From contig NZ_LIKT01000007.1 in assembly GCF_001294455.1 (NCBI RefSeq), positions 124,001 through 188,000 on the forward strand: 64,000 bases of DNA, in the 5' to 3' direction. The position numbers were made by a program, and so were the translations under genes. Positions 1 through 64,000 of the stretch are shown here, piece after piece. The notes under the pieces were generated by a model, which did no database searches, was not told where the DNA came from, and worked only from the letters and a program-made list of their open reading frames with translations. Numbering within the stretch: position 1 is the stretch's first letter; each line of letters opens with the position of its first letter. Source of the stretch: Phaeobacter sp. 11ANDIMAR09. GTDB taxonomy: Bacteria > Pseudomonadota > Alphaproteobacteria > Rhodobacterales > Rhodobacteraceae.

Positions 1-1
1 C

Positions 2-2117
<2,116 letters not shown>

Positions 2118-2121
<4 letters not shown>

Positions 2122-2315
2122 AAATCACACTCAATGCAGAAACCCGCGAGATCCAGGCAACCACTTTGGACGCGGCCATGCGCGAGCTGGGCCTGACCAG
2201 CCAGGCCCTGGCAACTGCGCTGAATGGCGCCTTTGTTTCGCGCGCGAAACGCGCCGCCACACCGCTGAACGAGGGCGACCGGATCGAAGTGCTTGCCCCG
2301 ATGCAGGGAGGATGA
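2118..2315 (+). CDS. thiS: Sulfur carrier protein ThiS
   Basis: Small ubiquitin-like sulfur carrier of 65 aa. Its C-terminal Gly-Gly (ends QGG) is adenylated and then thiocarboxylated to deliver sulfur to ThiG. The segment LNEGDRIEVLAPMQGG matches the usual ThiS tail (NxGDxIEIxxxVxGG). It sits between thiO and thiG, overlapping thiO and 3 nt before thiG, the usual position. The partner adenylating enzyme is probably the ThiF-like protein three genes downstream. Confidence 0.95.
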
Positions 2316-2318
2316 GGA

Positions 2319-3086
2319 ATGGAAATCTATGGCACCAAACTGAACTCGCGGCTGTTTCTGGGCACCGCGCAATACCCCTCTCCCAAGGTGCTCTGTGCGG
2401 CCATCGCCGCCAGCTCATCCGAGGTGATCACCGTCTCGCTGCGCCGTGAGACCTCGGAGGGAACCGGCACCGGCTTTTGGCAGATGCTGCAGGAGACTGG
2501 CGCGCGTATCCTGCCCAATACAGCGGGCTGCCACACCGTTCAGGAGGCCGTGACCACAGCACAGATGGCGCGCGAGATCTTTGACACCGATTGGATCAAG
2601 CTCGAAGTGATCGGCCATGCCGACAGCCTGCAGCCCGATGTTTTTGGCCTGGTTGAAGCGGCGCGCATTCTCAGTGAAGATGGCTTCAAGGTCTTTCCCT
2701 ATACCACCGAAGATCTGATTGTTGGCGAGCGCCTGTTGCAGGCGGGCTGTGATGTGTTGATGCCCTGGGGGGCGCCCATCGGATCCGGTCAGGGCCTGCG
2801 CAACCCGGATGGGCTGCAGGCCATGCGGGCGCATTTCCCCGACACGCCCCTGATTGTGGATGCCGGCATTGGCCGTCCCTCGGATGCCACTCAGGCAATG
2901 GAACTCGGCATGGATGCAGTGCTGCTCAACACGGCAGTGGCCAAAGCGGGCGACCCGGTCAAGATGGCCAGCGCCATGGCCCAGGCGGTGACAGCCGGGC
3001 AGATGGGCTATCAGGCCGACCCGATGCCGCGGCGCGATATGGCCGTGCCCTCGACCCCTGTACTTGGCCTTGCGGAGTTTGCATGA
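2319..3086 (+). CDS. thiG: Thiazole synthase ThiG
   Basis: Condenses deoxyxylulose 5-phosphate, dehydroglycine and ThiS-thiocarboxylate to the thiazole phosphate moiety. It is a 255-aa TIM barrel of normal length. The Schiff-base lysine is in DWIKLEVIG (~residues 91-99). The phosphate-binding end of the barrel is seen in [14 protein letters not shown] and [12 protein letters not shown] followed by [14 protein letters not shown], all strongly conserved in ThiG. A GGAGGATGAGG stretch before the ATG gives a good ribosome site. The stop overlaps the thiE start. Confidence 0.97.
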
Positions 3087-3676
3087 TGCAGCGTTTTTAC
3101 CTGATCACCGGCCATGTGGGCCGTCTCGAACTCCTGGTCCCACAGGGGGCCAAGCTGGTGCAGCTGCGCATCAAGGACGCACCCGAAGCGGAAATACGCC
3201 GCCAGATCGCCCGCGCCCGCGACTTCTGCGCCGTCCATAATGCCCAGCTGGTCATCAATGACTATTGGCAGCTGGCGCTGGATCTCAACTGTAACTTCGT
3301 CCACTTGGGGCAAGAGGATATGGAGACGGCAGATTTTGCGGCTCTGCGCCGCGCTGGTATCCGCTATGGATTGTCGACCCATGACGAGACCGAGCTGGAG
3401 CGAGCCCTCTCGCAGGATCCGGCCTATGTGGCGCTGGGTCCGGTCTATCCCACCGTATTGAAGAAAATGATATGGGCACCGCAGGGGCTGGAACGGGTCA
3501 CCCGCTGGAAACAGATCGCAGGCCAGACCCCGCTGGTCGCCATAGGCGGGCTCACTCCCGATCGCCTGCCCGGTGTCTTTGCCGCTGGCGCAGATAGCGC
3601 GGCGGTGGTGACGGACATTCAGCTGGCCCAAGATCCGGAAGCGCGCTGCCGCCAATGGGCCGAGGCCTGCGCCTGA
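3083..3676 (+). CDS. thiE: Thiamine phosphate synthase ThiE
   Basis: Joins hydroxymethylpyrimidine diphosphate with thiazole phosphate to give thiamine phosphate. It is a 197-aa TIM barrel of normal length. Diagnostic segments are QLRIKD near residue 30, [17 protein letters not shown], the phosphate-binding [10 protein letters not shown] and the final AIGGL followed by [11 protein letters not shown]. Two candidate ATG codons (3083 and 3086) overlap the thiG stop; either gives essentially the same protein. The gene is translationally coupled to thiG and to the following thiF-like gene (TGATG). Confidence 0.94.
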
Positions 3677-4650
3677 TGTCCCGCTATGCCCGCCAGATGA
3701 TCCTGCCCGAAGTCGGCGCTGAGGGTCAGGCGCGCCTGGCCGGCGCCCATGTTCTGGTCATTGGCGCCGGCGGGCTGGGCGGACCGGTGTTGCAATATCT
3801 GGCTGCGGCTGGCATTGGCACTCTAACCCTGCTGGACCCCGACCATGTGGAAGAAAGCAACCTGCACCGCCAGGTTCTGTTCTCAATGGCGGATATCGGC
3901 CAGCCCAAAGCCGCAGCCGCACGGCGACATTTGCAGGCCGCCCGCCCCGACCTAAACCTGCACAGCCATATCGAAGCCCTCGACGCAGAAAACGTGACGC
4001 GGTATCTGTGCTCGGCAGATCTGGTAGTGGATGCGGCAGATAGTTTTGCCACCTCCTATATCCTGTCTGATGCCTGCCTGGCGGCAGAAAAACCGCTGAT
4101 CTCGGCCTCAGTGCTGGCACAGCGCGGGTACGTCGGCGGCTTTTGCAGCACGGCCCCCTCCCTGCGCGCCCTGTTTCCAGAGCTGCCCGAGACCGCCGCC
4201 AGCTGCGCCAGTGCCGGAGTGATGGGACCCGTGGTTGGGATGATCGGCGCTTTGCAGGCGCAGATGGCGCTGAAGACGCTGTTGCGGCATGCGCCCTCGC
4301 CCTTGGGAGGGGTGATGCAGATCGATATGGCAGAACTCACCCAAAGCAGTTTCCGCTTTGATGGGGCGCCGGAACCGGAAACCAAGGAGATTTTGAGGTT
4401 CACCAGTCCCGGCCTTGTGCCAAAGGAAGCACAGGTGATTGATCTGCGCCCAAAGGCAGAAGCCCCGCTCCTGGCCATGGCTCAGGCGCGGCGCCTCTTA
4501 CCCGCAGAGCTGCCGTGGGCAGATCTCTGCCCCAGACAAAAAACCGTTTTATGTTGCCGCTCTGGCCTGCGGGCCTGGCGCGCGGCCCGGGCCTTGCAAG
4601 CGCAGGGGTTTGACCAGATCGAAATTCTGGCTATGGGCGATCCGGCATGA
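3676..4650 (+). CDS. thiF: ThiF/MoeB-type adenylyltransferase with C-terminal rhodanese domain
   Basis: E1-like enzyme expected to adenylate the ThiS C-terminus and, through its rhodanese domain, supply sulfur. The start is the ATG overlapping the thiE stop. Seen: nucleotide-binding VIGAGGLGGPVLQYLAAAGIG (~29-49, interrupted core GAGGLGG), SNLHRQVLF (~67), DAADSFATSY, and the catalytic-cysteine segment SCASAGVMGPV. From ~residue 255 there is a short rhodanese module ending in the active-site loop CRSGLR. Odd point: the first zinc-binding Cys pair usual in this family (CYRCLFP-type) is replaced by Ser and Ala (SLRALFP). The protein may also serve MoaD. ThiF, MoeB and MOCS3-like names are all possible; the operon favours thiamine. 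Confidence 0.87.
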   Translation: MSRYARQMILPEVGAEGQARLAGAHVLVIGAGGLGGPVLQYLAAAGIGTLTLLDPDHVEESNLHRQVLFSMADIGQPKAAAARRHLQAARPDLNLHSHIEALDAENVTRYLCSADLVVDAADSFATSYILSDACLAAEKPLISASVLAQRGYVGGFCSTAPSLRALFPELPETAASCASAGVMGPVVGMIGALQAQMALKTLLRHAPSPLGGVMQIDMAELTQSSFRFDGAPEPETKEILRFTSPGLVPKEAQVIDLRPKAEAPLLAMAQARRLLPAELPWADLCPRQKTVLCCRSGLRAWRAARALQAQGFDQIEILAMGDPA

Positions 4651-5384
4651 GCCGCATTCTGGTGATCGCCGGCACTGACAGCAGCGGAGGCGCAGGCCTC
4701 AGCCGGGACATCGCCATGGCCACCAGCCTGAAATGTTCGGTGGCCCCCGTGGTGACCGCTGTAACGGTGCAAACCAATCAAGCGCTGCGTGCCATACACC
4801 CCATCCCCCCGGAGGTGATTTCGGCCCAGATCACAGCAGCCTTTGACCCCGGCGGACAGATCCCTAGGGCAATCAAGATTGGCATGATTGGCACGGCTGA
4901 AGCCGCAACATGCCTGGCCGACAGTCTCCCTGCCGGGGTCCCCATCGTGCTAGATCCTGTGCTCAAAAGCTCCTCGGGGGGCGAGCTGATGTCGACACAA
5001 TCGCTGGCACCACTGCTGTCGCGCGTAACGCTCCTGACCCCGAACCTGGAAGAATGCGCCCGGCTCAGCGAAAGTGCGCCCGCCCTCGGGGTAACACCTG
5101 ATCTGGATGGGATGAGACATCAAGCTGACCAAATTCTGGCCCGCGGCGTTGCGGCGGTTTTGATCAAGGGAGGCCATGCTCAAGGTGCACAAAGCACTGA
5201 TCATCTGTTTACCGCCCAGACCCATCACGCCTTTTCAGCGCCACGTCTTCCCCATGGCAAACGTGGCACCGGCTGCAGCCTGGCTACAGCTCTTGCCTGT
5301 GCTCTGGCGCAGGGAGCAAATTTGACAGAGGCCTGCCACAGCGCAAAGGCAAGCCTCCAGACATGGCTGGCGCAGGTGGCGTGA
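4647..5384 (+). CDS. thiD: Hydroxymethylpyrimidine / phosphomethylpyrimidine kinase ThiD
   Basis: Ribokinase-fold kinase that phosphorylates hydroxymethylpyrimidine twice. The N-terminal VIAGTDSSGGAGLSRDI is the family signature (GxDxSGGAG). LTPNLEECARL (~128) and the C-terminal anion hole GKRGTGCSLATALACALAQG (~204-223) are intact. It is slightly short (245 aa; family about 260-270) but contains all motifs. Last gene of the thiamine operon, overlapping the previous gene by 4 nt and converging with the sensor kinase on the other strand; only 34 bp separate the two stops. Confidence 0.93.
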   Translation: MSRILVIAGTDSSGGAGLSRDIAMATSLKCSVAPVVTAVTVQTNQALRAIHPIPPEVISAQITAAFDPGGQIPRAIKIGMIGTAEAATCLADSLPAGVPIVLDPVLKSSSGGELMSTQSLAPLLSRVTLLTPNLEECARLSESAPALGVTPDLDGMRHQADQILARGVAAVLIKGGHAQGAQSTDHLFTAQTHHAFSAPRLPHGKRGTGCSLATALACALAQGANLTEACHSAKASLQTWLAQVA

Positions 5385-5418
5385 AGCAGCAGGGAGACCC
5401 CGCCGGCACAATCCGGCC

Positions 5419-7950
5419 TTAACCGGACAGGCCCTGGGATTCGCCCTTCCCAATCCGCAGCATGGTCAATGTTTGCAGCAAGATGGATTTGCTAATCGGT
5501 TTCTGCAAGAAATAGTCCATCCCCGCAGCCAGGCAGGCCTCGCGATCTGAATCAAAGGCATTGGCGGTCAGCGCAACGATCACCGGTTGCTCGATATCCA
5601 TAGCCCGAATTTCCCGCGTCGCCGCCAGGCCGTCCAGTTCGGGCATTGCCATATCCATCAGAATAATGTCAGGCCGCGCGCTCTGACACATCGTGACCGC
5701 CTCGCGGCCATTGTGCGCCTCGCTCAGAACAATCCCCAGATCCGCCAGGTATTTTCTAACCAGAAAACGGTTGGTCTTGTTGTCTTCTGCCAGCAAGACC
5801 CGGCACCCAGCCAAGGCGGCGGTATCCAGCATGGTTTCAACCGGGGAAATGCCTACCGGGCCCTCTGCCTTGTCCAGCTGAATATTCAACAAGAAACAGG
5901 AACCGTTTTTCTTTTGGCGGCAGAGCTCGATGCCGCCCCCCATGCGTTTGGCGAGGATGCTGGAAATCGTCAATCCCAAGCCGGTTCCGCCAAAGGCGCG
6001 GGTTGTGGCAGCATCCGCCTGTTTGAAGCGATCAAAAATATACTCAGCCTGACCGTCAGAAATGCCGATCCCGGTATCATCCACCGCAATCGTCAAACGG
6101 TAGGGATCAGCCTCATCACAGTTGACGGTAATATCCACGCCGCCCTCGGAGGTGAATTTCACGGCATTGCCAATGAGATTCACCAGAATTTGCCGCAAAC
6201 GACCATCATCACCATGCACCCGTTCCGGCAGTTCATCAGCAAATCTGACGGAGATCCAAAGCCCCTTTTCCCGCGCCTTGGGCCGCAGCAGATTGACGGC
6301 GCCGCCAACACAGTTGCGCAGGTCGAAATCCACCGGGCTGATCGCCAGACGACCGGCTTCGAGGCGGGACAAGTCCAGAATGTCGTTGATGATCTTCAGC
6401 AGGGCATAAGAGGAATCCCGAATGGTGTTCAGATATTCTTTCTCGTCCGGTCCCAGATCGGATTCCGACATCAGCTCGGCCATGCCCAAAATGCCATTCA
6501 TCGGGGTTCTGATTTCGTGGGACATATTGGCCAGAAACTCCGATTTTGCGCGGTCGGCGCTTTCGGCTGCAATCTTGGCATCATTGAGATCATTGTTGCG
6601 CTGCAAGAGGGTTGCATTTGCGTCGATGAGCTTTTGCCGCAGATGCACATCGCGGGTGACATCAAGATTGACGCCAATCATCCGCAACCAGCCATCACTA
6701 TCTGCATAGGCGGTTCCCATGCTGCGGATATGACGCACCTCACCATTGGGTAAGATGATACGAAACTCAGACGTGTAGCTGCCCCCGGCATGCGAGGCCT
6801 TGCGGTGTTCGTCCAGCGCCTTTTGGCGATCATCGGGATGTAAACGGCTTTCCCAAGTTCCAGGCTGAACCGGATCATTCAGCTTGTAGCCGTAGATTTC
6901 GCGCAGATTCGGGTCCCAAATGGTCTCATTGGATTTGGTGTTCATCTCCCAGATGCCAATCTTTGAGATATCCACCGCAATCTCAAGCCGGCGTGACAGG
7001 GTTTCCAACTGGCGTTCGCGCCGTTTCAGCGTCCAAATAACTTCGCGCCGAGCCGCCGACAGGCGGCCTGCGGTATAGATGGGAACAATAATCAATGAAC
7101 CTGCTACAAAGACCAGCAACCGCCAGGGCCAGGGATTGAGATTGCGGGCCGACCAGCCGCCCTTTGGCCGCGCCAGCATCTGCCAGGATCCAACTGGAAG
7201 GGGAATATCCAGCCTGACGGGGTTATCACCCATGATGGTGGGGTCCCCAAAGAACTGCCCCCCCTGAACACCCATGCCATCCTGCCCGATCAGCCCAACC
7301 TCGATGCCCAGGTCAGGCGAATTGAAACCATGTGTCTCATACAACCGGTCTGCCTTCATAACCGAAGACAAGATCCCCCAAAAACGGCGGTTTTCCCCAG
7401 AGCCGGTAAAAACCGGGAACCGGCCTATAAAGGCCTCGCCCCCCTGTACAAGTTGAACCGGCCCGGCCAGAACCATTTCACCACTGTCGCGTACCTTATA
7501 GGCCGCTTCACGCTGAGCTTCGTTTTTGCTGTAGTCCAGACCTAGGGCCGCCTCGTTCCCATCCAACGGATAGATCATCGAAATCACCAAATCCGGTGCC
7601 GCAGCGACATGGCTGATGCCGGATTGCGTTCCCATCACCATCTCGCCCAGTTCGGAAAACCGTTCCTGAGTCATATCCGGTTCGGTGGAGAGCACGGCAA
7701 CCAGCCCACGCACCAGCTGGATATCGGCATGCAACGCCCCTTCAAGGCTGGCTTGCAGTTGGCTGGCTTCGCGGCGGACATCGGCGCGCAAGGCCTGATT
7801 GTGGATTGTGAGGTTCTGACGCTCTAGATAGAACCCGGCAGCCAGAACCATAACCAGTGCAACCAACACTGGAATATAGGCACGTTTTAACAGCCCGCCA
7901 ATAGGTTTTACAGAAGGACCCTTCACCAAAGAAACACCACGCACTCTCAC
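5419..7950 (-). CDS. Hybrid sensor histidine kinase (CHASE-PAS-HisKA-HATPase-receiver)
   Basis: Membrane sensor kinase of unknown stimulus, about 843 aa. Order: TM helix ~25-40; periplasmic CHASE-like sensor ~60-220 with IYPLDGNEAALGLDY; second TM ~280-295; PAS ~330-440 (IWEMNTKSNETIWDPNLREI); dimerisation domain with phospho-His in MSHEIRTPMN (~478); ATPase with NLIGNAVKFT and GGTGLGL boxes; C-terminal receiver (~710-830) with LLAEDNKTN and acceptor Asp in ILMDMAMPELDG. I chose the GTG at 7950 because a GAGGG ribosome site lies 8 nt upstream; an in-frame TTG at 7983 has none. No response regulator is adjacent, so phosphotransfer must go to a distant partner. Confidence 0.88.
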   Translation of the reverse strand: MRVRGVSLVKGPSVKPIGGLLKRAYIPVLVALVMVLAAGFYLERQNLTIHNQALRADVRREASQLQASLEGALHADIQLVRGLVAVLSTEPDMTQERFSELGEMVMGTQSGISHVAAAPDLVISMIYPLDGNEAALGLDYSKNEAQREAAYKVRDSGEMVLAGPVQLVQGGEAFIGRFPVFTGSGENRRFWGILSSVMKADRLYETHGFNSPDLGIEVGLIGQDGMGVQGGQFFGDPTIMGDNPVRLDIPLPVGSWQMLARPKGGWSARNLNPWPWRLLVFVAGSLIIVPIYTAGRLSAARREVIWTLKRRERQLETLSRRLEIAVDISKIGIWEMNTKSNETIWDPNLREIYGYKLNDPVQPGTWESRLHPDDRQKALDEHRKASHAGGSYTSEFRIILPNGEVRHIRSMGTAYADSDGWLRMIGVNLDVTRDVHLRQKLIDANATLLQRNNDLNDAKIAAESADRAKSEFLANMSHEIRTPMNGILGMAELMSESDLGPDEKEYLNTIRDSSYALLKIINDILDLSRLEAGRLAISPVDFDLRNCVGGAVNLLRPKAREKGLWISVRFADELPERVHGDDGRLRQILVNLIGNAVKFTSEGGVDITVNCDEADPYRLTIAVDDTGIGISDGQAEYIFDRFKQADAATTRAFGGTGLGLTISSILAKRMGGGIELCRQKKNGSCFLLNIQLDKAEGPVGISPVETMLDTAALAGCRVLLAEDNKTNRFLVRKYLADLGIVLSEAHNGREAVTMCQSARPDIILMDMAMPELDGLAATREIRAMDIEQPVIVALTANAFDSDREACLAAGMDYFLQKPISKSILLQTLTMLRIGKGESQGLSG

Positions 7951-8275
7951 CCGTTCAGCCCTCAGAACAGACAGCCAAACCAATTAACCGACACCAATCA
8001 TTCCCCATGACATCTGCCGCAGAGGGGTTCATATCTAATTAACAAAGCCCCAATGCCGTGAAAGTCTTTGCAGAATTCTGCTGTGGCTCCCTTATATCAT
8101 GGGTGCCCGGCGGCTACTCCGGGGAATTTACCACTAAATAAACGCAAAAAACCATGGCGACCTTGGGTCGCTCATGGCGCTTGGTAGGCACATCGATCCC
8201 TCTCTGTTAACCAGGAGGCCGACGAAAATCAGAACAAATCCGCCTACCGCGTCCTTTGCCCAGGTCGGCCGGGGG
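7951..8275. other. Intergenic stretch upstream of the sensor kinase
   Basis: About 325 bases between the start of the CHASE kinase and the end of the DUF2478 gene, both on the minus strand. It must hold the kinase promoter and any terminator of the nar operon. I see no convincing gene and no clear terminator hairpin. A short minus-strand frame with a hydrophobic segment (AVGGFVLIFVGLLVN, ~8195-8240) ends at 8134 but has no good start. Confidence 0.5.
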
Positions 8276-8869
8276 TCAGGCAGCCGTCGAAGACAGAGCC
8301 ATGCTGGGGCCGGACGAGGCTTCAGCAATCCCATTCTCCGCAGCAAAAGGCTCTGCACCAGGCTGAGTTGCGAGCTGCGCTTTGGCCCAGACCTCCAGCG
8401 CCGCGACGTCGGGAGGGAGTGCGACGCCCAGATCCCCGATGAACTCAAAAAAGGCCTCTTGGTTCAGGTGGTTCAAGCCAACAAGAACCGGAAGGCCCAG
8501 CCCCAGTGCCTCGCCAATTGCGGCGCGAAATCCGCGCCCTTCGGCTTCGTGTTTGCCAAATTTGTTGATGATCAGCATCTCAGCCCCCTGCTGCAGAGCG
8601 CGCTCGGTCAGGGCGACAGCCTCCTCCAGAGCCGCCGGATCAAGACGGCACCCACGGGCCTCTTCGCCCAGGGTTTGCGAAATTCGGATCACTGGTCCGG
8701 CTGGCAGCACCTGCACATCCATATCGCAGCGGCAGCTGTCGGTGCGTTCCGAATTGACCTGCACCACTCCGCAGGGGGCGTAACCTGCGGCCAACAAGTG
8801 CTGGCTTAACTGGTGGAGAATTTGATCGGTGTCCCCGCGACCCTGCGCCAGCGTATAGGCAATCTGCAT
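8276..8869 (-). CDS. DUF2478 family protein linked to nitrate reductase
   Basis: Resembles the DUF2478 family, often found near molybdenum-enzyme or molybdate genes and of unproven role. About 197 aa. Starts MQIAYTLAQGRG, has a Cys pair in RTDSCRCDMD (~48), and a family-like core GAEMLIINKFGKHEAEGRGF (~96-115) and LPVLVGLNHLN (~125). The central strand-loop arrangement resembles P-loop NTPase-type folds, but I see no classical Walker A motif. I favour the second ATG (8869), which has AAGGA 8 nt upstream; the first ATG (8878) touches that site. It is the last gene of the nar cluster, 72 bp after the PPIase gene, so a link to molybdenum cofactor or NarG maturation is inferred. Confidence 0.7.
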   Translation of the reverse strand: MQIAYTLAQGRGDTDQILHQLSQHLLAAGYAPCGVVQVNSERTDSCRCDMDVQVLPAGPVIRISQTLGEEARGCRLDPAALEEAVALTERALQQGAEMLIINKFGKHEAEGRGFRAAIGEALGLGLPVLVGLNHLNQEAFFEFIGDLGVALPPDVAALEVWAKAQLATQPGAEPFAAENGIAEASSGPSMALSSTAA

Positions 8870-8950
8870 TGTCTTCATCCTTGACCTAAGTTAACGAGGC
8901 AAACCCACAGCCCGCCCCGGTTTTACAATGCCCCGCTTGGGGCGCGTTCC

Positions 8951-9751
8951 TCAGACCACCGGCTGTAAATCTGCCCCGGTGATTTCGGCTGTGGCGGCGA
9001 GATCCTGCACAAAGGCCTGCGCCGAGCGCGCCCAGGCGGCCTTTTCCATGGCGATGGTGATGGCGCGTTTGGCGGCCTCAAAGGGCAGTTCCTGCCCCTT
9101 TGCCACTGCATCCATCCGCACAAGATGATAGCCATGGCGGGACAGTATCGGCACTGGGGTGATCTCCCCCTCCCCCAAATCATGCAGGAATTTTTCAAAC
9201 TCCGGCACAGTGTCACCTGGCCCCAATTGGCCCAGGGCACCGCCCGCAGATTTGGAACCGCAATCGCTGTCAGTCTTGGCCAGCGCCACAAAATCCTTGG
9301 GGTTGGTCTTGAGGCGATCATTCAGCACATTGGCTTTCTTCAGCGCCTTTTCCTTTGCCGCCTTGTCGCGGGGATCACAGGCACAAAGGATATGCGAGAC
9401 CTCCCACAGAGGTGGCGCGCGGAAGCGCGAAGGATCCCGCGCCCATTCTGCCTTTACCTCTTCTTCCGTCGGGGCCTCGACCTCGACGCAGGTTTCAAGA
9501 AGGCCCCGGATCAGGGCCTCCTCATCTGTTTCAAAGCGGCCCGGCTCGACCTCGGCGGGCTCCGGGATCAACCCCTGGCGGCGCGCCTCCTGCAACAGCA
9601 GGGTGCGCACGGCAACCGCATTGGCGGCTTTGCGCCAGGCGATACCGGGTTTGCCGGTTGGGGCTTCATGATTCTGCGCCTCCGCCGCAACCACGGCATG
9701 GGGCACACATTCACCATTGACGATGAGGTCGGGGAAAAGGCCTGCTTTCAT
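8951..9751 (-). CDS. Parvulin-type peptidyl-prolyl isomerase (PpiC/NifM-like) in the nar operon
   Basis: Probable protein-folding helper, 266 aa. N-terminal helical part (~1-125) precedes a parvulin domain (~128-235): WEVSHILCACDP, LAKTDSDCGSKSAGGALGQL, VPEFEKFLHDLGEGEITPV and SRHGYHLVRMDA are the classical parvulin segments. No signal peptide is evident, so it is probably cytoplasmic, like NifM. It lies 15 bp after narI in the same direction, with a GGAG ribosome site 8 nt before the ATG. Known from related nar clusters: a PpiC-type protein follows narI. A role in folding or assembling the nitrate reductase is an inference from position. Confidence 0.85.
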   Translation of the reverse strand: MKAGLFPDLIVNGECVPHAVVAAEAQNHEAPTGKPGIAWRKAANAVAVRTLLLQEARRQGLIPEPAEVEPGRFETDEEALIRGLLETCVEVEAPTEEEVKAEWARDPSRFRAPPLWEVSHILCACDPRDKAAKEKALKKANVLNDRLKTNPKDFVALAKTDSDCGSKSAGGALGQLGPGDTVPEFEKFLHDLGEGEITPVPILSRHGYHLVRMDAVAKGQELPFEAAKRAITIAMEKAAWARSAQAFVQDLAATAEITGADLQPVV

Positions 9752-9766
9752 CCTATCTACTCCAGC

Positions 9767-10498
9767 TTACTTGTTGGCGGACCGGCCGGGGGCAACCGGA
9801 CCAGCACGGGTTGGCAGAGGCACAGAGCGTCGCGAACGCACCACCTGATAGCCGGGGCGGAAGACGTAGCGCAGCGGCACCGAGAGCATGTGCACCAACC
9901 GGGTAAAGGGGAAGACCAGGAAAATGGTCAGACCCAGGAACAGGTGCAGCTTAAAGACAAGGGCCACATCCGCGATGTAGGAGGCCGCTGCACCATCAAA
10001 GACGATGATCCCCTGCGCCCAGGACATGAACTTGACCATTTCATGGCCGTCCAGATGCCCCAGCGAGGCAAAGACGGTCAGCAATCCGAGAACCAGCTGC
10101 GCCAGAAGCATCGCCAGGATAACGATGTCCGCTGTGCTGGAGGTCTTGCGGATGCGCGGATCGGTCCAGCGACGGTGGAACAGCATACCGCCGCCCACCA
10201 GCGCCATCACGCCAGCGATGCCGCCAACGACAACCGCGCCAACCTGTTTGAAGCCGTGGCTGATGCCGAAGGCGTCAAAGACGGCGATAGGTGTCAACAG
10301 CCCCACCAGGTGACCCACAAAGATCACCAGCACGCCGATGTGGAACAAGACCGAGCCCATGATCAGCTGCTTGCGGCGCAGCATCTGGCTCGAGGAGGTT
10401 TTCCAGGTGAAAGGATCCCGCTCATAGCGCGCGATCGACCCGACAATCGCCACAGTAAGAGCGATGTAAGGATAGATACCAAATAGGAAATTATGCAT
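9767..10498 (-). CDS. narI: Respiratory nitrate reductase gamma subunit NarI (cytochrome b)
   Basis: Membrane diheme cytochrome b that oxidises quinol and passes electrons to NarH. 243 aa with five hydrophobic segments (about 3-25, 45-70, 85-112, 120-150 and 178-205). Heme-ligand histidines are expected in SVLFHIGVLVIFVGHLVGL (helix 2) and in FKLHLFLGLT / FTRLVHMLSVP (helix 5), all present. It follows narJ by 11 bp and is cotranscribed with narKGHJ. The C-terminal tail (~225-243) is basic and Pro/Arg rich. Confidence 0.96.
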   Translation of the reverse strand: MHNFLFGIYPYIALTVAIVGSIARYERDPFTWKTSSSQMLRRKQLIMGSVLFHIGVLVIFVGHLVGLLTPIAVFDAFGISHGFKQVGAVVVGGIAGVMALVGGGMLFHRRWTDPRIRKTSSTADIVILAMLLAQLVLGLLTVFASLGHLDGHEMVKFMSWAQGIIVFDGAAASYIADVALVFKLHLFLGLTIFLVFPFTRLVHMLSVPLRYVFRPGYQVVRSRRSVPLPTRAGPVAPGRSANK

Positions 10499-10509
10499 GA
10501 GAGCCTCCG

Positions 10510-11223
10510 TTATTCAGCCGCCACACCGGTGGAACCGGGTGCAGGATTTTGGGGTTCATCCATGCGCGACAGCATATCGCGCACTTGCGGACAGCCCGCA
10601 TTGGGATCGGGACCAAAGAGCACTTCGCTCTCCTCCCAGACCTCATCCAGGGCTTCCAGATCATTGGGGTCCACTTCCGGCTGCTCCAGCAGCTCGGCCA
10701 CGGCGGCTTTGTCGGCCTCGACGCCTGCCAGCTGTAAAAGAGCGGCGAACACAGCACCATATTGGCTTTCACGACGGGCAAGCCGTTCGCTCAAAGCACT
10801 AAAGATATGGGCTGCGTCCGCCAGAGTGTCCTGTACTTCGGCAAAGGGACGCGTCGACAGGAATTCCAACAGAACCGGCAAATGATCCGGCAGCTCGGTG
10901 GTGTTAGGCTCAAACCCACCATCGCGATAGGTCTCAATAAGCGAGACCATAGCGCCACCCCGATCCCGGCTTTCACCGTGCACATGCTCAAACAGGTTGA
11001 GGCTGAGGGTGCGCGAGCGATCAAAGAGCATGACGTATGTCTCTTCGAGATCGTAGATGTCGTCGTCGCGCAGCGCATCCACCAGAGGGCGCAGCTCGCG
11101 TCGTGCCGCAGCTGTCAGCCGGGTGTCGGAGGCGAGCACGCCTCCGACTTCCGACATGGCGCCCTGAAGCTCCCGGGTGGGGTAGCTCAAGAGCAATGAG
11201 ATCGCTTTTAGTGTGCGGTCCAT
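10510..11223 (-). CDS. narJ: Nitrate reductase assembly chaperone NarJ
   Basis: Cytoplasmic chaperone of the TorD/NarJ family that holds apo-NarG for molybdenum cofactor insertion and membrane attachment. 237 aa, all helical. Seen: MDRTLKAISLLLSYPTRELQ at the start, YVMLFDRSRTLSLNLFEHVHG (~72-92, interrupted core FDRSRTLSLNLFEH), and DHLPVLLEFLS (~114). These match NarJ closely. The start is the ATG overlapping the narH stop (TAATG), although the frame stays open upstream. The C-terminus ends in a Pro-rich stretch. Confidence 0.95.
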   Translation of the reverse strand: MDRTLKAISLLLSYPTRELQGAMSEVGGVLASDTRLTAAARRELRPLVDALRDDDIYDLEETYVMLFDRSRTLSLNLFEHVHGESRDRGGAMVSLIETYRDGGFEPNTTELPDHLPVLLEFLSTRPFAEVQDTLADAAHIFSALSERLARRESQYGAVFAALLQLAGVEADKAAVAELLEQPEVDPNDLEALDEVWEESEVLFGPDPNAGCPQVRDMLSRMDEPQNPAPGSTGVAAE

Positions 11224-12746
11224 TAGCGCAGCTCCTCGGGCATTTTCAGGGGTTTCTTGGAGCCGCCAAACATCGAGCCTTTGCTGATACCGGGCGAGCA
11301 GCCATTGGTATCGGTAAAGCCGCAACCGCCGCGCAGGTCATAGGCCTCTTCGACCTGTTCCCGGTGGGTGGTTGGGATCACAAAGCGATCCTCATAATCC
11401 GCCAGAGCCATGATTTTATACATGTCCTCGATCATGGCGGAATCGAGACCGACCTTTTTGGCCACGGCCTCATCGCGCACACCGTCGATGGTTTTGGCCC
11501 GCATGTAGGACCGCATCGCCAGCATCCGTTCCAGCGCCAGGGCAACGGGTTCCTCGTCACCTGCGGTCAACATATTTGCGAGGTAGCGCAGCGGGATCCG
11601 CAGGTTACGCACATCGGGCATGGCGCCATCCATGCCGATCGCGCCAGCTTCGGCCGCGTTCTGGATCGGCGACAGTGGCGGGATGTACCAGACCATCGGC
11701 AGAGTGCGATATTCGGGGTGCAGCGGGAAGGCCACTTTCCACTCCATCGCCATTTTCCAGATCGGGCTTTCCTGTGCCGATTTGATCCAGTCTTCGGGGA
11801 TGCCATCGGCGCGGGCGGTTGCAATCACCTGCGGATCGTTGGGATCCAGAAAGACATCCAGCTGGGCGTCATAAAGATCGGTTGTGGCGGGCGCATTTGC
11901 CGCCGCGTCGATCTTATCCGCATCATAGAGCATCACGCCCAGATACCGGATCCTGCCCACGCAGGTCTCGGAACAGACAGTTGGGTTGCCGCTCTCGATC
12001 CGGGGATAGCACAGGGTGCATTTCTCGGATTTGCCGCTCTGCCAGTTGTAGTAGATCTTCTTGTAGGGACAGCCCGAGACACACATCCGCCAGCCACGGC
12101 ATTTTTCCTGGTCGATCAGGACGATGCCGTCTTCTTCGCGTTTGTAGATCGCAGCCGACGGGCAGGATGCCGCGCAGGCCGGGTTCAGACAGTGCTCACA
12201 CAGACGGGGGAGATACATCATGAATGTATTCTCATATTCCCCGTAGATCTCCTTTTGGATTCCCTCAAAGTTGTAGTCTTCCGACCGCTTTGCGAATTCA
12301 CCACCCAGGATTTCTTCCCAGTTTGGCCCCTTGTTGATCTTCTCCATGCGCTCGCCGGTGATCTTGGACCGGGGGCGTGCGGTGGGGAAGGCCTCCAGTT
12401 CAGGCGCCGACTTCAGGTGGTCATAGTCAAAGTCAAACGGCTCATAATAGTCGTCGATCTCAGGCAGATCCGGGTTGCCAAAGATATTCGACAGGATCCG
12501 CCATTTCGACCCCTGCTTGGGCTGGAGCTTGCCCGCTCGGGTCCGCTCCCAACCGCCGTTCCAGCGGTCCTGGTTTTCCCAATCAGTGGGATAACCCGTG
12601 CCTGGCTTGGTTTCGACATTGTTGAACCAGGCGTATTCGACACCGTCGCGGCTGGTCCAGACGTTCTTACAAGTGACAGAGCATGTGTGGCACCCGATGC
12701 ATTTATCGAGGTTCAGCACCATACCGATTTGAGCGCGTACTCTCAT
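11223..12746 (-). CDS. narH: Respiratory nitrate reductase beta subunit NarH
   Basis: Iron-sulfur subunit carrying electrons from NarI to NarG, on the cytoplasmic face. 507 aa, normal length. Four cysteine clusters are visible: CIGCHTCSVTC (~18), CEHCLNPACAASCP (~183), CRGWRMCVSGCP (~216) and CTLCYPRIESGNPTVCSETC (~242). The Trp in CRGWRMC is the substitution that makes this centre 3Fe-4S in NarH. The start overlaps the narG stop by 4 nt, and the stop overlaps narJ. Confidence 0.97.
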   Translation of the reverse strand: MRVRAQIGMVLNLDKCIGCHTCSVTCKNVWTSRDGVEYAWFNNVETKPGTGYPTDWENQDRWNGGWERTRAGKLQPKQGSKWRILSNIFGNPDLPEIDDYYEPFDFDYDHLKSAPELEAFPTARPRSKITGERMEKINKGPNWEEILGGEFAKRSEDYNFEGIQKEIYGEYENTFMMYLPRLCEHCLNPACAASCPSAAIYKREEDGIVLIDQEKCRGWRMCVSGCPYKKIYYNWQSGKSEKCTLCYPRIESGNPTVCSETCVGRIRYLGVMLYDADKIDAAANAPATTDLYDAQLDVFLDPNDPQVIATARADGIPEDWIKSAQESPIWKMAMEWKVAFPLHPEYRTLPMVWYIPPLSPIQNAAEAGAIGMDGAMPDVRNLRIPLRYLANMLTAGDEEPVALALERMLAMRSYMRAKTIDGVRDEAVAKKVGLDSAMIEDMYKIMALADYEDRFVIPTTHREQVEEAYDLRGGCGFTDTNGCSPGISKGSMFGGSKKPLKMPEELR

Positions 12747-15700
12747 TCTGCTGCCTCCTTCTGGGTCGCTTCCCGGTCGAGCCAGTCGACCTTTTTCATC
12801 TTGCGCACGACAACAAACTCATCGCGGTTGGCCCCCACGGTGCCGTAGTAGTTAAAGCCGTAAGACTGCTGCGCGTAGCCACCGATCATATGGGTGGGTT
12901 TCAGAACGGTCCGGGTCACAGAGTTGTGGATCCCGCCACGATGGCCGGTCTTTTCAGAGCCGGGCGTGTTCACGATTTTCTCCTGGGCGTGGTACATGAA
13001 GGTGGTGCCATCCTTCATCCGCTGCGACACCACCGCCCGCGCCGTCAGGGCACCATTGGTGTTGTAGAGCTCGATCCAGTCGTTATCCTTGATGTCGGCT
13101 TTTTTTGCGTCGGTTTCAGACAGCCAGACCACCGGGCCGCCGCGGTTCAGCGTCAGCATCAGCAAGTTGTCGGAATAGGTCGAGTGGATGCCCCATTTCT
13201 GGTGGGGTGTGATGAAGTTCAACACCAGGTTATCGCCATCGTCCTGCACGTCCCTCGTGATGGTTTTCAAATCCACCGGAGGCCGGTAGGACATGAAGCC
13301 TTCGCCAAAGGCGCGCATCCAGAGGTGATCCTGATACAGCTGCTGACGACCGGTGAGGGTCCGCCATGGGATCAGCTCATGCACGTTGGTGTAGCCGGCG
13401 TTGTAGCAGACCTTCTCGCTTTCCAGACCGGACCAGGTCGGGGAGGAGATGATCTTGCGCGGTTGCGCCGCAATATCGCGGAAGCGGATCTTTTCGTCTT
13501 CCTTGGGCAGCGCCAGATGGGTGTGGTCCATCCCGGTGTTCTGCGACAGCGCATCCCAGGCCTTGACGGCGACCTCACCATTGGTTTCTGGCGCTAGCAT
13601 CAGAACCACCTCGGTGGCGTCAATGTCACTGACGATCTTGGCACAGCCCTTGGCCGGTCCTTCGGCCCATTCGCCGTTCAACTCGCGCAGGTGCTGCACT
13701 TCGTGTTCGGTGTTCCAGGTGATGCCCTTGCCGCCATTGCCCAGCTTATCCATGAGCGGACCCAGCGCCACAAAGCGGTCGTAGATCGCTGTGTAGTCGC
13801 GCTCGACGGGGATGTAGTTTGGCGCGGTCTTGCCTGGGATCAGGTCGCATTCGCCCTTTTTCCAGTCTTTGACCTGATCCTGCGCCAGTTCCGCCGGGGT
13901 GTCGTGCAGCAGAGGCAGCGCAACAATATCGGTTTCCTGCCCCAGGATCTCAGGCGCAACCTCCTGCACCTTTTTGGCGATGGATTTGAAGATCTCCCAG
14001 TCGGATTTGCTCTCGTAGGCCGGATCCACTGCGGCCTGCAGCGGGTGGATAAACGGGTGCATATCCGAGGTATTGAGATCGTTCTTCTCATACCACGAGG
14101 CGGTGGGCAGCACGATATCGGAATAAACCGCAGTGGTGCTCATCCGGAAGTCGATAGTGACCAGCAGGTCGAGTTTGCCGCGCGGGCCTTCCTCGTGCCA
14201 TTTGGCCTCTTTCGGCAGTTGCCGCCCTTCTTCGCCAAGATCCTTCCCCATGACGCCATGATCAGTCCCCAAGAGGTGCTTGAGGAAGTATTCATGGCCC
14301 TTACCGGAGGACCCCAACAGGTTGGAACGCCAGACAAAGAGGTTGCGCGGCCAGTTTTCTGGTGCATCCGGGTCTTCGCAGGACATTTCCAATTCGCCAG
14401 ACTTCAACTGCTCCGCCACATAGGTCGGGATATCCTTGCCTGCCTCTTTGGCCTGTTTGGCCACTTCCAGCGGGTTGGTTTTCAGCTGTGGTGCAGAGGG
14501 CAACCAGCCCATACGCTCGGCGCGGACGTTATAGTCGATGAGGTTGATGTCCCAATCGCCCGCAGGGGCGGTTGGCGACAGGATCTCATCGGCCTCCAAG
14601 GTCTCATAGCGCCACTGATCCGAGTGGGCATACCAGGCCGAGGTGGAGTTCATGTGACGCGGTGGACGACCCCAATCAAGGGCAAAGGCCAGCGGCTGCC
14701 AGCCGGTTTGTGGTCGCAGTTTTTCCTGGCCCACGTAGTGCGCCCAGCCACCGCCGGATTGACCCACACAGCCACACATGACCAGCATGTTGATGACACC
14801 ACGGTAGTTCATGTCCATGTGGTACCAGTGGTTCATCGCAGCGCCAATGATGACCATGGACTTGCCTTCGGTCTTTTCAGCGTTCTGCGCAAACTCGCGG
14901 GCAACGTGGATGATCTTATCCCGGCTGACGCCGGTGATCTTTTCAGCCCAGGCAGGGGTGCCGGGCATCTCGTCGTCGTAGTCTTTGGCAACCCAGTCAC
15001 CGCCCAGGTTCCGGTCGAGACCGTAGTTGGCGCAGTAAAGATCAAAGACCGTGGCGACCTGGATTTCGCCCTCAGCGGTTTTGATGGTTTTGACCGGGAT
15101 ATTGCGGGTCAGAACATCGGGGTGATCCGCGTCTGTTGCAAAGGCCTCGGTTGCCTCGCCACCAAAGTAGGGGAAGTCCACACCCAGCACATCATCATGA
15201 TCTTCTTCGAGAACCAGCGACATTTTCAGGGTGGTGTCGGCATCCTTGGCTTTTTCCTGCAGGTTCCATTCGCCGTCTTCGCCCCAGCGATAGCCGATCG
15301 ACCCATTAGGCGCGACCAGACCACCTGTCGCCTCGTCCCAGGCGATGGTTTTCCATTCCGGGTTATCCTCTTCCCCCAGCTTGCCATCCAGATCATCGGC
15401 GCGCAGGAAACGGCCCGGAATGAGACGGCCATCTTTTTCTTCCAGCTTCACTAGCATGGGGAAGTCGGAATACTTGCGGCAGTAGTTTTCAAAATACTCG
15501 GCCTGACGGTCGAGGTGGAATTCGCGCAGGATCACATGGCCAAAGGCCATGCCCAGCGCCGCATCGGTGCCCTGTTTGACGTTCAGCCAGACATCGCCAA
15601 ATTTGGCAGCCTCGGAATAGTCTGGGCAGATGACGGCGGACTTTGTGCCGCGATAGCGGGCTTCGGTGTAGAAATGCGCATCCGGTGTCCGGGTCTGTGG

Positions 15701-16471
15701 CACGTTGGAGCCCCAGAGCAGCAGATAGCCAGAATTGTACCAATCAGCCGATTCAGGCACATCGGTCTGCTCGCCCCAGATCATTGGCGAGGCTGGCGGC
15801 AGATCGCAGTACCAGTCGTAGAAGGACATGCAGACGCCGCCCATCAGCGACAGATAGCGCGAACCGGCCGCGTAAGAGATCATCGACATCGCGGGGATCG
15901 GCGAGAAGCCAAAGATCCGGTCGGGGCCATAGGTCTTGGTGGTGTAGGAGTTCGCCGCCGCGGTGATCTCGGTCGCTTCATCCCAGGTGGCGCGCACAAA
16001 ACCACCCCTGCCGCGGGTCTCAACATAAGAGGCGCGCAGGATCGGGTCGTTCTGCAGCTTGGTCCAGGCCTCAATCGGGCTCATACTGGCGCGCATCTTG
16101 CGCCAGATCTTCATCAGAGCGCCACGCACCAGTGGGTTTTTCACCCGGTTGGCGGAATAGAGATACCAGCTGTAGCTGGCGCCACGGGCACAGCCGCGTG
16201 GCTCATGGTTGGGCAGGTCCGGGCGGGTCCGGGGATAGTCGGTCTGCTGGGTCTCCCAGGTGACGATCCCGGATTTCACATAGATCTTCCAAGAACAAGA
16301 CCCCGTGCAGTTCACTCCATGGGTGGAACGCACGACCTTATCGTGGCGCCAGCGGTTGCGATATGTGTCTTCCCAGTCGCGGCTTTCACGGGTGACCTGA
16401 CCGTGACCGTTGGAGAACGTCTCAAGTTCTTTGGACTGAAGGAAGTTTAGCCTGTCGAGCAGATGGCTCAT
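12743..16471 (-). CDS. narG: Respiratory nitrate reductase alpha subunit NarG (molybdenum catalytic subunit)
   Basis: Membrane-bound nitrate reductase catalytic subunit; reduces nitrate to nitrite in the cytoplasm with quinol-derived electrons. 1242 aa, very close to the E. coli length. FS0 cluster ligands are H51-x3-C55-x3-C59 and C94 (HGVNCTGSC and GCARG). The Mo-ligand Asp lies in ESADWYNSGYLLLWGSN, followed by VPQTRTPDAHF. The start is the ATG at 16471 with AAGGAGA upstream; the frame remains open far upstream through the narK-narG gap, but that part is not NarG-like. There is no Tat signal beyond the usual vestigial N-terminus. Confidence 0.98.
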   Translation of the reverse strand: MSHLLDRLNFLQSKELETFSNGHGQVTRESRDWEDTYRNRWRHDKVVRSTHGVNCTGSCSWKIYVKSGIVTWETQQTDYPRTRPDLPNHEPRGCARGASYSWYLYSANRVKNPLVRGALMKIWRKMRASMSPIEAWTKLQNDPILRASYVETRGRGGFVRATWDEATEITAAANSYTTKTYGPDRIFGFSPIPAMSMISYAAGSRYLSLMGGVCMSFYDWYCDLPPASPMIWGEQTDVPESADWYNSGYLLLWGSNVPQTRTPDAHFYTEARYRGTKSAVICPDYSEAAKFGDVWLNVKQGTDAALGMAFGHVILREFHLDRQAEYFENYCRKYSDFPMLVKLEEKDGRLIPGRFLRADDLDGKLGEEDNPEWKTIAWDEATGGLVAPNGSIGYRWGEDGEWNLQEKAKDADTTLKMSLVLEEDHDDVLGVDFPYFGGEATEAFATDADHPDVLTRNIPVKTIKTAEGEIQVATVFDLYCANYGLDRNLGGDWVAKDYDDEMPGTPAWAEKITGVSRDKIIHVAREFAQNAEKTEGKSMVIIGAAMNHWYHMDMNYRGVINMLVMCGCVGQSGGGWAHYVGQEKLRPQTGWQPLAFALDWGRPPRHMNSTSAWYAHSDQWRYETLEADEILSPTAPAGDWDINLIDYNVRAERMGWLPSAPQLKTNPLEVAKQAKEAGKDIPTYVAEQLKSGELEMSCEDPDAPENWPRNLFVWRSNLLGSSGKGHEYFLKHLLGTDHGVMGKDLGEEGRQLPKEAKWHEEGPRGKLDLLVTIDFRMSTTAVYSDIVLPTASWYEKNDLNTSDMHPFIHPLQAAVDPAYESKSDWEIFKSIAKKVQEVAPEILGQETDIVALPLLHDTPAELAQDQVKDWKKGECDLIPGKTAPNYIPVERDYTAIYDRFVALGPLMDKLGNGGKGITWNTEHEVQHLRELNGEWAEGPAKGCAKIVSDIDATEVVLMLAPETNGEVAVKAWDALSQNTGMDHTHLALPKEDEKIRFRDIAAQPRKIISSPTWSGLESEKVCYNAGYTNVHELIPWRTLTGRQQLYQDHLWMRAFGEGFMSYRPPVDLKTITRDVQDDGDNLVLNFITPHQKWGIHSTYSDNLLMLTLNRGGPVVWLSETDAKKADIKDNDWIELYNTNGALTARAVVSQRMKDGTTFMYHAQEKIVNTPGSEKTGHRGGIHNSVTRTVLKPTHMIGGYAQQSYGFNYYGTVGANRDEFVVVRKMKKVDWLDREATQKEAAE

Positions 16472-16511
16472 GGGGTCTCTCCTTGGGATAGCGGATGGAT
16501 TGGCGGGCTTG

Positions 16512-16534
16512 CCCCGGCCAGCCTGTGGCCAGGG
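16512..16534 (-). other. Intercistronic stem-loop between the second narK gene and narG
   Basis: Inverted repeat CCCCGGCCA / TGGCCAGGG around a 5-base loop (GCCTG), with one mismatch, in the 82-bp gap before narG. There is no T-tract, so it is more likely an mRNA processing or stability element than a terminator. Confidence 0.4.
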
Positions 16535-16553
16535 CGGGCGGGCTTTTGGCTCA

Positions 16554-18161
16554 TCAGGGGTTCTTGATGTAGGCGCCCGGGCGCAGGTAGAACCACCAGT
16601 TGATCGCGATGCAGACGCCGTAGAAGATGGCAAAACCGTAGAGCGCATACTCTGGGGTTGCGGCTTTGATCTGTTCCCCAAACACTTTGGGGATGATGAA
16701 GGCGCCGTAGGCGGCCACAGCGGCGGTCCACCCCAGAACCGGGCCAGCCTGTTCTTTGTTGAAAGCCACAGCGATGGTGCGGAAGGTCGAACCATTGCCG
16801 ATACCTGTGGCGGCAAACAGGATCAGGAACAGCACCATGAAGGGGAAGAAATACTGCTCAGGAGTTGCCGAGACATAGGCCTGCTTGAGGAAGTAGGCCA
16901 CACCCAGGGCCGAAGCCACCATGACAATTGAGATCCACTGCGTGACCCGGGCACCGCCCAGTTTGTCAGCCATCATGCCGCCAATGGGACGGATCAAGGC
17001 GCCGATGAAGGGGCCCATCCAGGCATACATCAAGGCAGATGGGCCATTGGGGTTGGCAAGGTCATGGGTCATGACGCCATCGACTTCGACGTGGCTAAAG
17101 CCAAAGACCACTTTGATCGCCAGGGCAAAGGTCGCCGCATAACCGATGAAGGAGCCAAAGGTCATGGTGTAGATGACGGTCATTGCCCAGGTGTGCTTGT
17201 TGCCAAAGATCTTGTACTGACGGCTGAGGTTCTGACCGATCTGACCGGGGATCAGCTTTAGCAAAAACACGGTCAGCGCGATGACGATGGGCAGCACGAT
17301 CCACTTCGAGATCATGAAGCCGGACCCGCCCACCTTGGCGGGCAGCATCAGCCACAGACCAAAGGCCGCTGTCACAAACCCAATAAGCAGCATGAAAGTG
17401 ATGGTCGAAAAGGCACCAACAGGGCTGGGAATATCCGGGCTGACGTGCGCGTCGCGGATGTTGTTCATGCCGAACCAACCGGCAAAGGCAAGCGGGATCA
17501 GGGCCAACAACCAGACGTAGCCAGCGTTATGGATATAGGTCTCGGTCCCTGCGGGGATCTTACCGATCAGCGTGCCGGAGGTGTTTTCAAGGATCATTGG
17601 CTCGCCGCCAAACAGACCAAATGTCATCACCAGCGGAATAACGATCTGCATGGTGGTCACACCAAAGTTGCCCAGACCCGCGTTCATGCCCAGCGCATAG
17701 CCCTGCACCTTTTTGGGGTAGAAAAACGAGATGTTGGACATCGAGGAGGAGAAGTTACCGCCCCCAATCCCCGACAGGAAGGCCAGCACCTGGAACTGCC
17801 AGAGCGGCGTGTCAGGGTTTTGCAGCGCAATACCGGCGCCCACAGCGGGGATCATCAGCAGGGCAGTCGTAAAAAAGATGGTGTTTCGTCCTCCAGCGAT
17901 ACGGATGAAAAAGGTCGACGGGATCCGCAGGGTCGCGCCGGTCAGACCGGCAATCGCCGCCAGGGTAAACAGCTCTGACTTTTCAAAGGCAAAGCCGAGG
18001 TTGATCATCTGAACGGTGATGATGCCCCAGTAGAGCCACACCGCAAAACCACACAGCAGCGAGGGGATCGAAATCCACAGGTTACGAGTGGCGATAGCTT
18101 TCCCTGTAGAGGCCCAATAGCTCTCGTCCTCTGGGGTGTAATTTCTTAGGTCTTGTCCCAC
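16554..18161 (-). CDS. narK: Nitrate/nitrite transporter, NarK family (second carrier)
   Basis: MFS carrier with about 12 membrane helices, 535 aa. Seen: ITVQMINLGFAFEKSELFTL near the N-terminus, IRIAGGRNTIF, and GIGGGNFSSSMSNISFFYPK (~136-155), the nitrate-signature type segment of the NNP family. A second signature-like region is ATGIGNGSTFRTIAVAF (~452). GTG start with AGGAGG 8 nt upstream. It resembles the NarK2-type nitrate/nitrite antiporter; in Paracoccus the two carrier types are fused into one protein, while here they are separate genes 60 bp apart. Which of the two is the proton symporter and which the antiporter is not proven here. Confidence 0.9.
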   Translation of the reverse strand: MGQDLRNYTPEDESYWASTGKAIATRNLWISIPSLLCGFAVWLYWGIITVQMINLGFAFEKSELFTLAAIAGLTGATLRIPSTFFIRIAGGRNTIFFTTALLMIPAVGAGIALQNPDTPLWQFQVLAFLSGIGGGNFSSSMSNISFFYPKKVQGYALGMNAGLGNFGVTTMQIVIPLVMTFGLFGGEPMILENTSGTLIGKIPAGTETYIHNAGYVWLLALIPLAFAGWFGMNNIRDAHVSPDIPSPVGAFSTITFMLLIGFVTAAFGLWLMLPAKVGGSGFMISKWIVLPIVIALTVFLLKLIPGQIGQNLSRQYKIFGNKHTWAMTVIYTMTFGSFIGYAATFALAIKVVFGFSHVEVDGVMTHDLANPNGPSALMYAWMGPFIGALIRPIGGMMADKLGGARVTQWISIVMVASALGVAYFLKQAYVSATPEQYFFPFMVLFLILFAATGIGNGSTFRTIAVAFNKEQAGPVLGWTAAVAAYGAFIIPKVFGEQIKAATPEYALYGFAIFYGVCIAINWWFYLRPGAYIKNP

Positions 18162-18221
18162 GTTATTTCCTCCTCGTCATGAGGTTGCGACAGGCCGAGG
18201 GTGGCCCGTCCTTATTAGAAT

Positions 18222-19640
18222 TCAGGATTTAGGGGCTTCGGGGTGCTGGGCGTTCCATTGCTCCACCACAGCAACCGACTGCGCTAGGGCCGCGTTGGCG
18301 CGCTCCGCACGGACCCGCAGTGCGTCCAGAGAGGCCGCCTCGAAGTTGGCTTTCTCCTCTTCTTCCTGCGCCTCAGAGAAACGGACAAAGAAGGCAAGAA
18401 CCGAGGCGCAGGCGACAGTGACACCAATGACAAAGAAGACATCGGGCCAGTCCATCGCGCCCTTGAACAAGAAGCCCGCGGCCACTGCACCGGCGTTACC
18501 GCCCGCACCCACCACACCGGCAACCGCACCAAGTGCCTTTTTGTTGATGAAGGGAACCACCGAATAGGTCGCGCCTTCGGCCATCTGAGTGAAGAGCGAG
18601 AAGATGATCAGCATCGGCAGCGCCAGAAACAGCACCTGCATCTGGCTGAACACCATCAAGGCACAGCCTTCACCCAGCAACACGATGAAGAGCCAGAAGC
18701 TGCGCCCCTTGAGACCCCAAAGCGCGCCAAAGTTGTCGCCAAAGATACCGCCCAGGGTGCGGGCAAAGATGTTCATCAGCCCAAAGGAGGCTGCAACACC
18801 ACCCGCAGCCACCAGGCTCAGGTCGAAGTAGTCATAGAAATAGAGCGCCGCGACATTGTTGACGGTGAGCTCGATGCCAAAGCAGGCACCATAGATCAGG
18901 AACAGGATCCAGACCCGGTAGTCTGCCATCGCCCGAAAGTAATCCGCGGTGACCGATTTTTTCGGTGGCAGTTTGCCCTGCTCGCGCAACTCCTTGTAGT
19001 TTCCTTCGGGCGCATCCTGGGTCAGGAAGTAATAGGCGATGCCGACCACAAAGATCACAGCACCTACAACCATCATGGACAGGCGCCAGCCAACGGCCTC
19101 AGAAAACCCAAAGCCAACCACAAAGACCGAAAACACCATGGGCATGGCAAACTGGGTTACACCGCCACCTAGGTTGCCCCAACCGGCGGAGGTCGCATTG
19201 GCGGTGCCCACCACATTTGGGGCGAACATGACGGTGGTATGGTACTGGGTGATCACAAAGGCCGCGCCGATGATGCCGATCAGCAGGCGAAAGAACAGGA
19301 AGGTCTCAAAGCTGTCCGCCAGACCGATGCCGGCCACCGGAAAGGCCCCAAAGATCAACAGATAGGTATAGGACAGCCTGGGGCCAATCCGGTCACAGAG
19401 CCAGCCGATGAAGAAGCGGGCAAAGACCGTCACCGCCACCGAAGCAATGATCGACCAGCCCACCTGGGATTTGGTCAGTTGCAGTTCGTCGCGCACGATG
19501 ATCATCAGCGGCGCGATTCCGAACCAGGCGAAGAAGCAGGAGAAGAAGGCAAACCATGTCATGTGGAAGGTGCGGATTTGCACCATCTTCACGTTGAAGA
19601 AGTTTCCCCAGAGACTGGTTGCCTTGTTTTGAATTTCCAT
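18222..19640 (-). CDS. narK: Nitrate transporter, NarK family (first carrier)
   Basis: MFS carrier with about 12 helices, 472 aa. It begins MEIQNKATSLWGNFFNVKMV with a long amphipathic lead before helix 1 (MTWFAFFSCFFAWFGIAPLM). The signature loop VGTANATSAGWGNLGGGVTQ (~144-163) is the NNP-family nitrate motif, with AGVVGAGGNAGAVAAGF (~385) as the second. The C-terminus carries an acidic/Ala-rich helical tail (~430-472), probably coiled. The start has GGAGGGA upstream. First gene of the nar operon, 80 bp downstream of an FNR-type box. Probably NarK1-type (nitrate/proton symport), by resemblance only. Confidence 0.9.
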   Translation of the reverse strand: MEIQNKATSLWGNFFNVKMVQIRTFHMTWFAFFSCFFAWFGIAPLMIIVRDELQLTKSQVGWSIIASVAVTVFARFFIGWLCDRIGPRLSYTYLLIFGAFPVAGIGLADSFETFLFFRLLIGIIGAAFVITQYHTTVMFAPNVVGTANATSAGWGNLGGGVTQFAMPMVFSVFVVGFGFSEAVGWRLSMMVVGAVIFVVGIAYYFLTQDAPEGNYKELREQGKLPPKKSVTADYFRAMADYRVWILFLIYGACFGIELTVNNVAALYFYDYFDLSLVAAGGVAASFGLMNIFARTLGGIFGDNFGALWGLKGRSFWLFIVLLGEGCALMVFSQMQVLFLALPMLIIFSLFTQMAEGATYSVVPFINKKALGAVAGVVGAGGNAGAVAAGFLFKGAMDWPDVFFVIGVTVACASVLAFFVRFSEAQEEEEKANFEAASLDALRVRAERANAALAQSVAVVEQWNAQHPEAPKS

Positions 19641-19719
19641 CGGTGTCCCTCCGAATTTTACGAAAGACCCGCTCAGGCGAGTTTGGAGGCAGACCTGCGC
19701 CCTTAATGACCAAGGGAGT

Positions 19720-19733
19720 TTGATCCAGATCAT
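19720..19733 (-). promoter_or_regulatory. FNR/NarR-type box upstream of the nar operon
   Basis: TTGAT-CCAG-ATCAT differs from the Crp/Fnr-family consensus TTGAT-N4-ATCAA at one base. Its centre is about 87 bp upstream of the first narK start. If bound at -41.5 it places transcription start near 19685 with a leader of about 45 nt, which is plausible. Confidence 0.65.
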
Positions 19734-19834
19734 GAAATCCAAATAAATGTAGCAAAATAAATGACTTAACGAAATTTGTCAGGTCAAAACCAGCCAGAGA
19801 TCAAGGCAGATTGGGCGATGCTGCAAGCGGGCAG

Positions 19835-19848
19835 TTGACATTTATCAA
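19835..19848 (+). promoter_or_regulatory. Second FNR/NarR-type box, proximal to narR
   Basis: TTGAC-ATTT-ATCAA, one mismatch to the TTGAT-N4-ATCAA consensus. Read toward narR, a -41.5 centre would put transcription start near 19883, just before the narR start codon, fitting autoregulation. It could also act as an upstream site for the nar operon. Confidence 0.6.
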
Positions 19849-19898
19849 GTGAATGCGCGATCAACAGAGATGAAAATACTCAGCTGGTGACGCTAGGC

Positions 19899-20591
19899 AT
19901 GCCCGATTCATACACAAAAGAAGTACGGGATCTGCACCTGTTTTCCGACATGGAAGACCAGCATTTTCAAAGCCTTATTCGCGCGGCCTATGTGCAGAAC
20001 TTTCCGCCTCAGATCGAATTGATTTCAGAGGGCGACCCCAGTGATTTCCTGCATATTCTGCTCACCGGCTCTGTCGATCTGTTTTCCAGCTGGAACGAGC
20101 GCGAAACCAGCATGGCCACGGTGCGGCCGGTCTCGACCTTCATTCTGGCTGCCTCGGTACGGGAGGCTCCCTATCTGATGTCAGCCCGCACCATGGAGAA
20201 AAGCCGCATCATGCTGATCCCCAGCCAGAACGTGCGCGAGGTCTTTGCTCAGGACGGGCAATTTGCCCGGGCCATCGTCGATGAGCTGGCCCAATGCTAC
20301 CGCGGTGTCATCAAGAACACCAAGGATCTGAAACTGCGCACCTCACTCGAACGGCTGGCCAACTACCTGTTGCGTGAACAGCTACGCAGCGGCGGCGGCG
20401 CGAGTTTTCGGCTGGAGGCCGAGAAACGCCGTCTGGCCTCGTTTCTGGGCATGACCTCGGAAAATCTCAGCCGGGCCTTCAAAGGTCTGCGCCCCTATGG
20501 GGTGACGGTGACTGGCAAGCAGATCACCATCACCAACCAGGCGGATCTTGAAGGCTTTGCCAAGCCCCACCCGCTGATCGACGAGCGCTAA
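19899..20591 (+). CDS. narR: Crp/Fnr-family regulator, NarR-type, lacking iron-sulfur cysteines
   Basis: Transcription factor divergent from the nar operon. About 230 aa: cyclic-nucleotide-like beta barrel (~10-125) and a winged helix (~150-215) with recognition helix TSENLSRAF, which keeps the E--SR contacts that read FNR-type half sites. The N-terminus lacks the Cys cluster of FNR, so oxygen is not sensed through 4Fe-4S; only one Cys is seen, inside the dimer helix. NarR of Paracoccus, which activates nar genes in response to nitrate/nitrite, has the same properties and position. I prefer the ATG at 19899 (GGTGA 8 nt upstream) to a GTG at 19887. DNR/NNR-type NO sensing is the alternative. 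Confidence 0.82.
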   Translation: MPDSYTKEVRDLHLFSDMEDQHFQSLIRAAYVQNFPPQIELISEGDPSDFLHILLTGSVDLFSSWNERETSMATVRPVSTFILAASVREAPYLMSARTMEKSRIMLIPSQNVREVFAQDGQFARAIVDELAQCYRGVIKNTKDLKLRTSLERLANYLLREQLRSGGGASFRLEAEKRRLASFLGMTSENLSRAFKGLRPYGVTVTGKQITITNQADLEGFAKPHPLIDER

Positions 20592-20672
20592 CCGCCGGTC
20601 TCTGTCGGTCTCTGCCCGCCCCGCCTGCGGCGGCGCGGTTGCTGTCTAAAAGCCTCTCACCTATTGCCCCAA

Positions 20673-22118
20673 CTATTGGCGCGGAATGTCCAGCAGGGCC
20701 CGCAGCCCCTGCCTGCCCTGCTCAAAGCGCAGCGCACCGCCGTGTTGCTCCGCCACTGTGGCCACAATTGTCAGCCCCAGGCCAAAGCCATCAATGGCGC
20801 TGCTATTGGCACCGCGCTGGAACGGGGCCAGCACCTCTTCGATCTCGGCCACGGTCAGCTCCGATCCTTCATCTTCCACCGTGATCACCACCCGCTCCGA
20901 GCTGGCCTCCAGCTGCACCAGGGCGCGGCGACCATATTTCAGCGCATTGTCCACCAGATTGGTCAGGGCACGTTGCAATAGGATTGGTCGTGCCATGACC
21001 AAAACCCGGCGCGCATCCGGCAAGCCTCCCTGCCCGGCACGTGCCGAAAACAGCGATTGCGCCCCCTGCACCACCTCAGGCTCCAGGCGCTGGTAGCTCA
21101 CCGGTTTGTCCAGATCCTGATAATCCGCCACCAGAGCCTCGATCAGAGCTGTCATTGAGATCTGGCGCGGCACCTCAAGGCTGAGTTCCGAGCGCGTATA
21201 GGTCAGCACGCTTTCGATCATGCCAGTCATGCTGTCGATATCTGCCTCCAGCCTGTGGCGCAGGCTCTGATCCTGGATCAGCGCCGCGCGCAGTCGCAAG
21301 CGGGTAGCAGGCGTGCCCAGGTCGTGGCTGACCCCGGACAGAACCGTGGCCCGTTTTTCAATCTGGGCGCGCTCGCCAGCCAGATTGTCATTCACGGCCG
21401 AAACAATCTCTTGCAGCTCAGCCGGACCCGGGGCGGAATAGCGCTCAGCCGCCCCGCGCGCCCGGGGCTGGCGCAGCATCCTGGCAAAACCGCCAAAGCT
21501 TGACATGGTCTCACCACTCTGGCCGAGCAGGATCGCCAGCCCCACCACCGCCAGCACCACGGCGGGTAAGCGCAGATCTTTTGGCGCGGCCTGACAGCCC
21601 CAATAGTCTGCCCCGTCCACCTCCAGCCAGCCGCTGTCGCCAAACTGCGCAAAGACCTTAGGGTCACTGCAATGGCGCGCCAAAAGACGGGTCACCGCCC
21701 CCAGCTGCTGCGCGGCCGTCGCAGTGGAGGCGGGCTCAAGATCGGCCACCGCATAGCGCATCCGGCTAGAGACAATCATCAAACGCAGTCCCGCGCCAAG
21801 CCCCGGCCCCCGCTCGGATCCCGTCTGGATTGACATTTCCGTTACGATGCCGCCTTGAACCTCCGGGCGGCGCGGCTGCACGGCTTGCCCCTCCTGGCCC
21901 GAAGACGGCGCATCGGCCACAAGATCCAAGCCGGCGGGCGGCGGCGCCTTTGCTTGCAGGCTCTGGTACAGCAGCACCCCGGCCATTTCGCTGCGCGCCA
22001 GATGTTGCTCCCACGCACGGGCGGACTGCAGCCAGAGCAGCGCGGCTGCCAGTCCCAGGGCAAAACCTGCCAGGATCCACAGGCGCGCCTGTGTTTTCAG
22101 ATCCCAGCCCGCACTCAC
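20673..22118 (-). CDS. Two-component sensor histidine kinase
   Basis: Inner-membrane kinase, 481 aa, with GTG start overlapping the response regulator stop. TM1 ~12-32 (LWILAGFALGLAAALLWLQ), periplasmic domain ~33-180, TM2 ~180-198 (LPAVVLAVVGLAILLG), a HAMP-like linker, and the phospho-acceptor HDLGTPATRLR (~268). ATP-binding boxes NLVDNALKYG, VEDEGSEL and GFGLGLTIV are present. By position beside a glucose-type ABC operon it resembles the GtrS/GltR systems that control glucose uptake in Pseudomonas. The stimulus is inferred, not shown by the sequence. Confidence 0.88.
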   Translation of the reverse strand: MSAGWDLKTQARLWILAGFALGLAAALLWLQSARAWEQHLARSEMAGVLLYQSLQAKAPPPAGLDLVADAPSSGQEGQAVQPRRPEVQGGIVTEMSIQTGSERGPGLGAGLRLMIVSSRMRYAVADLEPASTATAAQQLGAVTRLLARHCSDPKVFAQFGDSGWLEVDGADYWGCQAAPKDLRLPAVVLAVVGLAILLGQSGETMSSFGGFARMLRQPRARGAAERYSAPGPAELQEIVSAVNDNLAGERAQIEKRATVLSGVSHDLGTPATRLRLRAALIQDQSLRHRLEADIDSMTGMIESVLTYTRSELSLEVPRQISMTALIEALVADYQDLDKPVSYQRLEPEVVQGAQSLFSARAGQGGLPDARRVLVMARPILLQRALTNLVDNALKYGRRALVQLEASSERVVITVEDEGSELTVAEIEEVLAPFQRGANSSAIDGFGLGLTIVATVAEQHGGALRFEQGRQGLRALLDIPRQ

Positions 22119-22861
22119 GCGGGGCTCTCCTCTGCGACATCCACCGCCAGGACATAGCCGACGCCCCGTGCAGTGCGCAGCATTCTGGGATCCTTGGGAT
22201 CGCTTTCGATTTTTGAGCGCAACCGCCCTACCAACATGTCGATGGCACGGCCGCTGCCCTCTCCTTCGCCAGTACTGCCGCCGGTCTGGTTGTCCGGCAG
22301 CGCCGCCTGAATCTCTTCACGCCGCAGCGGGATATGGGGATTGGCCAGAAACACCTTGAGCAGGCTGCTTTCGCGCTGTGACAGCGCCACCTGATACCCT
22401 TCGGGTGACAGCACCTCGTCGCGTTTGGCATCATAGCTCCAACCACCAAAGCGAAACAGCGCTAGGCGACGTCGATAGACCAGCGAAGCGCTGCGGCTGG
22501 CCCGCAACAAAACCGCCCGCACCCGCGCCAGCAACAGATCAGGGTTAAAGGGTTTGGCCACGTAGTCATCGGCGCCGACCTCATAGCCCGCCATGCGCTG
22601 GTGATCCTGCGACAACGCCGAGACCAGAATGATCGGCACATCCTGCTCGGCCCGGAGCCGGGCACAGATCTCAACGCCGTTTTCATCGCCCAGCATGACA
22701 TCCAGCAAGATCAGATCCACCCGACCCGCCTGCATGCTGGCCCGGATCTCCGTTTCATTCTCGGCGGCATGGGCGATAAACCCATTCTGCTGCAAAAACT
22801 GCGTCAGCATGGCGCGGGTTTCCGCGTCATCATCCACAACCAATAGACGGGGTATCGTCAT
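22115..22861 (-). CDS. OmpR-family response regulator
   Basis: DNA-binding regulator, 248 aa. Receiver domain 1-120 with the acidic pair in LLVVDDDAETR, acceptor Asp in LILLDVMLGDENG (~54), and conserved Lys in YVAKPFNP. The winged-helix effector occupies ~140-240 (SQRESSLLKVFLANPHIPLR, then IDMLVGRLRSKIESDP and RTARGVGYVL). It is the first gene of the pair with the kinase. Three GTA(A)C repeats spaced exactly 10 bp lie in the gap upstream, a likely binding site. Probable target: the divergent sugar ABC operon and itself. Confidence 0.9.
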   Translation of the reverse strand: MTIPRLLVVDDDAETRAMLTQFLQQNGFIAHAAENETEIRASMQAGRVDLILLDVMLGDENGVEICARLRAEQDVPIILVSALSQDHQRMAGYEVGADDYVAKPFNPDLLLARVRAVLLRASRSASLVYRRRLALFRFGGWSYDAKRDEVLSPEGYQVALSQRESSLLKVFLANPHIPLRREEIQAALPDNQTGGSTGEGEGSGRAIDMLVGRLRSKIESDPKDPRMLRTARGVGYVLAVDVAEESPA

Positions 22862-23165
22862 TGCCTCTCTCTTTTGCCTTCCTGTTGCCTGCTGACCTAA
22901 ACTTGGCCCCTGTCAGCAAGACTGCCCTATTTTCCCGGCAGAAGGTACAGCTAGGTAACAAGTTGTAACGGAAGCCGCGATTTTCTTTGCTTTGAGCAGA
23001 AAGCGGACCTGCTCGGCCATTGCGACAGGCCCTGCTGTCGGCGCAGGCTGCGACCAATACAGTTGCCCAAACGGGCGACACCCGCGTTCAACTCCCCCAC
23101 AAGAGGGGACAGGCGCAACGATCAGGGCCCCATGGCTCTATGATGACACTAGGGAGGAAGACATT
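22862..23165. other. Control region between the two-component pair and the sugar ABC operon
   Basis: About 304 bases between divergent start codons. It contains three phased GTA(A)C repeats (22945-22969) and, near the right end, a GGAGG ribosome site for the binding-protein gene. No gene is apparent: the frame of the binding protein stays open upstream but is not signal-peptide-like before 23166. Confidence 0.6.
22945..22969. promoter_or_regulatory. Three direct repeats GTA(A)C at 10-bp spacing, putative response-regulator site
   Basis: GTAC at 22945, GTAAC at 22955 and GTAAC at 22965: starts exactly one helical turn apart. Tandem repeats on one DNA face are the usual target of OmpR-type dimers, and the only OmpR-type gene nearby starts 84 bp away. 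Confidence 0.5.
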
Positions 23166-24410
23166 ATGAAACGATCCGTATTCACCGCCACATCGGCGCT
23201 GGCGCTTGCCCTGGCCTCCATGGTCCAGGCCGGCCCCGAGGCAGAGGTTCTGCATTGGTGGACCTCAGGTGGGGAGGCCAAATCCGTCGCCGTTCTGCAG
23301 CAGGAGTTTTCAGCCAATGGCGGCACCTGGACCGATATGCCCGTGGCCGGTGGCGGCGGCGACGCTGCGATGACAGCCCTGCGCGCGCGGGTGCTGTCGG
23401 GCAATGCCCCCACAGCCGTGCAACTGAAAGGCCCTGCCATTCAGGAATGGTATGAGGAAGGCGTTCTGGCCAATATTTCATCCGTGGCCGAGGCAGAAGG
23501 CTGGGACAAAGTGCTGCCCGCCTCGATCGCGGCCCATATGAAATGCGAAGGTCAGTGGTGCGCCGCGCCGGTCAATGTGCACCGGGTGGACTGGCTCTGG
23601 GCCAATGCCGAGATCCTCAAAGCCAATGGTATCGCGATGCCAAACAGCTGGGAAGAGTTCAACACCGCTGCCGATAAGCTGATGGCCGCCGGGGTGATCC
23701 CGCTGGCCCATGGCGGTCAGGCCTGGCAGGATGCCACCGTGTTTGAAGTCGTCGCCCTGGGCCTTCTGGGCCCAGAAGGCTTTGACAAGGCCTTTGTCGA
23801 TCTGGACCCCGAGATGCTGGGATCAGATCAGATGGTGGCGGTCTTTGATCAGATGCGCAGGATGCGCGGCTATGTGGATGCCAATTTCCCCGGCCGGGAC
23901 TGGAACCTCGCCACCTCGATGGTGATGAACGGCGAGGCTGCTTTTCAGATCATGGGCGATTGGGCCAAGGGCGAATTCCTGGCCGCAGGCAAGGTGCCGG
24001 GCGAAGATTTCCTCTGTGCCTCGGCGCCCGGAGCGGGCTTTCTATATAATGTCGACAGCTTTGCCATGTTCGATGTGGATGGCGACGAAAAACAAGCGGG
24101 CCAGGAACTCCTAGCCAAGCTGATTGTCGGACAGAACTTCCAGAAAGTCTTTAACCTCAACAAGGGCTCCATTCCGGCGCGCGTTGACGTGGCGATGGAG
24201 GATTTTGACTCCTGCGCGCATCTCTCGGCCGCCGAGATGACCACCAGCTCAAAAGAGGGGTCACTGCTGCCCAGCTATGCCCATGGGATGGCAATGCGTG
24301 GCGCCCAGTCCGGTGCCATCACCGATGTGGTAACAGCGCATTTCAATTCCGACATGTCCTCGGCTGATGCGGTCGACATGCTGGTCGCGGCAGTTGCAAA
24401 CTCGCTCTGA
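23166..24410 (+). CDS. Sugar ABC transporter substrate-binding protein (glucose/mannose type)
   Basis: Periplasmic binding protein, 414 aa. Signal peptide ~1-21 (basic MKR, hydrophobic ALALALASMVQA) is followed by EAEVLHWWTSGGEAKSVAVL, typical of family 1 sugar-binding proteins. Further family segments: GNAPTAVQLKGPAIQEWYEE, WCAAPVNVHRVDWLWANAEI, and GEAAFQIMGDWAKGEF. Resembles GtsA-type glucose/mannose binders. The ATG at 23166 has GGAGG 9 nt upstream. It is followed by a 10-bp stem-loop and then two permeases, an ATPase and glucokinase, which supports glucose as a substrate. Confidence 0.88.
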   Translation: MKRSVFTATSALALALASMVQAGPEAEVLHWWTSGGEAKSVAVLQQEFSANGGTWTDMPVAGGGGDAAMTALRARVLSGNAPTAVQLKGPAIQEWYEEGVLANISSVAEAEGWDKVLPASIAAHMKCEGQWCAAPVNVHRVDWLWANAEILKANGIAMPNSWEEFNTAADKLMAAGVIPLAHGGQAWQDATVFEVVALGLLGPEGFDKAFVDLDPEMLGSDQMVAVFDQMRRMRGYVDANFPGRDWNLATSMVMNGEAAFQIMGDWAKGEFLAAGKVPGEDFLCASAPGAGFLYNVDSFAMFDVDGDEKQAGQELLAKLIVGQNFQKVFNLNKGSIPARVDVAMEDFDSCAHLSAAEMTTSSKEGSLLPSYAHGMAMRGAQSGAITDVVTAHFNSDMSSADAVDMLVAAVANSL

Positions 24411-24452
24411 CGCTGCAAGCTGCACCTCATCCGCTCCACTCACATGAGCCGC

Positions 24453-24480
24453 CCTGCCCCGGTCTTCTAGCCGGGGCAGG
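24453..24480 (+). other. Intercistronic stem-loop after the sugar-binding-protein gene
   Basis: Perfect 10-bp inverted repeat CCTGCCCCGG / CCGGGGCAGG around an 8-base loop, 43 nt after the stop. No T-tract follows. It probably protects the upstream mRNA segment or partly terminates, raising binding protein over permease. Confidence 0.7.
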
Positions 24481-24504
24481 CATATACCAAAAAGGCAGGA
24501 CCCA

Positions 24505-25377
24505 ATGCACGCATGGCTGGAACGTCAGATCCCCAAGATGGTGCTGGCCCCTTCGTTTGTGGCGATCCTCATCTTTGTTTATGGTTTTATCGGCTGGACC
24601 GCCTGGATCTCGCTGACCCGATCAAAACTACTGCCCAAATATGACCTATACGGGCTGATCCAGTATCGGCGCCTGTTTGCCGCGCCGCGCTGGGACACGG
24701 CTATGGACAATCTGTTCCTGTTTGGCGCCCTGTTCATCGGCATTGCCATGGCACTAGGGCTGTTGCTGGCCATCCTGCTGGACCAGCGCATCCGTGCCGA
24801 AGGCGTGCTGCGCACCATCTATTTGTACCCTATGGCGCTGTCGATGATCGTCACCGGCACCGCCTGGAAATGGATCATGAACCCCGGTCTCGGCATTGAG
24901 GCCATGGTCAGAAGCTGGGGGTTCGAGAGTTTCAGCTTTAACTGGGTGATTGACCCGGACAGAGCGATCTATGCGGTGGTGATCGCCGGAGTCTGGCAGG
25001 CCTCGGGTTTTGTCATGGCGCTGTTTCTGGCCGGGCTGCGCAGCGTTGATAGCGAGATCATCAAGGCGGCGCAGATTGATGGCATCCCCGGCTGGCGGAT
25101 CTATACGGCCATTATCCTGCCCTCGATGGCGCCGATCTTTCTGTCGGCCTTTATCGTGCTGGCCCATCTGGCGATCAAAAGCTTTGATCTGGTGGTGGCG
25201 CTGACCGGCGGCGGCCCTGGTTATGCCACCGATCTTCCTGCCACCTATATGTATGCCATGGCCTTTTCGCGGGGCGATATCGGTCAGGCGGCAAGTTCAG
25301 CCATGGTGATGATGGGCGTCGTCTTTGCCATTGTTGTCCCCTATCTCTACTCTGAACTGAGGGCGAAACATGTCTGA
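24505..25377 (+). CDS. Sugar ABC transporter permease 1 (MalF-type)
   Basis: Inner-membrane subunit, 290 aa, with about six helices. The EAA-type cytoplasmic loop for contact with the ATPase is IIKAAQIDGIPGWRIYTAIILP (~188-209; core AAQIDGIPGWR). N-terminal helix VAILIFVYGFIGWTAWISL and the ILLDQRIRAEGVLRTIYLYP region match permeases of the glucose/mannose type. It overlaps the next permease by 8 nt. Confidence 0.9.
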   Translation: MHAWLERQIPKMVLAPSFVAILIFVYGFIGWTAWISLTRSKLLPKYDLYGLIQYRRLFAAPRWDTAMDNLFLFGALFIGIAMALGLLLAILLDQRIRAEGVLRTIYLYPMALSMIVTGTAWKWIMNPGLGIEAMVRSWGFESFSFNWVIDPDRAIYAVVIAGVWQASGFVMALFLAGLRSVDSEIIKAAQIDGIPGWRIYTAIILPSMAPIFLSAFIVLAHLAIKSFDLVVALTGGGPGYATDLPATYMYAMAFSRGDIGQAASSAMVMMGVVFAIVVPYLYSELRAKHV

Positions 25378-26278
25378 TTTTTCTGCATTCTCCGCCGCGC
25401 CGCGCGCCGTCGCAGCCCCGGCCCGCCCCGGACAGATCGCCCTACGCTGGCTGTTGTTCTCGCTTCTGGGATTGTTTGCACTGTTCTACCTGTTGCCGCT
25501 CTTTGTCATGCTGACCACCTCGCTCAAGAGCCTGGAGGAGATCCGCAGTGGCAGTCTGGTTTCCCTTCCGCGCGAGGTCACCTTTGAGGCCTGGCGCACT
25601 GCCTGGTCCGGGGCCTGTACCGGCATTCAATGCGAAGGCCTGCGCCCCTATTTCTGGAACTCGGTACTCTTGGCGGTCCCTGCGGTCTTGATCTCGACCT
25701 TTCTGGGGGCCGCCAATGGCTATATCATCGCCCAATGGCACTTTCGCGGCGCCAATCTGATCTTCTCGGCCATGCTCTTTGGTTGTTTCATCCCCTTTCA
25801 GGTGGTGCTGTTGCCAATGGCGCGCATGCTGGGCTGGATGGGGCTGGCAGGCACCATTCCGGGGCTGATCTTTGCCCATGTCATCTACGGCATCGGCTTT
25901 ACCACGCTGTTTTTCCGTAATTTCTACGTCACCATCCCCAGCGATCTGGTCAAGGCCGCCAAGGTAGATGGCGCCGGGTTCTTTCGCATCTTCTGGTCGA
26001 TCTTTCTGCCTCTGAGCCTGCCGATCATCGTGGTCACAGTGATCTGGCAATTCACCCAGATCTGGAACGACTTCCTGTTTGGCGTCAGTTTCAGCCAGGC
26101 CGGAACCCAGCCGGTGACCGTGGCGCTCAACAATATCGTCAACTCGACGACCGGCGTGAAAGAATACAACGTCGACATGGCCGCGGCGATCATCGCGGGT
26201 CTGCCCACACTGTTGGTCTATGTGGTTGCAGGTAAATACTTTATTCGCGGCCTTACCGCCGGCTCAGTAAAAGGCTAA
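25370..26278 (+). CDS. Sugar ABC transporter permease 2 (MalG-type)
   Basis: Second membrane subunit, 302 aa, six helices. N-terminal Ala-rich leader, helix 1 LLFSLLGLFALFYLLPLFVM, and YFWNSVLLAVPAVLISTFLG. The EAA loop is DLVKAAKVDGAGFFRIFWSIF, and the protein ends in FIRGLTAGSVKG, the tail shared by many MalG-type permeases. A Cys-containing insertion (GACTGIQCEG ~80-90) is characteristic of the GtsC-type subfamily. Confidence 0.9.
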   Translation: MSDFSAFSAAPRAVAAPARPGQIALRWLLFSLLGLFALFYLLPLFVMLTTSLKSLEEIRSGSLVSLPREVTFEAWRTAWSGACTGIQCEGLRPYFWNSVLLAVPAVLISTFLGAANGYIIAQWHFRGANLIFSAMLFGCFIPFQVVLLPMARMLGWMGLAGTIPGLIFAHVIYGIGFTTLFFRNFYVTIPSDLVKAAKVDGAGFFRIFWSIFLPLSLPIIVVTVIWQFTQIWNDFLFGVSFSQAGTQPVTVALNNIVNSTTGVKEYNVDMAAAIIAGLPTLLVYVVAGKYFIRGLTAGSVKG

Positions 26279-26282
26279 GCAC

Positions 26283-27380
26283 ATGCCCCCCATCCTGGAC
26301 ATCAGAAACCTCAACAAGAACTACGGCGCGGTGGAAATCCTGAAAGAGGTCAATGTTTCGATTGATCAGGGCGATTTTCTGGTGCTTGTCGGCCCATCGG
26401 GCTGCGGGAAATCCACGCTGTTGAACTGCATCGCCGGGCTGGAACCCATTTCGGGCGGATCCATCAGCATTGGCGGGCGCGACATGACCCGCGTCAGTCC
26501 TAGGGATCGCGATATCGCCATGGTGTTCCAGTCCTACGCGCTCTACCCCACCATGACCGTGGCCAAGAATATCACCTTTGGCATGAAGGTGCGCGGGGTG
26601 GATGCCGCCACCCAGACGCGGAAGCTGGACGAGGTGGCGCGGCAACTCCAGATCGAACCCCTGCTGAACCGCCGCCCCGGACAGCTGTCAGGAGGGCAGC
26701 GCCAGCGGGTCGCGATGGGACGTGCCCTGGTTCGTGATCCAAAACTGTTCCTGTTTGACGAACCCCTGTCGAACCTCGATGCCAAGCTGCGGGTCAGTAT
26801 GCGCTCGGAGATCAAGAAACTGCATCAGAACCTCGGGGCCACCATGGTCTATGTCACCCATGACCAGATCGAGGCCATGACCCTGGCGACAAAGATCGTG
26901 GTGATGAAGGGCGGTGAGGTGCAGCAGATTGGCACTCCGGCTGAGATCTACAATCATCCGGCCAATCTGTTTGTCGCCGATTTCATGGGGTCGCCCGCGA
27001 TGAACCTGATCCCCGCCCGCACCCAGCGTTCTGGCCAAGGGCTCCAGATCGAAATCACCCGCCCCGAGGGAGCGCCAATGGTTCTGCAAAGCCCGCTGGC
27101 GCAGGATCTTCCCGAAAATGTCATCCTTGGACTGCGGCCCGAGGACATCATCGAGGCCGGGGCGCGCAATGGCCCGGCTGTTCAGGCAGCCCAGTGCCGC
27201 GTTGATCTGGTAGAGCCTGCCGGGGCGGATACCTATGTGGTTTCAGAACTGGGCGGCAAGCAGGTCACCGCGCGGCTGCACGCGGAAACCAAGGCGCAGC
27301 CCGGCGCCATGCTGGATCTGGCTTTTGACCTGGCCAAGGTGTCTTTCTTTGCGCCAGACAGCGGCGAACGGTTGAACTGA
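26283..27380 (+). CDS. Sugar ABC transporter ATP-binding protein (MalK/UgpC type)
   Basis: Energising ATPase, 365 aa. Walker [11 protein letters not shown] (~37-46), Q-loop MVFQSYALYP, signature [16 protein letters not shown], Walker [16 protein letters not shown] and switch His in YVTHDQIEAM are all intact. The C-terminal TOBE/regulatory region (~240-365) is present, as in MalK-type subunits that can be shared between sugar importers. It starts 4 nt after the permease and ends 1 nt before glk. Confidence 0.93.
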   Translation: MPPILDIRNLNKNYGAVEILKEVNVSIDQGDFLVLVGPSGCGKSTLLNCIAGLEPISGGSISIGGRDMTRVSPRDRDIAMVFQSYALYPTMTVAKNITFGMKVRGVDAATQTRKLDEVARQLQIEPLLNRRPGQLSGGQRQRVAMGRALVRDPKLFLFDEPLSNLDAKLRVSMRSEIKKLHQNLGATMVYVTHDQIEAMTLATKIVVMKGGEVQQIGTPAEIYNHPANLFVADFMGSPAMNLIPARTQRSGQGLQIEITRPEGAPMVLQSPLAQDLPENVILGLRPEDIIEAGARNGPAVQAAQCRVDLVEPAGADTYVVSELGGKQVTARLHAETKAQPGAMLDLAFDLAKVSFFAPDSGERLN

Positions 27381-27381
27381 G

Positions 27382-28329
27382 ATGGCACGACTGGTTGTAG
27401 ATCTTGGCGGCACCAATTGCCGCCTGGCGCTGGCAAAGGGGGGGCGACCTCTGACAGCGGTGCAAAGCTACCAAAATGCAAAGTTCACCGGGTTCTCCGC
27501 TCTGCTGAGCCACTATTTGGCCGAGACAGACAGGCCGGTGATCTCGGAAATGGTCATTGCCGTTGCCGGGCCGGTCACTGGCCCGGCAACCGCGCAAAAG
27601 GCCGAACTCACCAATCGCGGTTGGCAGCTTTCGGCACGGGATCTGTCACGAGAATGGGGAGCTATCCCCGTACAACTCTTGAATGATCTGAGCGCCCTGG
27701 GGCATAGTCTGGCAGATCTCAAACACAGCGATCTTGCTGTCATTCACGCCACGCCGCACCCATCAGCGCAGCAAGGCCCTGTGGTTCAGAAACTGGTTGT
27801 TGGGATTGGCACCGGTTTTAACCTAAGCCCAGTGTTTGCAGATGCACAGGGCTCAAACTGTTTGAAGTCCGAATACGGCCATGTCGCGCTGCCGCTGGAT
27901 TTGCATCAGGCTCTGGTGGCGCAACTCGGCGCCAAGGCCGCAGATTTCACCACCCTGGAATGCTGTTTCTCCGGCCGTGGACTTGCGGCGCTCTATGCGG
28001 CCTTTGCCCCAGATGCGGCGCCCCGCAGCGGTGCCCAGATCCTCGCAGCCTCCCGCCACAACGAGGTCACCGAATTTATCGACTTTTATGCAGGGCTCCT
28101 GGCCCTGCTAAGCCGCAACCTGTTGAAGGGTTTCCTTCCCCTTGGGGGGCTGTATTTTGCAGGCGCCGTGGCGCGAAACCTGCTGACAGGCCCTGGCGGT
28201 TCTGCCTTCGTCACCGCCTATTCGCAAAGGGATCCTAAGTTTCCCGATCTCGGCGCCCCGGTGTTTTGCATCCTGGAAGACGCCGCTGCGCTGAAAGGAT
28301 GTGCAGGTTTTCGCTTTCCTGCGGCCTAG
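27382..28329 (+). CDS. glk: Glucokinase (Glk family)
   Basis: Phosphorylates glucose to glucose 6-phosphate for the Entner-Doudoroff pathway. 315 aa. N-terminal phosphate loop LVVDLGGTNCRLALA, catalytic Asp region LLNDLSALGHSL (~97), VGIGTGFNLSPVF, SEYGHVALPLD (~165; family usually SEGGH), and LPLGGLYFAGAVARNLL near the C-terminus. Divergence in the second nucleotide loop (GIGTGFN for the usual GPGTGLG) is notable but the fold is clear. Directly behind the ABC ATPase, so import and phosphorylation are coupled. Confidence 0.86.
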   Translation: MARLVVDLGGTNCRLALAKGGRPLTAVQSYQNAKFTGFSALLSHYLAETDRPVISEMVIAVAGPVTGPATAQKAELTNRGWQLSARDLSREWGAIPVQLLNDLSALGHSLADLKHSDLAVIHATPHPSAQQGPVVQKLVVGIGTGFNLSPVFADAQGSNCLKSEYGHVALPLDLHQALVAQLGAKAADFTTLECCFSGRGLAALYAAFAPDAAPRSGAQILAASRHNEVTEFIDFYAGLLALLSRNLLKGFLPLGGLYFAGAVARNLLTGPGGSAFVTAYSQRDPKFPDLGAPVFCILEDAAALKGCAGFRFPAA

Positions 28330-28429
28330 GCCCCGGCAACAGCAACCTGTCCCAACACTATCGTTTTGGCATCACAGCACGACACAGAACGCCAGCCCTC
28401 CTATCCTAAAAGACGCTCGGTCAGTCAGG

Positions 28430-29221
28430 TCACCCGCTGCGAGCAGCTTTGATCTGTCGCTCCATCAGGCGCTCAAACAGCGCCGGGGACAGTCGGTTAA
28501 CAATCCAGGAAAGCCGTGCAATCCGCCCGACGGGGATGTAGGTTTTCCTCCGCGCCAGACCTTTGAGGATCTCCTGCGCCGCATCCTCCGGGGTCATGTA
28601 GTCCACCCCGTCGGCCGCAGATCCAGGGCGAGCAATGCCATCCGATTTGGCTTCGGCGCGGCCAATATTGGTGGCGACAAAGCTGGGAGCCGCAATCACT
28701 GTGCGCACCCCGTATGGCTTTTCCTCTGAGCGCAGCGATTTGAAGAAGCCCTCCAACGCATGTTTGCTGGCGGCATAGGCGGTGCGATGAAACAGCGGGC
28801 TGAATCCAGCGACCGAAGAAATCGCCAGATGGGTTCCCCCGGCCCGGCGGACCTCTCTCTGTAGGGCCTGCGCCATCCCAACCGCAGCAAAATAGTTGAT
28901 ATCAAAGACCTTTCTATGTGCCTCTGCGCCCAGATCCTGGCAGGCACCAATCCAGGTAATGCCAGCATTATAGATCACTAGATCAATCGAAGGGCTGGCC
29001 TGACGGATCTGCGCACAAAGCGCGCGCATGGCGTCGCTGTCGGTCAGATCACAGCCGTAGCAACAGCGCCCCTCCAGATCTGGCAATGCCTCCAGCGCTG
29101 GTCCAGGCAGGTCAATCACAATGGTGGACCAGCCCGCCTGCCGCAGCCCCGCCTCCAAGGCCAGTCCCAAACCACCCGCCCCACCGGTGATAACGGCGGT
29201 TTTTGTCGCTTTCCCTGCCAT
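28430..29221 (-). CDS. Short-chain dehydrogenase/reductase (SDR)
   Basis: NAD(P)-dependent oxidoreductase of unknown substrate, 263 aa. Cofactor motif TGGAGGLG (~10-17), NAG in VIYNAGITWIG, catalytic Ser in SSVAGFSP and the Tyr-x3-Lys in AYAASKHALEGFF (~155) are all present. After that, SFVATNIGRAEAKSDGIARP is the substrate loop. The basic C-terminal segment (ERLMERQIKAAR) suggests loose membrane contact. The ATG at 29221 lies 3 nt from the upstream epimerase stop; an in-frame GTG at 29248 is also possible. Last gene of the flavin-monooxygenase cluster. Confidence 0.87.
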   Translation of the reverse strand: MAGKATKTAVITGGAGGLGLALEAGLRQAGWSTIVIDLPGPALEALPDLEGRCCYGCDLTDSDAMRALCAQIRQASPSIDLVIYNAGITWIGACQDLGAEAHRKVFDINYFAAVGMAQALQREVRRAGGTHLAISSVAGFSPLFHRTAYAASKHALEGFFKSLRSEEKPYGVRTVIAAPSFVATNIGRAEAKSDGIARPGSAADGVDYMTPEDAAQEILKGLARRKTYIPVGRIARLSWIVNRLSPALFERLMERQIKAARSG

Positions 29222-29223
29222 CC

Positions 29224-30162
29224 TCACAGCCCCGCCGCCTTTTGCCACAGCGCAAAGACCTCAGCGCTGGTGAGATCCGGCACATAGCCGAATTGCGCCT
29301 TCAAGGCGCCGTTGTCCAGCACCGGCCGATATTGCAAAAACCGCACCTGGCTTGGCCCATAACGCGACAGTTTCAGGGGATGCGCAATGGCCAGAGCCAG
29401 CTTGAGCAGCCAGACTGGCAGACGCAGCACCGGCTTGTTCAGGGCCTGCGACAGCTCCGACACACCCAGCGCCCCATCGCCCGCAACATTAAAAATGCCC
29501 GCAGGTCCGTCCTGGATGGCGCGTTTCAGAATGCGCGCCAGATCCCGGGTCCAGATAAAGACAAAGGGACTCTCACAGCCCTGCAGAGCAAGCAGGCGGG
29601 GTTTGTGAAACAGCGCGGTGATCTGGTTCTCCAGGCCTGCGCCCAATACCGTTCCCACCCGCAGCACAACCTGTTCCAGTTCAGGCGCGTCGATACGGGC
29701 CTGGGCCAGCATTTCCTCGACCCGGCGTTTGTGGTCCGAATAGGCGAACTCCGGATTGCCGCGTATTGGATCACTTTCGACCAGGGGATTGGCGTTTTCC
29801 GCATGATAGCCATAGGCCGCCCCTGAGGAGGTCACCACCAGACGCCGGACCCCATGGGCGTGGCAAGCTGTCAGCACATTGCGCGAGCCAACAACATCAA
29901 CTGCATGGGCAAACTCCCGCGTTGTTGGCGACACGATCGAAGCCAGATGGATCACCACATCCGGGCGCTCGTCTCCGATCACCCGATCGGGATCCTCACC
30001 GCGCACATCCAAGGGCACAAAGCGGATGGCTGCGGGCAGATCGCAGGGCGCGCGCAGATCTGTTGCCACCACCTCATAGGCTGATCCTTCAGCCTGGGCG
30101 AGTTCCCGCAGCAGCGCCGAGCCCACATCGCCTGCAGCACCAGTAATCAGGATCTTTGTCAT
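29224..30162 (-). CDS. NAD-dependent epimerase/dehydratase family protein
   Basis: Extended SDR, 312 aa. Rossmann motif ITGAAGDVGSALLRELA at the N-terminus, DVRGEDPDRVIGDERPDVVIHLA (interrupted core DVVIHLAS), SSGAAYGYH and the catalytic-type YSDHKRRVEEML (Y-x3-K with K in HKR). GPAGIFNVAGDGALGVSEL toward the end is common in NAD epimerases. GGGAGG lies 8 nt before the chosen ATG; that ATG overlaps the symporter stop. Sugar-nucleotide work is unlikely given the neighbours; a hydroxysteroid- or alcohol-type substrate is a guess from context. Confidence 0.82.
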   Translation of the reverse strand: MTKILITGAAGDVGSALLRELAQAEGSAYEVVATDLRAPCDLPAAIRFVPLDVRGEDPDRVIGDERPDVVIHLASIVSPTTREFAHAVDVVGSRNVLTACHAHGVRRLVVTSSGAAYGYHAENANPLVESDPIRGNPEFAYSDHKRRVEEMLAQARIDAPELEQVVLRVGTVLGAGLENQITALFHKPRLLALQGCESPFVFIWTRDLARILKRAIQDGPAGIFNVAGDGALGVSELSQALNKPVLRLPVWLLKLALAIAHPLKLSRYGPSQVRFLQYRPVLDNGALKAQFGYVPDLTSAEVFALWQKAAGL

Positions 30163-31061
30163 CGCTTTGCCTCCCGTCGCGACATCAACTTGGCGAGGGC
30201 CAGGCCTGAAATGGCGTGCCAAATACCCCAAAGGGCTGCCACCACCGCCATGCCCCCCAGCCCGTTGAAAAAGCCAAAGATCAGCACCAGCCCCAGGCCC
30301 GAGTTCTGAATCCCTGTCTCAATCGTCACGGCTCGCCGGTCATAGTTAGACAAGCCCGCCAAGGTGGCAGTTCCATAGCCCGCCGCCAGGGCAATGGCAT
30401 TGTGCAGCACCACCAACCCGCCGACAAAGGGCGCAAACTGCAAAAAGAAGGCCCAATTGGCTGCCAGCGCCAAGACCACAAAACCCAGAAAAATCAGCAT
30501 CGACAGGTTCTGCATTGGACGGCGCACCCGATCCGCAAAGGGGGCATGCCGACTGTTGAGATAGATCCCCAGGACCAGTGGCAAGACCAGCATCAAGGAG
30601 ACAGTGAGAGCAATCTGCACCGGATCGATCTCTACCCGGTTCAAGATTTCGCGCGTAGGCGCATAAAGCTGCCCCCAAAAGGCGATGTTGAGCGGCGTGA
30701 TCAGGATGGCGCCCACCGTGGCAAAGGCGGTCATCGACACCGACAGCGCCGCGTTTCCCCCGGCGCGGTGAGTAATGAAATTGGAGATGTTGCCGCCCGG
30801 GCAGGCCGCAACCAGGATCAGCCCCAGCGCAATCGAGGCCCGGGGCTCGACCATCAGAACCAGCAGAAAGGTCAGTGCAGGCAGGAGAATAAACTGCGAG
30901 GCAAGCCCGGTCAGAACCGGTTTGGGCGCGCGGATCAATCGGGCAAAATCGCTGATCCTCAGATCCAGCGCGATGGAAAACATCACAATGGCCAGGATTG
31001 CATTCATCACCAGCAAGCTGGAGGCACTGAAATTCAGAACAACCGTATCAAGATCCGTCAT
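30159..31061 (-). CDS. Bile acid:sodium symporter (BASS) family transporter
   Basis: Membrane carrier, 300 aa, about nine or ten helices. VMFSIALDLRISDFARL (~25-41), GLILVAACPGGNISNFITHRAGGNAALSVSMTA (~80-112; core ACPGGNISN) and the second crossover motif ETGIQNSGLGLVLIFGFF (~240) are the hallmark segments of BASS carriers. Overlaps genes on both sides by 4 nt. The family moves organic anions such as bile acids, pantoate or pyruvate; the partner flavin monooxygenase and SDRs suggest an organic acid or steroid-like compound, which is inference. Confidence 0.88.
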   Translation of the reverse strand: MTDLDTVVLNFSASSLLVMNAILAIVMFSIALDLRISDFARLIRAPKPVLTGLASQFILLPALTFLLVLMVEPRASIALGLILVAACPGGNISNFITHRAGGNAALSVSMTAFATVGAILITPLNIAFWGQLYAPTREILNRVEIDPVQIALTVSLMLVLPLVLGIYLNSRHAPFADRVRRPMQNLSMLIFLGFVVLALAANWAFFLQFAPFVGGLVVLHNAIALAAGYGTATLAGLSNYDRRAVTIETGIQNSGLGLVLIFGFFNGLGGMAVVAALWGIWHAISGLALAKLMSRREAKR

Positions 31062-32407
31062 GATGCCCCCTGCGTCAGCGCGGAGATCCAGCCCGTGACG
31101 GCTTTGCGGTAGGTTGCCTTGTCCACGTAATAGGCCATTCGCGCCAGCTTGAGGTAGTTCATACCGCCGGTGGCGCGTTCAAAACCTGCGGATTTTTCCT
31201 GTTTCAGCTTGGCCGCACCGGCCTGTCCCTGCTGCAGCCCCTTGAGATAGCGGGCCACCATTTCCGCCTGTTCGTGCCGTCCCTGCCAGCCCAGTCCAGA
31301 GGCCTCAACCATGCCCAGCACAAAGAGATCATCGCGCTCGGGATGCATGCAGTTGAGATAGAGATGCGGCGCGGCGCCCTGCCAATTGAGCAATTCCTTA
31401 TCAATAAAGGGATAGTGCAGCAGGTAGCCAGTGGCGGTCAGGATCATGTCATAGTCGGCCTGTGACCCATCGGTGAAATGCACCACCTTGCCCGCGATAT
31501 GATCGATATCCGGGCGCACCTTTAGATCGCCGTGCCCAGCGTGAAACAGGATCAGCGAGTTCACCACCGGGTGGCTTTCATAAAGCGCGTAATCCGGTTT
31601 GGGGAAGCCATATTTCTGCGGATCCCCGACAAACCATTTCAGGATCATGCCATCGACACGGCGTTTCAGCCACATGGGCAGGCGAATCGCGCCGCCCATG
31701 GTATCGGCGGGCCTGCCAAAGACATATTTGGGCACGAAGTAATAGCCGCGGCGCATCGAGATATCGCAGCTCAGCCCGTGGTGGATGGCATCCACCGCGA
31801 TATCGCAGCCGGAATTTCCAGCCCCCACGATCAGCACGCGCTTGTCCGCAAACTGTCGCGGGTCGCGGTACTGGGCGGCATGGATCATCTCGCCGTCAAA
31901 CTGGCCTTTGAAATCGGGCTTGTTCGGCTCGGCCAGGGTGCCATTGGCGATCAAAACACCGGCAAAGATCTCGCTATGCTCCTGACCCTCGCCGTCGCGC
32001 CAGGTGACCCGCCAGCCCACGCCGCTCTCGCCCAGAGGATCACAAGAGAGCACCTCGCAATTGAAAGCATAGTCCTGGTAGAGATCAAAATGGCGGGCAA
32101 AATCGCAGAAGTAGCGCCGCATCTCTCGGTGCGAAGGATATTCCGCAACCTCTTCGCCCATCGGAAAGTCGTCAAACTGAGTCATCTTTTTGGACGAAAT
32201 CAGATGCGCGGTTTCATACATCGTCGAATGCGGCGCATCGATATCCCAGAGCCCGCCCACATCCGAGTGCAGCTCGAACCCCTGGAAGGGAATACCCTGT
32301 TCTTTCAGAACTTTCGCCATGGCGAGCCCCATGGGCCCTGCGCCAATCAAAGCATACCTATCCGCCGCAGCACCATTTTGCGCCGCGTTTGCCTGTGCCG
32401 TCATCAT
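31058..32407 (-). CDS. Flavin-containing monooxygenase
   Basis: FAD- and NADPH-dependent monooxygenase, about 449 aa. FAD motif IGAGPMGLAMAKVLKEQG (~22-39), FMO fingerprint FDGEMIHAAQY (F-x-G-x3-H-x3-Y), NADPH motif VGAGNSGCDIAVDAI (~195) and the late TATGYLLHYP motif are all seen. Baeyer-Villiger and N/S-oxygenating FMOs share these, so the reaction is open. Start chosen at the first of two ATGs that follow GGGAGG; the next ATG, 3 nt on, has more usual spacing. First gene of a four-gene operon divergent from tetR. Confidence 0.86.
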   Translation of the reverse strand: MMTAQANAAQNGAAADRYALIGAGPMGLAMAKVLKEQGIPFQGFELHSDVGGLWDIDAPHSTMYETAHLISSKKMTQFDDFPMGEEVAEYPSHREMRRYFCDFARHFDLYQDYAFNCEVLSCDPLGESGVGWRVTWRDGEGQEHSEIFAGVLIANGTLAEPNKPDFKGQFDGEMIHAAQYRDPRQFADKRVLIVGAGNSGCDIAVDAIHHGLSCDISMRRGYYFVPKYVFGRPADTMGGAIRLPMWLKRRVDGMILKWFVGDPQKYGFPKPDYALYESHPVVNSLILFHAGHGDLKVRPDIDHIAGKVVHFTDGSQADYDMILTATGYLLHYPFIDKELLNWQGAAPHLYLNCMHPERDDLFVLGMVEASGLGWQGRHEQAEMVARYLKGLQQGQAGAAKLKQEKSAGFERATGGMNYLKLARMAYYVDKATYRKAVTGWISALTQGAS

Positions 32408-32445
32408 TTTTCCTCCCTCAAGCACCCTCGGGGCGCGCTTTTAGA

Positions 32446-32461
32446 TTGAACGACTGTTAAA
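32446..32461. promoter_or_regulatory. Inverted repeat between FMO and tetR, putative TetR operator
   Basis: TTGAAC-GACT-GTTAAA: arms match at 5 of 6 pairs, placed in the 76-bp gap between the divergent FMO and TetR genes, 22 bp before the tetR ATG. Position and symmetry fit a TetR-type operator. Confidence 0.4.
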
Positions 32462-32483
32462 AATAGGGCAAGATGTTTTTGAA

Positions 32484-33128
32484 ATGAGTGGAAAAGTACA
32501 AGAAAATCAAAGACAACGCGCACCCAGCAAACGCTCTTTGGCAACCCGAGACCGCATCTTTGATGCCGCAGAGCAACTCTTTGCCGAGCGCGGTTTCGAG
32601 GGCGCTTCGATTCGTGATATTGCCAAGGCAGCAGGTGTTCAGGGGGCTCTGGTCAATCATCACGGCGGCAGCAAGGAGGCGCTGTTTACCACCGTGGTGG
32701 CCCGACGTGCTGAAGAACTGGCACAGCTCAGACAGGATGCGCTGGCCGCTGCCAAGGCTGCAGGGTCGCTGACCCTGCATCAAGTTTTGACCTGCTTCAT
32801 CGCCCCCTTCATCGACAGAACCCTGCACGGCGGCCCCACTTGGTCCGCCTATGGTCGATTGATTGCCCATGTCTCGTCAGACATACGCTGGCAGCACATT
32901 GCCCAACGCTATTTTGACCCGACCATGGAGATCTTTCTGGCAGAGATCGCCGTGTTGCTCCCCGATGCCTCGCAGCAGAAGATCGGCGCTCATTTCATCT
33001 TCATGGTCTCGGCGATGCTGGCGCTTTGCACCTCGCGCTGGCGTATTTCCGGCCTCGAGGACGGGGCAACCACCCAGGACCTGACGGCAACCCTACTGGA
33101 TTTCTGCGCGGCAGGTTTTCAAGCCTAA
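32484..33128 (+). CDS. TetR-family transcriptional regulator
   Basis: Probable repressor, 214 aa. Helix-turn-helix at ~22-65: RDRIFDAAEQLFAERGFEGA, then SIRDIAKAAGVQGALVNHHGGSKEALF, the standard TetR pattern. The C-terminal part (~75-214) has the ligand/dimer helices (LTLHQVLTCFIAPFIDRTL and later MVSAMLALCTSRWRI), close to the CerR/DUF1956-type C-terminal domain. It is divergent from the FMO operon and is likely its regulator. The N-terminus is basic and Gln-rich before the HTH. Confidence 0.88.
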   Translation: MSGKVQENQRQRAPSKRSLATRDRIFDAAEQLFAERGFEGASIRDIAKAAGVQGALVNHHGGSKEALFTTVVARRAEELAQLRQDALAAAKAAGSLTLHQVLTCFIAPFIDRTLHGGPTWSAYGRLIAHVSSDIRWQHIAQRYFDPTMEIFLAEIAVLLPDASQQKIGAHFIFMVSAMLALCTSRWRISGLEDGATTQDLTATLLDFCAAGFQA

Positions 33129-33142
33129 GACAGGCAGCCCCC

Positions 33143-34102
33143 CTAGACGGAGAGCGCGGCCTGTGTTTCGGACCAGACAAAGCCTTTTGTCAAAAGCCTG
33201 CGCTGCACCCGTCCGGGGTAATCCGTCACGATGGCATCCACCCCTAACCCGATCATCCGGTCGATATCAGCGACCTCGTTGACGGTCCAGACCGCAACCC
33301 GCAGACCCAGTTTCTGAGCGCGAGCCACATCCGTGGCGGTAACATCCAGGTAATAGGGACACCAAAGCGCGCCCCCCGCCTCCAGCACCTGATCCGGCAG
33401 ATTGGCGCCCTCGCCCGTCAGGTCATAACTGACTGAACTGGCATGATCCTCCCCCACATCCGCCGCGTTTTCAGGCCGTTGCGTCAGGAAGGATGTCGGC
33501 ATTTCCGGCGCCTGGCCCGCACATTCCGCCAGAAGCTGCCAATCAAAACTATGCATCAAGGTGCGATGCGCCAGCCCCAGGGCGCGTACCTCCTTCACCA
33601 CGGCCGCAACCACCTCGCTGCGGGTTGCCGCCTCTTGCAGCCTGGCCGGATCGGATTTGATCTCGAGCATCAGATGCACATCCTGATAGCCGGGCTGGGC
33701 AATCAGTTCACAGAGATCGCTCAGACGCGGAATACGGGCCCCGTACAAAAAGGCCTGATCGGGAAAGCGCCGACCATAGTCACTGTGTCCGTCCAGCCCG
33801 CCTACATCCAGCGCCGCCAGATCGCCCCAGTCCAGATCAGCAACCTTGGGCGTATTTCCCTGGAGCCAATTGCCCGCCCCATCGCGGACAATCGAGCCGG
33901 TGAGGCTGTGGTTATGGGTGATCACCGGCACTCCATCGCGAGTCATCACCACGTCAAACTCCAACAGGCGTACCCCGCAGTTCAGGGTAAAGGCAAAGCC
34001 CTCCATGGTGTTTTCCGGCATCACGCCACGGGCACCCCGGTGCCCGATCACCCGGATCAGCCCATCGCCCCCGGTAAAGGCCGCCAACTGGGGGAACTGC
34101 AT
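33143..34102 (-). CDS. ugpQ: Glycerophosphodiester phosphodiesterase UgpQ
   Basis: Hydrolyses glycerophosphodiesters to glycerol 3-phosphate and an alcohol. 319 aa. GDPD motifs seen: VIGHRGARGVMPENTMEGF (~18-36), LLEFDVVMTRDGVPVITHNH, and the C-terminal VAVWTVNE and GVDAIVTDYPGR. Catalytic His/Glu/Asp are present. No signal peptide, so it should act in the cytoplasm on imported diesters, as UgpQ does. Start overlaps the ugpC stop (TAATG). Last gene of the ugp operon. Confidence 0.94.
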   Translation of the reverse strand: MQFPQLAAFTGGDGLIRVIGHRGARGVMPENTMEGFAFTLNCGVRLLEFDVVMTRDGVPVITHNHSLTGSIVRDGAGNWLQGNTPKVADLDWGDLAALDVGGLDGHSDYGRRFPDQAFLYGARIPRLSDLCELIAQPGYQDVHLMLEIKSDPARLQEAATRSEVVAAVVKEVRALGLAHRTLMHSFDWQLLAECAGQAPEMPTSFLTQRPENAADVGEDHASSVSYDLTGEGANLPDQVLEAGGALWCPYYLDVTATDVARAQKLGLRVAVWTVNEVADIDRMIGLGVDAIVTDYPGRVQRRLLTKGFVWSETQAALSV

Positions 34103-35172
34103 TATGTCTCCAGCCGTTTTTCAGTTTTTGGGTCAAACAGATGCAGCAACTCTGGCGCCGCTGAGAAACTGTGCTTGCTGCCGGGTTCGGCCGCGACATG
34201 GCCCGGCACCGAAGCGACGATTTCGTGCTGGCTGCCGCTAAGCTTGCCATGCAGCAGAGTATTCGCCCCCAGCTGTTCTACCATATCGACATCAATGACA
34301 ATCGGGCCGATCTCATCCGGCACCAGGTGTTCAGGACGGACCCCCAAAAGCACCGCACTGTTTTGCGCCAGGTCAGCTGACACCTGCGGCGCGGCCAGCT
34401 GGACGCCGGTGGACAGGATCAGCGCCTCCGCTTCTATGGAGGCGGGCAGGAAATTCATCGCCGGGCTGCCAATGAACCCAGCCACAAAGACCGAGGCAGG
34501 CCGATCATAGAGCTCGATCGGGGTGCCGAACTGTTCGACATAGCCGCCGTTCAGCACCATCAGCCGATCCCCCAGGGTCATCGCCTCGACCTGATCATGG
34601 GTCACATAGATCGAGGTCACCCCAAGGCGTTGCTGCAATTTGCGGATCTCCAGGCGCATTTGCACCCGCAGCTTGGCATCCAGGTTTGAGAGCGGTTCGT
34701 CAAACAGAAAGACCTGCGGGTCGCGCACGATGGCCCGCCCCATGGCGACCCGCTGACGCTGCCCCCCGGACAACTGCCGCGGTTTGCGATCCAGATACTG
34801 GCGTATCTCCAGAATATCGGCTGCTTCTTCGACGCGACGGTTGATTTCCGCCTTGGAGAGTTTGCGGATTTTCAGCCCGTAGGCCATGTTTTCACGCACG
34901 CTCATATGGGGATAAAGCGCGTAGTTCTGGAACACCATGGCGATATCGCGCGCCGAAGGTTCCAGCTCGTTCACCCGACGGCCGGCAATTGCGATCTCGC
35001 CAGATGTCACGGTCTCAAGCCCAGCCACCATCCGCAGAAGGGTCGATTTTCCGCAGCCCGAGGGGCCAACGATGACGATGAATTCGCCATCACTGATCTC
35101 GCCCTCAACATGGTGCAGCACTTCGGTGGGACCGTAGGATTTGGTCAAGTCGGTTAGTTTAATTTCAGCCAT
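34102..35172 (-). CDS. ugpC: Glycerol-3-phosphate ABC transporter ATP-binding protein UgpC
   Basis: ATPase of the glycerol-3-phosphate/glycerophosphodiester importer, 356 aa. Walker [11 protein letters not shown] (~36), Q-loop [10 protein letters not shown], signature [16 protein letters not shown], Walker [16 protein letters not shown], switch [10 protein letters not shown], and a C-terminal regulatory domain with LGVRPEHL. MalK-like by sequence; the operon with ugpB, ugpA, ugpE and ugpQ defines the role. Confidence 0.93.
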
Positions 35173-35184
35173 TTGCGGGGCGTC

Positions 35185-36036
35185 CTATTTATCGGTTTCC
35201 GTCAAGCCCTGCACAAAGAGCTTTTGCATCGAGATGACGACAAAGATCGGCGGGATCATCGCCAAGAGTGCCGTCGTCATGATGATATTCCATTGCGGGC
35301 TTTGCTCGGCCGCCTCCAGCATCTGCTTGATCGACATGACGATGGTGGTCATCGAGGTATCCGTGGTGATCAGCAGCGGCCAGAGGTACTGGTTCCAGCC
35401 AAAGATGAAGAGGATCACAAAAAGCGCTGCGATATTGGTCCGCGACAGGGGCAGCAGGATGTCAAAGAAGAACCGCATTGGCCCTGCCCCATCAATGCGC
35501 GCGCTTTCCAGCATCTCGTCCGGGACCGTCAAAAACACCTGGCGGAACATGAAGGTGGCGGTGGCCGAAGCGATCAGCGGGATCGACAGCCCCCAGTAGC
35601 TGTTGAGCATCCCGAGGTTGGCGACAACTTCAAAGGTCGGCAGGATCCGCACCTCGACCGGCAGCATCAGGGTGATGAAGATCATCCAGAAGCAGGTCAT
35701 GCGGAAGGGAAAGCGGAAATAGACGATGGCAAAGGCCGAGAGCAGCGAGATGGCGATCTTGCCCAGCGAGATCATCATCGCCATGGCCAGACTGTTGAGC
35801 AGCATTAACCAAACGGGGGCGCCTTCCGTGCCGCTGAGGCCCGCGCCAAACAGGGTCTGGTTCAGGTTGTCCCACAGATGGGTGCCGGGCCAGAGCGGAA
35901 GGGGCACTTGATTCATACGGAACTGGTCATGGGTGGCTGCCACAAAGGTGATCCAGATCGGCAGGGCAATGGCAATCACGCCTAGCACCAGCACAAAATG
36001 GGTAAGCAGCGAGGTGAGTGGACGACGTTCAACCAT
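35185..36036 (-). CDS. ugpE: Glycerol-3-phosphate ABC transporter permease UgpE
   Basis: Membrane subunit, 283 aa, six helices. N-terminal TSLLTHFVLVLGVIAIALPI, a long periplasmic loop with HDQFRMNQVPLPLWPG, and the EAA loop EMLESARIDGAGPMRFFFDI. Helix before the C-terminus PPIFVVISMQKLFVQGLTET is typical of UgpE/MalG. Its start overlaps the ugpA stop (TGATG). Confidence 0.94.
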   Translation of the reverse strand: MVERRPLTSLLTHFVLVLGVIAIALPIWITFVAATHDQFRMNQVPLPLWPGTHLWDNLNQTLFGAGLSGTEGAPVWLMLLNSLAMAMMISLGKIAISLLSAFAIVYFRFPFRMTCFWMIFITLMLPVEVRILPTFEVVANLGMLNSYWGLSIPLIASATATFMFRQVFLTVPDEMLESARIDGAGPMRFFFDILLPLSRTNIAALFVILFIFGWNQYLWPLLITTDTSMTTIVMSIKQMLEAAEQSPQWNIIMTTALLAMIPPIFVVISMQKLFVQGLTETDK

Positions 36037-36917
36037 CAGTATTCCACCTTTCTTTCAACATAGCGGAATTGGACAACGGTCATGGCAATGACCAGCACCA
36101 TCAGGATCACCGACTGCGCCGCAGAGCCGCCCAGATCAAGGCCGACAAAGCCATCGTTAAAGACTTTGTAGACAAGGATCGTGGTCGAGGTGCCCGGCCC
36201 GCCCTGGGTCACCGCATGGATGATGCCGAAGGTCTCAAAGAAAGCGTAGACCATGTTGATCACCAGCAGGAAAAACGTGGTGGGCGAGATCAGCGGCAGG
36301 ATGATGGAAAAGAAGCGACGCCCGGGGCCTGCGCCATCAATGGCGGCGGCCTCAATCACGCTATTGGGGATCGACTGCATCGCCGCGAGATAGAACAAAA
36401 AGTTATAAGCCACCTGCTTCCAGGCCGCGGCAAGGATCACCAGCGCCATGGCCTGATTGCCATTCAGATAGTGATTCCAATCAATGCCGACAAAGTCGAG
36501 AAAATAGGGAAAGATCCCCAAAGTCGGGTTAAACATGAAGACCCAAAGCGCCCCTGCCAGAACCGGGGCCACCGCATAGGGCCAGATCAACAGGGTTCGG
36601 TACACCATGGCGCCGCGCACCACCCGCTGGGCAAAGCCCGCAAGGATCAGCGCAACCCCCATCGAGAGCGCCGCCACCAAGAGCGAGAAAATACCGGTGC
36701 GCCAGAAAGCATCCAGATAGTGCTGGTCGCCCCAGAGAACCTGAAAGTTCTCAAACCAGACGAATTCAGAGCCGAGGCCAAAGGCGTCTTCGATCAGAAA
36801 AGACTGATACATCGCCTGACTGGCGGGCCAGATAAAGAACACCAGCGTAATCGCCAGCTGCGGTGCCACCAGCAGATAGGGCAGTGGCGAAGAAGGAAAA
36901 TGGACGCGTTTCAGCAT
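36036..36917 (-). CDS. ugpA: Glycerol-3-phosphate ABC transporter permease UgpA
   Basis: Membrane subunit, 293 aa, six helices. Starts [20 protein letters not shown], typical for UgpA, followed by [16 protein letters not shown] loop: [22 protein letters not shown]. The [21 protein letters not shown] segment (core TQGGPGTST) is conserved in the family. Separated from ugpB by 116 bp that hold a 12-bp stem-loop. Confidence 0.95.
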
Positions 36918-36986
36918 GGAGTGCCCCGTATTGTGCCCTGTCTAGTACCCCGAAGGGATGCGCCGGCAAAGCAGCGCATAAAACGA

Positions 36987-37015
36987 AACCATGCCGCCTC
37001 TGGGGCGGCATGGTT
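36987..37015 (-). other. Intercistronic stem-loop between ugpB and ugpA
   Basis: Perfect 12-bp inverted repeat (AACCATGCCGCC with GGCGGCATGGTT) around a 5-base loop, 18 nt after the ugpB stop. No T-tract on the coding strand side beyond two T. Likely protects ugpB mRNA from decay or lowers permease expression. Confidence 0.75.
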
Positions 37016-37033
37016 CAGATCATGTAGCCGTGT

Positions 37034-38335
37034 TTATTTGGCGGAACGTTCGAACTTGCGCAGCAGGGTATTGCCACGCTCAGCCGCTGCGTTCAGCGCG
37101 TCGGTTGCAGACTTGTCGCCCGCCCAGACAGCTTCCAGCTCTTCGTTGATCACGTCACGCACCTGAACAAAGTTGCCAAAGCGAAGGCCACGGCTGTTCG
37201 GGGTTGGGGTGTTCAGGCTCAGCTGCTGGATCGCAGTATCGGTGCCGGGGTTGCTCTCATAGAAACCCTGCTCCTTGGACAGCTCATAAGCAGCTGTGGT
37301 GATCGGCACATAGCCGGTCTCCTGGTGCCACCAGGCCTGAACCTCGGGGGAGGACAGATAGGTCAGGAACTGGGCTGTGCCCTTGTACTCTTCGCTCTCA
37401 TGGCCTTCGAGCACCCAGAGGGTGGCGCCACCAATGATCGAGTTCTGAGGCGCATCAGCCACGGATGTATCCAGCGGCAGCATGGTCTGACCAAATTCAA
37501 ACTCGGCCTGGCTCTTGATCGAGCCGTAATAGGCAGAGGAGTTCATCCACATGCCACATTCGCCATTGGTGAACATGGGCAGGCTGTCGCCGCGACGGCC
37601 ACCGTATTTGAACAGGTTGCCGTCGGTCATGGCAGCGATGCCATCCAGACGGGCTGCAACGGCTTCATTGTTAAAGCTGAACTCGGTGTCGAACCCGGCA
37701 AAGCCGTTTTCCTTGGTACCCATGCCGATGTTGTGCCAGGCCGAGAAGTTCTCAACCATGACCCAAGACTGCCAGCCAAAGGACACGCCGCAGTCCATGC
37801 CATTGTCGACCAGTTTCTGCGCGGTTTCCTGTACCTCATCCCAGGTTGTGGGAACGGCAGCACCCGCTGCGTCCAGCGCGTCTTTGTTGTACCACATAAC
37901 AGGTGTGGAGCTGTTGAAAGGCATCGACAGCAGTTCCCCTTCGGGGGTCTCGTAATAAGACACAACCGCAGGCAGGAAGGCGTCGCCGTCAAAGGCTTCT
38001 CCGGCGTCTTTCATCAGTTTCTCAACTGGGTAGATCGCACCCTTGGCGGCCATCATGGTGGCGGTGCCAACTTCAAAAACCTGAACAATTTGCGGGTGCT
38101 CTTTGGCACGGAAAGCCGCAATCGCCGCTGTCATGGTTTCGGTGTAGTTGCCCTTGTAGACAGGAACAACCTTGTAGTCACTCTGCGTAGCGTTGAAATC
38201 TTCCGCGATTTTGTTGACGCGTTCGCCATTGGCCCCACCCATTGCGTGCCACCACTGAACCTCGGTTTCAGCAAAGGCGACACCCGCTGTGGCAGCCATA
38301 AGAGCCGAGCTGCAAAGAAGCGTTTTGATAGACAT
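37034..38335 (-). CDS. ugpB: Glycerol-3-phosphate ABC transporter substrate-binding protein UgpB
   Basis: Periplasmic binding protein, 433 aa. Signal peptide ~1-22 (KTLLCSSALMAATAGVAFA), then ETEVQWWHAMGGANGERVNK, the highly conserved UgpB opening. Other family segments: VVPVYKGNYTETMTAAIAAF, PIVQ-type loop at HPQIVQVFEVGTATMMAAKG, STPVMWYNKDAL, WQSWVMVENFSAWHN. First gene of the ugp operon. Upstream lie a Pho-box-like site and a 20-bp palindrome shared with a divergent LysR gene. Confidence 0.95.
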   Translation of the reverse strand: MSIKTLLCSSALMAATAGVAFAETEVQWWHAMGGANGERVNKIAEDFNATQSDYKVVPVYKGNYTETMTAAIAAFRAKEHPQIVQVFEVGTATMMAAKGAIYPVEKLMKDAGEAFDGDAFLPAVVSYYETPEGELLSMPFNSSTPVMWYNKDALDAAGAAVPTTWDEVQETAQKLVDNGMDCGVSFGWQSWVMVENFSAWHNIGMGTKENGFAGFDTEFSFNNEAVAARLDGIAAMTDGNLFKYGGRRGDSLPMFTNGECGMWMNSSAYYGSIKSQAEFEFGQTMLPLDTSVADAPQNSIIGGATLWVLEGHESEEYKGTAQFLTYLSSPEVQAWWHQETGYVPITTAAYELSKEQGFYESNPGTDTAIQQLSLNTPTPNSRGLRFGNFVQVRDVINEELEAVWAGDKSATDALNAAAERGNTLLRKFERSAK

Positions 38336-38393
38336 GTGAATAATCCCCGTTCATTTGATGCCTAAAGAGTGAGCAGAAAGCGACATAATGCAA

Positions 38394-38411
38394 GTGAAAG
38401 TTTTTTGACAT
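38394..38411 (-). promoter_or_regulatory. Pho-box-like site upstream of ugpB
   Basis: On the coding strand of ugpB: ATGTCAA, four A, CTTTCAC. These are two 7-bp direct repeats 11 bp apart that match the PhoB target CTGTCAT-N4-CTGTCAT at 5/7 and about 5-6/7. It is 59-76 bp upstream of the ugpB start. This would give phosphate-starvation control, as known for ugp in other bacteria. Confidence 0.55.
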
Positions 38412-38416
38412 GCATC

Positions 38417-38436
38417 ATAATATAATGTTATATTAT
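38417..38436. promoter_or_regulatory. 20-bp palindrome between ugpB and LysR gene, putative operator
   Basis: ATAATATAA-TG-TTATATTAT: perfect 9-bp arms. It lies 81 bp from the ugpB start and 34 bp from the LysR-type gene. A rightward -35 TTGACA (38405-38410) with a 17-bp spacer reaches TTATAT inside the palindrome. On the other strand TTGAGT, 16 bp, TATAAC gives a leftward promoter. Both promoters would therefore be covered by a protein bound here. Confidence 0.6.
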
Positions 38437-38470
38437 CGTCGATTTTCCACTCAAAGTCAGGGCTAAGTCA

Positions 38471-39379
38471 TTGAAATTTAAATTGAGACAGTTAGAGGCC
38501 TTTCAGGCCGTGGCCCAGACCGGATCGGTCACCCGCGCCGCAAAATCCTTGGGGATTTCGCAGCCTGCCACCAGTCGCTTGCTGTCGGACTTTTCCAACT
38601 CGGTCGCGATCGAGCTGTTCCAGCGCAAAGATGGCATGCTGATTCCCACCAGCGAGGCGCGCTATCTGCTGTCAGAGGTCGGTCGGGTCTTTGAAAGCCT
38701 GCGCCATCTGGAAGAACTCAACCGTGACTTGACGGATCGCACCGCCGGGCATCTGCGAATTGCTTGTCTTCCGGGTTTTGCCAGCTCCCATTTGCCACAG
38801 CTGCTGGCCAAGTTTTTGCAGCAGCGTCCGGGGGTGAATCTCACACTTGAACCGGACCGCCCGGAACGGATCCTGGAATGGATCATAGGCGAGCAATATG
38901 ACTGTGGCATAACAGATGGCTTCTCTGGCCATCCGGCTGTTGAGCACATTGATATAGCCATCAAAACCGTCTGCGTTTTCCCGCGCGGTCACCGCTTGGC
39001 CAAGCTGGAGCGTATTTCACCACTGGACCTGGCAGATGAGCGCATCATCCACACCCGCAAGAGCAGCGCATTCTTCAAAAGCCTGTCGCAATCCTTCTCG
39101 GATCATGGTGTCTTGCTTAATTCCTGGGTCGAGGTGCGCCAGTTTTCAACCGCCTGCTTGATGGTGGCCGAAGGTCAGGGCGTATCGGTGGTCAGCGCCC
39201 TGGATGCGGATCAGTTCAAGTCAAAGAATGTCGAAGTGCGGCCCTTTGAGCCAGAGCTCTATCACTGGCTATCGATCCTGCGCCCGGCCTCCGGCAGCCG
39301 CTCGCTGCTCTCGCTGGATTTTGTCGACACTTTTCTGGAAAGCCTCGCGCCCTATACCGTCAAGGCGGCAGCTCCCTGA
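38471..39379 (+). CDS. LysR-family regulator divergent from ugp
   Basis: LysR-type activator/repressor, 302 aa, TTG start. HTH at ~1-60 (LRQLEAFQAVAQTGSVTRAA, KSLGISQPATSRLLSDF), effector domain ~90-295. The effector half is of the type that binds small metabolites (GHLRIACLPGFASSHLPQLL). It is divergent from ugpB and separated from it by the palindrome and Pho-box-like site. Glycerol-3-phosphate or a related ligand is a reasonable but untested guess. Confidence 0.85.
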   Translation: MKFKLRQLEAFQAVAQTGSVTRAAKSLGISQPATSRLLSDFSNSVAIELFQRKDGMLIPTSEARYLLSEVGRVFESLRHLEELNRDLTDRTAGHLRIACLPGFASSHLPQLLAKFLQQRPGVNLTLEPDRPERILEWIIGEQYDCGITDGFSGHPAVEHIDIAIKTVCVFPRGHRLAKLERISPLDLADERIIHTRKSSAFFKSLSQSFSDHGVLLNSWVEVRQFSTACLMVAEGQGVSVVSALDADQFKSKNVEVRPFEPELYHWLSILRPASGSRSLLSLDFVDTFLESLAPYTVKAAAP

Positions 39380-39395
39380 TCCGGCCGATGGGATC

Positions 39396-40322
39396 TCAGC
39401 GATTGCTCTGAACCGCAAGTGCCGCCTGCATGTCCTGCCATAGGCGGTTCAGCGTTGGTTTGCTGTTCTCCTTGTCCCGGTAGAGCCGAATTTCCAGCGG
39501 GTGGCGCTGTTCGGGGCCACCAACAATCTGCATCCGTCCCTCCGCCAGCTCCTGCTTGCACAGCTCATGGGGCAACCAGCCCAGACCAAAGCCCTCCATC
39601 ACCATGGCCTTGACAGAACTGGCCAGCGCACTTTGGTTCACCACCAGCATCTTTGGGCCATCCGTGTTCTGCCGCAGCGCATGTTCCACCACCGAACGCA
39701 GCGCCGATACCGTACCGTAGGACAGCAGCGAAATCGGTTTTTTGGGCGTGCTTTCAAAGCGGTGCAAGGGACCCTCTGGACCGGATTTCGACACCGGTAC
39801 AAAGACATCTTCGCTCAGGGTGATATAGTCGCAATTGCCCAGGGCCAGCGGCGCCAGCGCATCCATTGCAGGGTGCCAATAGGTCAAGATCACATCGCAA
39901 TAGCGTTGCTGCAGGGCCGAAACAAACTGATCCGCAGCCCAACCCGTGGAGTTCAGGTCAATCTCCAGCCCGCCCTCATCAACCATCGGGGCGATGTGGG
40001 TCTTGTAGTGGGTCATATAAAGCGACTGTGAGGTGGCAAAACGAATGACGTTTTCCCCAGCCGCATCAATGATCTGACAGCGCTCTAAGGTCTCATCATA
40101 GGTGCGCAGCATCACCTTTGACTGCGCCAGAAACACCTCCCCCGCAGGGGTCAGCGACAGCGGCAGGGTTTGCCGGTTGATCAGCTTGACGCCAAACTCC
40201 TCCTCCAGCGCCCGAATGCGCCGGGAAAAAGCCGGTTGGCTGACATTACGCTCCTCGGCCGCGCGCGAGAAATTCTTCTGCGCGACCAAGGCCTCAAAGT
40301 CTCTGAGCCAGGCTATGTCCAC
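39396..40322 (-). CDS. LysR-family regulator downstream of the peptide ABC operon
   Basis: LysR regulator, 308 aa, GTG start. HTH ~1-60: MDIAWLRDFEALVAQKNFSR and AAEERNVSQPAFSRRIRALE. The effector domain follows from ~90. It starts 30 bp after the end of the peptide ABC ATPase gene on the same strand, so it may be cotranscribed with that operon and regulate it. It converges with the neighbouring LysR gene, the two stops being 16 bp apart. Confidence 0.85.
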   Translation of the reverse strand: MDIAWLRDFEALVAQKNFSRAAEERNVSQPAFSRRIRALEEEFGVKLINRQTLPLSLTPAGEVFLAQSKVMLRTYDETLERCQIIDAAGENVIRFATSQSLYMTHYKTHIAPMVDEGGLEIDLNSTGWAADQFVSALQQRYCDVILTYWHPAMDALAPLALGNCDYITLSEDVFVPVSKSGPEGPLHRFESTPKKPISLLSYGTVSALRSVVEHALRQNTDGPKMLVVNQSALASSVKAMVMEGFGLGWLPHELCKQELAEGRMQIVGGPEQRHPLEIRLYRDKENSKPTLNRLWQDMQAALAVQSNR

Positions 40323-40352
40323 TGTAAAATCCCGTTCCGCCCGTTCAGGCCC

Positions 40353-41375
40353 TTAGCCGTCCAAGCGGTCTTCTTCGACAGCATGGCAAGCCACCAGGGC
40401 CCCGTCGGGCTGTTGCTGGGGGCGCGGTTTTTCAGTCTGGCACCGGCTATTGGCATGGGCACAGCGACTTTCAAAAGGACATCCCTGCGGCAGGTTGATT
40501 GGTGTCGGGATTTCACCGCGCAATCGGATGTGGTTGGGATGATCATCTTTTAACTGCGGAACCGCAGAAAGCAAAGCGCGGGTATAGGGGTGTTTGGGGT
40601 TTTCAAACAGGGTTGCCGTGTCGGAAAGCTCACAAACCGAGCCCAAATAGAGCACCGCCACCTTGGTGCCAAAGTGCTGCACCACGCTCAGGTCATGGGT
40701 GATGAACAGATAGGTGAGGCCGCGCTCATCCTTGGCCTCGAGCATCAGGTTCAGCACCTGCGCCTGAATAGAGACATCCAGCGCCGAAATCGGCTCGTCG
40801 GCGATGATGAATTCAGGGTCCACCGTCAGGGCACGGGCAATGGCAATCCGCTGACGTTGGCCTCCCGAGAATTCATGTGGATAGCGTCCGGCCCAACTGG
40901 GGTCCACCCCCACCGACCGCATCACTTCTGCCACCTTATCGCGCACCTCGCCCTTAGACAGAGCAGGATTGTGATAGCGCACTGGTTCTTCCAGCGCCTG
41001 CTGGATGGTCATGCGCGGGTTCAGCGATGCATAGGGGTTCTGAAAGATCATCTGCATCTTTTTGCGCAGCGGCATCAGGGCCCGGCGGGAGCGATCGTCA
41101 ATACGCTCGCCTGCATAGTGGATCTCACCGGCACTGGGGGTCAACAGCCCCGCGATCAGCCGCGCCACGGTAGATTTTCCGCAACCGCTTTCCCCCACCA
41201 CACAGAGCGCCTCTCCGGGCGCAACCTCTAATGAGACATTGTTGACGGCATGGACCTCGCGCTTTTCCTGCACCAGCTTGCCGCCTTTGAACTTGAGAGT
41301 TTCGAGAAACCCACGGTCCAGTTCAAAGCGTTTTTCAAGATTGCGAATTTCCAACAGGGGCTGAGGCGCGCTCAT
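40353..41375 (-). CDS. Peptide ABC transporter ATP-binding protein (DppF/OppF type)
   Basis: ATPase of a dipeptide/oligopeptide-type importer, 340 aa. Walker A VVGESGCGKST, FQNPYASLNPRMTI, signature EFSGGQRQRIAIARAL, Walker B EFIIADEPISALD and the C-terminal OppF-type extension with a Cys-rich iron-sulfur-like motif GCPFESRCAHANSRC. Start ATG 41375 overlaps the preceding ATPase stop by 4 nt. DppF-type by length and motif. Confidence 0.92.
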   Translation of the reverse strand: MSAPQPLLEIRNLEKRFELDRGFLETLKFKGGKLVQEKREVHAVNNVSLEVAPGEALCVVGESGCGKSTVARLIAGLLTPSAGEIHYAGERIDDRSRRALMPLRKKMQMIFQNPYASLNPRMTIQQALEEPVRYHNPALSKGEVRDKVAEVMRSVGVDPSWAGRYPHEFSGGQRQRIAIARALTVDPEFIIADEPISALDVSIQAQVLNLMLEAKDERGLTYLFITHDLSVVQHFGTKVAVLYLGSVCELSDTATLFENPKHPYTRALLSAVPQLKDDHPNHIRLRGEIPTPINLPQGCPFESRCAHANSRCQTEKPRPQQQPDGALVACHAVEEDRLDG

Positions 41376-42364
41376 CCGATCATCTCCTCGGCTTTGTCGC
41401 TGTGCAGGCGGTTCACCTCGTGGCAAGCCACTTCTACATGGGTGTATTGCACCGGCTTGGGGGCCTCGGTGAGGCAATGGTCCTGGGCGTATTCGCAGCG
41501 CGGGCTAAAGGGGCAGCCCCGCGGAATGGCGGTGAGCGAGGGCATATTGCCCGGGATCTGTTTCAAACGCTGCCCCGGTTTGGTCTGCTGTGGCAGCGCA
41601 TTGATCAGCCCCTGGGTATAGGGGTGTTGCGGATCATTGATGATCTCGCGGGTGCGGCCTGCCTCGATGATGCGCCCGGCATACATCACTAGGGTGCGTT
41701 CGGTCATCTGGCTGACCACGCCCAGGTCATGGGTGATCAGGATCAGGCCGACCTTGTTGGATTCGCACAGCTCAAGCAACAGCTCCATGATATCCGCCTG
41801 AATGGTCACATCCAGCGCCGTTGTTGGCTCATCCGCGATGATCAGCTGCGGGTCCAACAACAAAGCAATGGCGATGATGATCCGCTGGCGCATCCCACCC
41901 GACAGCTCATGCGGATATTGGTTCAGCCGCTCCTCCGGCGAGGGAATATAGACCTCGCGCAGTTTGACGATGGCGATCTGCTCGGCCTCGGATTTGCTCA
42001 GCTTGCGATGGGCCTGCAGGGTTTCCACCATTTGCTGACCAATGGTCAGCACCGGGTTCAGCGTCACCATCGGATCCTGAAAGATCATCGCCATCTGATT
42101 GCCGCGAATGCTGCGCATCTTGGCCTCGGACATCTCGGTAATGTCTTCGCCCAGAAACTGGATCTTGCCGCTGTCGATATAGCCGGGGCGGCTCAGCAGG
42201 TTCATCAGGGCAAAGCCGGTGATGGATTTGCCAGCGCCGGATTCCCCGACGATTCCCAGACGTTCGCCTTTGCACAGATCAAAGCTGATCTGATTGAGGG
42301 CGGTTACGGTATTGTCGCGCATGGCGAATTTCACGCTCAGGTCGCGCACGGAAAGCAAGGACAT
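41372..42364 (-). CDS. Peptide ABC transporter ATP-binding protein (DppD/OppD type)
   Basis: Second ATPase, 330 aa. Walker A GIVGESGAGKSITGFALM, FQDPMVTLNPVLTI, signature ELSGGMRQRIIIAIALL, Walker B LIIADEPTTALD, HDLGVVSQM and the C-terminal cysteine segment GCPFSPRCEYAQDHC. Paired with the DppF-type gene, as usual for heterodimeric peptide importers. Confidence 0.93.
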   Translation of the reverse strand: MSLLSVRDLSVKFAMRDNTVTALNQISFDLCKGERLGIVGESGAGKSITGFALMNLLSRPGYIDSGKIQFLGEDITEMSEAKMRSIRGNQMAMIFQDPMVTLNPVLTIGQQMVETLQAHRKLSKSEAEQIAIVKLREVYIPSPEERLNQYPHELSGGMRQRIIIAIALLLDPQLIIADEPTTALDVTIQADIMELLLELCESNKVGLILITHDLGVVSQMTERTLVMYAGRIIEAGRTREIINDPQHPYTQGLINALPQQTKPGQRLKQIPGNMPSLTAIPRGCPFSPRCEYAQDHCLTEAPKPVQYTHVEVACHEVNRLHSDKAEEMIG

Positions 42365-42369
42365 TGCGC

Positions 42370-43314
42370 TTATCCCTTATAGAGTTTGGGGTTTAGGGCA
42401 TCACGTAGCCAGTCACCCAAGAGATTGATCACCAGCACCAGAACCACCAGTACCACGCCGGGAATGGCGGTGATCCACCAGCTGCCCGAAAAGATGTAGT
42501 CAAAGCCGGAGGAAATCAGCGACCCCAGCGAGGGCTGGCTCGGCGGCATACCAAGGCCGAGGAAAGACAGCGAGGCCTCGGAGATGATGGCATTGGCCAC
42601 CTGCACGGTCGAGATCACAAAGATCGGCGACAGCGAGTTCGGCAGGATGTGACGCACCATGATGCGAATGGGGCCAAAGCCCAGAACCCGGGCGCTGTCG
42701 ACATATTCCTTTTTCTTTTCCGCCAGCACGGTGGCACGCACGGTGCGGGCATATTGCGGCCATTCCGCCACGCCAATTACCGCAATCAGGAAATAGATGG
42801 CATATTGGTTGAAGGTTTCAGAGCCAAACATCGCCTGAGTCACCGCCAAAAAGATGATTGCCACCATCAGGGTCGAGAAAGACAACTGGATATCGGCCAG
42901 CCGCATCAGCAGGCTGTCGATCCGACCGCCGACATAGCCAGCGATCAACCCGATCGAAATGCCGAGGAAAGCCTGCAACCCCACCGCACATATACCGATC
43001 AGCAGCGACAGCCGGGTGCCATAAAGGATGGTGGACCACAGATCGCGGCCCTGGTCATCGGTGCCCAGCATGAACAGCGGGTCAGCCCCATCCACCCAGA
43101 CAGGAGGGTATTCGCTGTTCATGATATCGATCTGAGCCGGATCATAGGGATCAAAAGGCGCAATCAGCGGCGCCAGAAAGGACATCACCGTGATCACCGC
43201 AAAGACCAGCAGCGAGACAACGGCCACCGGATTGCGCCGGAAGCTATAAGCGATGTTGGAGTTCCAGATCTGCGCCCAGCGCGATGGTTCGGAATTGGTG
43301 CTTAGGCTGCTCAT
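42370..43314 (-). CDS. Peptide ABC transporter permease (DppC/OppC type)
   Basis: Membrane subunit, 314 aa, six helices. N-terminal cytoplasmic leader ending in FRRNPVAVVSLLVFAVITVM, the family sequence GTDDQGRDLWSTILYGTRLSL (core GTDDQGRD), and the EAA-type loop DSARVLGFGPIRIMVRHILPN. The end DWLRDALNPKLYKG is the typical DppC tail. Confidence 0.94.
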   Translation of the reverse strand: MSSLSTNSEPSRWAQIWNSNIAYSFRRNPVAVVSLLVFAVITVMSFLAPLIAPFDPYDPAQIDIMNSEYPPVWVDGADPLFMLGTDDQGRDLWSTILYGTRLSLLIGICAVGLQAFLGISIGLIAGYVGGRIDSLLMRLADIQLSFSTLMVAIIFLAVTQAMFGSETFNQYAIYFLIAVIGVAEWPQYARTVRATVLAEKKKEYVDSARVLGFGPIRIMVRHILPNSLSPIFVISTVQVANAIISEASLSFLGLGMPPSQPSLGSLISSGFDYIFSGSWWITAIPGVVLVVLVLVINLLGDWLRDALNPKLYKG

Positions 43315-44291
43315 GCGCCCATCCTCGCAAGATTTACGGTGGGATTGACCAGCCCGTAGATCAGGTCAACGATTGTATTGGTGACAACAAAGATAAAGCC
43401 AACCACGATCAGATAGGCGACGATCAGCGGGGTATCGACGCGGTTCACCGCCTCCAGGAACATGAAGCCCATGCCCGGCCACTGGAACACCGTCTCGGTC
43501 AGGATCGTATAGGCTACCATGGTGCCGATCTGCACGCCGCCCACTGTGATCACCGGCAGCAGAGTATTCTTCAGCGCATGGACAAAATAGATGCGCCAGG
43601 GCCGGATACCCTTGGCCTTGGCGTATTTCACATATTCGCTCTGCAACACTTCCATCATCTCGGCCCGGATCAGGCGGATAAAGAGCGGCAGCATGATCGA
43701 GGCCAGCGCAATCGAGGGCAGCAGGATATGCGACCAGCCGTCCAGGCTGGCAAAATTGGTATCCCAATAGCCAAAGACATGCACCACATCGCCGCGCCCG
43801 TAAGAGGGGAACCAGCCATATTCGACAGAAAACACAAAGATCATCAGGATTGCGGTCAGGAAGACCGGGATGGAAATCCCGATGATCGACAGCCCCATGA
43901 CCAGGCGGCTTAGGATCGAATTGGGGTAGATGGCGGTAAAGACCCCCACCGGGATCGACAACCCGATAATGATGATCGAGGCCCCTACAACCAGTTCTAG
44001 CGTTGCGGGCAGTTTTTTCAGGATCACATCCAGCGCCGGTTCCTTGAAGAAGTAGCTGGTGCCCAGATCCCCTTGCAACGCGTTCCCGGCAAAGCGCAAA
44101 TACTGCGTCAGGAAACTGTCATTCAGCCCCAATTCATCGCGCAGCTCCTGACGGACCTCTTCGCTCACGGATTGTCCGACCAGCTCGCGGAGCGGATCGC
44201 CGAGATTGTCCTGAATGGCAAAGCCGATCAGCGAGATGACAAACATCACCGCGATAGCCTGGAACACGCGTTTCACAAGGTAAGCAAACAT
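43311..44291 (-). CDS. Peptide ABC transporter permease (DppB/OppB type)
   Basis: Membrane subunit, 326 aa, six helices. Starts MFAYLVKRVFQAIAVMFVIS, the DppB signature. The EAA loop is EYVKYAKAKGIRPWRIYFVH (core), with VIAYT-type helix AYTILTETVFQWPGMGFMF and C-terminal ITNTIVD-type VVTNTIVDLIYGLVNP. Its stop overlaps the dppC-type start by 4 nt. It follows the binding-protein gene after 206 bp containing a stem-loop. Confidence 0.95.
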   Translation of the reverse strand: MFAYLVKRVFQAIAVMFVISLIGFAIQDNLGDPLRELVGQSVSEEVRQELRDELGLNDSFLTQYLRFAGNALQGDLGTSYFFKEPALDVILKKLPATLELVVGASIIIIGLSIPVGVFTAIYPNSILSRLVMGLSIIGISIPVFLTAILMIFVFSVEYGWFPSYGRGDVVHVFGYWDTNFASLDGWSHILLPSIALASIMLPLFIRLIRAEMMEVLQSEYVKYAKAKGIRPWRIYFVHALKNTLLPVITVGGVQIGTMVAYTILTETVFQWPGMGFMFLEAVNRVDTPLIVAYLIVVGFIFVVTNTIVDLIYGLVNPTVNLARMGA

Positions 44292-44450
44292 GCTTTTACA
44301 CCTTCTTCCTGGGATAGTGGGGCCTGGGGTCGTCGGGCCTGGAACAAATAGGGCCTAAAACAAATAGCAAAGGGCATCAAACCTTCCCTCCCTGCACAGT
44401 CAGGAAGAATACCCTTGGCAAATTGTCTTGGAGAAATGCCGGAGATGAGG

Positions 44451-44479
44451 CCGGAGCAAGCCACGCTGGCCTGCTCCGG
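44451..44479 (-). other. Intercistronic stem-loop after the peptide-binding-protein gene
   Basis: CCGGAGCA with TGCTCCGG (8 perfect pairs) continuing, after one mismatch, into GCC/GGC around a 5-base loop. It is 18 nt after the binding-protein stop, before the first permease. No T-tract. Confidence 0.7.
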
Positions 44480-44497
44480 TCTTGGATTGTGCTGACC

Positions 44498-46054
44498 TTA
44501 GTCGACGACGAGGTCACCGAAGTAAGGGAAGTTCAGCGCGTTCACGATGGATTCCGCGTGCACACCTTTGCGGGCGCCCCAGGCCAGGTTCTGCCAGTGC
44601 AGCGGGATGAAAGCCGCCTCGTTGTAGAGGATGGTTTCCAGCTCTTTCAGCATCATCGCACGTTTGTCGGCATCGGTTTCCGCATTGGCCTTGGCCATCA
44701 GCATGTCCGCCTCTGCGTTGCAGAAGTTGTTGGCATTGTACTGACCATTGCCGGAAGCCTCATCAAAGCAATGGCTCAGGAACTGGTGGAAGTTGGCCGA
44801 GTCCTCGGTATCCGAATGCCAGCCGATCATCATCATGTCTGCTGCGCGCTCGTCAAAGGCGGGCCAGTACTGGGCCTTTGGCATGGTCTGCAGGTCAACC
44901 TTGATGTTGATCTTTGCCAGCATCGACGCAACAGCCTGCGCGATCTTGTCGTCGTTCACATAGCGGTTGTTTGGCGCCATCATCGAGATTTCAAAACCAT
45001 CAGCATAGCCAGCTTCGGCCATCAGGGCCTTGGCTTTTTCAACGTCGAAACGAGGGGCCAGGTCTGGGTTGTGACCCAGGTAGCCGGCGGGGCTGTACTG
45101 GGCGCCAACGGTACCAAAGCCGCGCATGATGCGATCCACGATACCAGCGTTATTGACGGCATAGTCGATGGCCTGACGGACGCGGGCATCCTTGAAAGCC
45201 TCAACACGGTCCTGGTTCATCTGGAATGTGATGATACGGGTGCCGGGCATGGTGATCAGATTGGTGCCGTCATTGTCCTCAACACGGGCCAGATCGGTTG
45301 GCGGCACAGGCGCGATGAAATCAACGTCGCCAGAGAGCAGCGCAGCCACACGGGTGGGGCTTTCCTTGATCGGGGTCAGGATGATCTTGTCGACGTTGCC
45401 GGCTGTTTCGGTATCCCAGTAGCCGTCAAAACGATCAAAGACCATTTTTACGCCCTGCTCACGCGAGGTGACGGTGAAAGGACCGGTGCCGGAGATATTG
45501 CGCGAGGCAAAGCTGTCGCCGTGCTTGACCAGCTCAGCGCGGTCTTTGCCATCTTCGGTGGTGCCGGAATAGAACTTGCTATCCATCGGGAAGATATAGG
45601 TCACCGTGTGCAGCACCAGCGGATAGGGCTCGGAGGTGATCAGGTCAAAGGTGTGATCGTCGATCACTTTGACATCGGTGAACTGGCTGAAAATGCCCTT
45701 GAAGTCGGGGCTTTCTTTCAGGCGATCAAAGGTCCAGTCAACATCTGCTGCGGTCAGCATGTTGCCAGAGTGGAATTTTACACCGCTACGCAGATGAAAA
45801 CGAGTGGTCAGCTCGTCGATCTGTTCCCAGCTTTCCGCCAGGCGTGGCTCAAATTGCAGATCCTGGGTCCAGCGCACCAGCGGATCAAAAGACATATGCG
45901 AGAACTGCAGCGTGCCCCCGGACAGCTGTTCATGCGGGTCCAGTGACACCGGATCGGCGTCATAGGCGACTTTGACTGTGACTTCGGCCTGAGCCACGGC
46001 GCCAAAGGCGAGCGACATCACACCAGCCGCAGCAATGCGGATAAATTTGTTCAT
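44498..46054 (-). CDS. Peptide-type ABC transporter substrate-binding protein
   Basis: Family 5 periplasmic binding protein, about 518 aa. Signal peptide ~1-23 (KFIRIAAAGVMSLAFGAVAQA), then EVTVKVAYDADPVSLDPHEQ, typical of the family. VDWTFDRLKESPDFKGIFSQ, ALLSGDVDFIAPVPPTDLAR and KDARVRQAIDYAVNNAGIVD are standard segments. The ATG at 46054 has GGAGGGA upstream. Binding specificity (dipeptide, oligopeptide, nickel, glutathione) cannot be told from sequence alone. First gene of the operon. Confidence 0.92.
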   Translation of the reverse strand: MNKFIRIAAAGVMSLAFGAVAQAEVTVKVAYDADPVSLDPHEQLSGGTLQFSHMSFDPLVRWTQDLQFEPRLAESWEQIDELTTRFHLRSGVKFHSGNMLTAADVDWTFDRLKESPDFKGIFSQFTDVKVIDDHTFDLITSEPYPLVLHTVTYIFPMDSKFYSGTTEDGKDRAELVKHGDSFASRNISGTGPFTVTSREQGVKMVFDRFDGYWDTETAGNVDKIILTPIKESPTRVAALLSGDVDFIAPVPPTDLARVEDNDGTNLITMPGTRIITFQMNQDRVEAFKDARVRQAIDYAVNNAGIVDRIMRGFGTVGAQYSPAGYLGHNPDLAPRFDVEKAKALMAEAGYADGFEISMMAPNNRYVNDDKIAQAVASMLAKINIKVDLQTMPKAQYWPAFDERAADMMMIGWHSDTEDSANFHQFLSHCFDEASGNGQYNANNFCNAEADMLMAKANAETDADKRAMMLKELETILYNEAAFIPLHWQNLAWGARKGVHAESIVNALNFPYFGDLVVD

Positions 46055-46354
46055 TCTTCCCTCCATGTCGGTGGCCTTGGTTGGCCTCCTGAAACAGTGG
46101 GGAATACCTAAGCCATGGCGTCGATCCGGGGCCAATGCCAATTTCAAATCATCCATGCAAATCAGGAATAGAGCGCATATCGATCGGGAACATTCAAAGA
46201 CGCACGGTCTGCGGCAACCTGGGCCAACCCACTGACTCCAAGTCACTTTAACATTTCACGAGGGGTAATCTTGATTGAACCAACCGCTCAAATGCCACAC
46301 TCCGCCTGGGCCTGGATCAGTTGGATTTCCAAAGCAAAACCAGCCTGCGCTAGC
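46055..46354. other. Intergenic stretch upstream of the peptide-binding-protein gene
   Basis: About 300 bases between the dppA-like start and the urtE end. It holds the peptide operon promoter. A 12-bp palindrome TTGGA-TT-TCCAA (46321-46332) is close to urtE. No gene and no clear terminator were seen. Confidence 0.5.
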
Positions 46355-47050
46355 TCAAACCGAGACCTTGGGCAGCAGCTCTTCGCGGCGGGTTGCAGCC
46401 CTGGCACCGTCAAAGATGACCTCGCCGCGGCGCAGCACAACGATGTGATCCGCCAGGTCATAGGCAAAATCAAAATACTGCTCCACCAGCACAATCGCCA
46501 TGTCGCCCCGCCCCCGCAGCAGGCGGATGACCTCGCCGATTTGCTGGATAACATTGGGCTGGATGCCCTCAGTCGGCTCATCCAGCAGCAAGAGTTTTGG
46601 CCGGGTGATCAGCGCCCGCGCAATGGCCAGCTGCTGCTGTTGCCCGCCCGACAGATCACCGCCGCGCCTATCGATGAAATCCTTCAGGATCGGGAACAGG
46701 TCAAATATTTCATCGGGGATGCTATGGTCGGATTTGGGCAGGCAGGAAAACCCGGTTTCCATGTTTTCGCGCACGGTGAGCTGCGGAAAGATCTCGCGCC
46801 CCTGGGGCACCACAGCCACGCCCTTTTGCGCCAATTTGTGCGCAGGCATGGGCGGCAGCTCTTCACCATCCAAAACCATACCCCCGCCAGAGCGCTGATG
46901 CTGGCCGCAGATCGCCCGGATCAGACTGGTTTTGCCCACTCCATTGGTGCCCATCACGCAGGTCACCGCGCCCGCCTTGGCCTCCAGCGAGACCCCATGC
47001 AAGATCTGCGAATGGCCATAGTGCAGGGTGAAATCGTCAAGTTTTAGCAT
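46355..47050 (-). CDS. urtE: Urea ABC transporter ATP-binding protein UrtE
   Basis: Branched-chain-amino-acid-type ATPase dedicated to urea uptake, 231 aa. Walker A VMGTNGVGKTSL (~33), signature DLSGGQQQQLAIARALI (QQQQ is typical of UrtE), Walker B LLLLDEPTEGIQPNVIQQIG, and VEQYFDFAYDLAD. Last gene of urtABCDE. Confidence 0.95.
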   Translation of the reverse strand: MLKLDDFTLHYGHSQILHGVSLEAKAGAVTCVMGTNGVGKTSLIRAICGQHQRSGGGMVLDGEELPPMPAHKLAQKGVAVVPQGREIFPQLTVRENMETGFSCLPKSDHSIPDEIFDLFPILKDFIDRRGGDLSGGQQQQLAIARALITRPKLLLLDEPTEGIQPNVIQQIGEVIRLLRGRGDMAIVLVEQYFDFAYDLADHIVVLRRGEVIFDGARAATRREELLPKVSV

Positions 47051-47053
47051 CTG

Positions 47054-47794
47054 TCAGCGCCCCAGATAAACGTCAATGACCTGGCTGTTGGCGGTCACGT
47101 GATCCAGCGAGCCTTCAGCCAGAACCGCCCCCTCGTGCAACACCGTGACCCGGCAATCCAGCCGCCGCACAAACTCCATGTCATGTTCCACCACCACCAC
47201 GGCTCGGGTCTTGGCGGCCTCCACCAGAATGGCGGTGGTATGCTCGCGCTCGGCTGGGGTCATCCCTGCCGCAGGTTCATCCACCAACAACAGCCGGGGT
47301 TCCTGCGCCAGCAACATGCCGATCTCCAGCCATTGCTTTTGACCATGGCTCAGCTCGCCCGATTTGCGCGCCAGAGACTCCAACAGGCCAATCTCACTCG
47401 CCAGTTCCTCGACCCGGTCCAGGTCTGCCCGGTTGGAGCGATAAAACATCACCGCAAAGGGGCTACGGTTGGCCCGCAGCGCCATCAGCAGGTTTTCCAG
47501 CACCGTCTGATCTTCGAACACGGTTGGCTTCTGGAACTTCCTCCCCACGCCTTCGCGGGCAATGCGCGCTTCGCTCATCCCCAAGAGCGAGACATTGCGC
47601 TCGCCCCAGATCACCCGCCCCTCATCCGGCCTGGTCTTGCCAGTGACGATATCCATAAAGGTGGTTTTTCCCGCCCCGTTGGGACCAATAATGGCGCGCA
47701 TTTCTGCCGGGCCAATGGCAAAGCTGAGGTTGTTGATGGCCTTGAACCCATCAAAGCTGACGGAGACGCCGGAGACTTCTAACAACATGCTCAT
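47054..47794 (-). CDS. urtD: Urea ABC transporter ATP-binding protein UrtD
   Basis: Second ATPase, 246 aa. N-terminal LEVSGVSVSFDGFKAINNLS, Walker A IIGPNGAGKTTFMDIVTGKT, RKFQKPTVFEDQTV (UrtD hallmark), signature ELSHGQKQWLEIGMLL and Walker B LLLVDEPAAGMTPAERE. Overlaps urtC by 4 nt. Confidence 0.95.
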   Translation of the reverse strand: MSMLLEVSGVSVSFDGFKAINNLSFAIGPAEMRAIIGPNGAGKTTFMDIVTGKTRPDEGRVIWGERNVSLLGMSEARIAREGVGRKFQKPTVFEDQTVLENLLMALRANRSPFAVMFYRSNRADLDRVEELASEIGLLESLARKSGELSHGQKQWLEIGMLLAQEPRLLLVDEPAAGMTPAEREHTTAILVEAAKTRAVVVVEHDMEFVRRLDCRVTVLHEGAVLAEGSLDHVTANSQVIDVYLGR

Positions 47795-49023
47795 TTGCTG
47801 GCCTCCTTCTCGCGCAGGGCCCCGGCGCCAGGTCCCAGATCGGCTCCATGGCGGTCGGGTCGGCGCCGCTCACTCCACAAATCAACAAGGCCGCCAATGC
47901 CACGTGGCGCAAACAGTGTCACCAGAACAAAGCTGAGCCCCAGCACAATCAGCCACCAATCGACCCATTTCAGGGTGTAAAAGCCGAGATTTACATCAGG
48001 CGCCTGGCCGCCGGTAAACCAGGACGACACCAGGCTGACAAACACGGCACCAATCACCGCTCCGTACAGACGCCCACGGCCGCCGATGGCGACCCAGACC
48101 GCCAGATAGATCGAGGCCACAGGGGCAATTTCCGCCGGGTTGATAATCCCCGCCTGCGGGTAATAGAGCGCGCCGGCGATACCTGCGATGATCGCTGTGA
48201 CAGTAAAAATGAACAGCTTGTAGCCCTCGACCGAGTACCCCAGGAAGCGCACACGGGCTTCATTGTCGCGAATGCCGCGCAACACTGAGCCAAACTTGCC
48301 CGAGACAATCCAGGCGGCAAACAGATAGCCCAGCGCCAGCGCCGCCGCCGAGGCCCAAAAGAACCAGATCGACAGGGTGGCCTGCGGCACATGATCCATG
48401 CCCGGTAGGTTCTGCAGGCCTGACAGCCCGTTGTTGCCACGCAAGCCGCTGTCGTTTTGAAACAGATAGAGCGCCAACCCCAGGGTCATCGCCTGGGTCA
48501 GGATCGACAGGTAAACGCCAGTGACCCGCGAGCGGAAGGCCAGCCAGCCAAAGACCAGCGCCAGGATCCCCGGCACCGCCACCACCAACACCAGCTGCAA
48601 CACCAGACTATCGGCGAAGATCCAGATCAGGGGGAACTCGCTGGAGCCCACCACGCCAAAGATCTGATTGCCAATGGCATCGGTAATTTCGCTCTCGGTG
48701 GCCGGGATGGAAGCTTCGGCCAGGGATGACATCACAATGGCCTGCGTGCGGGCATACATCAGCCACATGCCGATCATATAGCCGCCAAGGCCAAAGAAGG
48801 CGAAATGCCCCAACGACAGGATCCCCGTGTAGCCCCAGACCAGATCCATCGCCACAGCCACCAGCGCCAGACAGAGCGTCTTGCCCAGAGTTTTGACAAA
48901 ACTGGTGGAGATCACCCCGGCGCCGGCGCCCTCAGCCAGCAGGGTGACCGCCAGAACAAACAACGCCAAAACCGCCAGAAAAATCAGGACCGAGGGGTTC
49001 CGTTTGAGAAAACTGTCGGACAT
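47791..49023 (-). CDS. urtC: Urea ABC transporter permease UrtC
   Basis: LivM-type permease, 410 aa, about nine to ten helices. LALVAVAMDLVWGYTGILSLGHFAFFGLGGYMIGMWLM (core WGYTGILSLGHFAFFGLGGY) and SVEGYKLFIFTVTAIIAGIAG are diagnostic. LGFYTLKWVDWWLIVLGLSFVLVTLFAPRG sits near the end, followed by a hydrophilic tail (~385-410). Confidence 0.95.
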   Translation of the reverse strand: MSDSFLKRNPSVLIFLAVLALFVLAVTLLAEGAGAGVISTSFVKTLGKTLCLALVAVAMDLVWGYTGILSLGHFAFFGLGGYMIGMWLMYARTQAIVMSSLAEASIPATESEITDAIGNQIFGVVGSSEFPLIWIFADSLVLQLVLVVAVPGILALVFGWLAFRSRVTGVYLSILTQAMTLGLALYLFQNDSGLRGNNGLSGLQNLPGMDHVPQATLSIWFFWASAAALALGYLFAAWIVSGKFGSVLRGIRDNEARVRFLGYSVEGYKLFIFTVTAIIAGIAGALYYPQAGIINPAEIAPVASIYLAVWVAIGGRGRLYGAVIGAVFVSLVSSWFTGGQAPDVNLGFYTLKWVDWWLIVLGLSFVLVTLFAPRGIGGLVDLWSERRRPDRHGADLGPGAGALREKEASK

Positions 49024-49026
49024 CGC

Positions 49027-51012
49027 TTAATCTCCCGCCGCCCGGCCTTTGAGGGCGATGATCCCTCGTGGGCGAAATTGAATGAAGACGATGATGAAGA
49101 GGATCATATAGGTCTGCGCTGCCAGTGTATTAGACGGGTTCAGCCACTCGACGCCCTTTTGGAAGAAGCCAATCATGGTCGCCCCCGCCAATGTGCCCCA
49201 GATATTGCCCACCCCGCCAACAACCACGGTCATAAAGCTTTGCACGATATAATCAGAACCCAGTTCCGATGTGACCTTGGCAAACAACCCGATGGCGACA
49301 CCCGCAATACCAGCGATGCCGGACCCCAGCCCAAAGGTGAGCATATTCACCCGCTCCGGGTTGATCCCCATGGACCCCGCCATAGCCCGGTTCTGGGTGA
49401 CGGCGCGGGTTTCCAGCCCCAGCCGGGTGCGGCGCATGATGAAGAGGAAGACCCCCAGGAAAATCAGCGCCAGCATAAAGATGGCGATGCGAATATAGCT
49501 GATCGAGACCACATCGTTAATGATCCAGGCGCCATCCAGCCAGCCCGGCGCGGTCAGGGGCCGGGCCTGGGTGCCAAAGATATTCTTGGCCAGCTGTTGC
49601 AGCGCAATCGAGATACCAAAGGTGGCCAGCAGGGTCTCTAGCGGGCGATTATAAAGCCAGCGAATAACCAACCGCTCCATTGCGACGCCTGCGGCAAAAG
49701 TCACGGCAAAGGCCAGCGGTACCGCCAGCAGGAGAGAAACGGTATGGTTCGGGATCACCTGCTGTACAACATAGCCGGTATAGGCGCCCATCATGATGAA
49801 TTCGCCATGGGCCATATTGATCACCCCCATCACCCCAAAGGTAATCGCCAAACCAATGGCGGCGAGGAAATAGATCGAGGCCAGCGACAGCGCATCCAGT
49901 GTCAAATCCACCGTCTGGCCAATGACCACCTGGGTGTCAATGGATGTGAGGGCCGCCTCAGCTGCCGTGGTAATCGCCTGCGATGGTTCATGATAAACCT
50001 CGGCAAAGATATGGTCATTCAAGCTTTGGGTGACTTCGGCCTCGGTGATTTGCGCCGGAGCCATTTCCGCGGCAACCAGGGCCGCATAGGCGCGCGCACG
50101 GGCCTCATCTGTGTTCAACTGGGCAATCGGCACACCGCCGACCTTACCGCCGTCGATATGGGCGGCCAGCGTGGTGCGGATTTCATCCTTTGAGACCAGA
50201 GGCGGAGCGAGTTTGGCCCCGACCAGAAGGCCATAGGCGGCATCGCGGGACAGCGCATCATCGCCAGGCATCACCGCGCGAGCGATGTTCAGCCCCTCTG
50301 GCACAGCCCCGCCAAAGGCCTGCAACTGGGTCGCCACCAGCGGGTTAAGCGTCGCCCGCACATCCAATCCCAGATCGCCGGACATGGCGTTGATAGTCTC
50401 GACGCGGCGCGCCTCATCCGCGTCATGGGCAATGGTCAATAGCTGCGCAATGCGTGTTTTGCGCGCCTTAATCCCTGCGTCAGGTTCAGTCTCAATCGAG
50501 GCCCGCAACGGAGCCAAAAGCGCAGCAGCGGGGGCACGCTCGATCGCCAGCAGGGCCTCTTGGCGTCGTACAGGGTCCGGGTCCGACAGCTGAAACTGCA
50601 CCAGTGCTGTGGCGATCATGGCGCGGATGCCGCTGTTGGGTTTGATCTGTTTCAGATCCGATTTAGGAAATTCGCCAATCACTTCACCGCTGTCAAAATC
50701 AAACAGGCGGTAGCTTTTGCTTTCCAGCTTTTCGCCGCGAAAGAACAGACCATCCGATTTGCGCATCCACAGCGCCTTGACCTGCCAGGCCTGCAGCACC
50801 GCCTGCGCCTGGGGCAGCTCGCTACCCGCGATCGCTGCAATCGCCGGGGCAATTGTCTTGCGGGAACTCTTTAGGATGACAGCGCTCTGCTCTTGCAGCA
50901 GGCTCTGCATTGGTGCGGGCTCATCCAGAGCCATCTGTGCAGAGGCCTGCTGCGCAAGGGCAGCAAGGCTTGTAAGAAGGACCATGAGGCCCGCCAATAG
51001 GGAAATTCGCAT
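49027..51012 (-). CDS. urtB: Urea ABC transporter permease UrtB, long form
   Basis: LivH-type permease, about 661 aa. Signal-like N-terminus (RISLLAGLMVLLTSLAALAQ), then a large helical non-membrane domain (~30-365) with Ala/Leu-rich repeats, then the permease: LTLDALSLASIYFLAAIGLAITFGVMGVINMAHGEFIMMGAYTGY (core MGVINMAHGEFIMMGAYTGY). The C-terminal ends IQFRPRGIIALKGRAAGD. Long UrtB forms with this extension are known in many proteobacteria; the helical domain may contact the binding protein. The ATG at 51012 gives the signal-like start, with an AAGG 12 nt upstream. Confidence 0.93.
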   Translation of the reverse strand: MRISLLAGLMVLLTSLAALAQQASAQMALDEPAPMQSLLQEQSAVILKSSRKTIAPAIAAIAGSELPQAQAVLQAWQVKALWMRKSDGLFFRGEKLESKSYRLFDFDSGEVIGEFPKSDLKQIKPNSGIRAMIATALVQFQLSDPDPVRRQEALLAIERAPAAALLAPLRASIETEPDAGIKARKTRIAQLLTIAHDADEARRVETINAMSGDLGLDVRATLNPLVATQLQAFGGAVPEGLNIARAVMPGDDALSRDAAYGLLVGAKLAPPLVSKDEIRTTLAAHIDGGKVGGVPIAQLNTDEARARAYAALVAAEMAPAQITEAEVTQSLNDHIFAEVYHEPSQAITTAAEAALTSIDTQVVIGQTVDLTLDALSLASIYFLAAIGLAITFGVMGVINMAHGEFIMMGAYTGYVVQQVIPNHTVSLLLAVPLAFAVTFAAGVAMERLVIRWLYNRPLETLLATFGISIALQQLAKNIFGTQARPLTAPGWLDGAWIINDVVSISYIRIAIFMLALIFLGVFLFIMRRTRLGLETRAVTQNRAMAGSMGINPERVNMLTFGLGSGIAGIAGVAIGLFAKVTSELGSDYIVQSFMTVVVGGVGNIWGTLAGATMIGFFQKGVEWLNPSNTLAAQTYMILFIIVFIQFRPRGIIALKGRAAGD

Positions 51013-51031
51013 GGGATATGGTGCCTTCAAT

Positions 51032-51061
51032 GTCCCGCAGAGCCGAGGGGCCCTGCGGGAC
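51032..51061 (-). other. Intercistronic stem-loop between urtA and urtB
   Basis: Perfect 9-bp inverted repeat GTCCCGCAG / CTGCGGGAC, with inner GCC/GGC pairing possible, 8 nt after the urtA stop. No T-tract. It matches the position of the other stem-loops after binding-protein genes in this window. Confidence 0.7.
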
Positions 51062-51069
51062 TGTTACGA

Positions 51070-52350
51070 TCAGTAGTTCGAGTTCAGCTGAACGCAGGAT
51101 TTGGTTTCGGTGTTATACATACCGCAACCGATGTCTTTCCAATCGGACATCAAAACAGCGCTGGCCGGCAGGAAGTCGGTCCAGGCATCGCCGGGGACTT
51201 CGGTGGTTTGGCTGATGATATCGAACTGGCCGTCTTCCTGGATTTCGCCAATCAGCACTGGCTTCGCCAGGTGGTGGTTTGGCAACATCACGGCGGTGCC
51301 GCCTGTCAGGTTGGGGAATTCCTGGCCATACATCGCGATGCGCACCGCATCCACATCGGCAGTTTTGGCGGCTTCAACCGCATTCACCCACATGTTGAAG
51401 CCAATGTAATGCGCCTCCATCGGGTCATTGGTCACGCGCTCATCGCCCATGGTTGTTTTCCAGGCGTCGATAAAGGCCACATTGGCATCGCTTTCAGCCG
51501 ACTGGAAATAGTTCCAGGCTGCCAGATGGCCAACCAAGTTAGAGGTATCCAGGCCGGACAGCTCTTCTTCACCCACCGAGAAGGCCACAACAGGAATATC
51601 ATCGGCAGAGATACCGGCAGCGGCCAGTTCTTTGTAGAAACCGATGTTGGCATCGCCATTGATGGTGGAGATCACGCCGACCTTTTTGCCGTCCGCCGCC
51701 AGCGCCACAACATCACCCACGATCTTAGACCAATCAGAATGGCCAAAGGGCGTGTAGTTCACAAAGATATCTTCGCCTGCAATGCCCTTGGACTGCAGGT
51801 AGCTTTCCAGGATGTTGTTGGTGGTGCGGGGGTAGACATAGTCGGTGCCCAGCAGAGCGAATTTCTCAACACCCAGTTCTTCAAGGAAGTAATCCGTCGC
51901 CGGGATTGCCTGCTGGTTGGGCGCGGCACCGGTGTAGAATACGTTCTTGGAGCTCTCTTCGCCCTCATATTGCACGGGGTAGAACAGCAACCCGTTCAGC
52001 TCTTCGATGACGGGCAGGACAGATTTGCGGCTGACGCTGGTCCAGTTGCCAAAGATCACGTCGACATCATGGACTGTCAGCAGCTCACGCGCTTTTTCCG
52101 CAAACAGCGGCCAGTCAGAGGCCGGGTCAACAACAACCGCTTCCAGCGCACAGCCGAGCACGCCACCGGCGGCGTTTTGCTGGTCGATCAGCATCAGCAT
52201 GGTATCTTTAAGTGTGGTCTCAGAAATTGCCATGGTCCCGGACAGGGAATGCAAAACGCCGACCTTGATAGCGCAGTCTTCGGCAGAGGCCGCAGTGCTC
52301 AGCGCGGCGACGGCGGCCGTGGCGGCCAGTGTGGATTTAAGATTGATCAT
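51070..52350 (-). CDS. urtA: Urea ABC transporter substrate-binding protein UrtA
   Basis: Periplasmic urea-binding protein, 426 aa. Signal peptide ~1-22 (LKSTLAATAAVAALSTAASA), then EDCAIKVGVLHSLSGTMAIS. UrtA landmarks: VVDPASDWPLFAEKARELLT, VIFGNWTSVSRKSVLPVIEE, YPVQYEGEESSKNVFYTGAA, and TDYVYPRTTNNILESYL. Start has GGGAGA upstream; the frame stays open far upstream but lacks a signal-like start. First gene of the urea uptake operon. Confidence 0.96.
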   Translation of the reverse strand: MINLKSTLAATAAVAALSTAASAEDCAIKVGVLHSLSGTMAISETTLKDTMLMLIDQQNAAGGVLGCALEAVVVDPASDWPLFAEKARELLTVHDVDVIFGNWTSVSRKSVLPVIEELNGLLFYPVQYEGEESSKNVFYTGAAPNQQAIPATDYFLEELGVEKFALLGTDYVYPRTTNNILESYLQSKGIAGEDIFVNYTPFGHSDWSKIVGDVVALAADGKKVGVISTINGDANIGFYKELAAAGISADDIPVVAFSVGEEELSGLDTSNLVGHLAAWNYFQSAESDANVAFIDAWKTTMGDERVTNDPMEAHYIGFNMWVNAVEAAKTADVDAVRIAMYGQEFPNLTGGTAVMLPNHHLAKPVLIGEIQEDGQFDIISQTTEVPGDAWTDFLPASAVLMSDWKDIGCGMYNTETKSCVQLNSNY

Positions 52351-52795
52351 GTTTATCTCCCGGCGGAGGGGGTCGGGGGTGCTTGCGTCAACGCGCATCT
52401 TTCCGTACCCAGTCCCCGCAACCTTTGTTGCACCCGTGTGGCGGCCATTCAGAGCTGCAATTCGTCTGGTCGTCACACACCCCTGGAAAATCAGCTGCAA
52501 AACCACCTGCATCCCTCGGGCCCCCACAGTGGTTCTGCATTGCGGCATTTGAGGCAACTCGGGCTGCAGTGTTTTCCCGTTCCATCTTCGACAATGATCA
52601 AAACTTGCGCATTTGCGCGTGGGGTGACCTAAAAAATGGGCAACCCTTTTCCCGCAAGTCGGTTTTTTGCAGGTTTTGGTGGAGAAGCGACCCGTTTCGC
52701 CAAAAGAAAAGGCAACACAGGTGCACTGCGCCGCTGCAGTGACTTTGCCACCAAAGGAGACAGGCATCACCCTGACCACCGACATATCGCAGCAA
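52351..52795. other. Control region between urtA and ureD
   Basis: About 445 bases between divergent urea-uptake and urease operons. Sites seen: TGCACC-CGTGT-GGCGGC (52429-52445), a weak NtrC-like inverted pair; a palindrome GCGCA-TT-TGCGC (52607-52618); and an AAAGGAG ribosome-type sequence at 52753-52759. The frame leading into ureD stays open through the last 130 bases. No sigma-54 promoter with correct spacing was found. Confidence 0.5.
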
Positions 52796-53614
52796 ATGGC
52801 TCAGGCCATTCGACCTGCCCAGCCCCGTGCTTGCGGCGCTGTCGCGCTTTCGGTCAAACAGACCAAGCGGGGCACAGCGCTGCAGGGCTTGCGTCAGTCA
52901 GGGTCATTTAGATGTCTGTTTCCCCGGTCCAAGAGCCCCAGGCTAGAAGCCGTTCTGGTCAATACCGCTGGGGGGATCACAGGAGGCGATGACATGCGGG
53001 TCAGTGCTGAGGTTCACGCCAAAGCCGCGCTGACCCTAACGACGCAGGCTGCAGAGCGGGCCTATCGCGCCCAGCCTGGCGAAATGGGACAGTTGCAAAC
53101 CAGGCTCACGGTCGCCGCTAAGGGCCATGTGAATTGGCTGCCGCAGGAAACCATCCTGTTTCAGGGCTGCGCCCTGTCGCGGCAGCTGCAGGTCGATCTG
53201 GCTGAAGATGCCAGCGCCCTGCTGGTGGAGCCGCTGGTCTTTGGCCGCCAGGCAATGGGCGAAGAAGTGACACAGGGGCAATTCATCGACCGGGTTCTGC
53301 TGCGCCGCAGCGGGCAGGAGCTCTACCGGGACAGCCTTCGTTTTGACGGCAATATGCAGGCTCAACTTGACCGTCCCCATGTGGCCGCGGGCGCGCGCGC
53401 TCTGGCCACGCTGATCTATGTGGCCCCCGATGCCAGCGGTCAGCTGCCCCGGCTGCGGTCCATGCTGCCGCTCCGGGCCGGAGCTTCGCTGATCGGCGCA
53501 GATCTGCTGGTGCTGCGCCTGCTCGCGGCGGATGGCCACGAGCTGCGCTGCAGCCTGGTTCCGATCCTCAACCACCTGACACAGGATACCCTCCCCCGAT
53601 GCTGGATGATCTGA
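52796..53614 (+). CDS. ureD: Urease accessory protein UreD
   Basis: Scaffold for nickel insertion into urease, with UreF and UreG. About 272 aa from the ATG at 52796. Family landmarks: [40 protein letters not shown] (NTAGGxxGGD is the UreD hallmark), [31 protein letters not shown] and [15 protein letters not shown]. The start is uncertain: the best ribosome-type sequence (AAAGGAG at 52753) lies 36 nt upstream, before an in-frame CTG, and a TTG at 52667 is also open. The stop is 1 nt before the ureA ATG. Confidence 0.9.
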
Positions 53615-53615
53615 C

Positions 53616-53918
53616 ATGAAGCTTACCCCGCGTGAAAAAGACAAACTGCTGATTGCCATGGCCGCCGAGGTGGCCCGCAAGCGCCTGGCGCGGGGCGTCA
53701 AGCTCAACCACCCCGAGGCCATTGCGCTGATCAGTGATGCGGTGGTCGAAGGCGCCCGCGACGGGCGATCTGTGGCGGATATGATGGAGGCCGGCGCCGA
53801 GGTCATCTGCCGGGATGACTGTATGGAGGGCATTCCCGAGATGATCCAGGACGTCCAGGTTGAGGCCACCTTTCCTGATGGCACCAAGCTGGTGACCGTC
53901 CATAACCCCATTCGATAA
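53616..53918 (+). CDS. ureA: Urease gamma subunit UreA
   Basis: Small structural subunit of urease, 100 aa, normal length. [20 protein letters not shown], then [20 protein letters not shown] and VIEGAR-type [15 protein letters not shown]; ends VTVHNPIR. All typical. The two-subunit split (separate ureA and ureB) is the usual bacterial arrangement. Confidence 0.97.
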
Positions 53919-53950
53919 CGACATTCGACGCCCCTGACAGGAGACACCCC

Positions 53951-54124
53951 ATGAAACAGCTGCCCGCTCTCGCATTGGCCATCCCAATCACCGCAGGTCC
54001 GGCCCTGGCCCATGGTGGGGCCCACCTGCATCCTCACGGGGCCGAGACCTGGTTGCCTGCGCTGCTGGTGGCGCTGACCCTTGGTGGCGCAGCCGTCTTG
54101 ACCTATGTGAGGGCGCGCAAATGA
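53951..54124 (+). CDS. Small His-rich membrane peptide in the urease operon
   Basis: 57-aa frame between ureA and ureB, overlapping the ureB start by ATGA and preceded by AGGAGA. It has a signal-like N-terminus ([19 protein letters not shown]), a His-rich stretch [10 protein letters not shown] (~21-30) and one hydrophobic helix [20 protein letters not shown] (~34-53), then RARK. Such a peptide next to nickel-dependent urease could bind or hand over nickel, but this is inference. I recognise no characterised family; it could be a reduced HupE/UreJ-like protein. Translational coupling to ureB supports a real gene. Confidence 0.72.
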
Positions 54125-54426
54125 TCCCTGGCGAGCTGTTCCCCGCCCCTGGTGCCCTGACCCTGAATGCCGGGGCCACACCGCTTACTTTGATGGTTGC
54201 AAATACCGGTGATCGCCCCGTGCAGGTGGGCTCGCACTACCATTTTGCCGAGGCCAATCCGGCGCTGAGCTTTGACCGCGCGGCCGCACATGGCCATCGT
54301 CTGGATATTGCCGCGGGCACCGCCGTAAGGTTTGAGCCGGGTCAGCGGCGCGAGGTGCAGTTGGTACCGATCGCAGGCCAGCGCCATATCTATGGTTTCA
54401 ATCAACAGATCATGGGGCCGCTCTGA
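54121..54426 (+). CDS. ureB: Urease beta subunit UreB
   Basis: Structural subunit, 101 aa, normal length. [40 protein letters not shown] ([17 protein letters not shown] is the UreB signature), and ending KxxVxLVxxGG-equivalent [20 protein letters not shown]. Starts within the stop of the small His-rich peptide. Confidence 0.97.
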
Positions 54427-54497
54427 CAGCCCAGCTCCCCCGCCGGGGCCATCAAAACGGCCTCTCCCTCGAACTCCTTTGCCAAGGTTCCACCCCT

Positions 54498-56240
<1,743 letters not shown>

Positions 56241-56250
56241 GGAGAGACAG

Positions 56251-56688
56251 ATGGAGTATCCAACGGCCCGAGAGGTGATCCACAGCCATCAGGGGGACGA
56301 TCAAGTCACCCTCACCTATGACGCACGTTTTCTGCGCCGCAAGGTGCTGACCACCGCCGGGGGAACGAAGTTCCTGGTGGATTTGGCCCAGACCTCATCC
56401 GTTGGGCTGGGGGATGCCTTCAAGCTCAGCGACGGGCGGTTGATCGAGGTGGTGCCTGCCAGCGAGACCCTGTTGGAGGTGACCGGTGATCTCGCCCGGC
56501 TCGCCTGGCATATCGGCAATCGCCACACCCCCTGCCAGGTGGAACAGGACCGGCTGTTGATCCAGGAAGACCACGTGCTGCGCAACATGCTGGAAAAACT
56601 GGGCGCAACCCTGCGCGAAGTCATTGCCCCCTTTTGCCCCGAAGGCGGTGCCTATGGCCACGGACGGACCCATGGCCACAGCCACTAA
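56251..56688 (+). CDS. ureE: Urease accessory protein UreE (nickel chaperone)
   Basis: Metallochaperone delivering nickel, 145 aa. SVGLGDAFKLSDGRLIEVVP, LLEVTGDLARLAWHIGNRHTPCQVEQDRLLIQEDHVLRNML (core AWHIGNRHTPCQ) are diagnostic, and the protein ends in a His-rich tail [11 protein letters not shown] suited to nickel storage. Start ATG 56251 with GGAGAG upstream. Its end overlaps ureF. Confidence 0.96.
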   Translation: MEYPTAREVIHSHQGDDQVTLTYDARFLRRKVLTTAGGTKFLVDLAQTSSVGLGDAFKLSDGRLIEVVPASETLLEVTGDLARLAWHIGNRHTPCQVEQDRLLIQEDHVLRNMLEKLGATLREVIAPFCPEGGAYGHGRTHGHSH

Positions 56689-57325
56689 CGCCCAAATCCT
56701 GGTTCTGAGCCAATGGCTCTCTGCCGCCTACCCCGTTGGCGCCTTTGCCTATAGCCACGGGCTGGAGGCCGCGGCGGATCAGGGCTGGGTCACAAATGGG
56801 ACGGATCTGGAGAACTGGCTGCAAGAGGTGCTGACCCTTGGCGCAGGACAGTCGGATGCGCTTTTTCTGGCAGCCGCCTGGCGGGCCGAGACAGCCCAGA
56901 CGCTTGCCCAGCTTGACGCAAGCGCCCGCGCCTTTGCCGCCAGCAAGGAACGGCTGTTTGAAACCAGCCAGCAAGGCCAGAGCTTTGGCCTTGTGACCGA
57001 AACGATCTGGGGCGGGGCGCTCACTGGGCTCACCTACCCGGTCGCATTGGGGGGGGCTGCCGCCGCGCAAAACCTGCCCCTGGATCTGACACAGATGATG
57101 TATCTTCAGGCCTTTCTGTCCAATTTGATCGCAGCAGGTCAGCGTTTGCTGCCGGTGGGCCAGACTGAAGGGCAACAGATCCTGCAGCGCCTCAGCACCC
57201 GCCTGCCCTCGATCGCCGCCGAGACTGGGTCTGGCGATCTAACCCAGCTTTCCGCGACCGCCTTTCTGGCGGATATCGCCGCGATGAAACACGAAACACA
57301 ACACTCAAGGATTTTTCGCACATGA
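56654..57325 (+). CDS. ureF: Urease accessory protein UreF
   Basis: Activation-complex subunit, GTPase effector for UreG, about 223 aa, helical. [20 protein letters not shown] (~14-33) is the UreF hallmark, followed by [24 protein letters not shown] (core). The ATG at 56654 has GAAGG 8 nt upstream and lies inside the ureE His tail; ATG 56672 is an alternative. Overlaps ureG by 4 nt. Confidence 0.94.
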
Positions 57326-57945
57326 TTAGCCCCAATGGTCCCCTTCGTATTGGCATCGGTGGTCCGGTTGGCGCCGGCAAGACCACGCTAACCGCGGCCC
57401 TAGCCGAGATCCTGCGCGACAGCTTTTCCATTGGTGTCATCACCAATGACATCTACACCCAGGAAGATGCGGAGGCGCTGGTGCGCCTGCAGGTGTTGCC
57501 TTCGGACCGGATCATCGGGGTCGAAACCGGCGGCTGCCCGCATACAGCCATCCGGGAGGATGCCTCGATCAATCTGGCGGCCGTGGCCGAAATGGTTGCG
57601 CGCCATCCGGAGGTCGAGATCGTGCTGATCGAAAGCGGTGGTGACAATCTGTCAGCCACTTTCAGCCCAGAACTGGCGGATCTGACCATCTATGTGATTG
57701 ACGTGGCGGCCGGCGAAGAGATCCCCCGCAAGGGTGGTCCGGCCGTCACCCGATCAGATATTTTGGTGATCAACAAAACCGACCTGGCCCCGCATGTGGG
57801 GGCTAATCTGGAGATCATGCAGCGCGATGCGGCCCTTATGCGCAAGGCCTTGCCGAGCTACTTTACCAATCTAAAGTCCCGCATCGGGGTGCAAGAAGTC
57901 TGGGAGGAAATCCGCAAAATCGGTGGTCTGGCCACTGCAGCGTAA
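57322..57945 (+). CDS. ureG: Urease accessory GTPase UreG
   Basis: SIMIBI-class GTPase that powers nickel insertion, 207 aa. Walker [19 protein letters not shown] (~10-27), nickel-binding C-P-H in [18 protein letters not shown] (~69-72), [17 protein letters not shown], and the base-specificity loop [12 protein letters not shown]. Last gene of the urease operon and convergent with luxI. Confidence 0.97.
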
Positions 57946-57952
57946 CCGCCCA

Positions 57953-57993
57953 GGCCTAGGGCGCCCTCCTGCGTCATGGGAGCTGGCTAGGCC
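57953..57993. terminator. Putative bidirectional terminator between ureG and luxI
   Basis: Inverted repeat GGCCTAG (57953-57959) and CTAGGCC (57987-57993) with inner CTCC/GGAG pairing, placed at the convergent ends of the urease operon and luxI. The second arm overlaps the luxI stop. No T-tract, so the call rests on symmetry and position. Confidence 0.4.
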
Positions 57994-58589
57994 GCCCGGC
58001 TGCGCACAGAATTGGCATCGGCTTTCATGTGATAGGCTTGGCAAAGCTCGCCCCCCACTTCCAGACGAGGGCCAGCCGGGGAAATTGACAGCCCCGTGCG
58101 CCGCATCAACAATCCTGCCGCAACCGAGGTCAGGCAGATGTAAGAGCTAAAGTTCCAGGCTTCAGCCAACCGGGCCAGGGTCAAGCCGATTTCGGTTCTG
58201 ACCCGCATCCGAATTCGGCTGTTTAACGTATCATCAACAAACACCCGACTGACCTCCCAGGTTGCAGGATCCTGCGGCGCAGGGTCGTCCAGGAGGTTCT
58301 CGGGCATATCCGGCAAGAGGCCCAGCTGTGCATCCCGCAGCATATAGCTTGCGTTGAAGTTATGGGCGGTGGTGGGGGTCACCCGCAGGCCGCCATAAAC
58401 CGTAAGTCCATCGTGAATTACGCAGTAGATGCTCTCTGGGGTGTCATATTGATCGAACTCCAGCCCCCGCGTATTGGGAAGTTTCCAGCCGCGCGCTTCG
58501 ATAAAATGGTGATACCGGGCACGCAAAAGTGCCGTGAACAAAGTTCCGGTTTCCCCCAAGTTATCAAAGGTGATTTCTGTCGATTGCAT
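57987..58589 (-). CDS. LuxI-family acyl-homoserine-lactone synthase (no adjacent luxR)
   Basis: Makes an acyl-homoserine lactone signal from SAM and an acyl donor. 200 aa. The invariant residues of the family are all there: R25 and F29 (RARYHHF), W35, D46 and D49 (LEFDQYD), R69 (GGLRVTPTT), E112 and R115 (WEVSRVFV). The C-terminal part is more divergent. No luxR-type gene is adjacent. Upstream on the same strand is a membrane hybrid kinase, and between them lies a cluster of TGTAAA/TTTACA inverted repeats. Acyl chain length cannot be told from sequence. Confidence 0.88.
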   Translation of the reverse strand: MQSTEITFDNLGETGTLFTALLRARYHHFIEARGWKLPNTRGLEFDQYDTPESIYCVIHDGLTVYGGLRVTPTTAHNFNASYMLRDAQLGLLPDMPENLLDDPAPQDPATWEVSRVFVDDTLNSRIRMRVRTEIGLTLARLAEAWNFSSYICLTSVAAGLLMRRTGLSISPAGPRLEVGGELCQAYHMKADANSVRSRAA

Positions 58590-58648
58590 CCGGGTGCCTA
58601 CCCACTTGGTTGAATCACTTAAGACACAGTCTCGGGTGATTTGCTAAA

Positions 58649-58687
58649 ATGTAAATCAACTTTTACAGGCAATCGTAAATTTTACAT
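58649..58687. promoter_or_regulatory. Nested TGTAAA/TTTACA inverted repeats upstream of luxI
   Basis: ATGTAAA (58649-58655) with TTTTACA (58661-58667), GTAAA-T-TTTAC (58675-58685) and TTTACAT at 58681-58687; inner and outer arms also pair with each other. The repeats are 60-98 bp upstream of the luxI start in an AT-rich island. Likely operator for a dimeric regulator; the factor is unknown. Confidence 0.5.
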
Positions 58688-58767
58688 TAACTTGCGTGTA
58701 CTTACTTGGGGGCAAAAGCGAGATCATGCGCAGCGCGCCTGGCAGCCTGCACTATGGTCGAAACCCT

Positions 58768-60510
58768 CTAGGCTTGGGCTGCCGCAATCCTGCGGATTTC
58801 AGAAATCAAAAGCGACTTCTTCACTGGCTTGGCAAGGTAGCCAAGGGCGCCCAGATCCAGAAACCGTTGACGATCCTCAGGAGCGGCATTCGCCGTCAGC
58901 ATGATCACCGGCGTTTCTGCGATCCGCCCCCCGCGCCGCGCCATCTCTGTCAGGGTTTCCTCGCCATCCATGACCGGCATCTTCATGTCGAGCAAAACCA
59001 GGTCCACAGGGCGCTGCTCCAGACATTTCAGCGCCTTTGCTCCATCCTCTGCCTCAATAATCTCGACATCGCTCTTTTTGAGAAAGGCGCGTACAACCAT
59101 GCGGTTTGATTGGGTATCATCGACCAGAAGGATGGATTTAAGCCCCAGATCCCGATCGGAGGGCGGCGGTCCATCTGGAGCGCCTGCAACAGCGAGAGTG
59201 TCGGCGGCCGGGCTTGGCTCTTCCAGTGTTTTGAATTGGCTGGTAAAGGTGAAACAGCTGCCCTGCTGTGGGGTCGAGCTGATGGAGATGTCTCCCCCCA
59301 TCATCCGCGCAAAGCGGCGCGCAATGGCCAAGCCTAGCCCGGTGCCCGGAACCGTTGGCGCATTCTTGTCCACCGCCCGGTAGAAATCGGAAAAGAGATA
59401 GGGGATTTGATTGGCGGCAATACCGCGCCCAGTATCCGAGACCGCGATGCTCAAAACCGATTTATCTGTGCCAGGTTCCGCCGTCACATGGACGTTAATT
59501 TTTCCGGTTTCCGTAAACTTGACCGCATTAGAGACAAGGTTTCCAATCACCTGTCTGAGCCTCAAGGCATCAAATTCGGCATAGTCCGGGACGCTCTCGC
59601 CAAAACTGAGAGAAAGCTGCAAGCCCTTGGCCACTGCGGGAGACCGAAACATCTCAACAGCGCTTGTTATCTCAACCCGCGGCGCGGCAGTGGTCAGGTT
59701 AAGCTCCAGATGTCCGGCTTCGATCTTCGCATGATCCAGGATATCGTTTAGAATTCCGGTCAGAGCCTCAGCGGACTTCCGCAACAATTGGCTGCGTTCC
59801 TGCTTGGTGGAGGGGTCCGTTTCTTCCTCATCCAGCAGTTCGGCCATGCCGCAAATGGCATTCAGCGGCGTGCGGATCTCATGGCTCATGGCAGCCAGAA
59901 AACGGCTTTTGGCGCGACTGCCCGCCTCCGCAGCGCTCAAGGCGTGGCGCAGTTTGTCGGTCATCAGATTGAGCGCCCGCATACTATGCGCGATATATCC
60001 GGCCCCCAGCACCAGAATGACCACGGCGATCCCGATCTCAACCGGGCTGGCAAAGGCATGGAGGAAACTGACAATCATGAACCCCACGGCACAAATGATT
60101 GGCAGCGCCGTCAGCAGGCCAAAAAACATCCATTCAGACCGGGCAACCACGCTATGATTAAGCGCGATCACCAAAAGCATGGTTCCTGCTAGTTTGGGAA
60201 AGGCCTCGGGCTGCAGAAAAAGAAGCAGGGGCAAGGAATTGAAGAACAAGATGCCGATGAAAGCAGAGACGGTGAACAGCGCAACACCGCCAACGGTGAC
60301 ACGATGCCGCAACATCCGGTAGACCACAATCCCGACCAACTCGATCACCGCGAGACTCAGATAGATGAAACAGACCGTTTTGAACGGCAGATAATAGAGA
60401 GACAGAAGCGCAATGACTGTGATCGACGCAAACCGAGAGGGCAGGTCCTTGCGGACCAGCTGGTTTTGAGCTGACACCGAAGCCTTGAGGTTTGGTGATA
60501 ATGTCAACAT
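58768..60510 (-). CDS. Membrane hybrid histidine kinase with C-terminal receiver
   Basis: Sensor kinase upstream of luxI, about 580 aa. Six or so hydrophobic helices at ~28-177 with little periplasmic domain, so the signal may be sensed in the membrane. Phospho-His in AMSHEIRTPLNAICG (~210), ATP boxes NLVSNAVKFTETG, VSDTGRGIAANQI and GTGLGLAIARRF. Receiver ~455-575 with LLVDDTQSNRMVV and acceptor Asp in LVLLDMKMPVMDGEE. Start at 60510 because AAGGA lies 8 nt upstream; ATG 60516 is an alternative. A phosphotransferase and final regulator must be encoded elsewhere. Whether it senses the LuxI product is open. Confidence 0.87.
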   Translation of the reverse strand: MLTLSPNLKASVSAQNQLVRKDLPSRFASITVIALLSLYYLPFKTVCFIYLSLAVIELVGIVVYRMLRHRVTVGGVALFTVSAFIGILFFNSLPLLLFLQPEAFPKLAGTMLLVIALNHSVVARSEWMFFGLLTALPIICAVGFMIVSFLHAFASPVEIGIAVVILVLGAGYIAHSMRALNLMTDKLRHALSAAEAGSRAKSRFLAAMSHEIRTPLNAICGMAELLDEEETDPSTKQERSQLLRKSAEALTGILNDILDHAKIEAGHLELNLTTAAPRVEITSAVEMFRSPAVAKGLQLSLSFGESVPDYAEFDALRLRQVIGNLVSNAVKFTETGKINVHVTAEPGTDKSVLSIAVSDTGRGIAANQIPYLFSDFYRAVDKNAPTVPGTGLGLAIARRFARMMGGDISISSTPQQGSCFTFTSQFKTLEEPSPAADTLAVAGAPDGPPPSDRDLGLKSILLVDDTQSNRMVVRAFLKKSDVEIIEAEDGAKALKCLEQRPVDLVLLDMKMPVMDGEETLTEMARRGGRIAETPVIMLTANAAPEDRQRFLDLGALGYLAKPVKKSLLISEIRRIAAAQA

Positions 60511-61055
60511 TCGCATCGTCCTTGCGGTGTCCTTCACATCGTTCTTTGTCTGGCCAAACAAACGCCGAGAGCAACCGTTCACCACATTCCGAACTGGAGC
60601 GGATCCACATTCCCCAGTTAGCCTAGACCCCAAAAGTGTGCGGTCCTTTCATCTCAGCCCCTTCGTCACGAGACACTGCACCGATCAGATTTTCTGTTTC
60701 AGTCGTGCCGCAAGTGTTGCCCGCTAGGTGGCCTCCGATCAAGCCTATCTAACACAGACGGGACCGATGATCAGGTCTGTTGAGTTGATTTTCTCCTTAA
60801 AATTCATCTTGTTTCAAACTCTTGCCAAGCGACACAGCCAGATCTTGGGCCCATTTTAGCTAGGTCAATCTTTCGCGATCACTGGTGATTTTTGATGGCA
60901 GAGAACCCTGAAAACAGCCCTCTCGCTGGTCCGTTTTGTTAAAACAAGCACAACCTCAAGGCGCAATCAGAACAGAGGGGTGACACAGCCCCTCTGTTTT
61001 GCTTAGCCTCGTAAATGTAACGATTCCCGACGCCCTGCATTTCAGGAGCATTTTT
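60511..61055. other. Intergenic region with possible small RNA or leader
   Basis: About 545 bases between the hybrid kinase start (minus strand) and the first gene of the right-end module (plus strand). AT-richer than the surroundings. It contains a strong plus-strand terminator-like hairpin (60971-61003) but no credible protein gene upstream of it on that strand. Confidence 0.5.
60971..61003 (+). terminator. Rho-independent terminator-like hairpin with no gene upstream
   Basis: Perfect 10-bp stem AACAGAGGGG / CCCCTCTGTT around an 8-base loop, then TTGCTT. The orientation fits a plus-strand transcript ending just before the 61056 gene. As the gene on the left runs the other way, this points to a small RNA or to an attenuator in the leader of the downstream genes. 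Confidence 0.65.
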
Positions 61056-62039
61056 ATGAGTAATTTCAATCCACGCGGCTCTGAGCTCAAGGCTCTGCTC
61101 AAGCTTGCGCGCAAACAGCCCGTCGCTTTTGCCTACAACCCAGGAAAGAACGCCAAAGAAGACTATTTTGGTCTCCATCGGCAAAAATCGCCAGAAATCA
61201 TCATGAAACAGGCGCGGAGCGAGGGGCCTGGAAACAAGGTCGCCTTTGGCACATTTACGGTCGACGGCAAGGATCTGTCGTTGACCTGCCTGAAAACCCT
61301 GCCTGCCCTGGCAAAAAAACTACGCGCCTACCTGAAGGCGGAAAAAATTTCGCTCAGCATTCGTGTTCTCGACGCTGACGGCACCGAGCTGGAAGCAGAT
61401 TTGGACGAAGCAGAGACTCAGGCCAAGCCTGCCTCCCAAGAAACCTCCGCTGCGGCTCCCGTAGATGACCAAGAAACCGAGGCGCCAAATGACCCGTCGT
61501 CCCACCCAGCCCCTACAGACGATGAGGGAGCAGCGCCAACTATTGTGGCGCAGGAAGCGAGCCTAAAACAGAGACTGGCGTCCCTGACTGCGGATGCAAA
61601 GCAGACTGGCCTGGCTAAGACGCTGTTGCCAAGGGCCGCCAAGAGCCTGGTCCAGTTCATGAAGGCTCAGGATTTTGCCAAGGCAGAGGCCCTGCTTGGG
61701 GCGCTGGAACAAAAGCTCGCGGATCAGGGCGCGACGCTGGTGACTGAATGGGAAAAGGCCCACAACAGACTGGCGCTCCAGGTAGAGCAGGCCAAACAGG
61801 CGAGCCCCCAGGCTGCTGACAAGCTGGACAAAGCCTGGGCAGATATCTGCAAACAGGCAGAGGAAAAACGCTTTGACGCAGCTCTCAAGATGGCCGCCAA
61901 GCTGGCGCCTCTCTTGCAAAAACAGATCGACCGAGCCCAAAGCGCCGAAAGGGACAAACAGCCCGCCAAGGAGAGCAGACTGCCGAAGCTTGCGGCGCTG
62001 GAAAGGCGGGTCGACTCGCTTCTGGCTGCCCTGGCCTGA
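61056..62039 (+). CDS. Uncharacterised protein with novel-looking N-terminal domain and C-terminal helices
   Basis: 327 aa, no family recognised. Three parts: a globular domain ~10-118 (ARKQPVAFAYNPGK, H41, KQAR 51-54, LTC 76-78, PAL 83-85, R103, G109); an acidic Ala/Pro/Glu linker ~119-165; and a long helical, coiled-coil-like region ~166-327 with repeats of the kind FMKAQDFAKAEALLGALEQK. The N-terminal domain recurs in the next gene. No signal peptide or membrane helix, so cytoplasmic. ATG at 61056 with AGGAG 7 nt upstream. Cotranscription with the next gene (82 bp) is likely. Confidence 0.8.
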   Translation: MSNFNPRGSELKALLKLARKQPVAFAYNPGKNAKEDYFGLHRQKSPEIIMKQARSEGPGNKVAFGTFTVDGKDLSLTCLKTLPALAKKLRAYLKAEKISLSIRVLDADGTELEADLDEAETQAKPASQETSAAAPVDDQETEAPNDPSSHPAPTDDEGAAPTIVAQEASLKQRLASLTADAKQTGLAKTLLPRAAKSLVQFMKAQDFAKAEALLGALEQKLADQGATLVTEWEKAHNRLALQVEQAKQASPQAADKLDKAWADICKQAEEKRFDAALKMAAKLAPLLQKQIDRAQSAERDKQPAKESRLPKLAALERRVDSLLAALA

Positions 62040-62121
62040 CACGGGAGCCGTATTTCCGTAGCCCTTTTGTGTCCGTCAATTTTCACAAGCATTTCCCAAC
62101 CAACGCATTCTTGGAGGCCCC

Positions 62122-64000
62122 ATGGCTAGGAACATAAAGTTCGCTCAGCTCGCAAAGGTCGAAGCCGAAGTCCAGCGAATGACCGCCGAGGAAGCAGAGC
62201 TGCGCCAGCTCTGTCTTGCGGACGGCATCATCGACGCGGCAGAACAGATGGCACTGGATCGCATCAAAGACAAGATCGCCAATCTCCAAAGCACCGCCCA
62301 GGAAATCCGCACGACGCTGGAGAAAAACAAAGCTCATTTTGAAAGCCGGGCTAAGGAACTCGCCAACCTCCGGGACCGGTTGACGCAGCTCAAGGATGAC
62401 GGCCACCCCCAGGCGGAAAAACTTCAACAAGGCCTTGCCCTCATTCGGAAATGCCTGGCCGACGAACGCTGGGCGGATGCTTCGGTGGCGCTTGTGGTCT
62501 GCCTGAAACGCCTTGCCGCCATCGACGGCGCGCAGCCCGCCCCGGTCGCGCAAGCATCGGAAGACGAAGAAGAGGTGATCAGCGATCTGCCCACCATCAT
62601 CCGGCGCGCCCGCAAGCACCCGTTGAATTTTGCCTGCATGCTGGGCAAAGAGACCGTGGTTCTGAACGCGCACAAGCGCAAGGCAGTGGGGCTGCTGGCC
62701 AAACAGGCCAAACAAGAGGCCCAGTCCAAGCGCGGCGCTTGGGGGCAGATGCAGGTGGAGGCACGTTTTCTCGTCCTCACTTGTGAAGAGACCCCACCTG
62801 CCCTGCTGGCCCGCGCACTCAAACTGCATCTGCGCAACAATGGGGTTAAGCTCGGGGTGCGCCTTGTCACGCCTGAGGGCGAGGTCCTGGGCGAGGAGGA
62901 ACAGGATACAGGGCTCTCTGCCTTGCAACAGGCTTTTGAGGATCTTGATCCAGAGGCAAAAGATGCAATCAACCGCAAGACGGATGCCGCTTTTTATAAG
63001 GCCACGGGCTTTCCCAGCGGCGCCAAACTGGAACGCTCTGATCCGCGCTATGCCGAACTTGCCCCGACCTGGATGCAAATCCGCGACGATCAGGTCGCCA
63101 CCGCAGCCAATCTGGCGAAGGTTGATGATCGCATCTTTAACATTCTCGCCTTTTCTCGCGATGATCCAGAGATGACGCCGGAACTGGCCCTCACCCTGGC
63201 CAGTCTCTCCGCAAAACTCTCCTCGCTGCCCACCCGCGAGCTTGCCGCCTTTTGGGATGGCAATGAGCTGCGCAAGGAAGACCTGGCCGACTTTGCCAAG
63301 GCCTCCGACCAACTGATGCAAGAGCGGTTCGAACGGCAGGAAATGGGCGCCGGGCCCAAGACATTTGTGCCAGGCAAGGCCACTGGCACGGTTGTCGCCA
63401 AAATGAAGGGCGTGGACATCAAGGCCGAAAACCGCGAGGCACGGGATTTTGGCTCTAGGGATGCAGCCGTCGCCTTTGCCCGCTCGCTGAAAAAGGGGGC
63501 GGCCATTCTGGAAGAAGACGGCCGCTATGTCGTCTATCACGCGGATCTGAAATCGAATTTCATCTGGGGCGCAGATCTGGAACTGGATGATATCGACATA
63601 GATTTCACCAAGTCTGACGTGGATGACACCTGGGTTTCCAGCAACGCCAGCAATCTTGCCGCCATCATCACCGATGACGACTATGTCGTCGACACCCGGC
63701 GCGGGATCAAGACCTTTGCCGAGCTGGATCGCGTTGGCAGCCCGCTGGGCCCCTATGACGCCCATATGCAAGCCTTTGGGCCCGGTCTGTCACTGATCAA
63801 GGACCAGGAAAGTTTTGAGGCGCAGTTCGAATTGGTGATGCGCGACGCCACCTATGATGCCATTGCCAAGGCCGAAACCGCAGCCAAGGAGGCTGTCGCC
63901 AAATACCGCAATCCGATGACGGCAGAGGATAAGGCGGTGGCTGTTGCGGTGCTCGACAAGATCTCAGTGATCAACAAGGAGCTGGAAGCAAAAGAGAGCG
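62122..64000 (+). CDS. Large uncharacterised coiled-coil protein sharing a domain with the previous gene (runs off window)
   Basis: Open frame from ATG 62122 (GGAGG 5 nt upstream) to the window end, 626 codons without stop. Residues ~1-130 are a helical coiled coil; ~156-262 repeat the domain of the previous gene (ARKHPLNFA, GK 175-176, H184, KQAK 194-197, LTC 219-221, PAL 226-228, R247, G253). From ~263 on is a mixed alpha/beta region with ILEEDGRYVVYHADLKSNF and ITDDDYVVDTRRGIKTFAEL, and helices again at the visible end (AKAETAAKEAVAKYRNPMT). No signal peptide. No known family recognised. A long frame on the opposite strand here is the shadow of this gene. Confidence 0.82.
   Translation, partial: MARNIKFAQLAKVEAEVQRMTAEEAELRQLCLADGIIDAAEQMALDRIKDKIANLQSTAQEIRTTLEKNKAHFESRAKELANLRDRLTQLKDDGHPQAEKLQQGLALIRKCLADERWADASVALVVCLKRLAAIDGAQPAPVAQASEDEEEVISDLPTIIRRARKHPLNFACMLGKETVVLNAHKRKAVGLLAKQAKQEAQSKRGAWGQMQVEARFLVLTCEETPPALLARALKLHLRNNGVKLGVRLVTPEGEVLGEEEQDTGLSALQQAFEDLDPEAKDAINRKTDAAFYKATGFPSGAKLERSDPRYAELAPTWMQIRDDQVATAANLAKVDDRIFNILAFSRDDPEMTPELALTLASLSAKLSSLPTRELAAFWDGNELRKEDLADFAKASDQLMQERFERQEMGAGPKTFVPGKATGTVVAKMKGVDIKAENREARDFGSRDAAVAFARSLKKGAAILEEDGRYVVYHADLKSNFIWGADLELDDIDIDFTKSDVDDTWVSSNASNLAAIITDDDYVVDTRRGIKTFAELDRVGSPLGPYDAHMQAFGPGLSLIKDQESFEAQFELVMRDATYDAIAKAETAAKEAVAKYRNPMTAEDKAVAVAVLDKISVINKELEAKES

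What the first reader, a model, noticed from the sequence alone, without database searches (positions are those of the whole stretch)
61056..64000. Two-gene module with a shared, unrecognised domain
Both proteins carry the same roughly 100-residue domain (about 10-118 in the first, 156-262 in the second), alignable with only small shifts: ARK-x-P, FA, GK, H-x2-K, KQA(R/K), LTC, PAL, R and G at matching places. The first pairs it with a linker and helical tail; the second embeds it between a coiled coil and a long uncharacterised region of over 350 residues. Genes are adjacent, same direction, each with a good ribosome site, and preceded by an unexplained terminator-like hairpin. The architecture suggests two partners of one complex that diverged from a common ancestor. 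Function unknown; a scaffold, secretion-related or toxin-like complex are only possibilities.
Basis: partly seen in the sequence, partly recalled or inferred. Interest (0 to 1): 0.68.

Follow-up and report, generated by a model that had tools for sequence, protein, structure and literature searches.

The report
Likely export domain of T6SS toxins
Two neighbouring genes of a marine bacterium share a domain that seems to mark toxins for injection by an unusual type VI secretion machine whose toxins had not been described, which would give a handle for finding them.

Summary
The shared domain is real: A and B align at 32% over 105 aa (E 2e-13); 0 of 1000 shuffles score as high. Gene B continues beyond the window to 1459 aa, followed by gene C, 349 aa. 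The domain matches no Pfam family better than E 0.0007 in 57 members. [quoted passage not shown] A stand-alone copy lies 2.4-3 kb from tssC in 10 of 10 T6SS-positive genomes of the genus. In relatives the domain heads proteins ending in a deaminase or an HExxH motif, or precedes a kinase gene. In Leisingera sp. ANG59 one 1791-aa protein matches A and then B, and a C homologue follows. Best reading: A and B are a split T6SS effector, A adaptor-like, B ending in a probable PD-(D/E)XK nuclease, C its immunity protein. Secretion, toxicity and immunity are inferred. It works like RIX-type export domains; the domain itself appears undescribed.

The parts
61056..62039 (+). Gene A, 327 aa: export-type domain, linker and helical tail; adaptor-like, no toxin domain recognised
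61077..61421 (+). Shared domain in A (residues 8-122)
61533..62033 (+). Helical tail of A (residues 160-326)
   Evidence: AlphaFold2 model
62122..64000 (+). Gene B, first 626 of 1459 aa (whole gene G000:C7:186122-190501 = L002:2123-6502); hydrophobic segments at residues 784-824 and 859-877 and the putative PD-(D/E)XK nuclease end lie beyond the window
62122..62511 (+). Helical, probably coiled-coil N-terminus of B (residues 1-130)
   Evidence: weak matches to coiled-coil proteins; inference
62578..62913 (+). Shared domain in B (residues 153-264)
60968..61001 (+). Hairpin (14-bp stem, 6-nt loop) followed by a short T run, ending 54 bases before gene A; role unknown
61044..61048 (+). Shine-Dalgarno-like AGGAG of gene A
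   Evidence: sequence
62113..62117 (+). Shine-Dalgarno-like GGAGG of gene B
   Evidence: sequence

Best explanation
The module is a type VI secretion effector cassette. The shared domain (about 110 aa) is an export or loading domain for the roseobacter T6SS that carries an extra, divergent sheath protein (TssCL class). Gene A is a toxin-less carrier or adaptor with the domain and a helical tail. Gene B carries a second copy of the domain, a long middle part with hydrophobic segments, and a C-terminal nuclease-like toxin. Gene C is the cognate immunity protein. A and B would be loaded together on the T6SS spike or tube and fired into neighbouring bacteria, where the C-terminus of B acts, probably on nucleic acid; C protects the producer. 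Shown: homology of the domains, gene order, co-occurrence with the T6SS class, the fused relative with a C homologue behind it. Inferred: secretion through the T6SS, binding of the domain to a T6SS part, nuclease activity, immunity, and bacteria as the target.
For: (1) Domain in 34 of 394 family genomes; TssC in 102 of 394; 33 of the 34 have TssC. All 33 are among the about 40 genomes with a divergent second TssC, fused to TssB or alone; 33 of these 40, 0 of the other 62 TssC-positive and 1 of 292 TssC-negative genomes have the domain (tested). (2) In the genus 10 of 12 genomes have this T6SS, and each of the 10 has a domain copy 2.4-3 kb from tssC. In the family 19 of 34 have a copy within 5 kb of tssC. 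In Phaeobacter sp. G2 it lies next to tssA in an annotated T6SS cluster. (3) Different parts behind one domain: MafB19-type deaminase after DUF4781 in L027; protein kinase in the next gene in L022 and L091; HEAGH motif in L024 with a CpXC gene behind; HENAH in L090. In 11 other genomes of the genus B finds matches only around its domain (query 133-311). (4) Leisingera sp. ANG59: one 1791-aa protein matches A 1-160 and B 362-494, 502-1106 and 1207-1450 in this order, followed by a 350-aa homologue of C (33% over 341 aa, E 1e-53). (5) GDGI, EDK-[SA]-S and Q-x3-Y are kept between the two C-termini, which are 30% identical.
Against: No experiment. A and B lie on another contig than the T6SS. G062 of the family sample and G008 of the genus have the domain without TssC. 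G442, outside the family, has six domain matches and a TssB and TssC but no divergent second TssC was found there. Seven of the 40 TssCL-class genomes lack a detected domain (G157, G223, G280, G298, G307, G359, G364). In Qingshengfaniella a domain gene stands beside a type I secretion ABC and HlyD pair. The nuclease call rests on two sequences; the model of that region is unusable (pLDDT 44); Pfam and NCBIfam show nothing there; PADLOC shows a weak match of B 1363-1440 to type I restriction specificity subunits (E 0.0035); plasmids have no relative.
Confidence: 0.7

Rival explanations
1. The domain is a T6SS structural or regulatory part (for instance a spike, baseplate or chaperone component), and A and B are accessory machine parts rather than toxins.
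For: A toxin-less copy is fixed 2.4-3 kb from tssC in 10 of 10 T6SS-positive genomes of the genus.
Against: Of 34 domain-positive family genomes 15 have no detected copy within 5 kb of tssC, and most have further copies elsewhere; one relative of B ends in a deaminase; the C-terminus of B and gene C are kept together in Leisingera.
Confidence: 0.12
2. The module is exported by another route, such as a type I system or an extracellular contractile injection system, and the link with T6SS is only shared ancestry of roseobacters.
For: Type I ABC and HlyD genes next to the domain gene in Qingshengfaniella.
Against: The contig with that gene also carries tssC (G129:C3, 382321 bases, the length of NZ_CP042263.1). 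The association is with one T6SS class and is absent from 62 genomes with other T6SSs in a sample with 393 genera among 394 genomes. The other five annotated loci read list no type I ABC and HlyD pair. Injection systems other than T6SS were not searched for.
Confidence: 0.07
3. A and B are a decayed single gene: the Leisingera form is ancestral and the window copy is broken.
For: A plus B (1786 aa) about equals the fused protein (1791 aa) in length and order of matches.
Against: A and B are in different frames, 82 bases apart, each with a ribosome site. The tail of A (161-327) and the first 147 residues of B do not align with the fused protein. Stand-alone domain genes before large genes occur at 9 of 18 named loci.
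Confidence: 0.08

Closest known systems
RIX-domain T6SS effectors and secreted adaptors (Vibrio; PMC10435454: outline and sections 7 and 9 read)
   Same: N-terminal domain on polymorphic toxins; toxin-less domain proteins as first gene before effector and immunity genes; genes outside the T6SS cluster; domain found almost only with a T6SS.
   Different: RIX is a 55-aa arginine-rich stretch of two helices in Vibrionaceae and Moritellaceae; this domain is about 110 aa, alpha/beta, in Rhodobacterales, at times in tandem, and has a copy inside the T6SS cluster. RIX secretion was proven by experiment; this was not.
Roseobacter T6SS with TssCL (PMC9515649: passages and section 12 read)
   Same: The machine with which the domain co-occurs: in the window's genome a 1299-aa TssB-TssC fusion stands beside ordinary TssB and TssC.
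   Different: The paper describes the sheath protein and a search for known effectors in one strain; section 12 says no function is described for T6SSs of these or the reference roseobacter genomes. The passages I read do not mention this domain.
PoNe PD-(D/E)xK T6SS nucleases (PMC6688995: passages read)
   Same: Nuclease-like C-terminus with a D...ExK core on a modular T6SS effector.
   Different: The PoNe motif Kx3GExnGIDx2YxnYx3ExK is not in B or its Leisingera relative; C matches no Pfam family, so neither DUF1911 nor DUF1910.
Ribosomal protein eL22 (lead only)
   Same: Best PDB match of a 57-sequence domain profile, along most of the domain, E 0.0016; the 22 best rows are eL22. hhalign probability 27% against at most 1.6% in 200 shuffles.
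   Different: Pfam's eL22 family is not among the 25 of 31 families shown when 57 members are scanned singly; eukaryotic ribosomal protein; fold comparison did not test the domain.

Membership tests
Polymorphic T6SS effectors with an N-terminal export domain (general class) | One domain shared by proteins with unrelated C-terminal parts | tested here: met
Polymorphic T6SS effectors with an N-terminal export domain (general class) | Co-occurrence with T6SS | tested here: met
   33 of 34 domain-positive family genomes have TssC, against 102 of 394 overall
Polymorphic T6SS effectors with an N-terminal export domain (general class) | Secretion depends on the T6SS and on the domain | not testable with these tools
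   needs experiment
Polymorphic T6SS effectors with an N-terminal export domain (general class) | Toxic C-terminus with cognate immunity gene downstream | tested here: inconclusive
   B C-terminus and C kept together in Leisingera; activity untested
RIX | 55-aa arginine-rich N-terminal domain of two helices | tested here: not met
   domain of about 110 residues with three helices and six strands; definition
RIX | Occurs in Vibrionaceae and Moritellaceae | tested here: not met
   18 named loci are roseobacters or alphaproteobacterial bins by their record titles; none outside the own genome in 299 phylum genomes
PoNe nuclease | Kx3GExnGIDx2YxnYx3ExK motif | tested here: not met
PD-(D/E)XK nuclease superfamily | D ... 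(D/E)xK core (and Q-x3-Y of the RecB-like branch, recalled) | tested here: inconclusive
   present in 2 of 2 sequences; no usable structure
Ribosomal protein eL22 fold | Match to the Pfam eL22 family or to its fold | tested here: inconclusive

The most novel reading that the evidence does not exclude
The domain is the dedicated loading signal of the TssCL-type T6SS, an eL22-like fold recruited from a nucleic-acid-binding protein. Effectors of up to 2000 residues carry it alone, in tandem or split over two genes, and the T6SS-encoded stand-alone copy is the docking partner or the founder from which the effector copies spread, so that this machine loads cargo in a way not seen in known T6SSs.
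Probability: 0.15. Interest if true: 0.8.

Novelty: new variant of a known kind. Interest (0 to 1): 0.62.

Why it matters
The roseobacter TssCL-type T6SS has been described mainly by its sheath protein, with no function or proven effector (PMC9515649, section 12). If right, this domain lists its arsenal: 90 domain matches in 34 of 394 family genomes. On plasmid records the matching genes are annotated as hypothetical protein in 7 of 7 and 21 of 21 cases. It gives a searchable marker, many new candidate toxin and immunity pairs in marine bacteria, and a way to ask what the extra sheath protein is for.

Tried and rejected
Known families: Pfam, NCBIfam, PHROGs and PADLOC gave only weak matches below cut-off, mostly to the coiled-coil part, for A, B and C. 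A scan of 57 domain members gave 31 families up to E 1, of which 25 are shown, best E 0.00069 to the RapZ C-terminal domain (3 members); scores against cut-offs are not shown there.

Fold: Foldseek against PDB and viral models gave nothing at E 0.001 or better; the best viral row was an unnamed 155-residue protein, E 0.099, not followed up. VIA-align rows were mostly the helical tail, so the domain's own fold was hardly tested; no eL22 chain is among the 50 rows shown.

Toxin end: single-sequence model unusable. No relatives of the B C-terminus in plasmids, viral contigs (queried with the Leisingera one) or 190 class genomes other than its own. C: none in plasmids.

Phages and viral contigs: no relative of A. 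Hairpin: one Rfam match far below the gathering score to a plant miRNA family (plant: recalled), taken as chance; the upstream DNA was not found in plasmids. Similarity of the tail of A with the coiled coil of B is within chance (145 of 1000 shuffles as good).

Counting limits: one search scored at most 11 candidates a genome, so domain absences and the 19 of 34 are lower bounds. The TssCL class was counted from 37 genomes listed plus G263, G353 and G364. One search tested 34 of the 102 TssC-positive family genomes; one search's match list was cut, and the rest were judged from their match counts and places. G405 has a divergent, stop-containing TssC match and would make 41. Some genomes are incomplete (G157 and G364, 76%). 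Genomes are related, so the Fisher values overstate independence. B's domain aligns with the first copy of the fused protein (E 3e-6) slightly better than with the second (E 3e-4). L097 gave no domain ORF in my gene caller. That a thing is not in print rests (listings) only. Other papers: PMC4239648 passages, PMC10673891 passages, PMC13323088 outline and abstract.

Full report
What is there. Gene A (61056-62039, 327 aa) and gene B (from 62122) are adjacent, on the same strand, 82 bases apart, in different frames, each with a ribosome site. The window lies in contig C7 of a 4.7-Mb draft genome. Beyond the window B runs to 1459 aa, followed 41 bases later by gene C (349 aa), then a protein with weak BTAD and TPR matches, and on the other strand a peroxidase-like and a YcaO-like gene.

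The shared domain. A and B align over 105 residues at 32% (E 2e-13; 0 of 1000 shuffles as good). An alignment of 14 homologues has two invariant columns, a G and a C. AlphaFold2 gives A an alpha/beta domain at pLDDT about 95 (helix 9-17, strands 23-28 and 37-41, helix 46-56, strands 63-70 and 73-80, helix 85-95, strands 101-105 and 111-115), a disordered linker and helices from 160. In 57 members scanned singly no Pfam match shown is better than E 0.00069.

Where else it occurs. Of 394 family genomes 34 have it, with 90 matches. Of 385 class genomes, 2 (the own one and G442); of 299 phylum genomes, only the own one. Named carriers include Cribrihabitans, Zongyanglinia, Phaeobacter, Tritonibacter, Sulfitobacter, Pseudophaeobacter, Antarcticimicrobium and Leisingera. 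62 of the 90 matches lie in frames under 700 codons, 25 in frames of 1100 or more. Eight adjacent pairs, in one frame or in two, occur among the 90, so doubling is not rare. The own genome has four: A, B, a 285-aa copy in the T6SS cluster, and one at the start of a 2014-aa protein.

Link with T6SS. The 285-aa copy lies beside tssA in a T6SS cluster (tssA, VgrG and the TssB-TssC fusion by NCBIfam; tssC), near genes resembling plasmid partition RepA and RepB. The same cluster on a plasmid of Phaeobacter sp. G2 is annotated with tssA, tssB, tssC, tssE to tssH, hcp and vgrG. Besides ordinary TssB and TssC it has a 1299-aa protein with a TssB part at 8-162 and a TssC part at 899-1178, the TssCL of PMC9515649. 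TssC was found in 102 of 394 family genomes, a divergent second TssC, fused or alone, in about 40 of these. The domain is in 33 of these 40, in 0 of the other 62, and in 1 of 292 without TssC. In the genus the T6SS is in 10 of 12 genomes, and all 10 have a domain copy 2.4-3 kb from tssC; one of the two others has a lone 2007-codon domain frame, the other nothing. Against a strict rule: G062 and G008 have the domain without TssC, G442 has it with TssB and TssC but without the divergent one, and seven of the 40 have no detected domain.

Toxin-like architecture. L027 ends in a MafB19-type deaminase after DUF4781. L022 and L091 have a kinase gene next. L024, 1949 aa, has HEAGH near its end (by eye) and a CpXC gene next; L075 and L076 also have an annotated CpXC gene next. 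Among 18 named loci: five long proteins (1607-1927 aa) with a small gene behind; nine stand-alone domain genes before large genes, seven of these in a three-gene module whose third protein has hydrophobic segments; one beside tssA (by eye); two broken off or without followers; one without a called frame. Outside the surroundings of its domain, B has no match in 11 other genomes of the genus.

The fused relative. Leisingera sp. ANG59 (L103) encodes one protein of 1791 aa. A 1-160 aligns with its 1-164 (35%), B 362-494 with 525-661 (35%), B 502-1106 with 744-1353 (42%), B 1207-1450 with 1521-1775 (28%). It has domain copies at 8-107 and 167-248; the domain of B matches the first a little better than the second, so the pairing of the second with B is by position only. 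The next gene matches C over 341 residues at 33% (E 1e-53). This points to A and B acting together and to C as partner of the B C-terminus. In the C-termini GDGI, EDK-[SA]-S and Q-x3-Y are conserved, which fits a PD-(D/E)XK nuclease (core as in PMC6688995; Q-x3-Y recalled). It is not PoNe.

How it most likely works. The domain would dock the pair to the T6SS spike or tube; the size of B and of relatives up to 2014 aa makes the spike likelier, an inference. A would help to carry B, as RIX adaptors do for their cargo (PMC10435454, section 9). In the prey the C-terminus of B would cut nucleic acid; C would protect siblings.

A lead on origin. With the 57-row profile the 22 best PDB rows, and 27 of 37 up to E 5, are named eL22, best E 0.0016, collinear. 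With 14 rows the 20 rows up to E 1 are all eL22, best 0.012; with 7 close rows eL22 is first at 0.48. Single members do not show it among the listed families, and the fold search was filled by the tail. I treat it as a lead.

Verdict. The finding is a new export-domain family of a known kind, tied to one T6SS class whose effectors were undescribed in the papers I could search.

Noticed in passing
L058:5070-8969 (G000:C15:67069-70968): Giant 1299-aa TssB-linker-TssC fusion (known as TssCL) in a T6SS cluster near RepA/RepB-like genes; about 40 of 394 family genomes have it or a stand-alone divergent TssC.
   Followed up: yes
L089, L092, L093, L094, L096, L099, L101: Recurrent three-gene modules: domain protein of 538-631 aa, a protein of 807-1173 aa, and a protein of 775-1050 aa with hydrophobic segments; immunity genes were not looked for.
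   Followed up: partly
L022:6174-10407 and L091:9947-14339: Domain protein followed by a large protein with a eukaryotic-like protein kinase domain.
   Followed up: partly
L024, L025, L026, L059, L075, L076, L086, L087, L098: Domain proteins of 1844-2014 aa, each followed by a gene of about 220-240 aa that is CpXC by Pfam or annotation (L024, L075, L076) or looks like it by eye, and may be the immunity protein.
   Followed up: partly
L074:8472-11046: A Fic-family gene overlapping a short domain gene on a Parasedimentitalea plasmid.
   Followed up: no
L018:3847-8621: TolQ/ExbB-like, two ExbD/TolR-like, DUF4384 and caspase-like genes beside this T6SS; the same set is annotated in Phaeobacter sp. 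G2.
   Followed up: partly
window 60968-61001: Strong hairpin with a short T run upstream of gene A, with no gene on that strand known to end there.
   Followed up: partly
window 57987-58589, - strand: ORF that looks like an acyl-homoserine-lactone synthase (by eye, recalled) between what look like urease genes and a hybrid histidine kinase.
   Followed up: no
L002:10615-13074: Animal-haem-peroxidase-like and YcaO-like genes next to each other downstream of the module.
   Followed up: no
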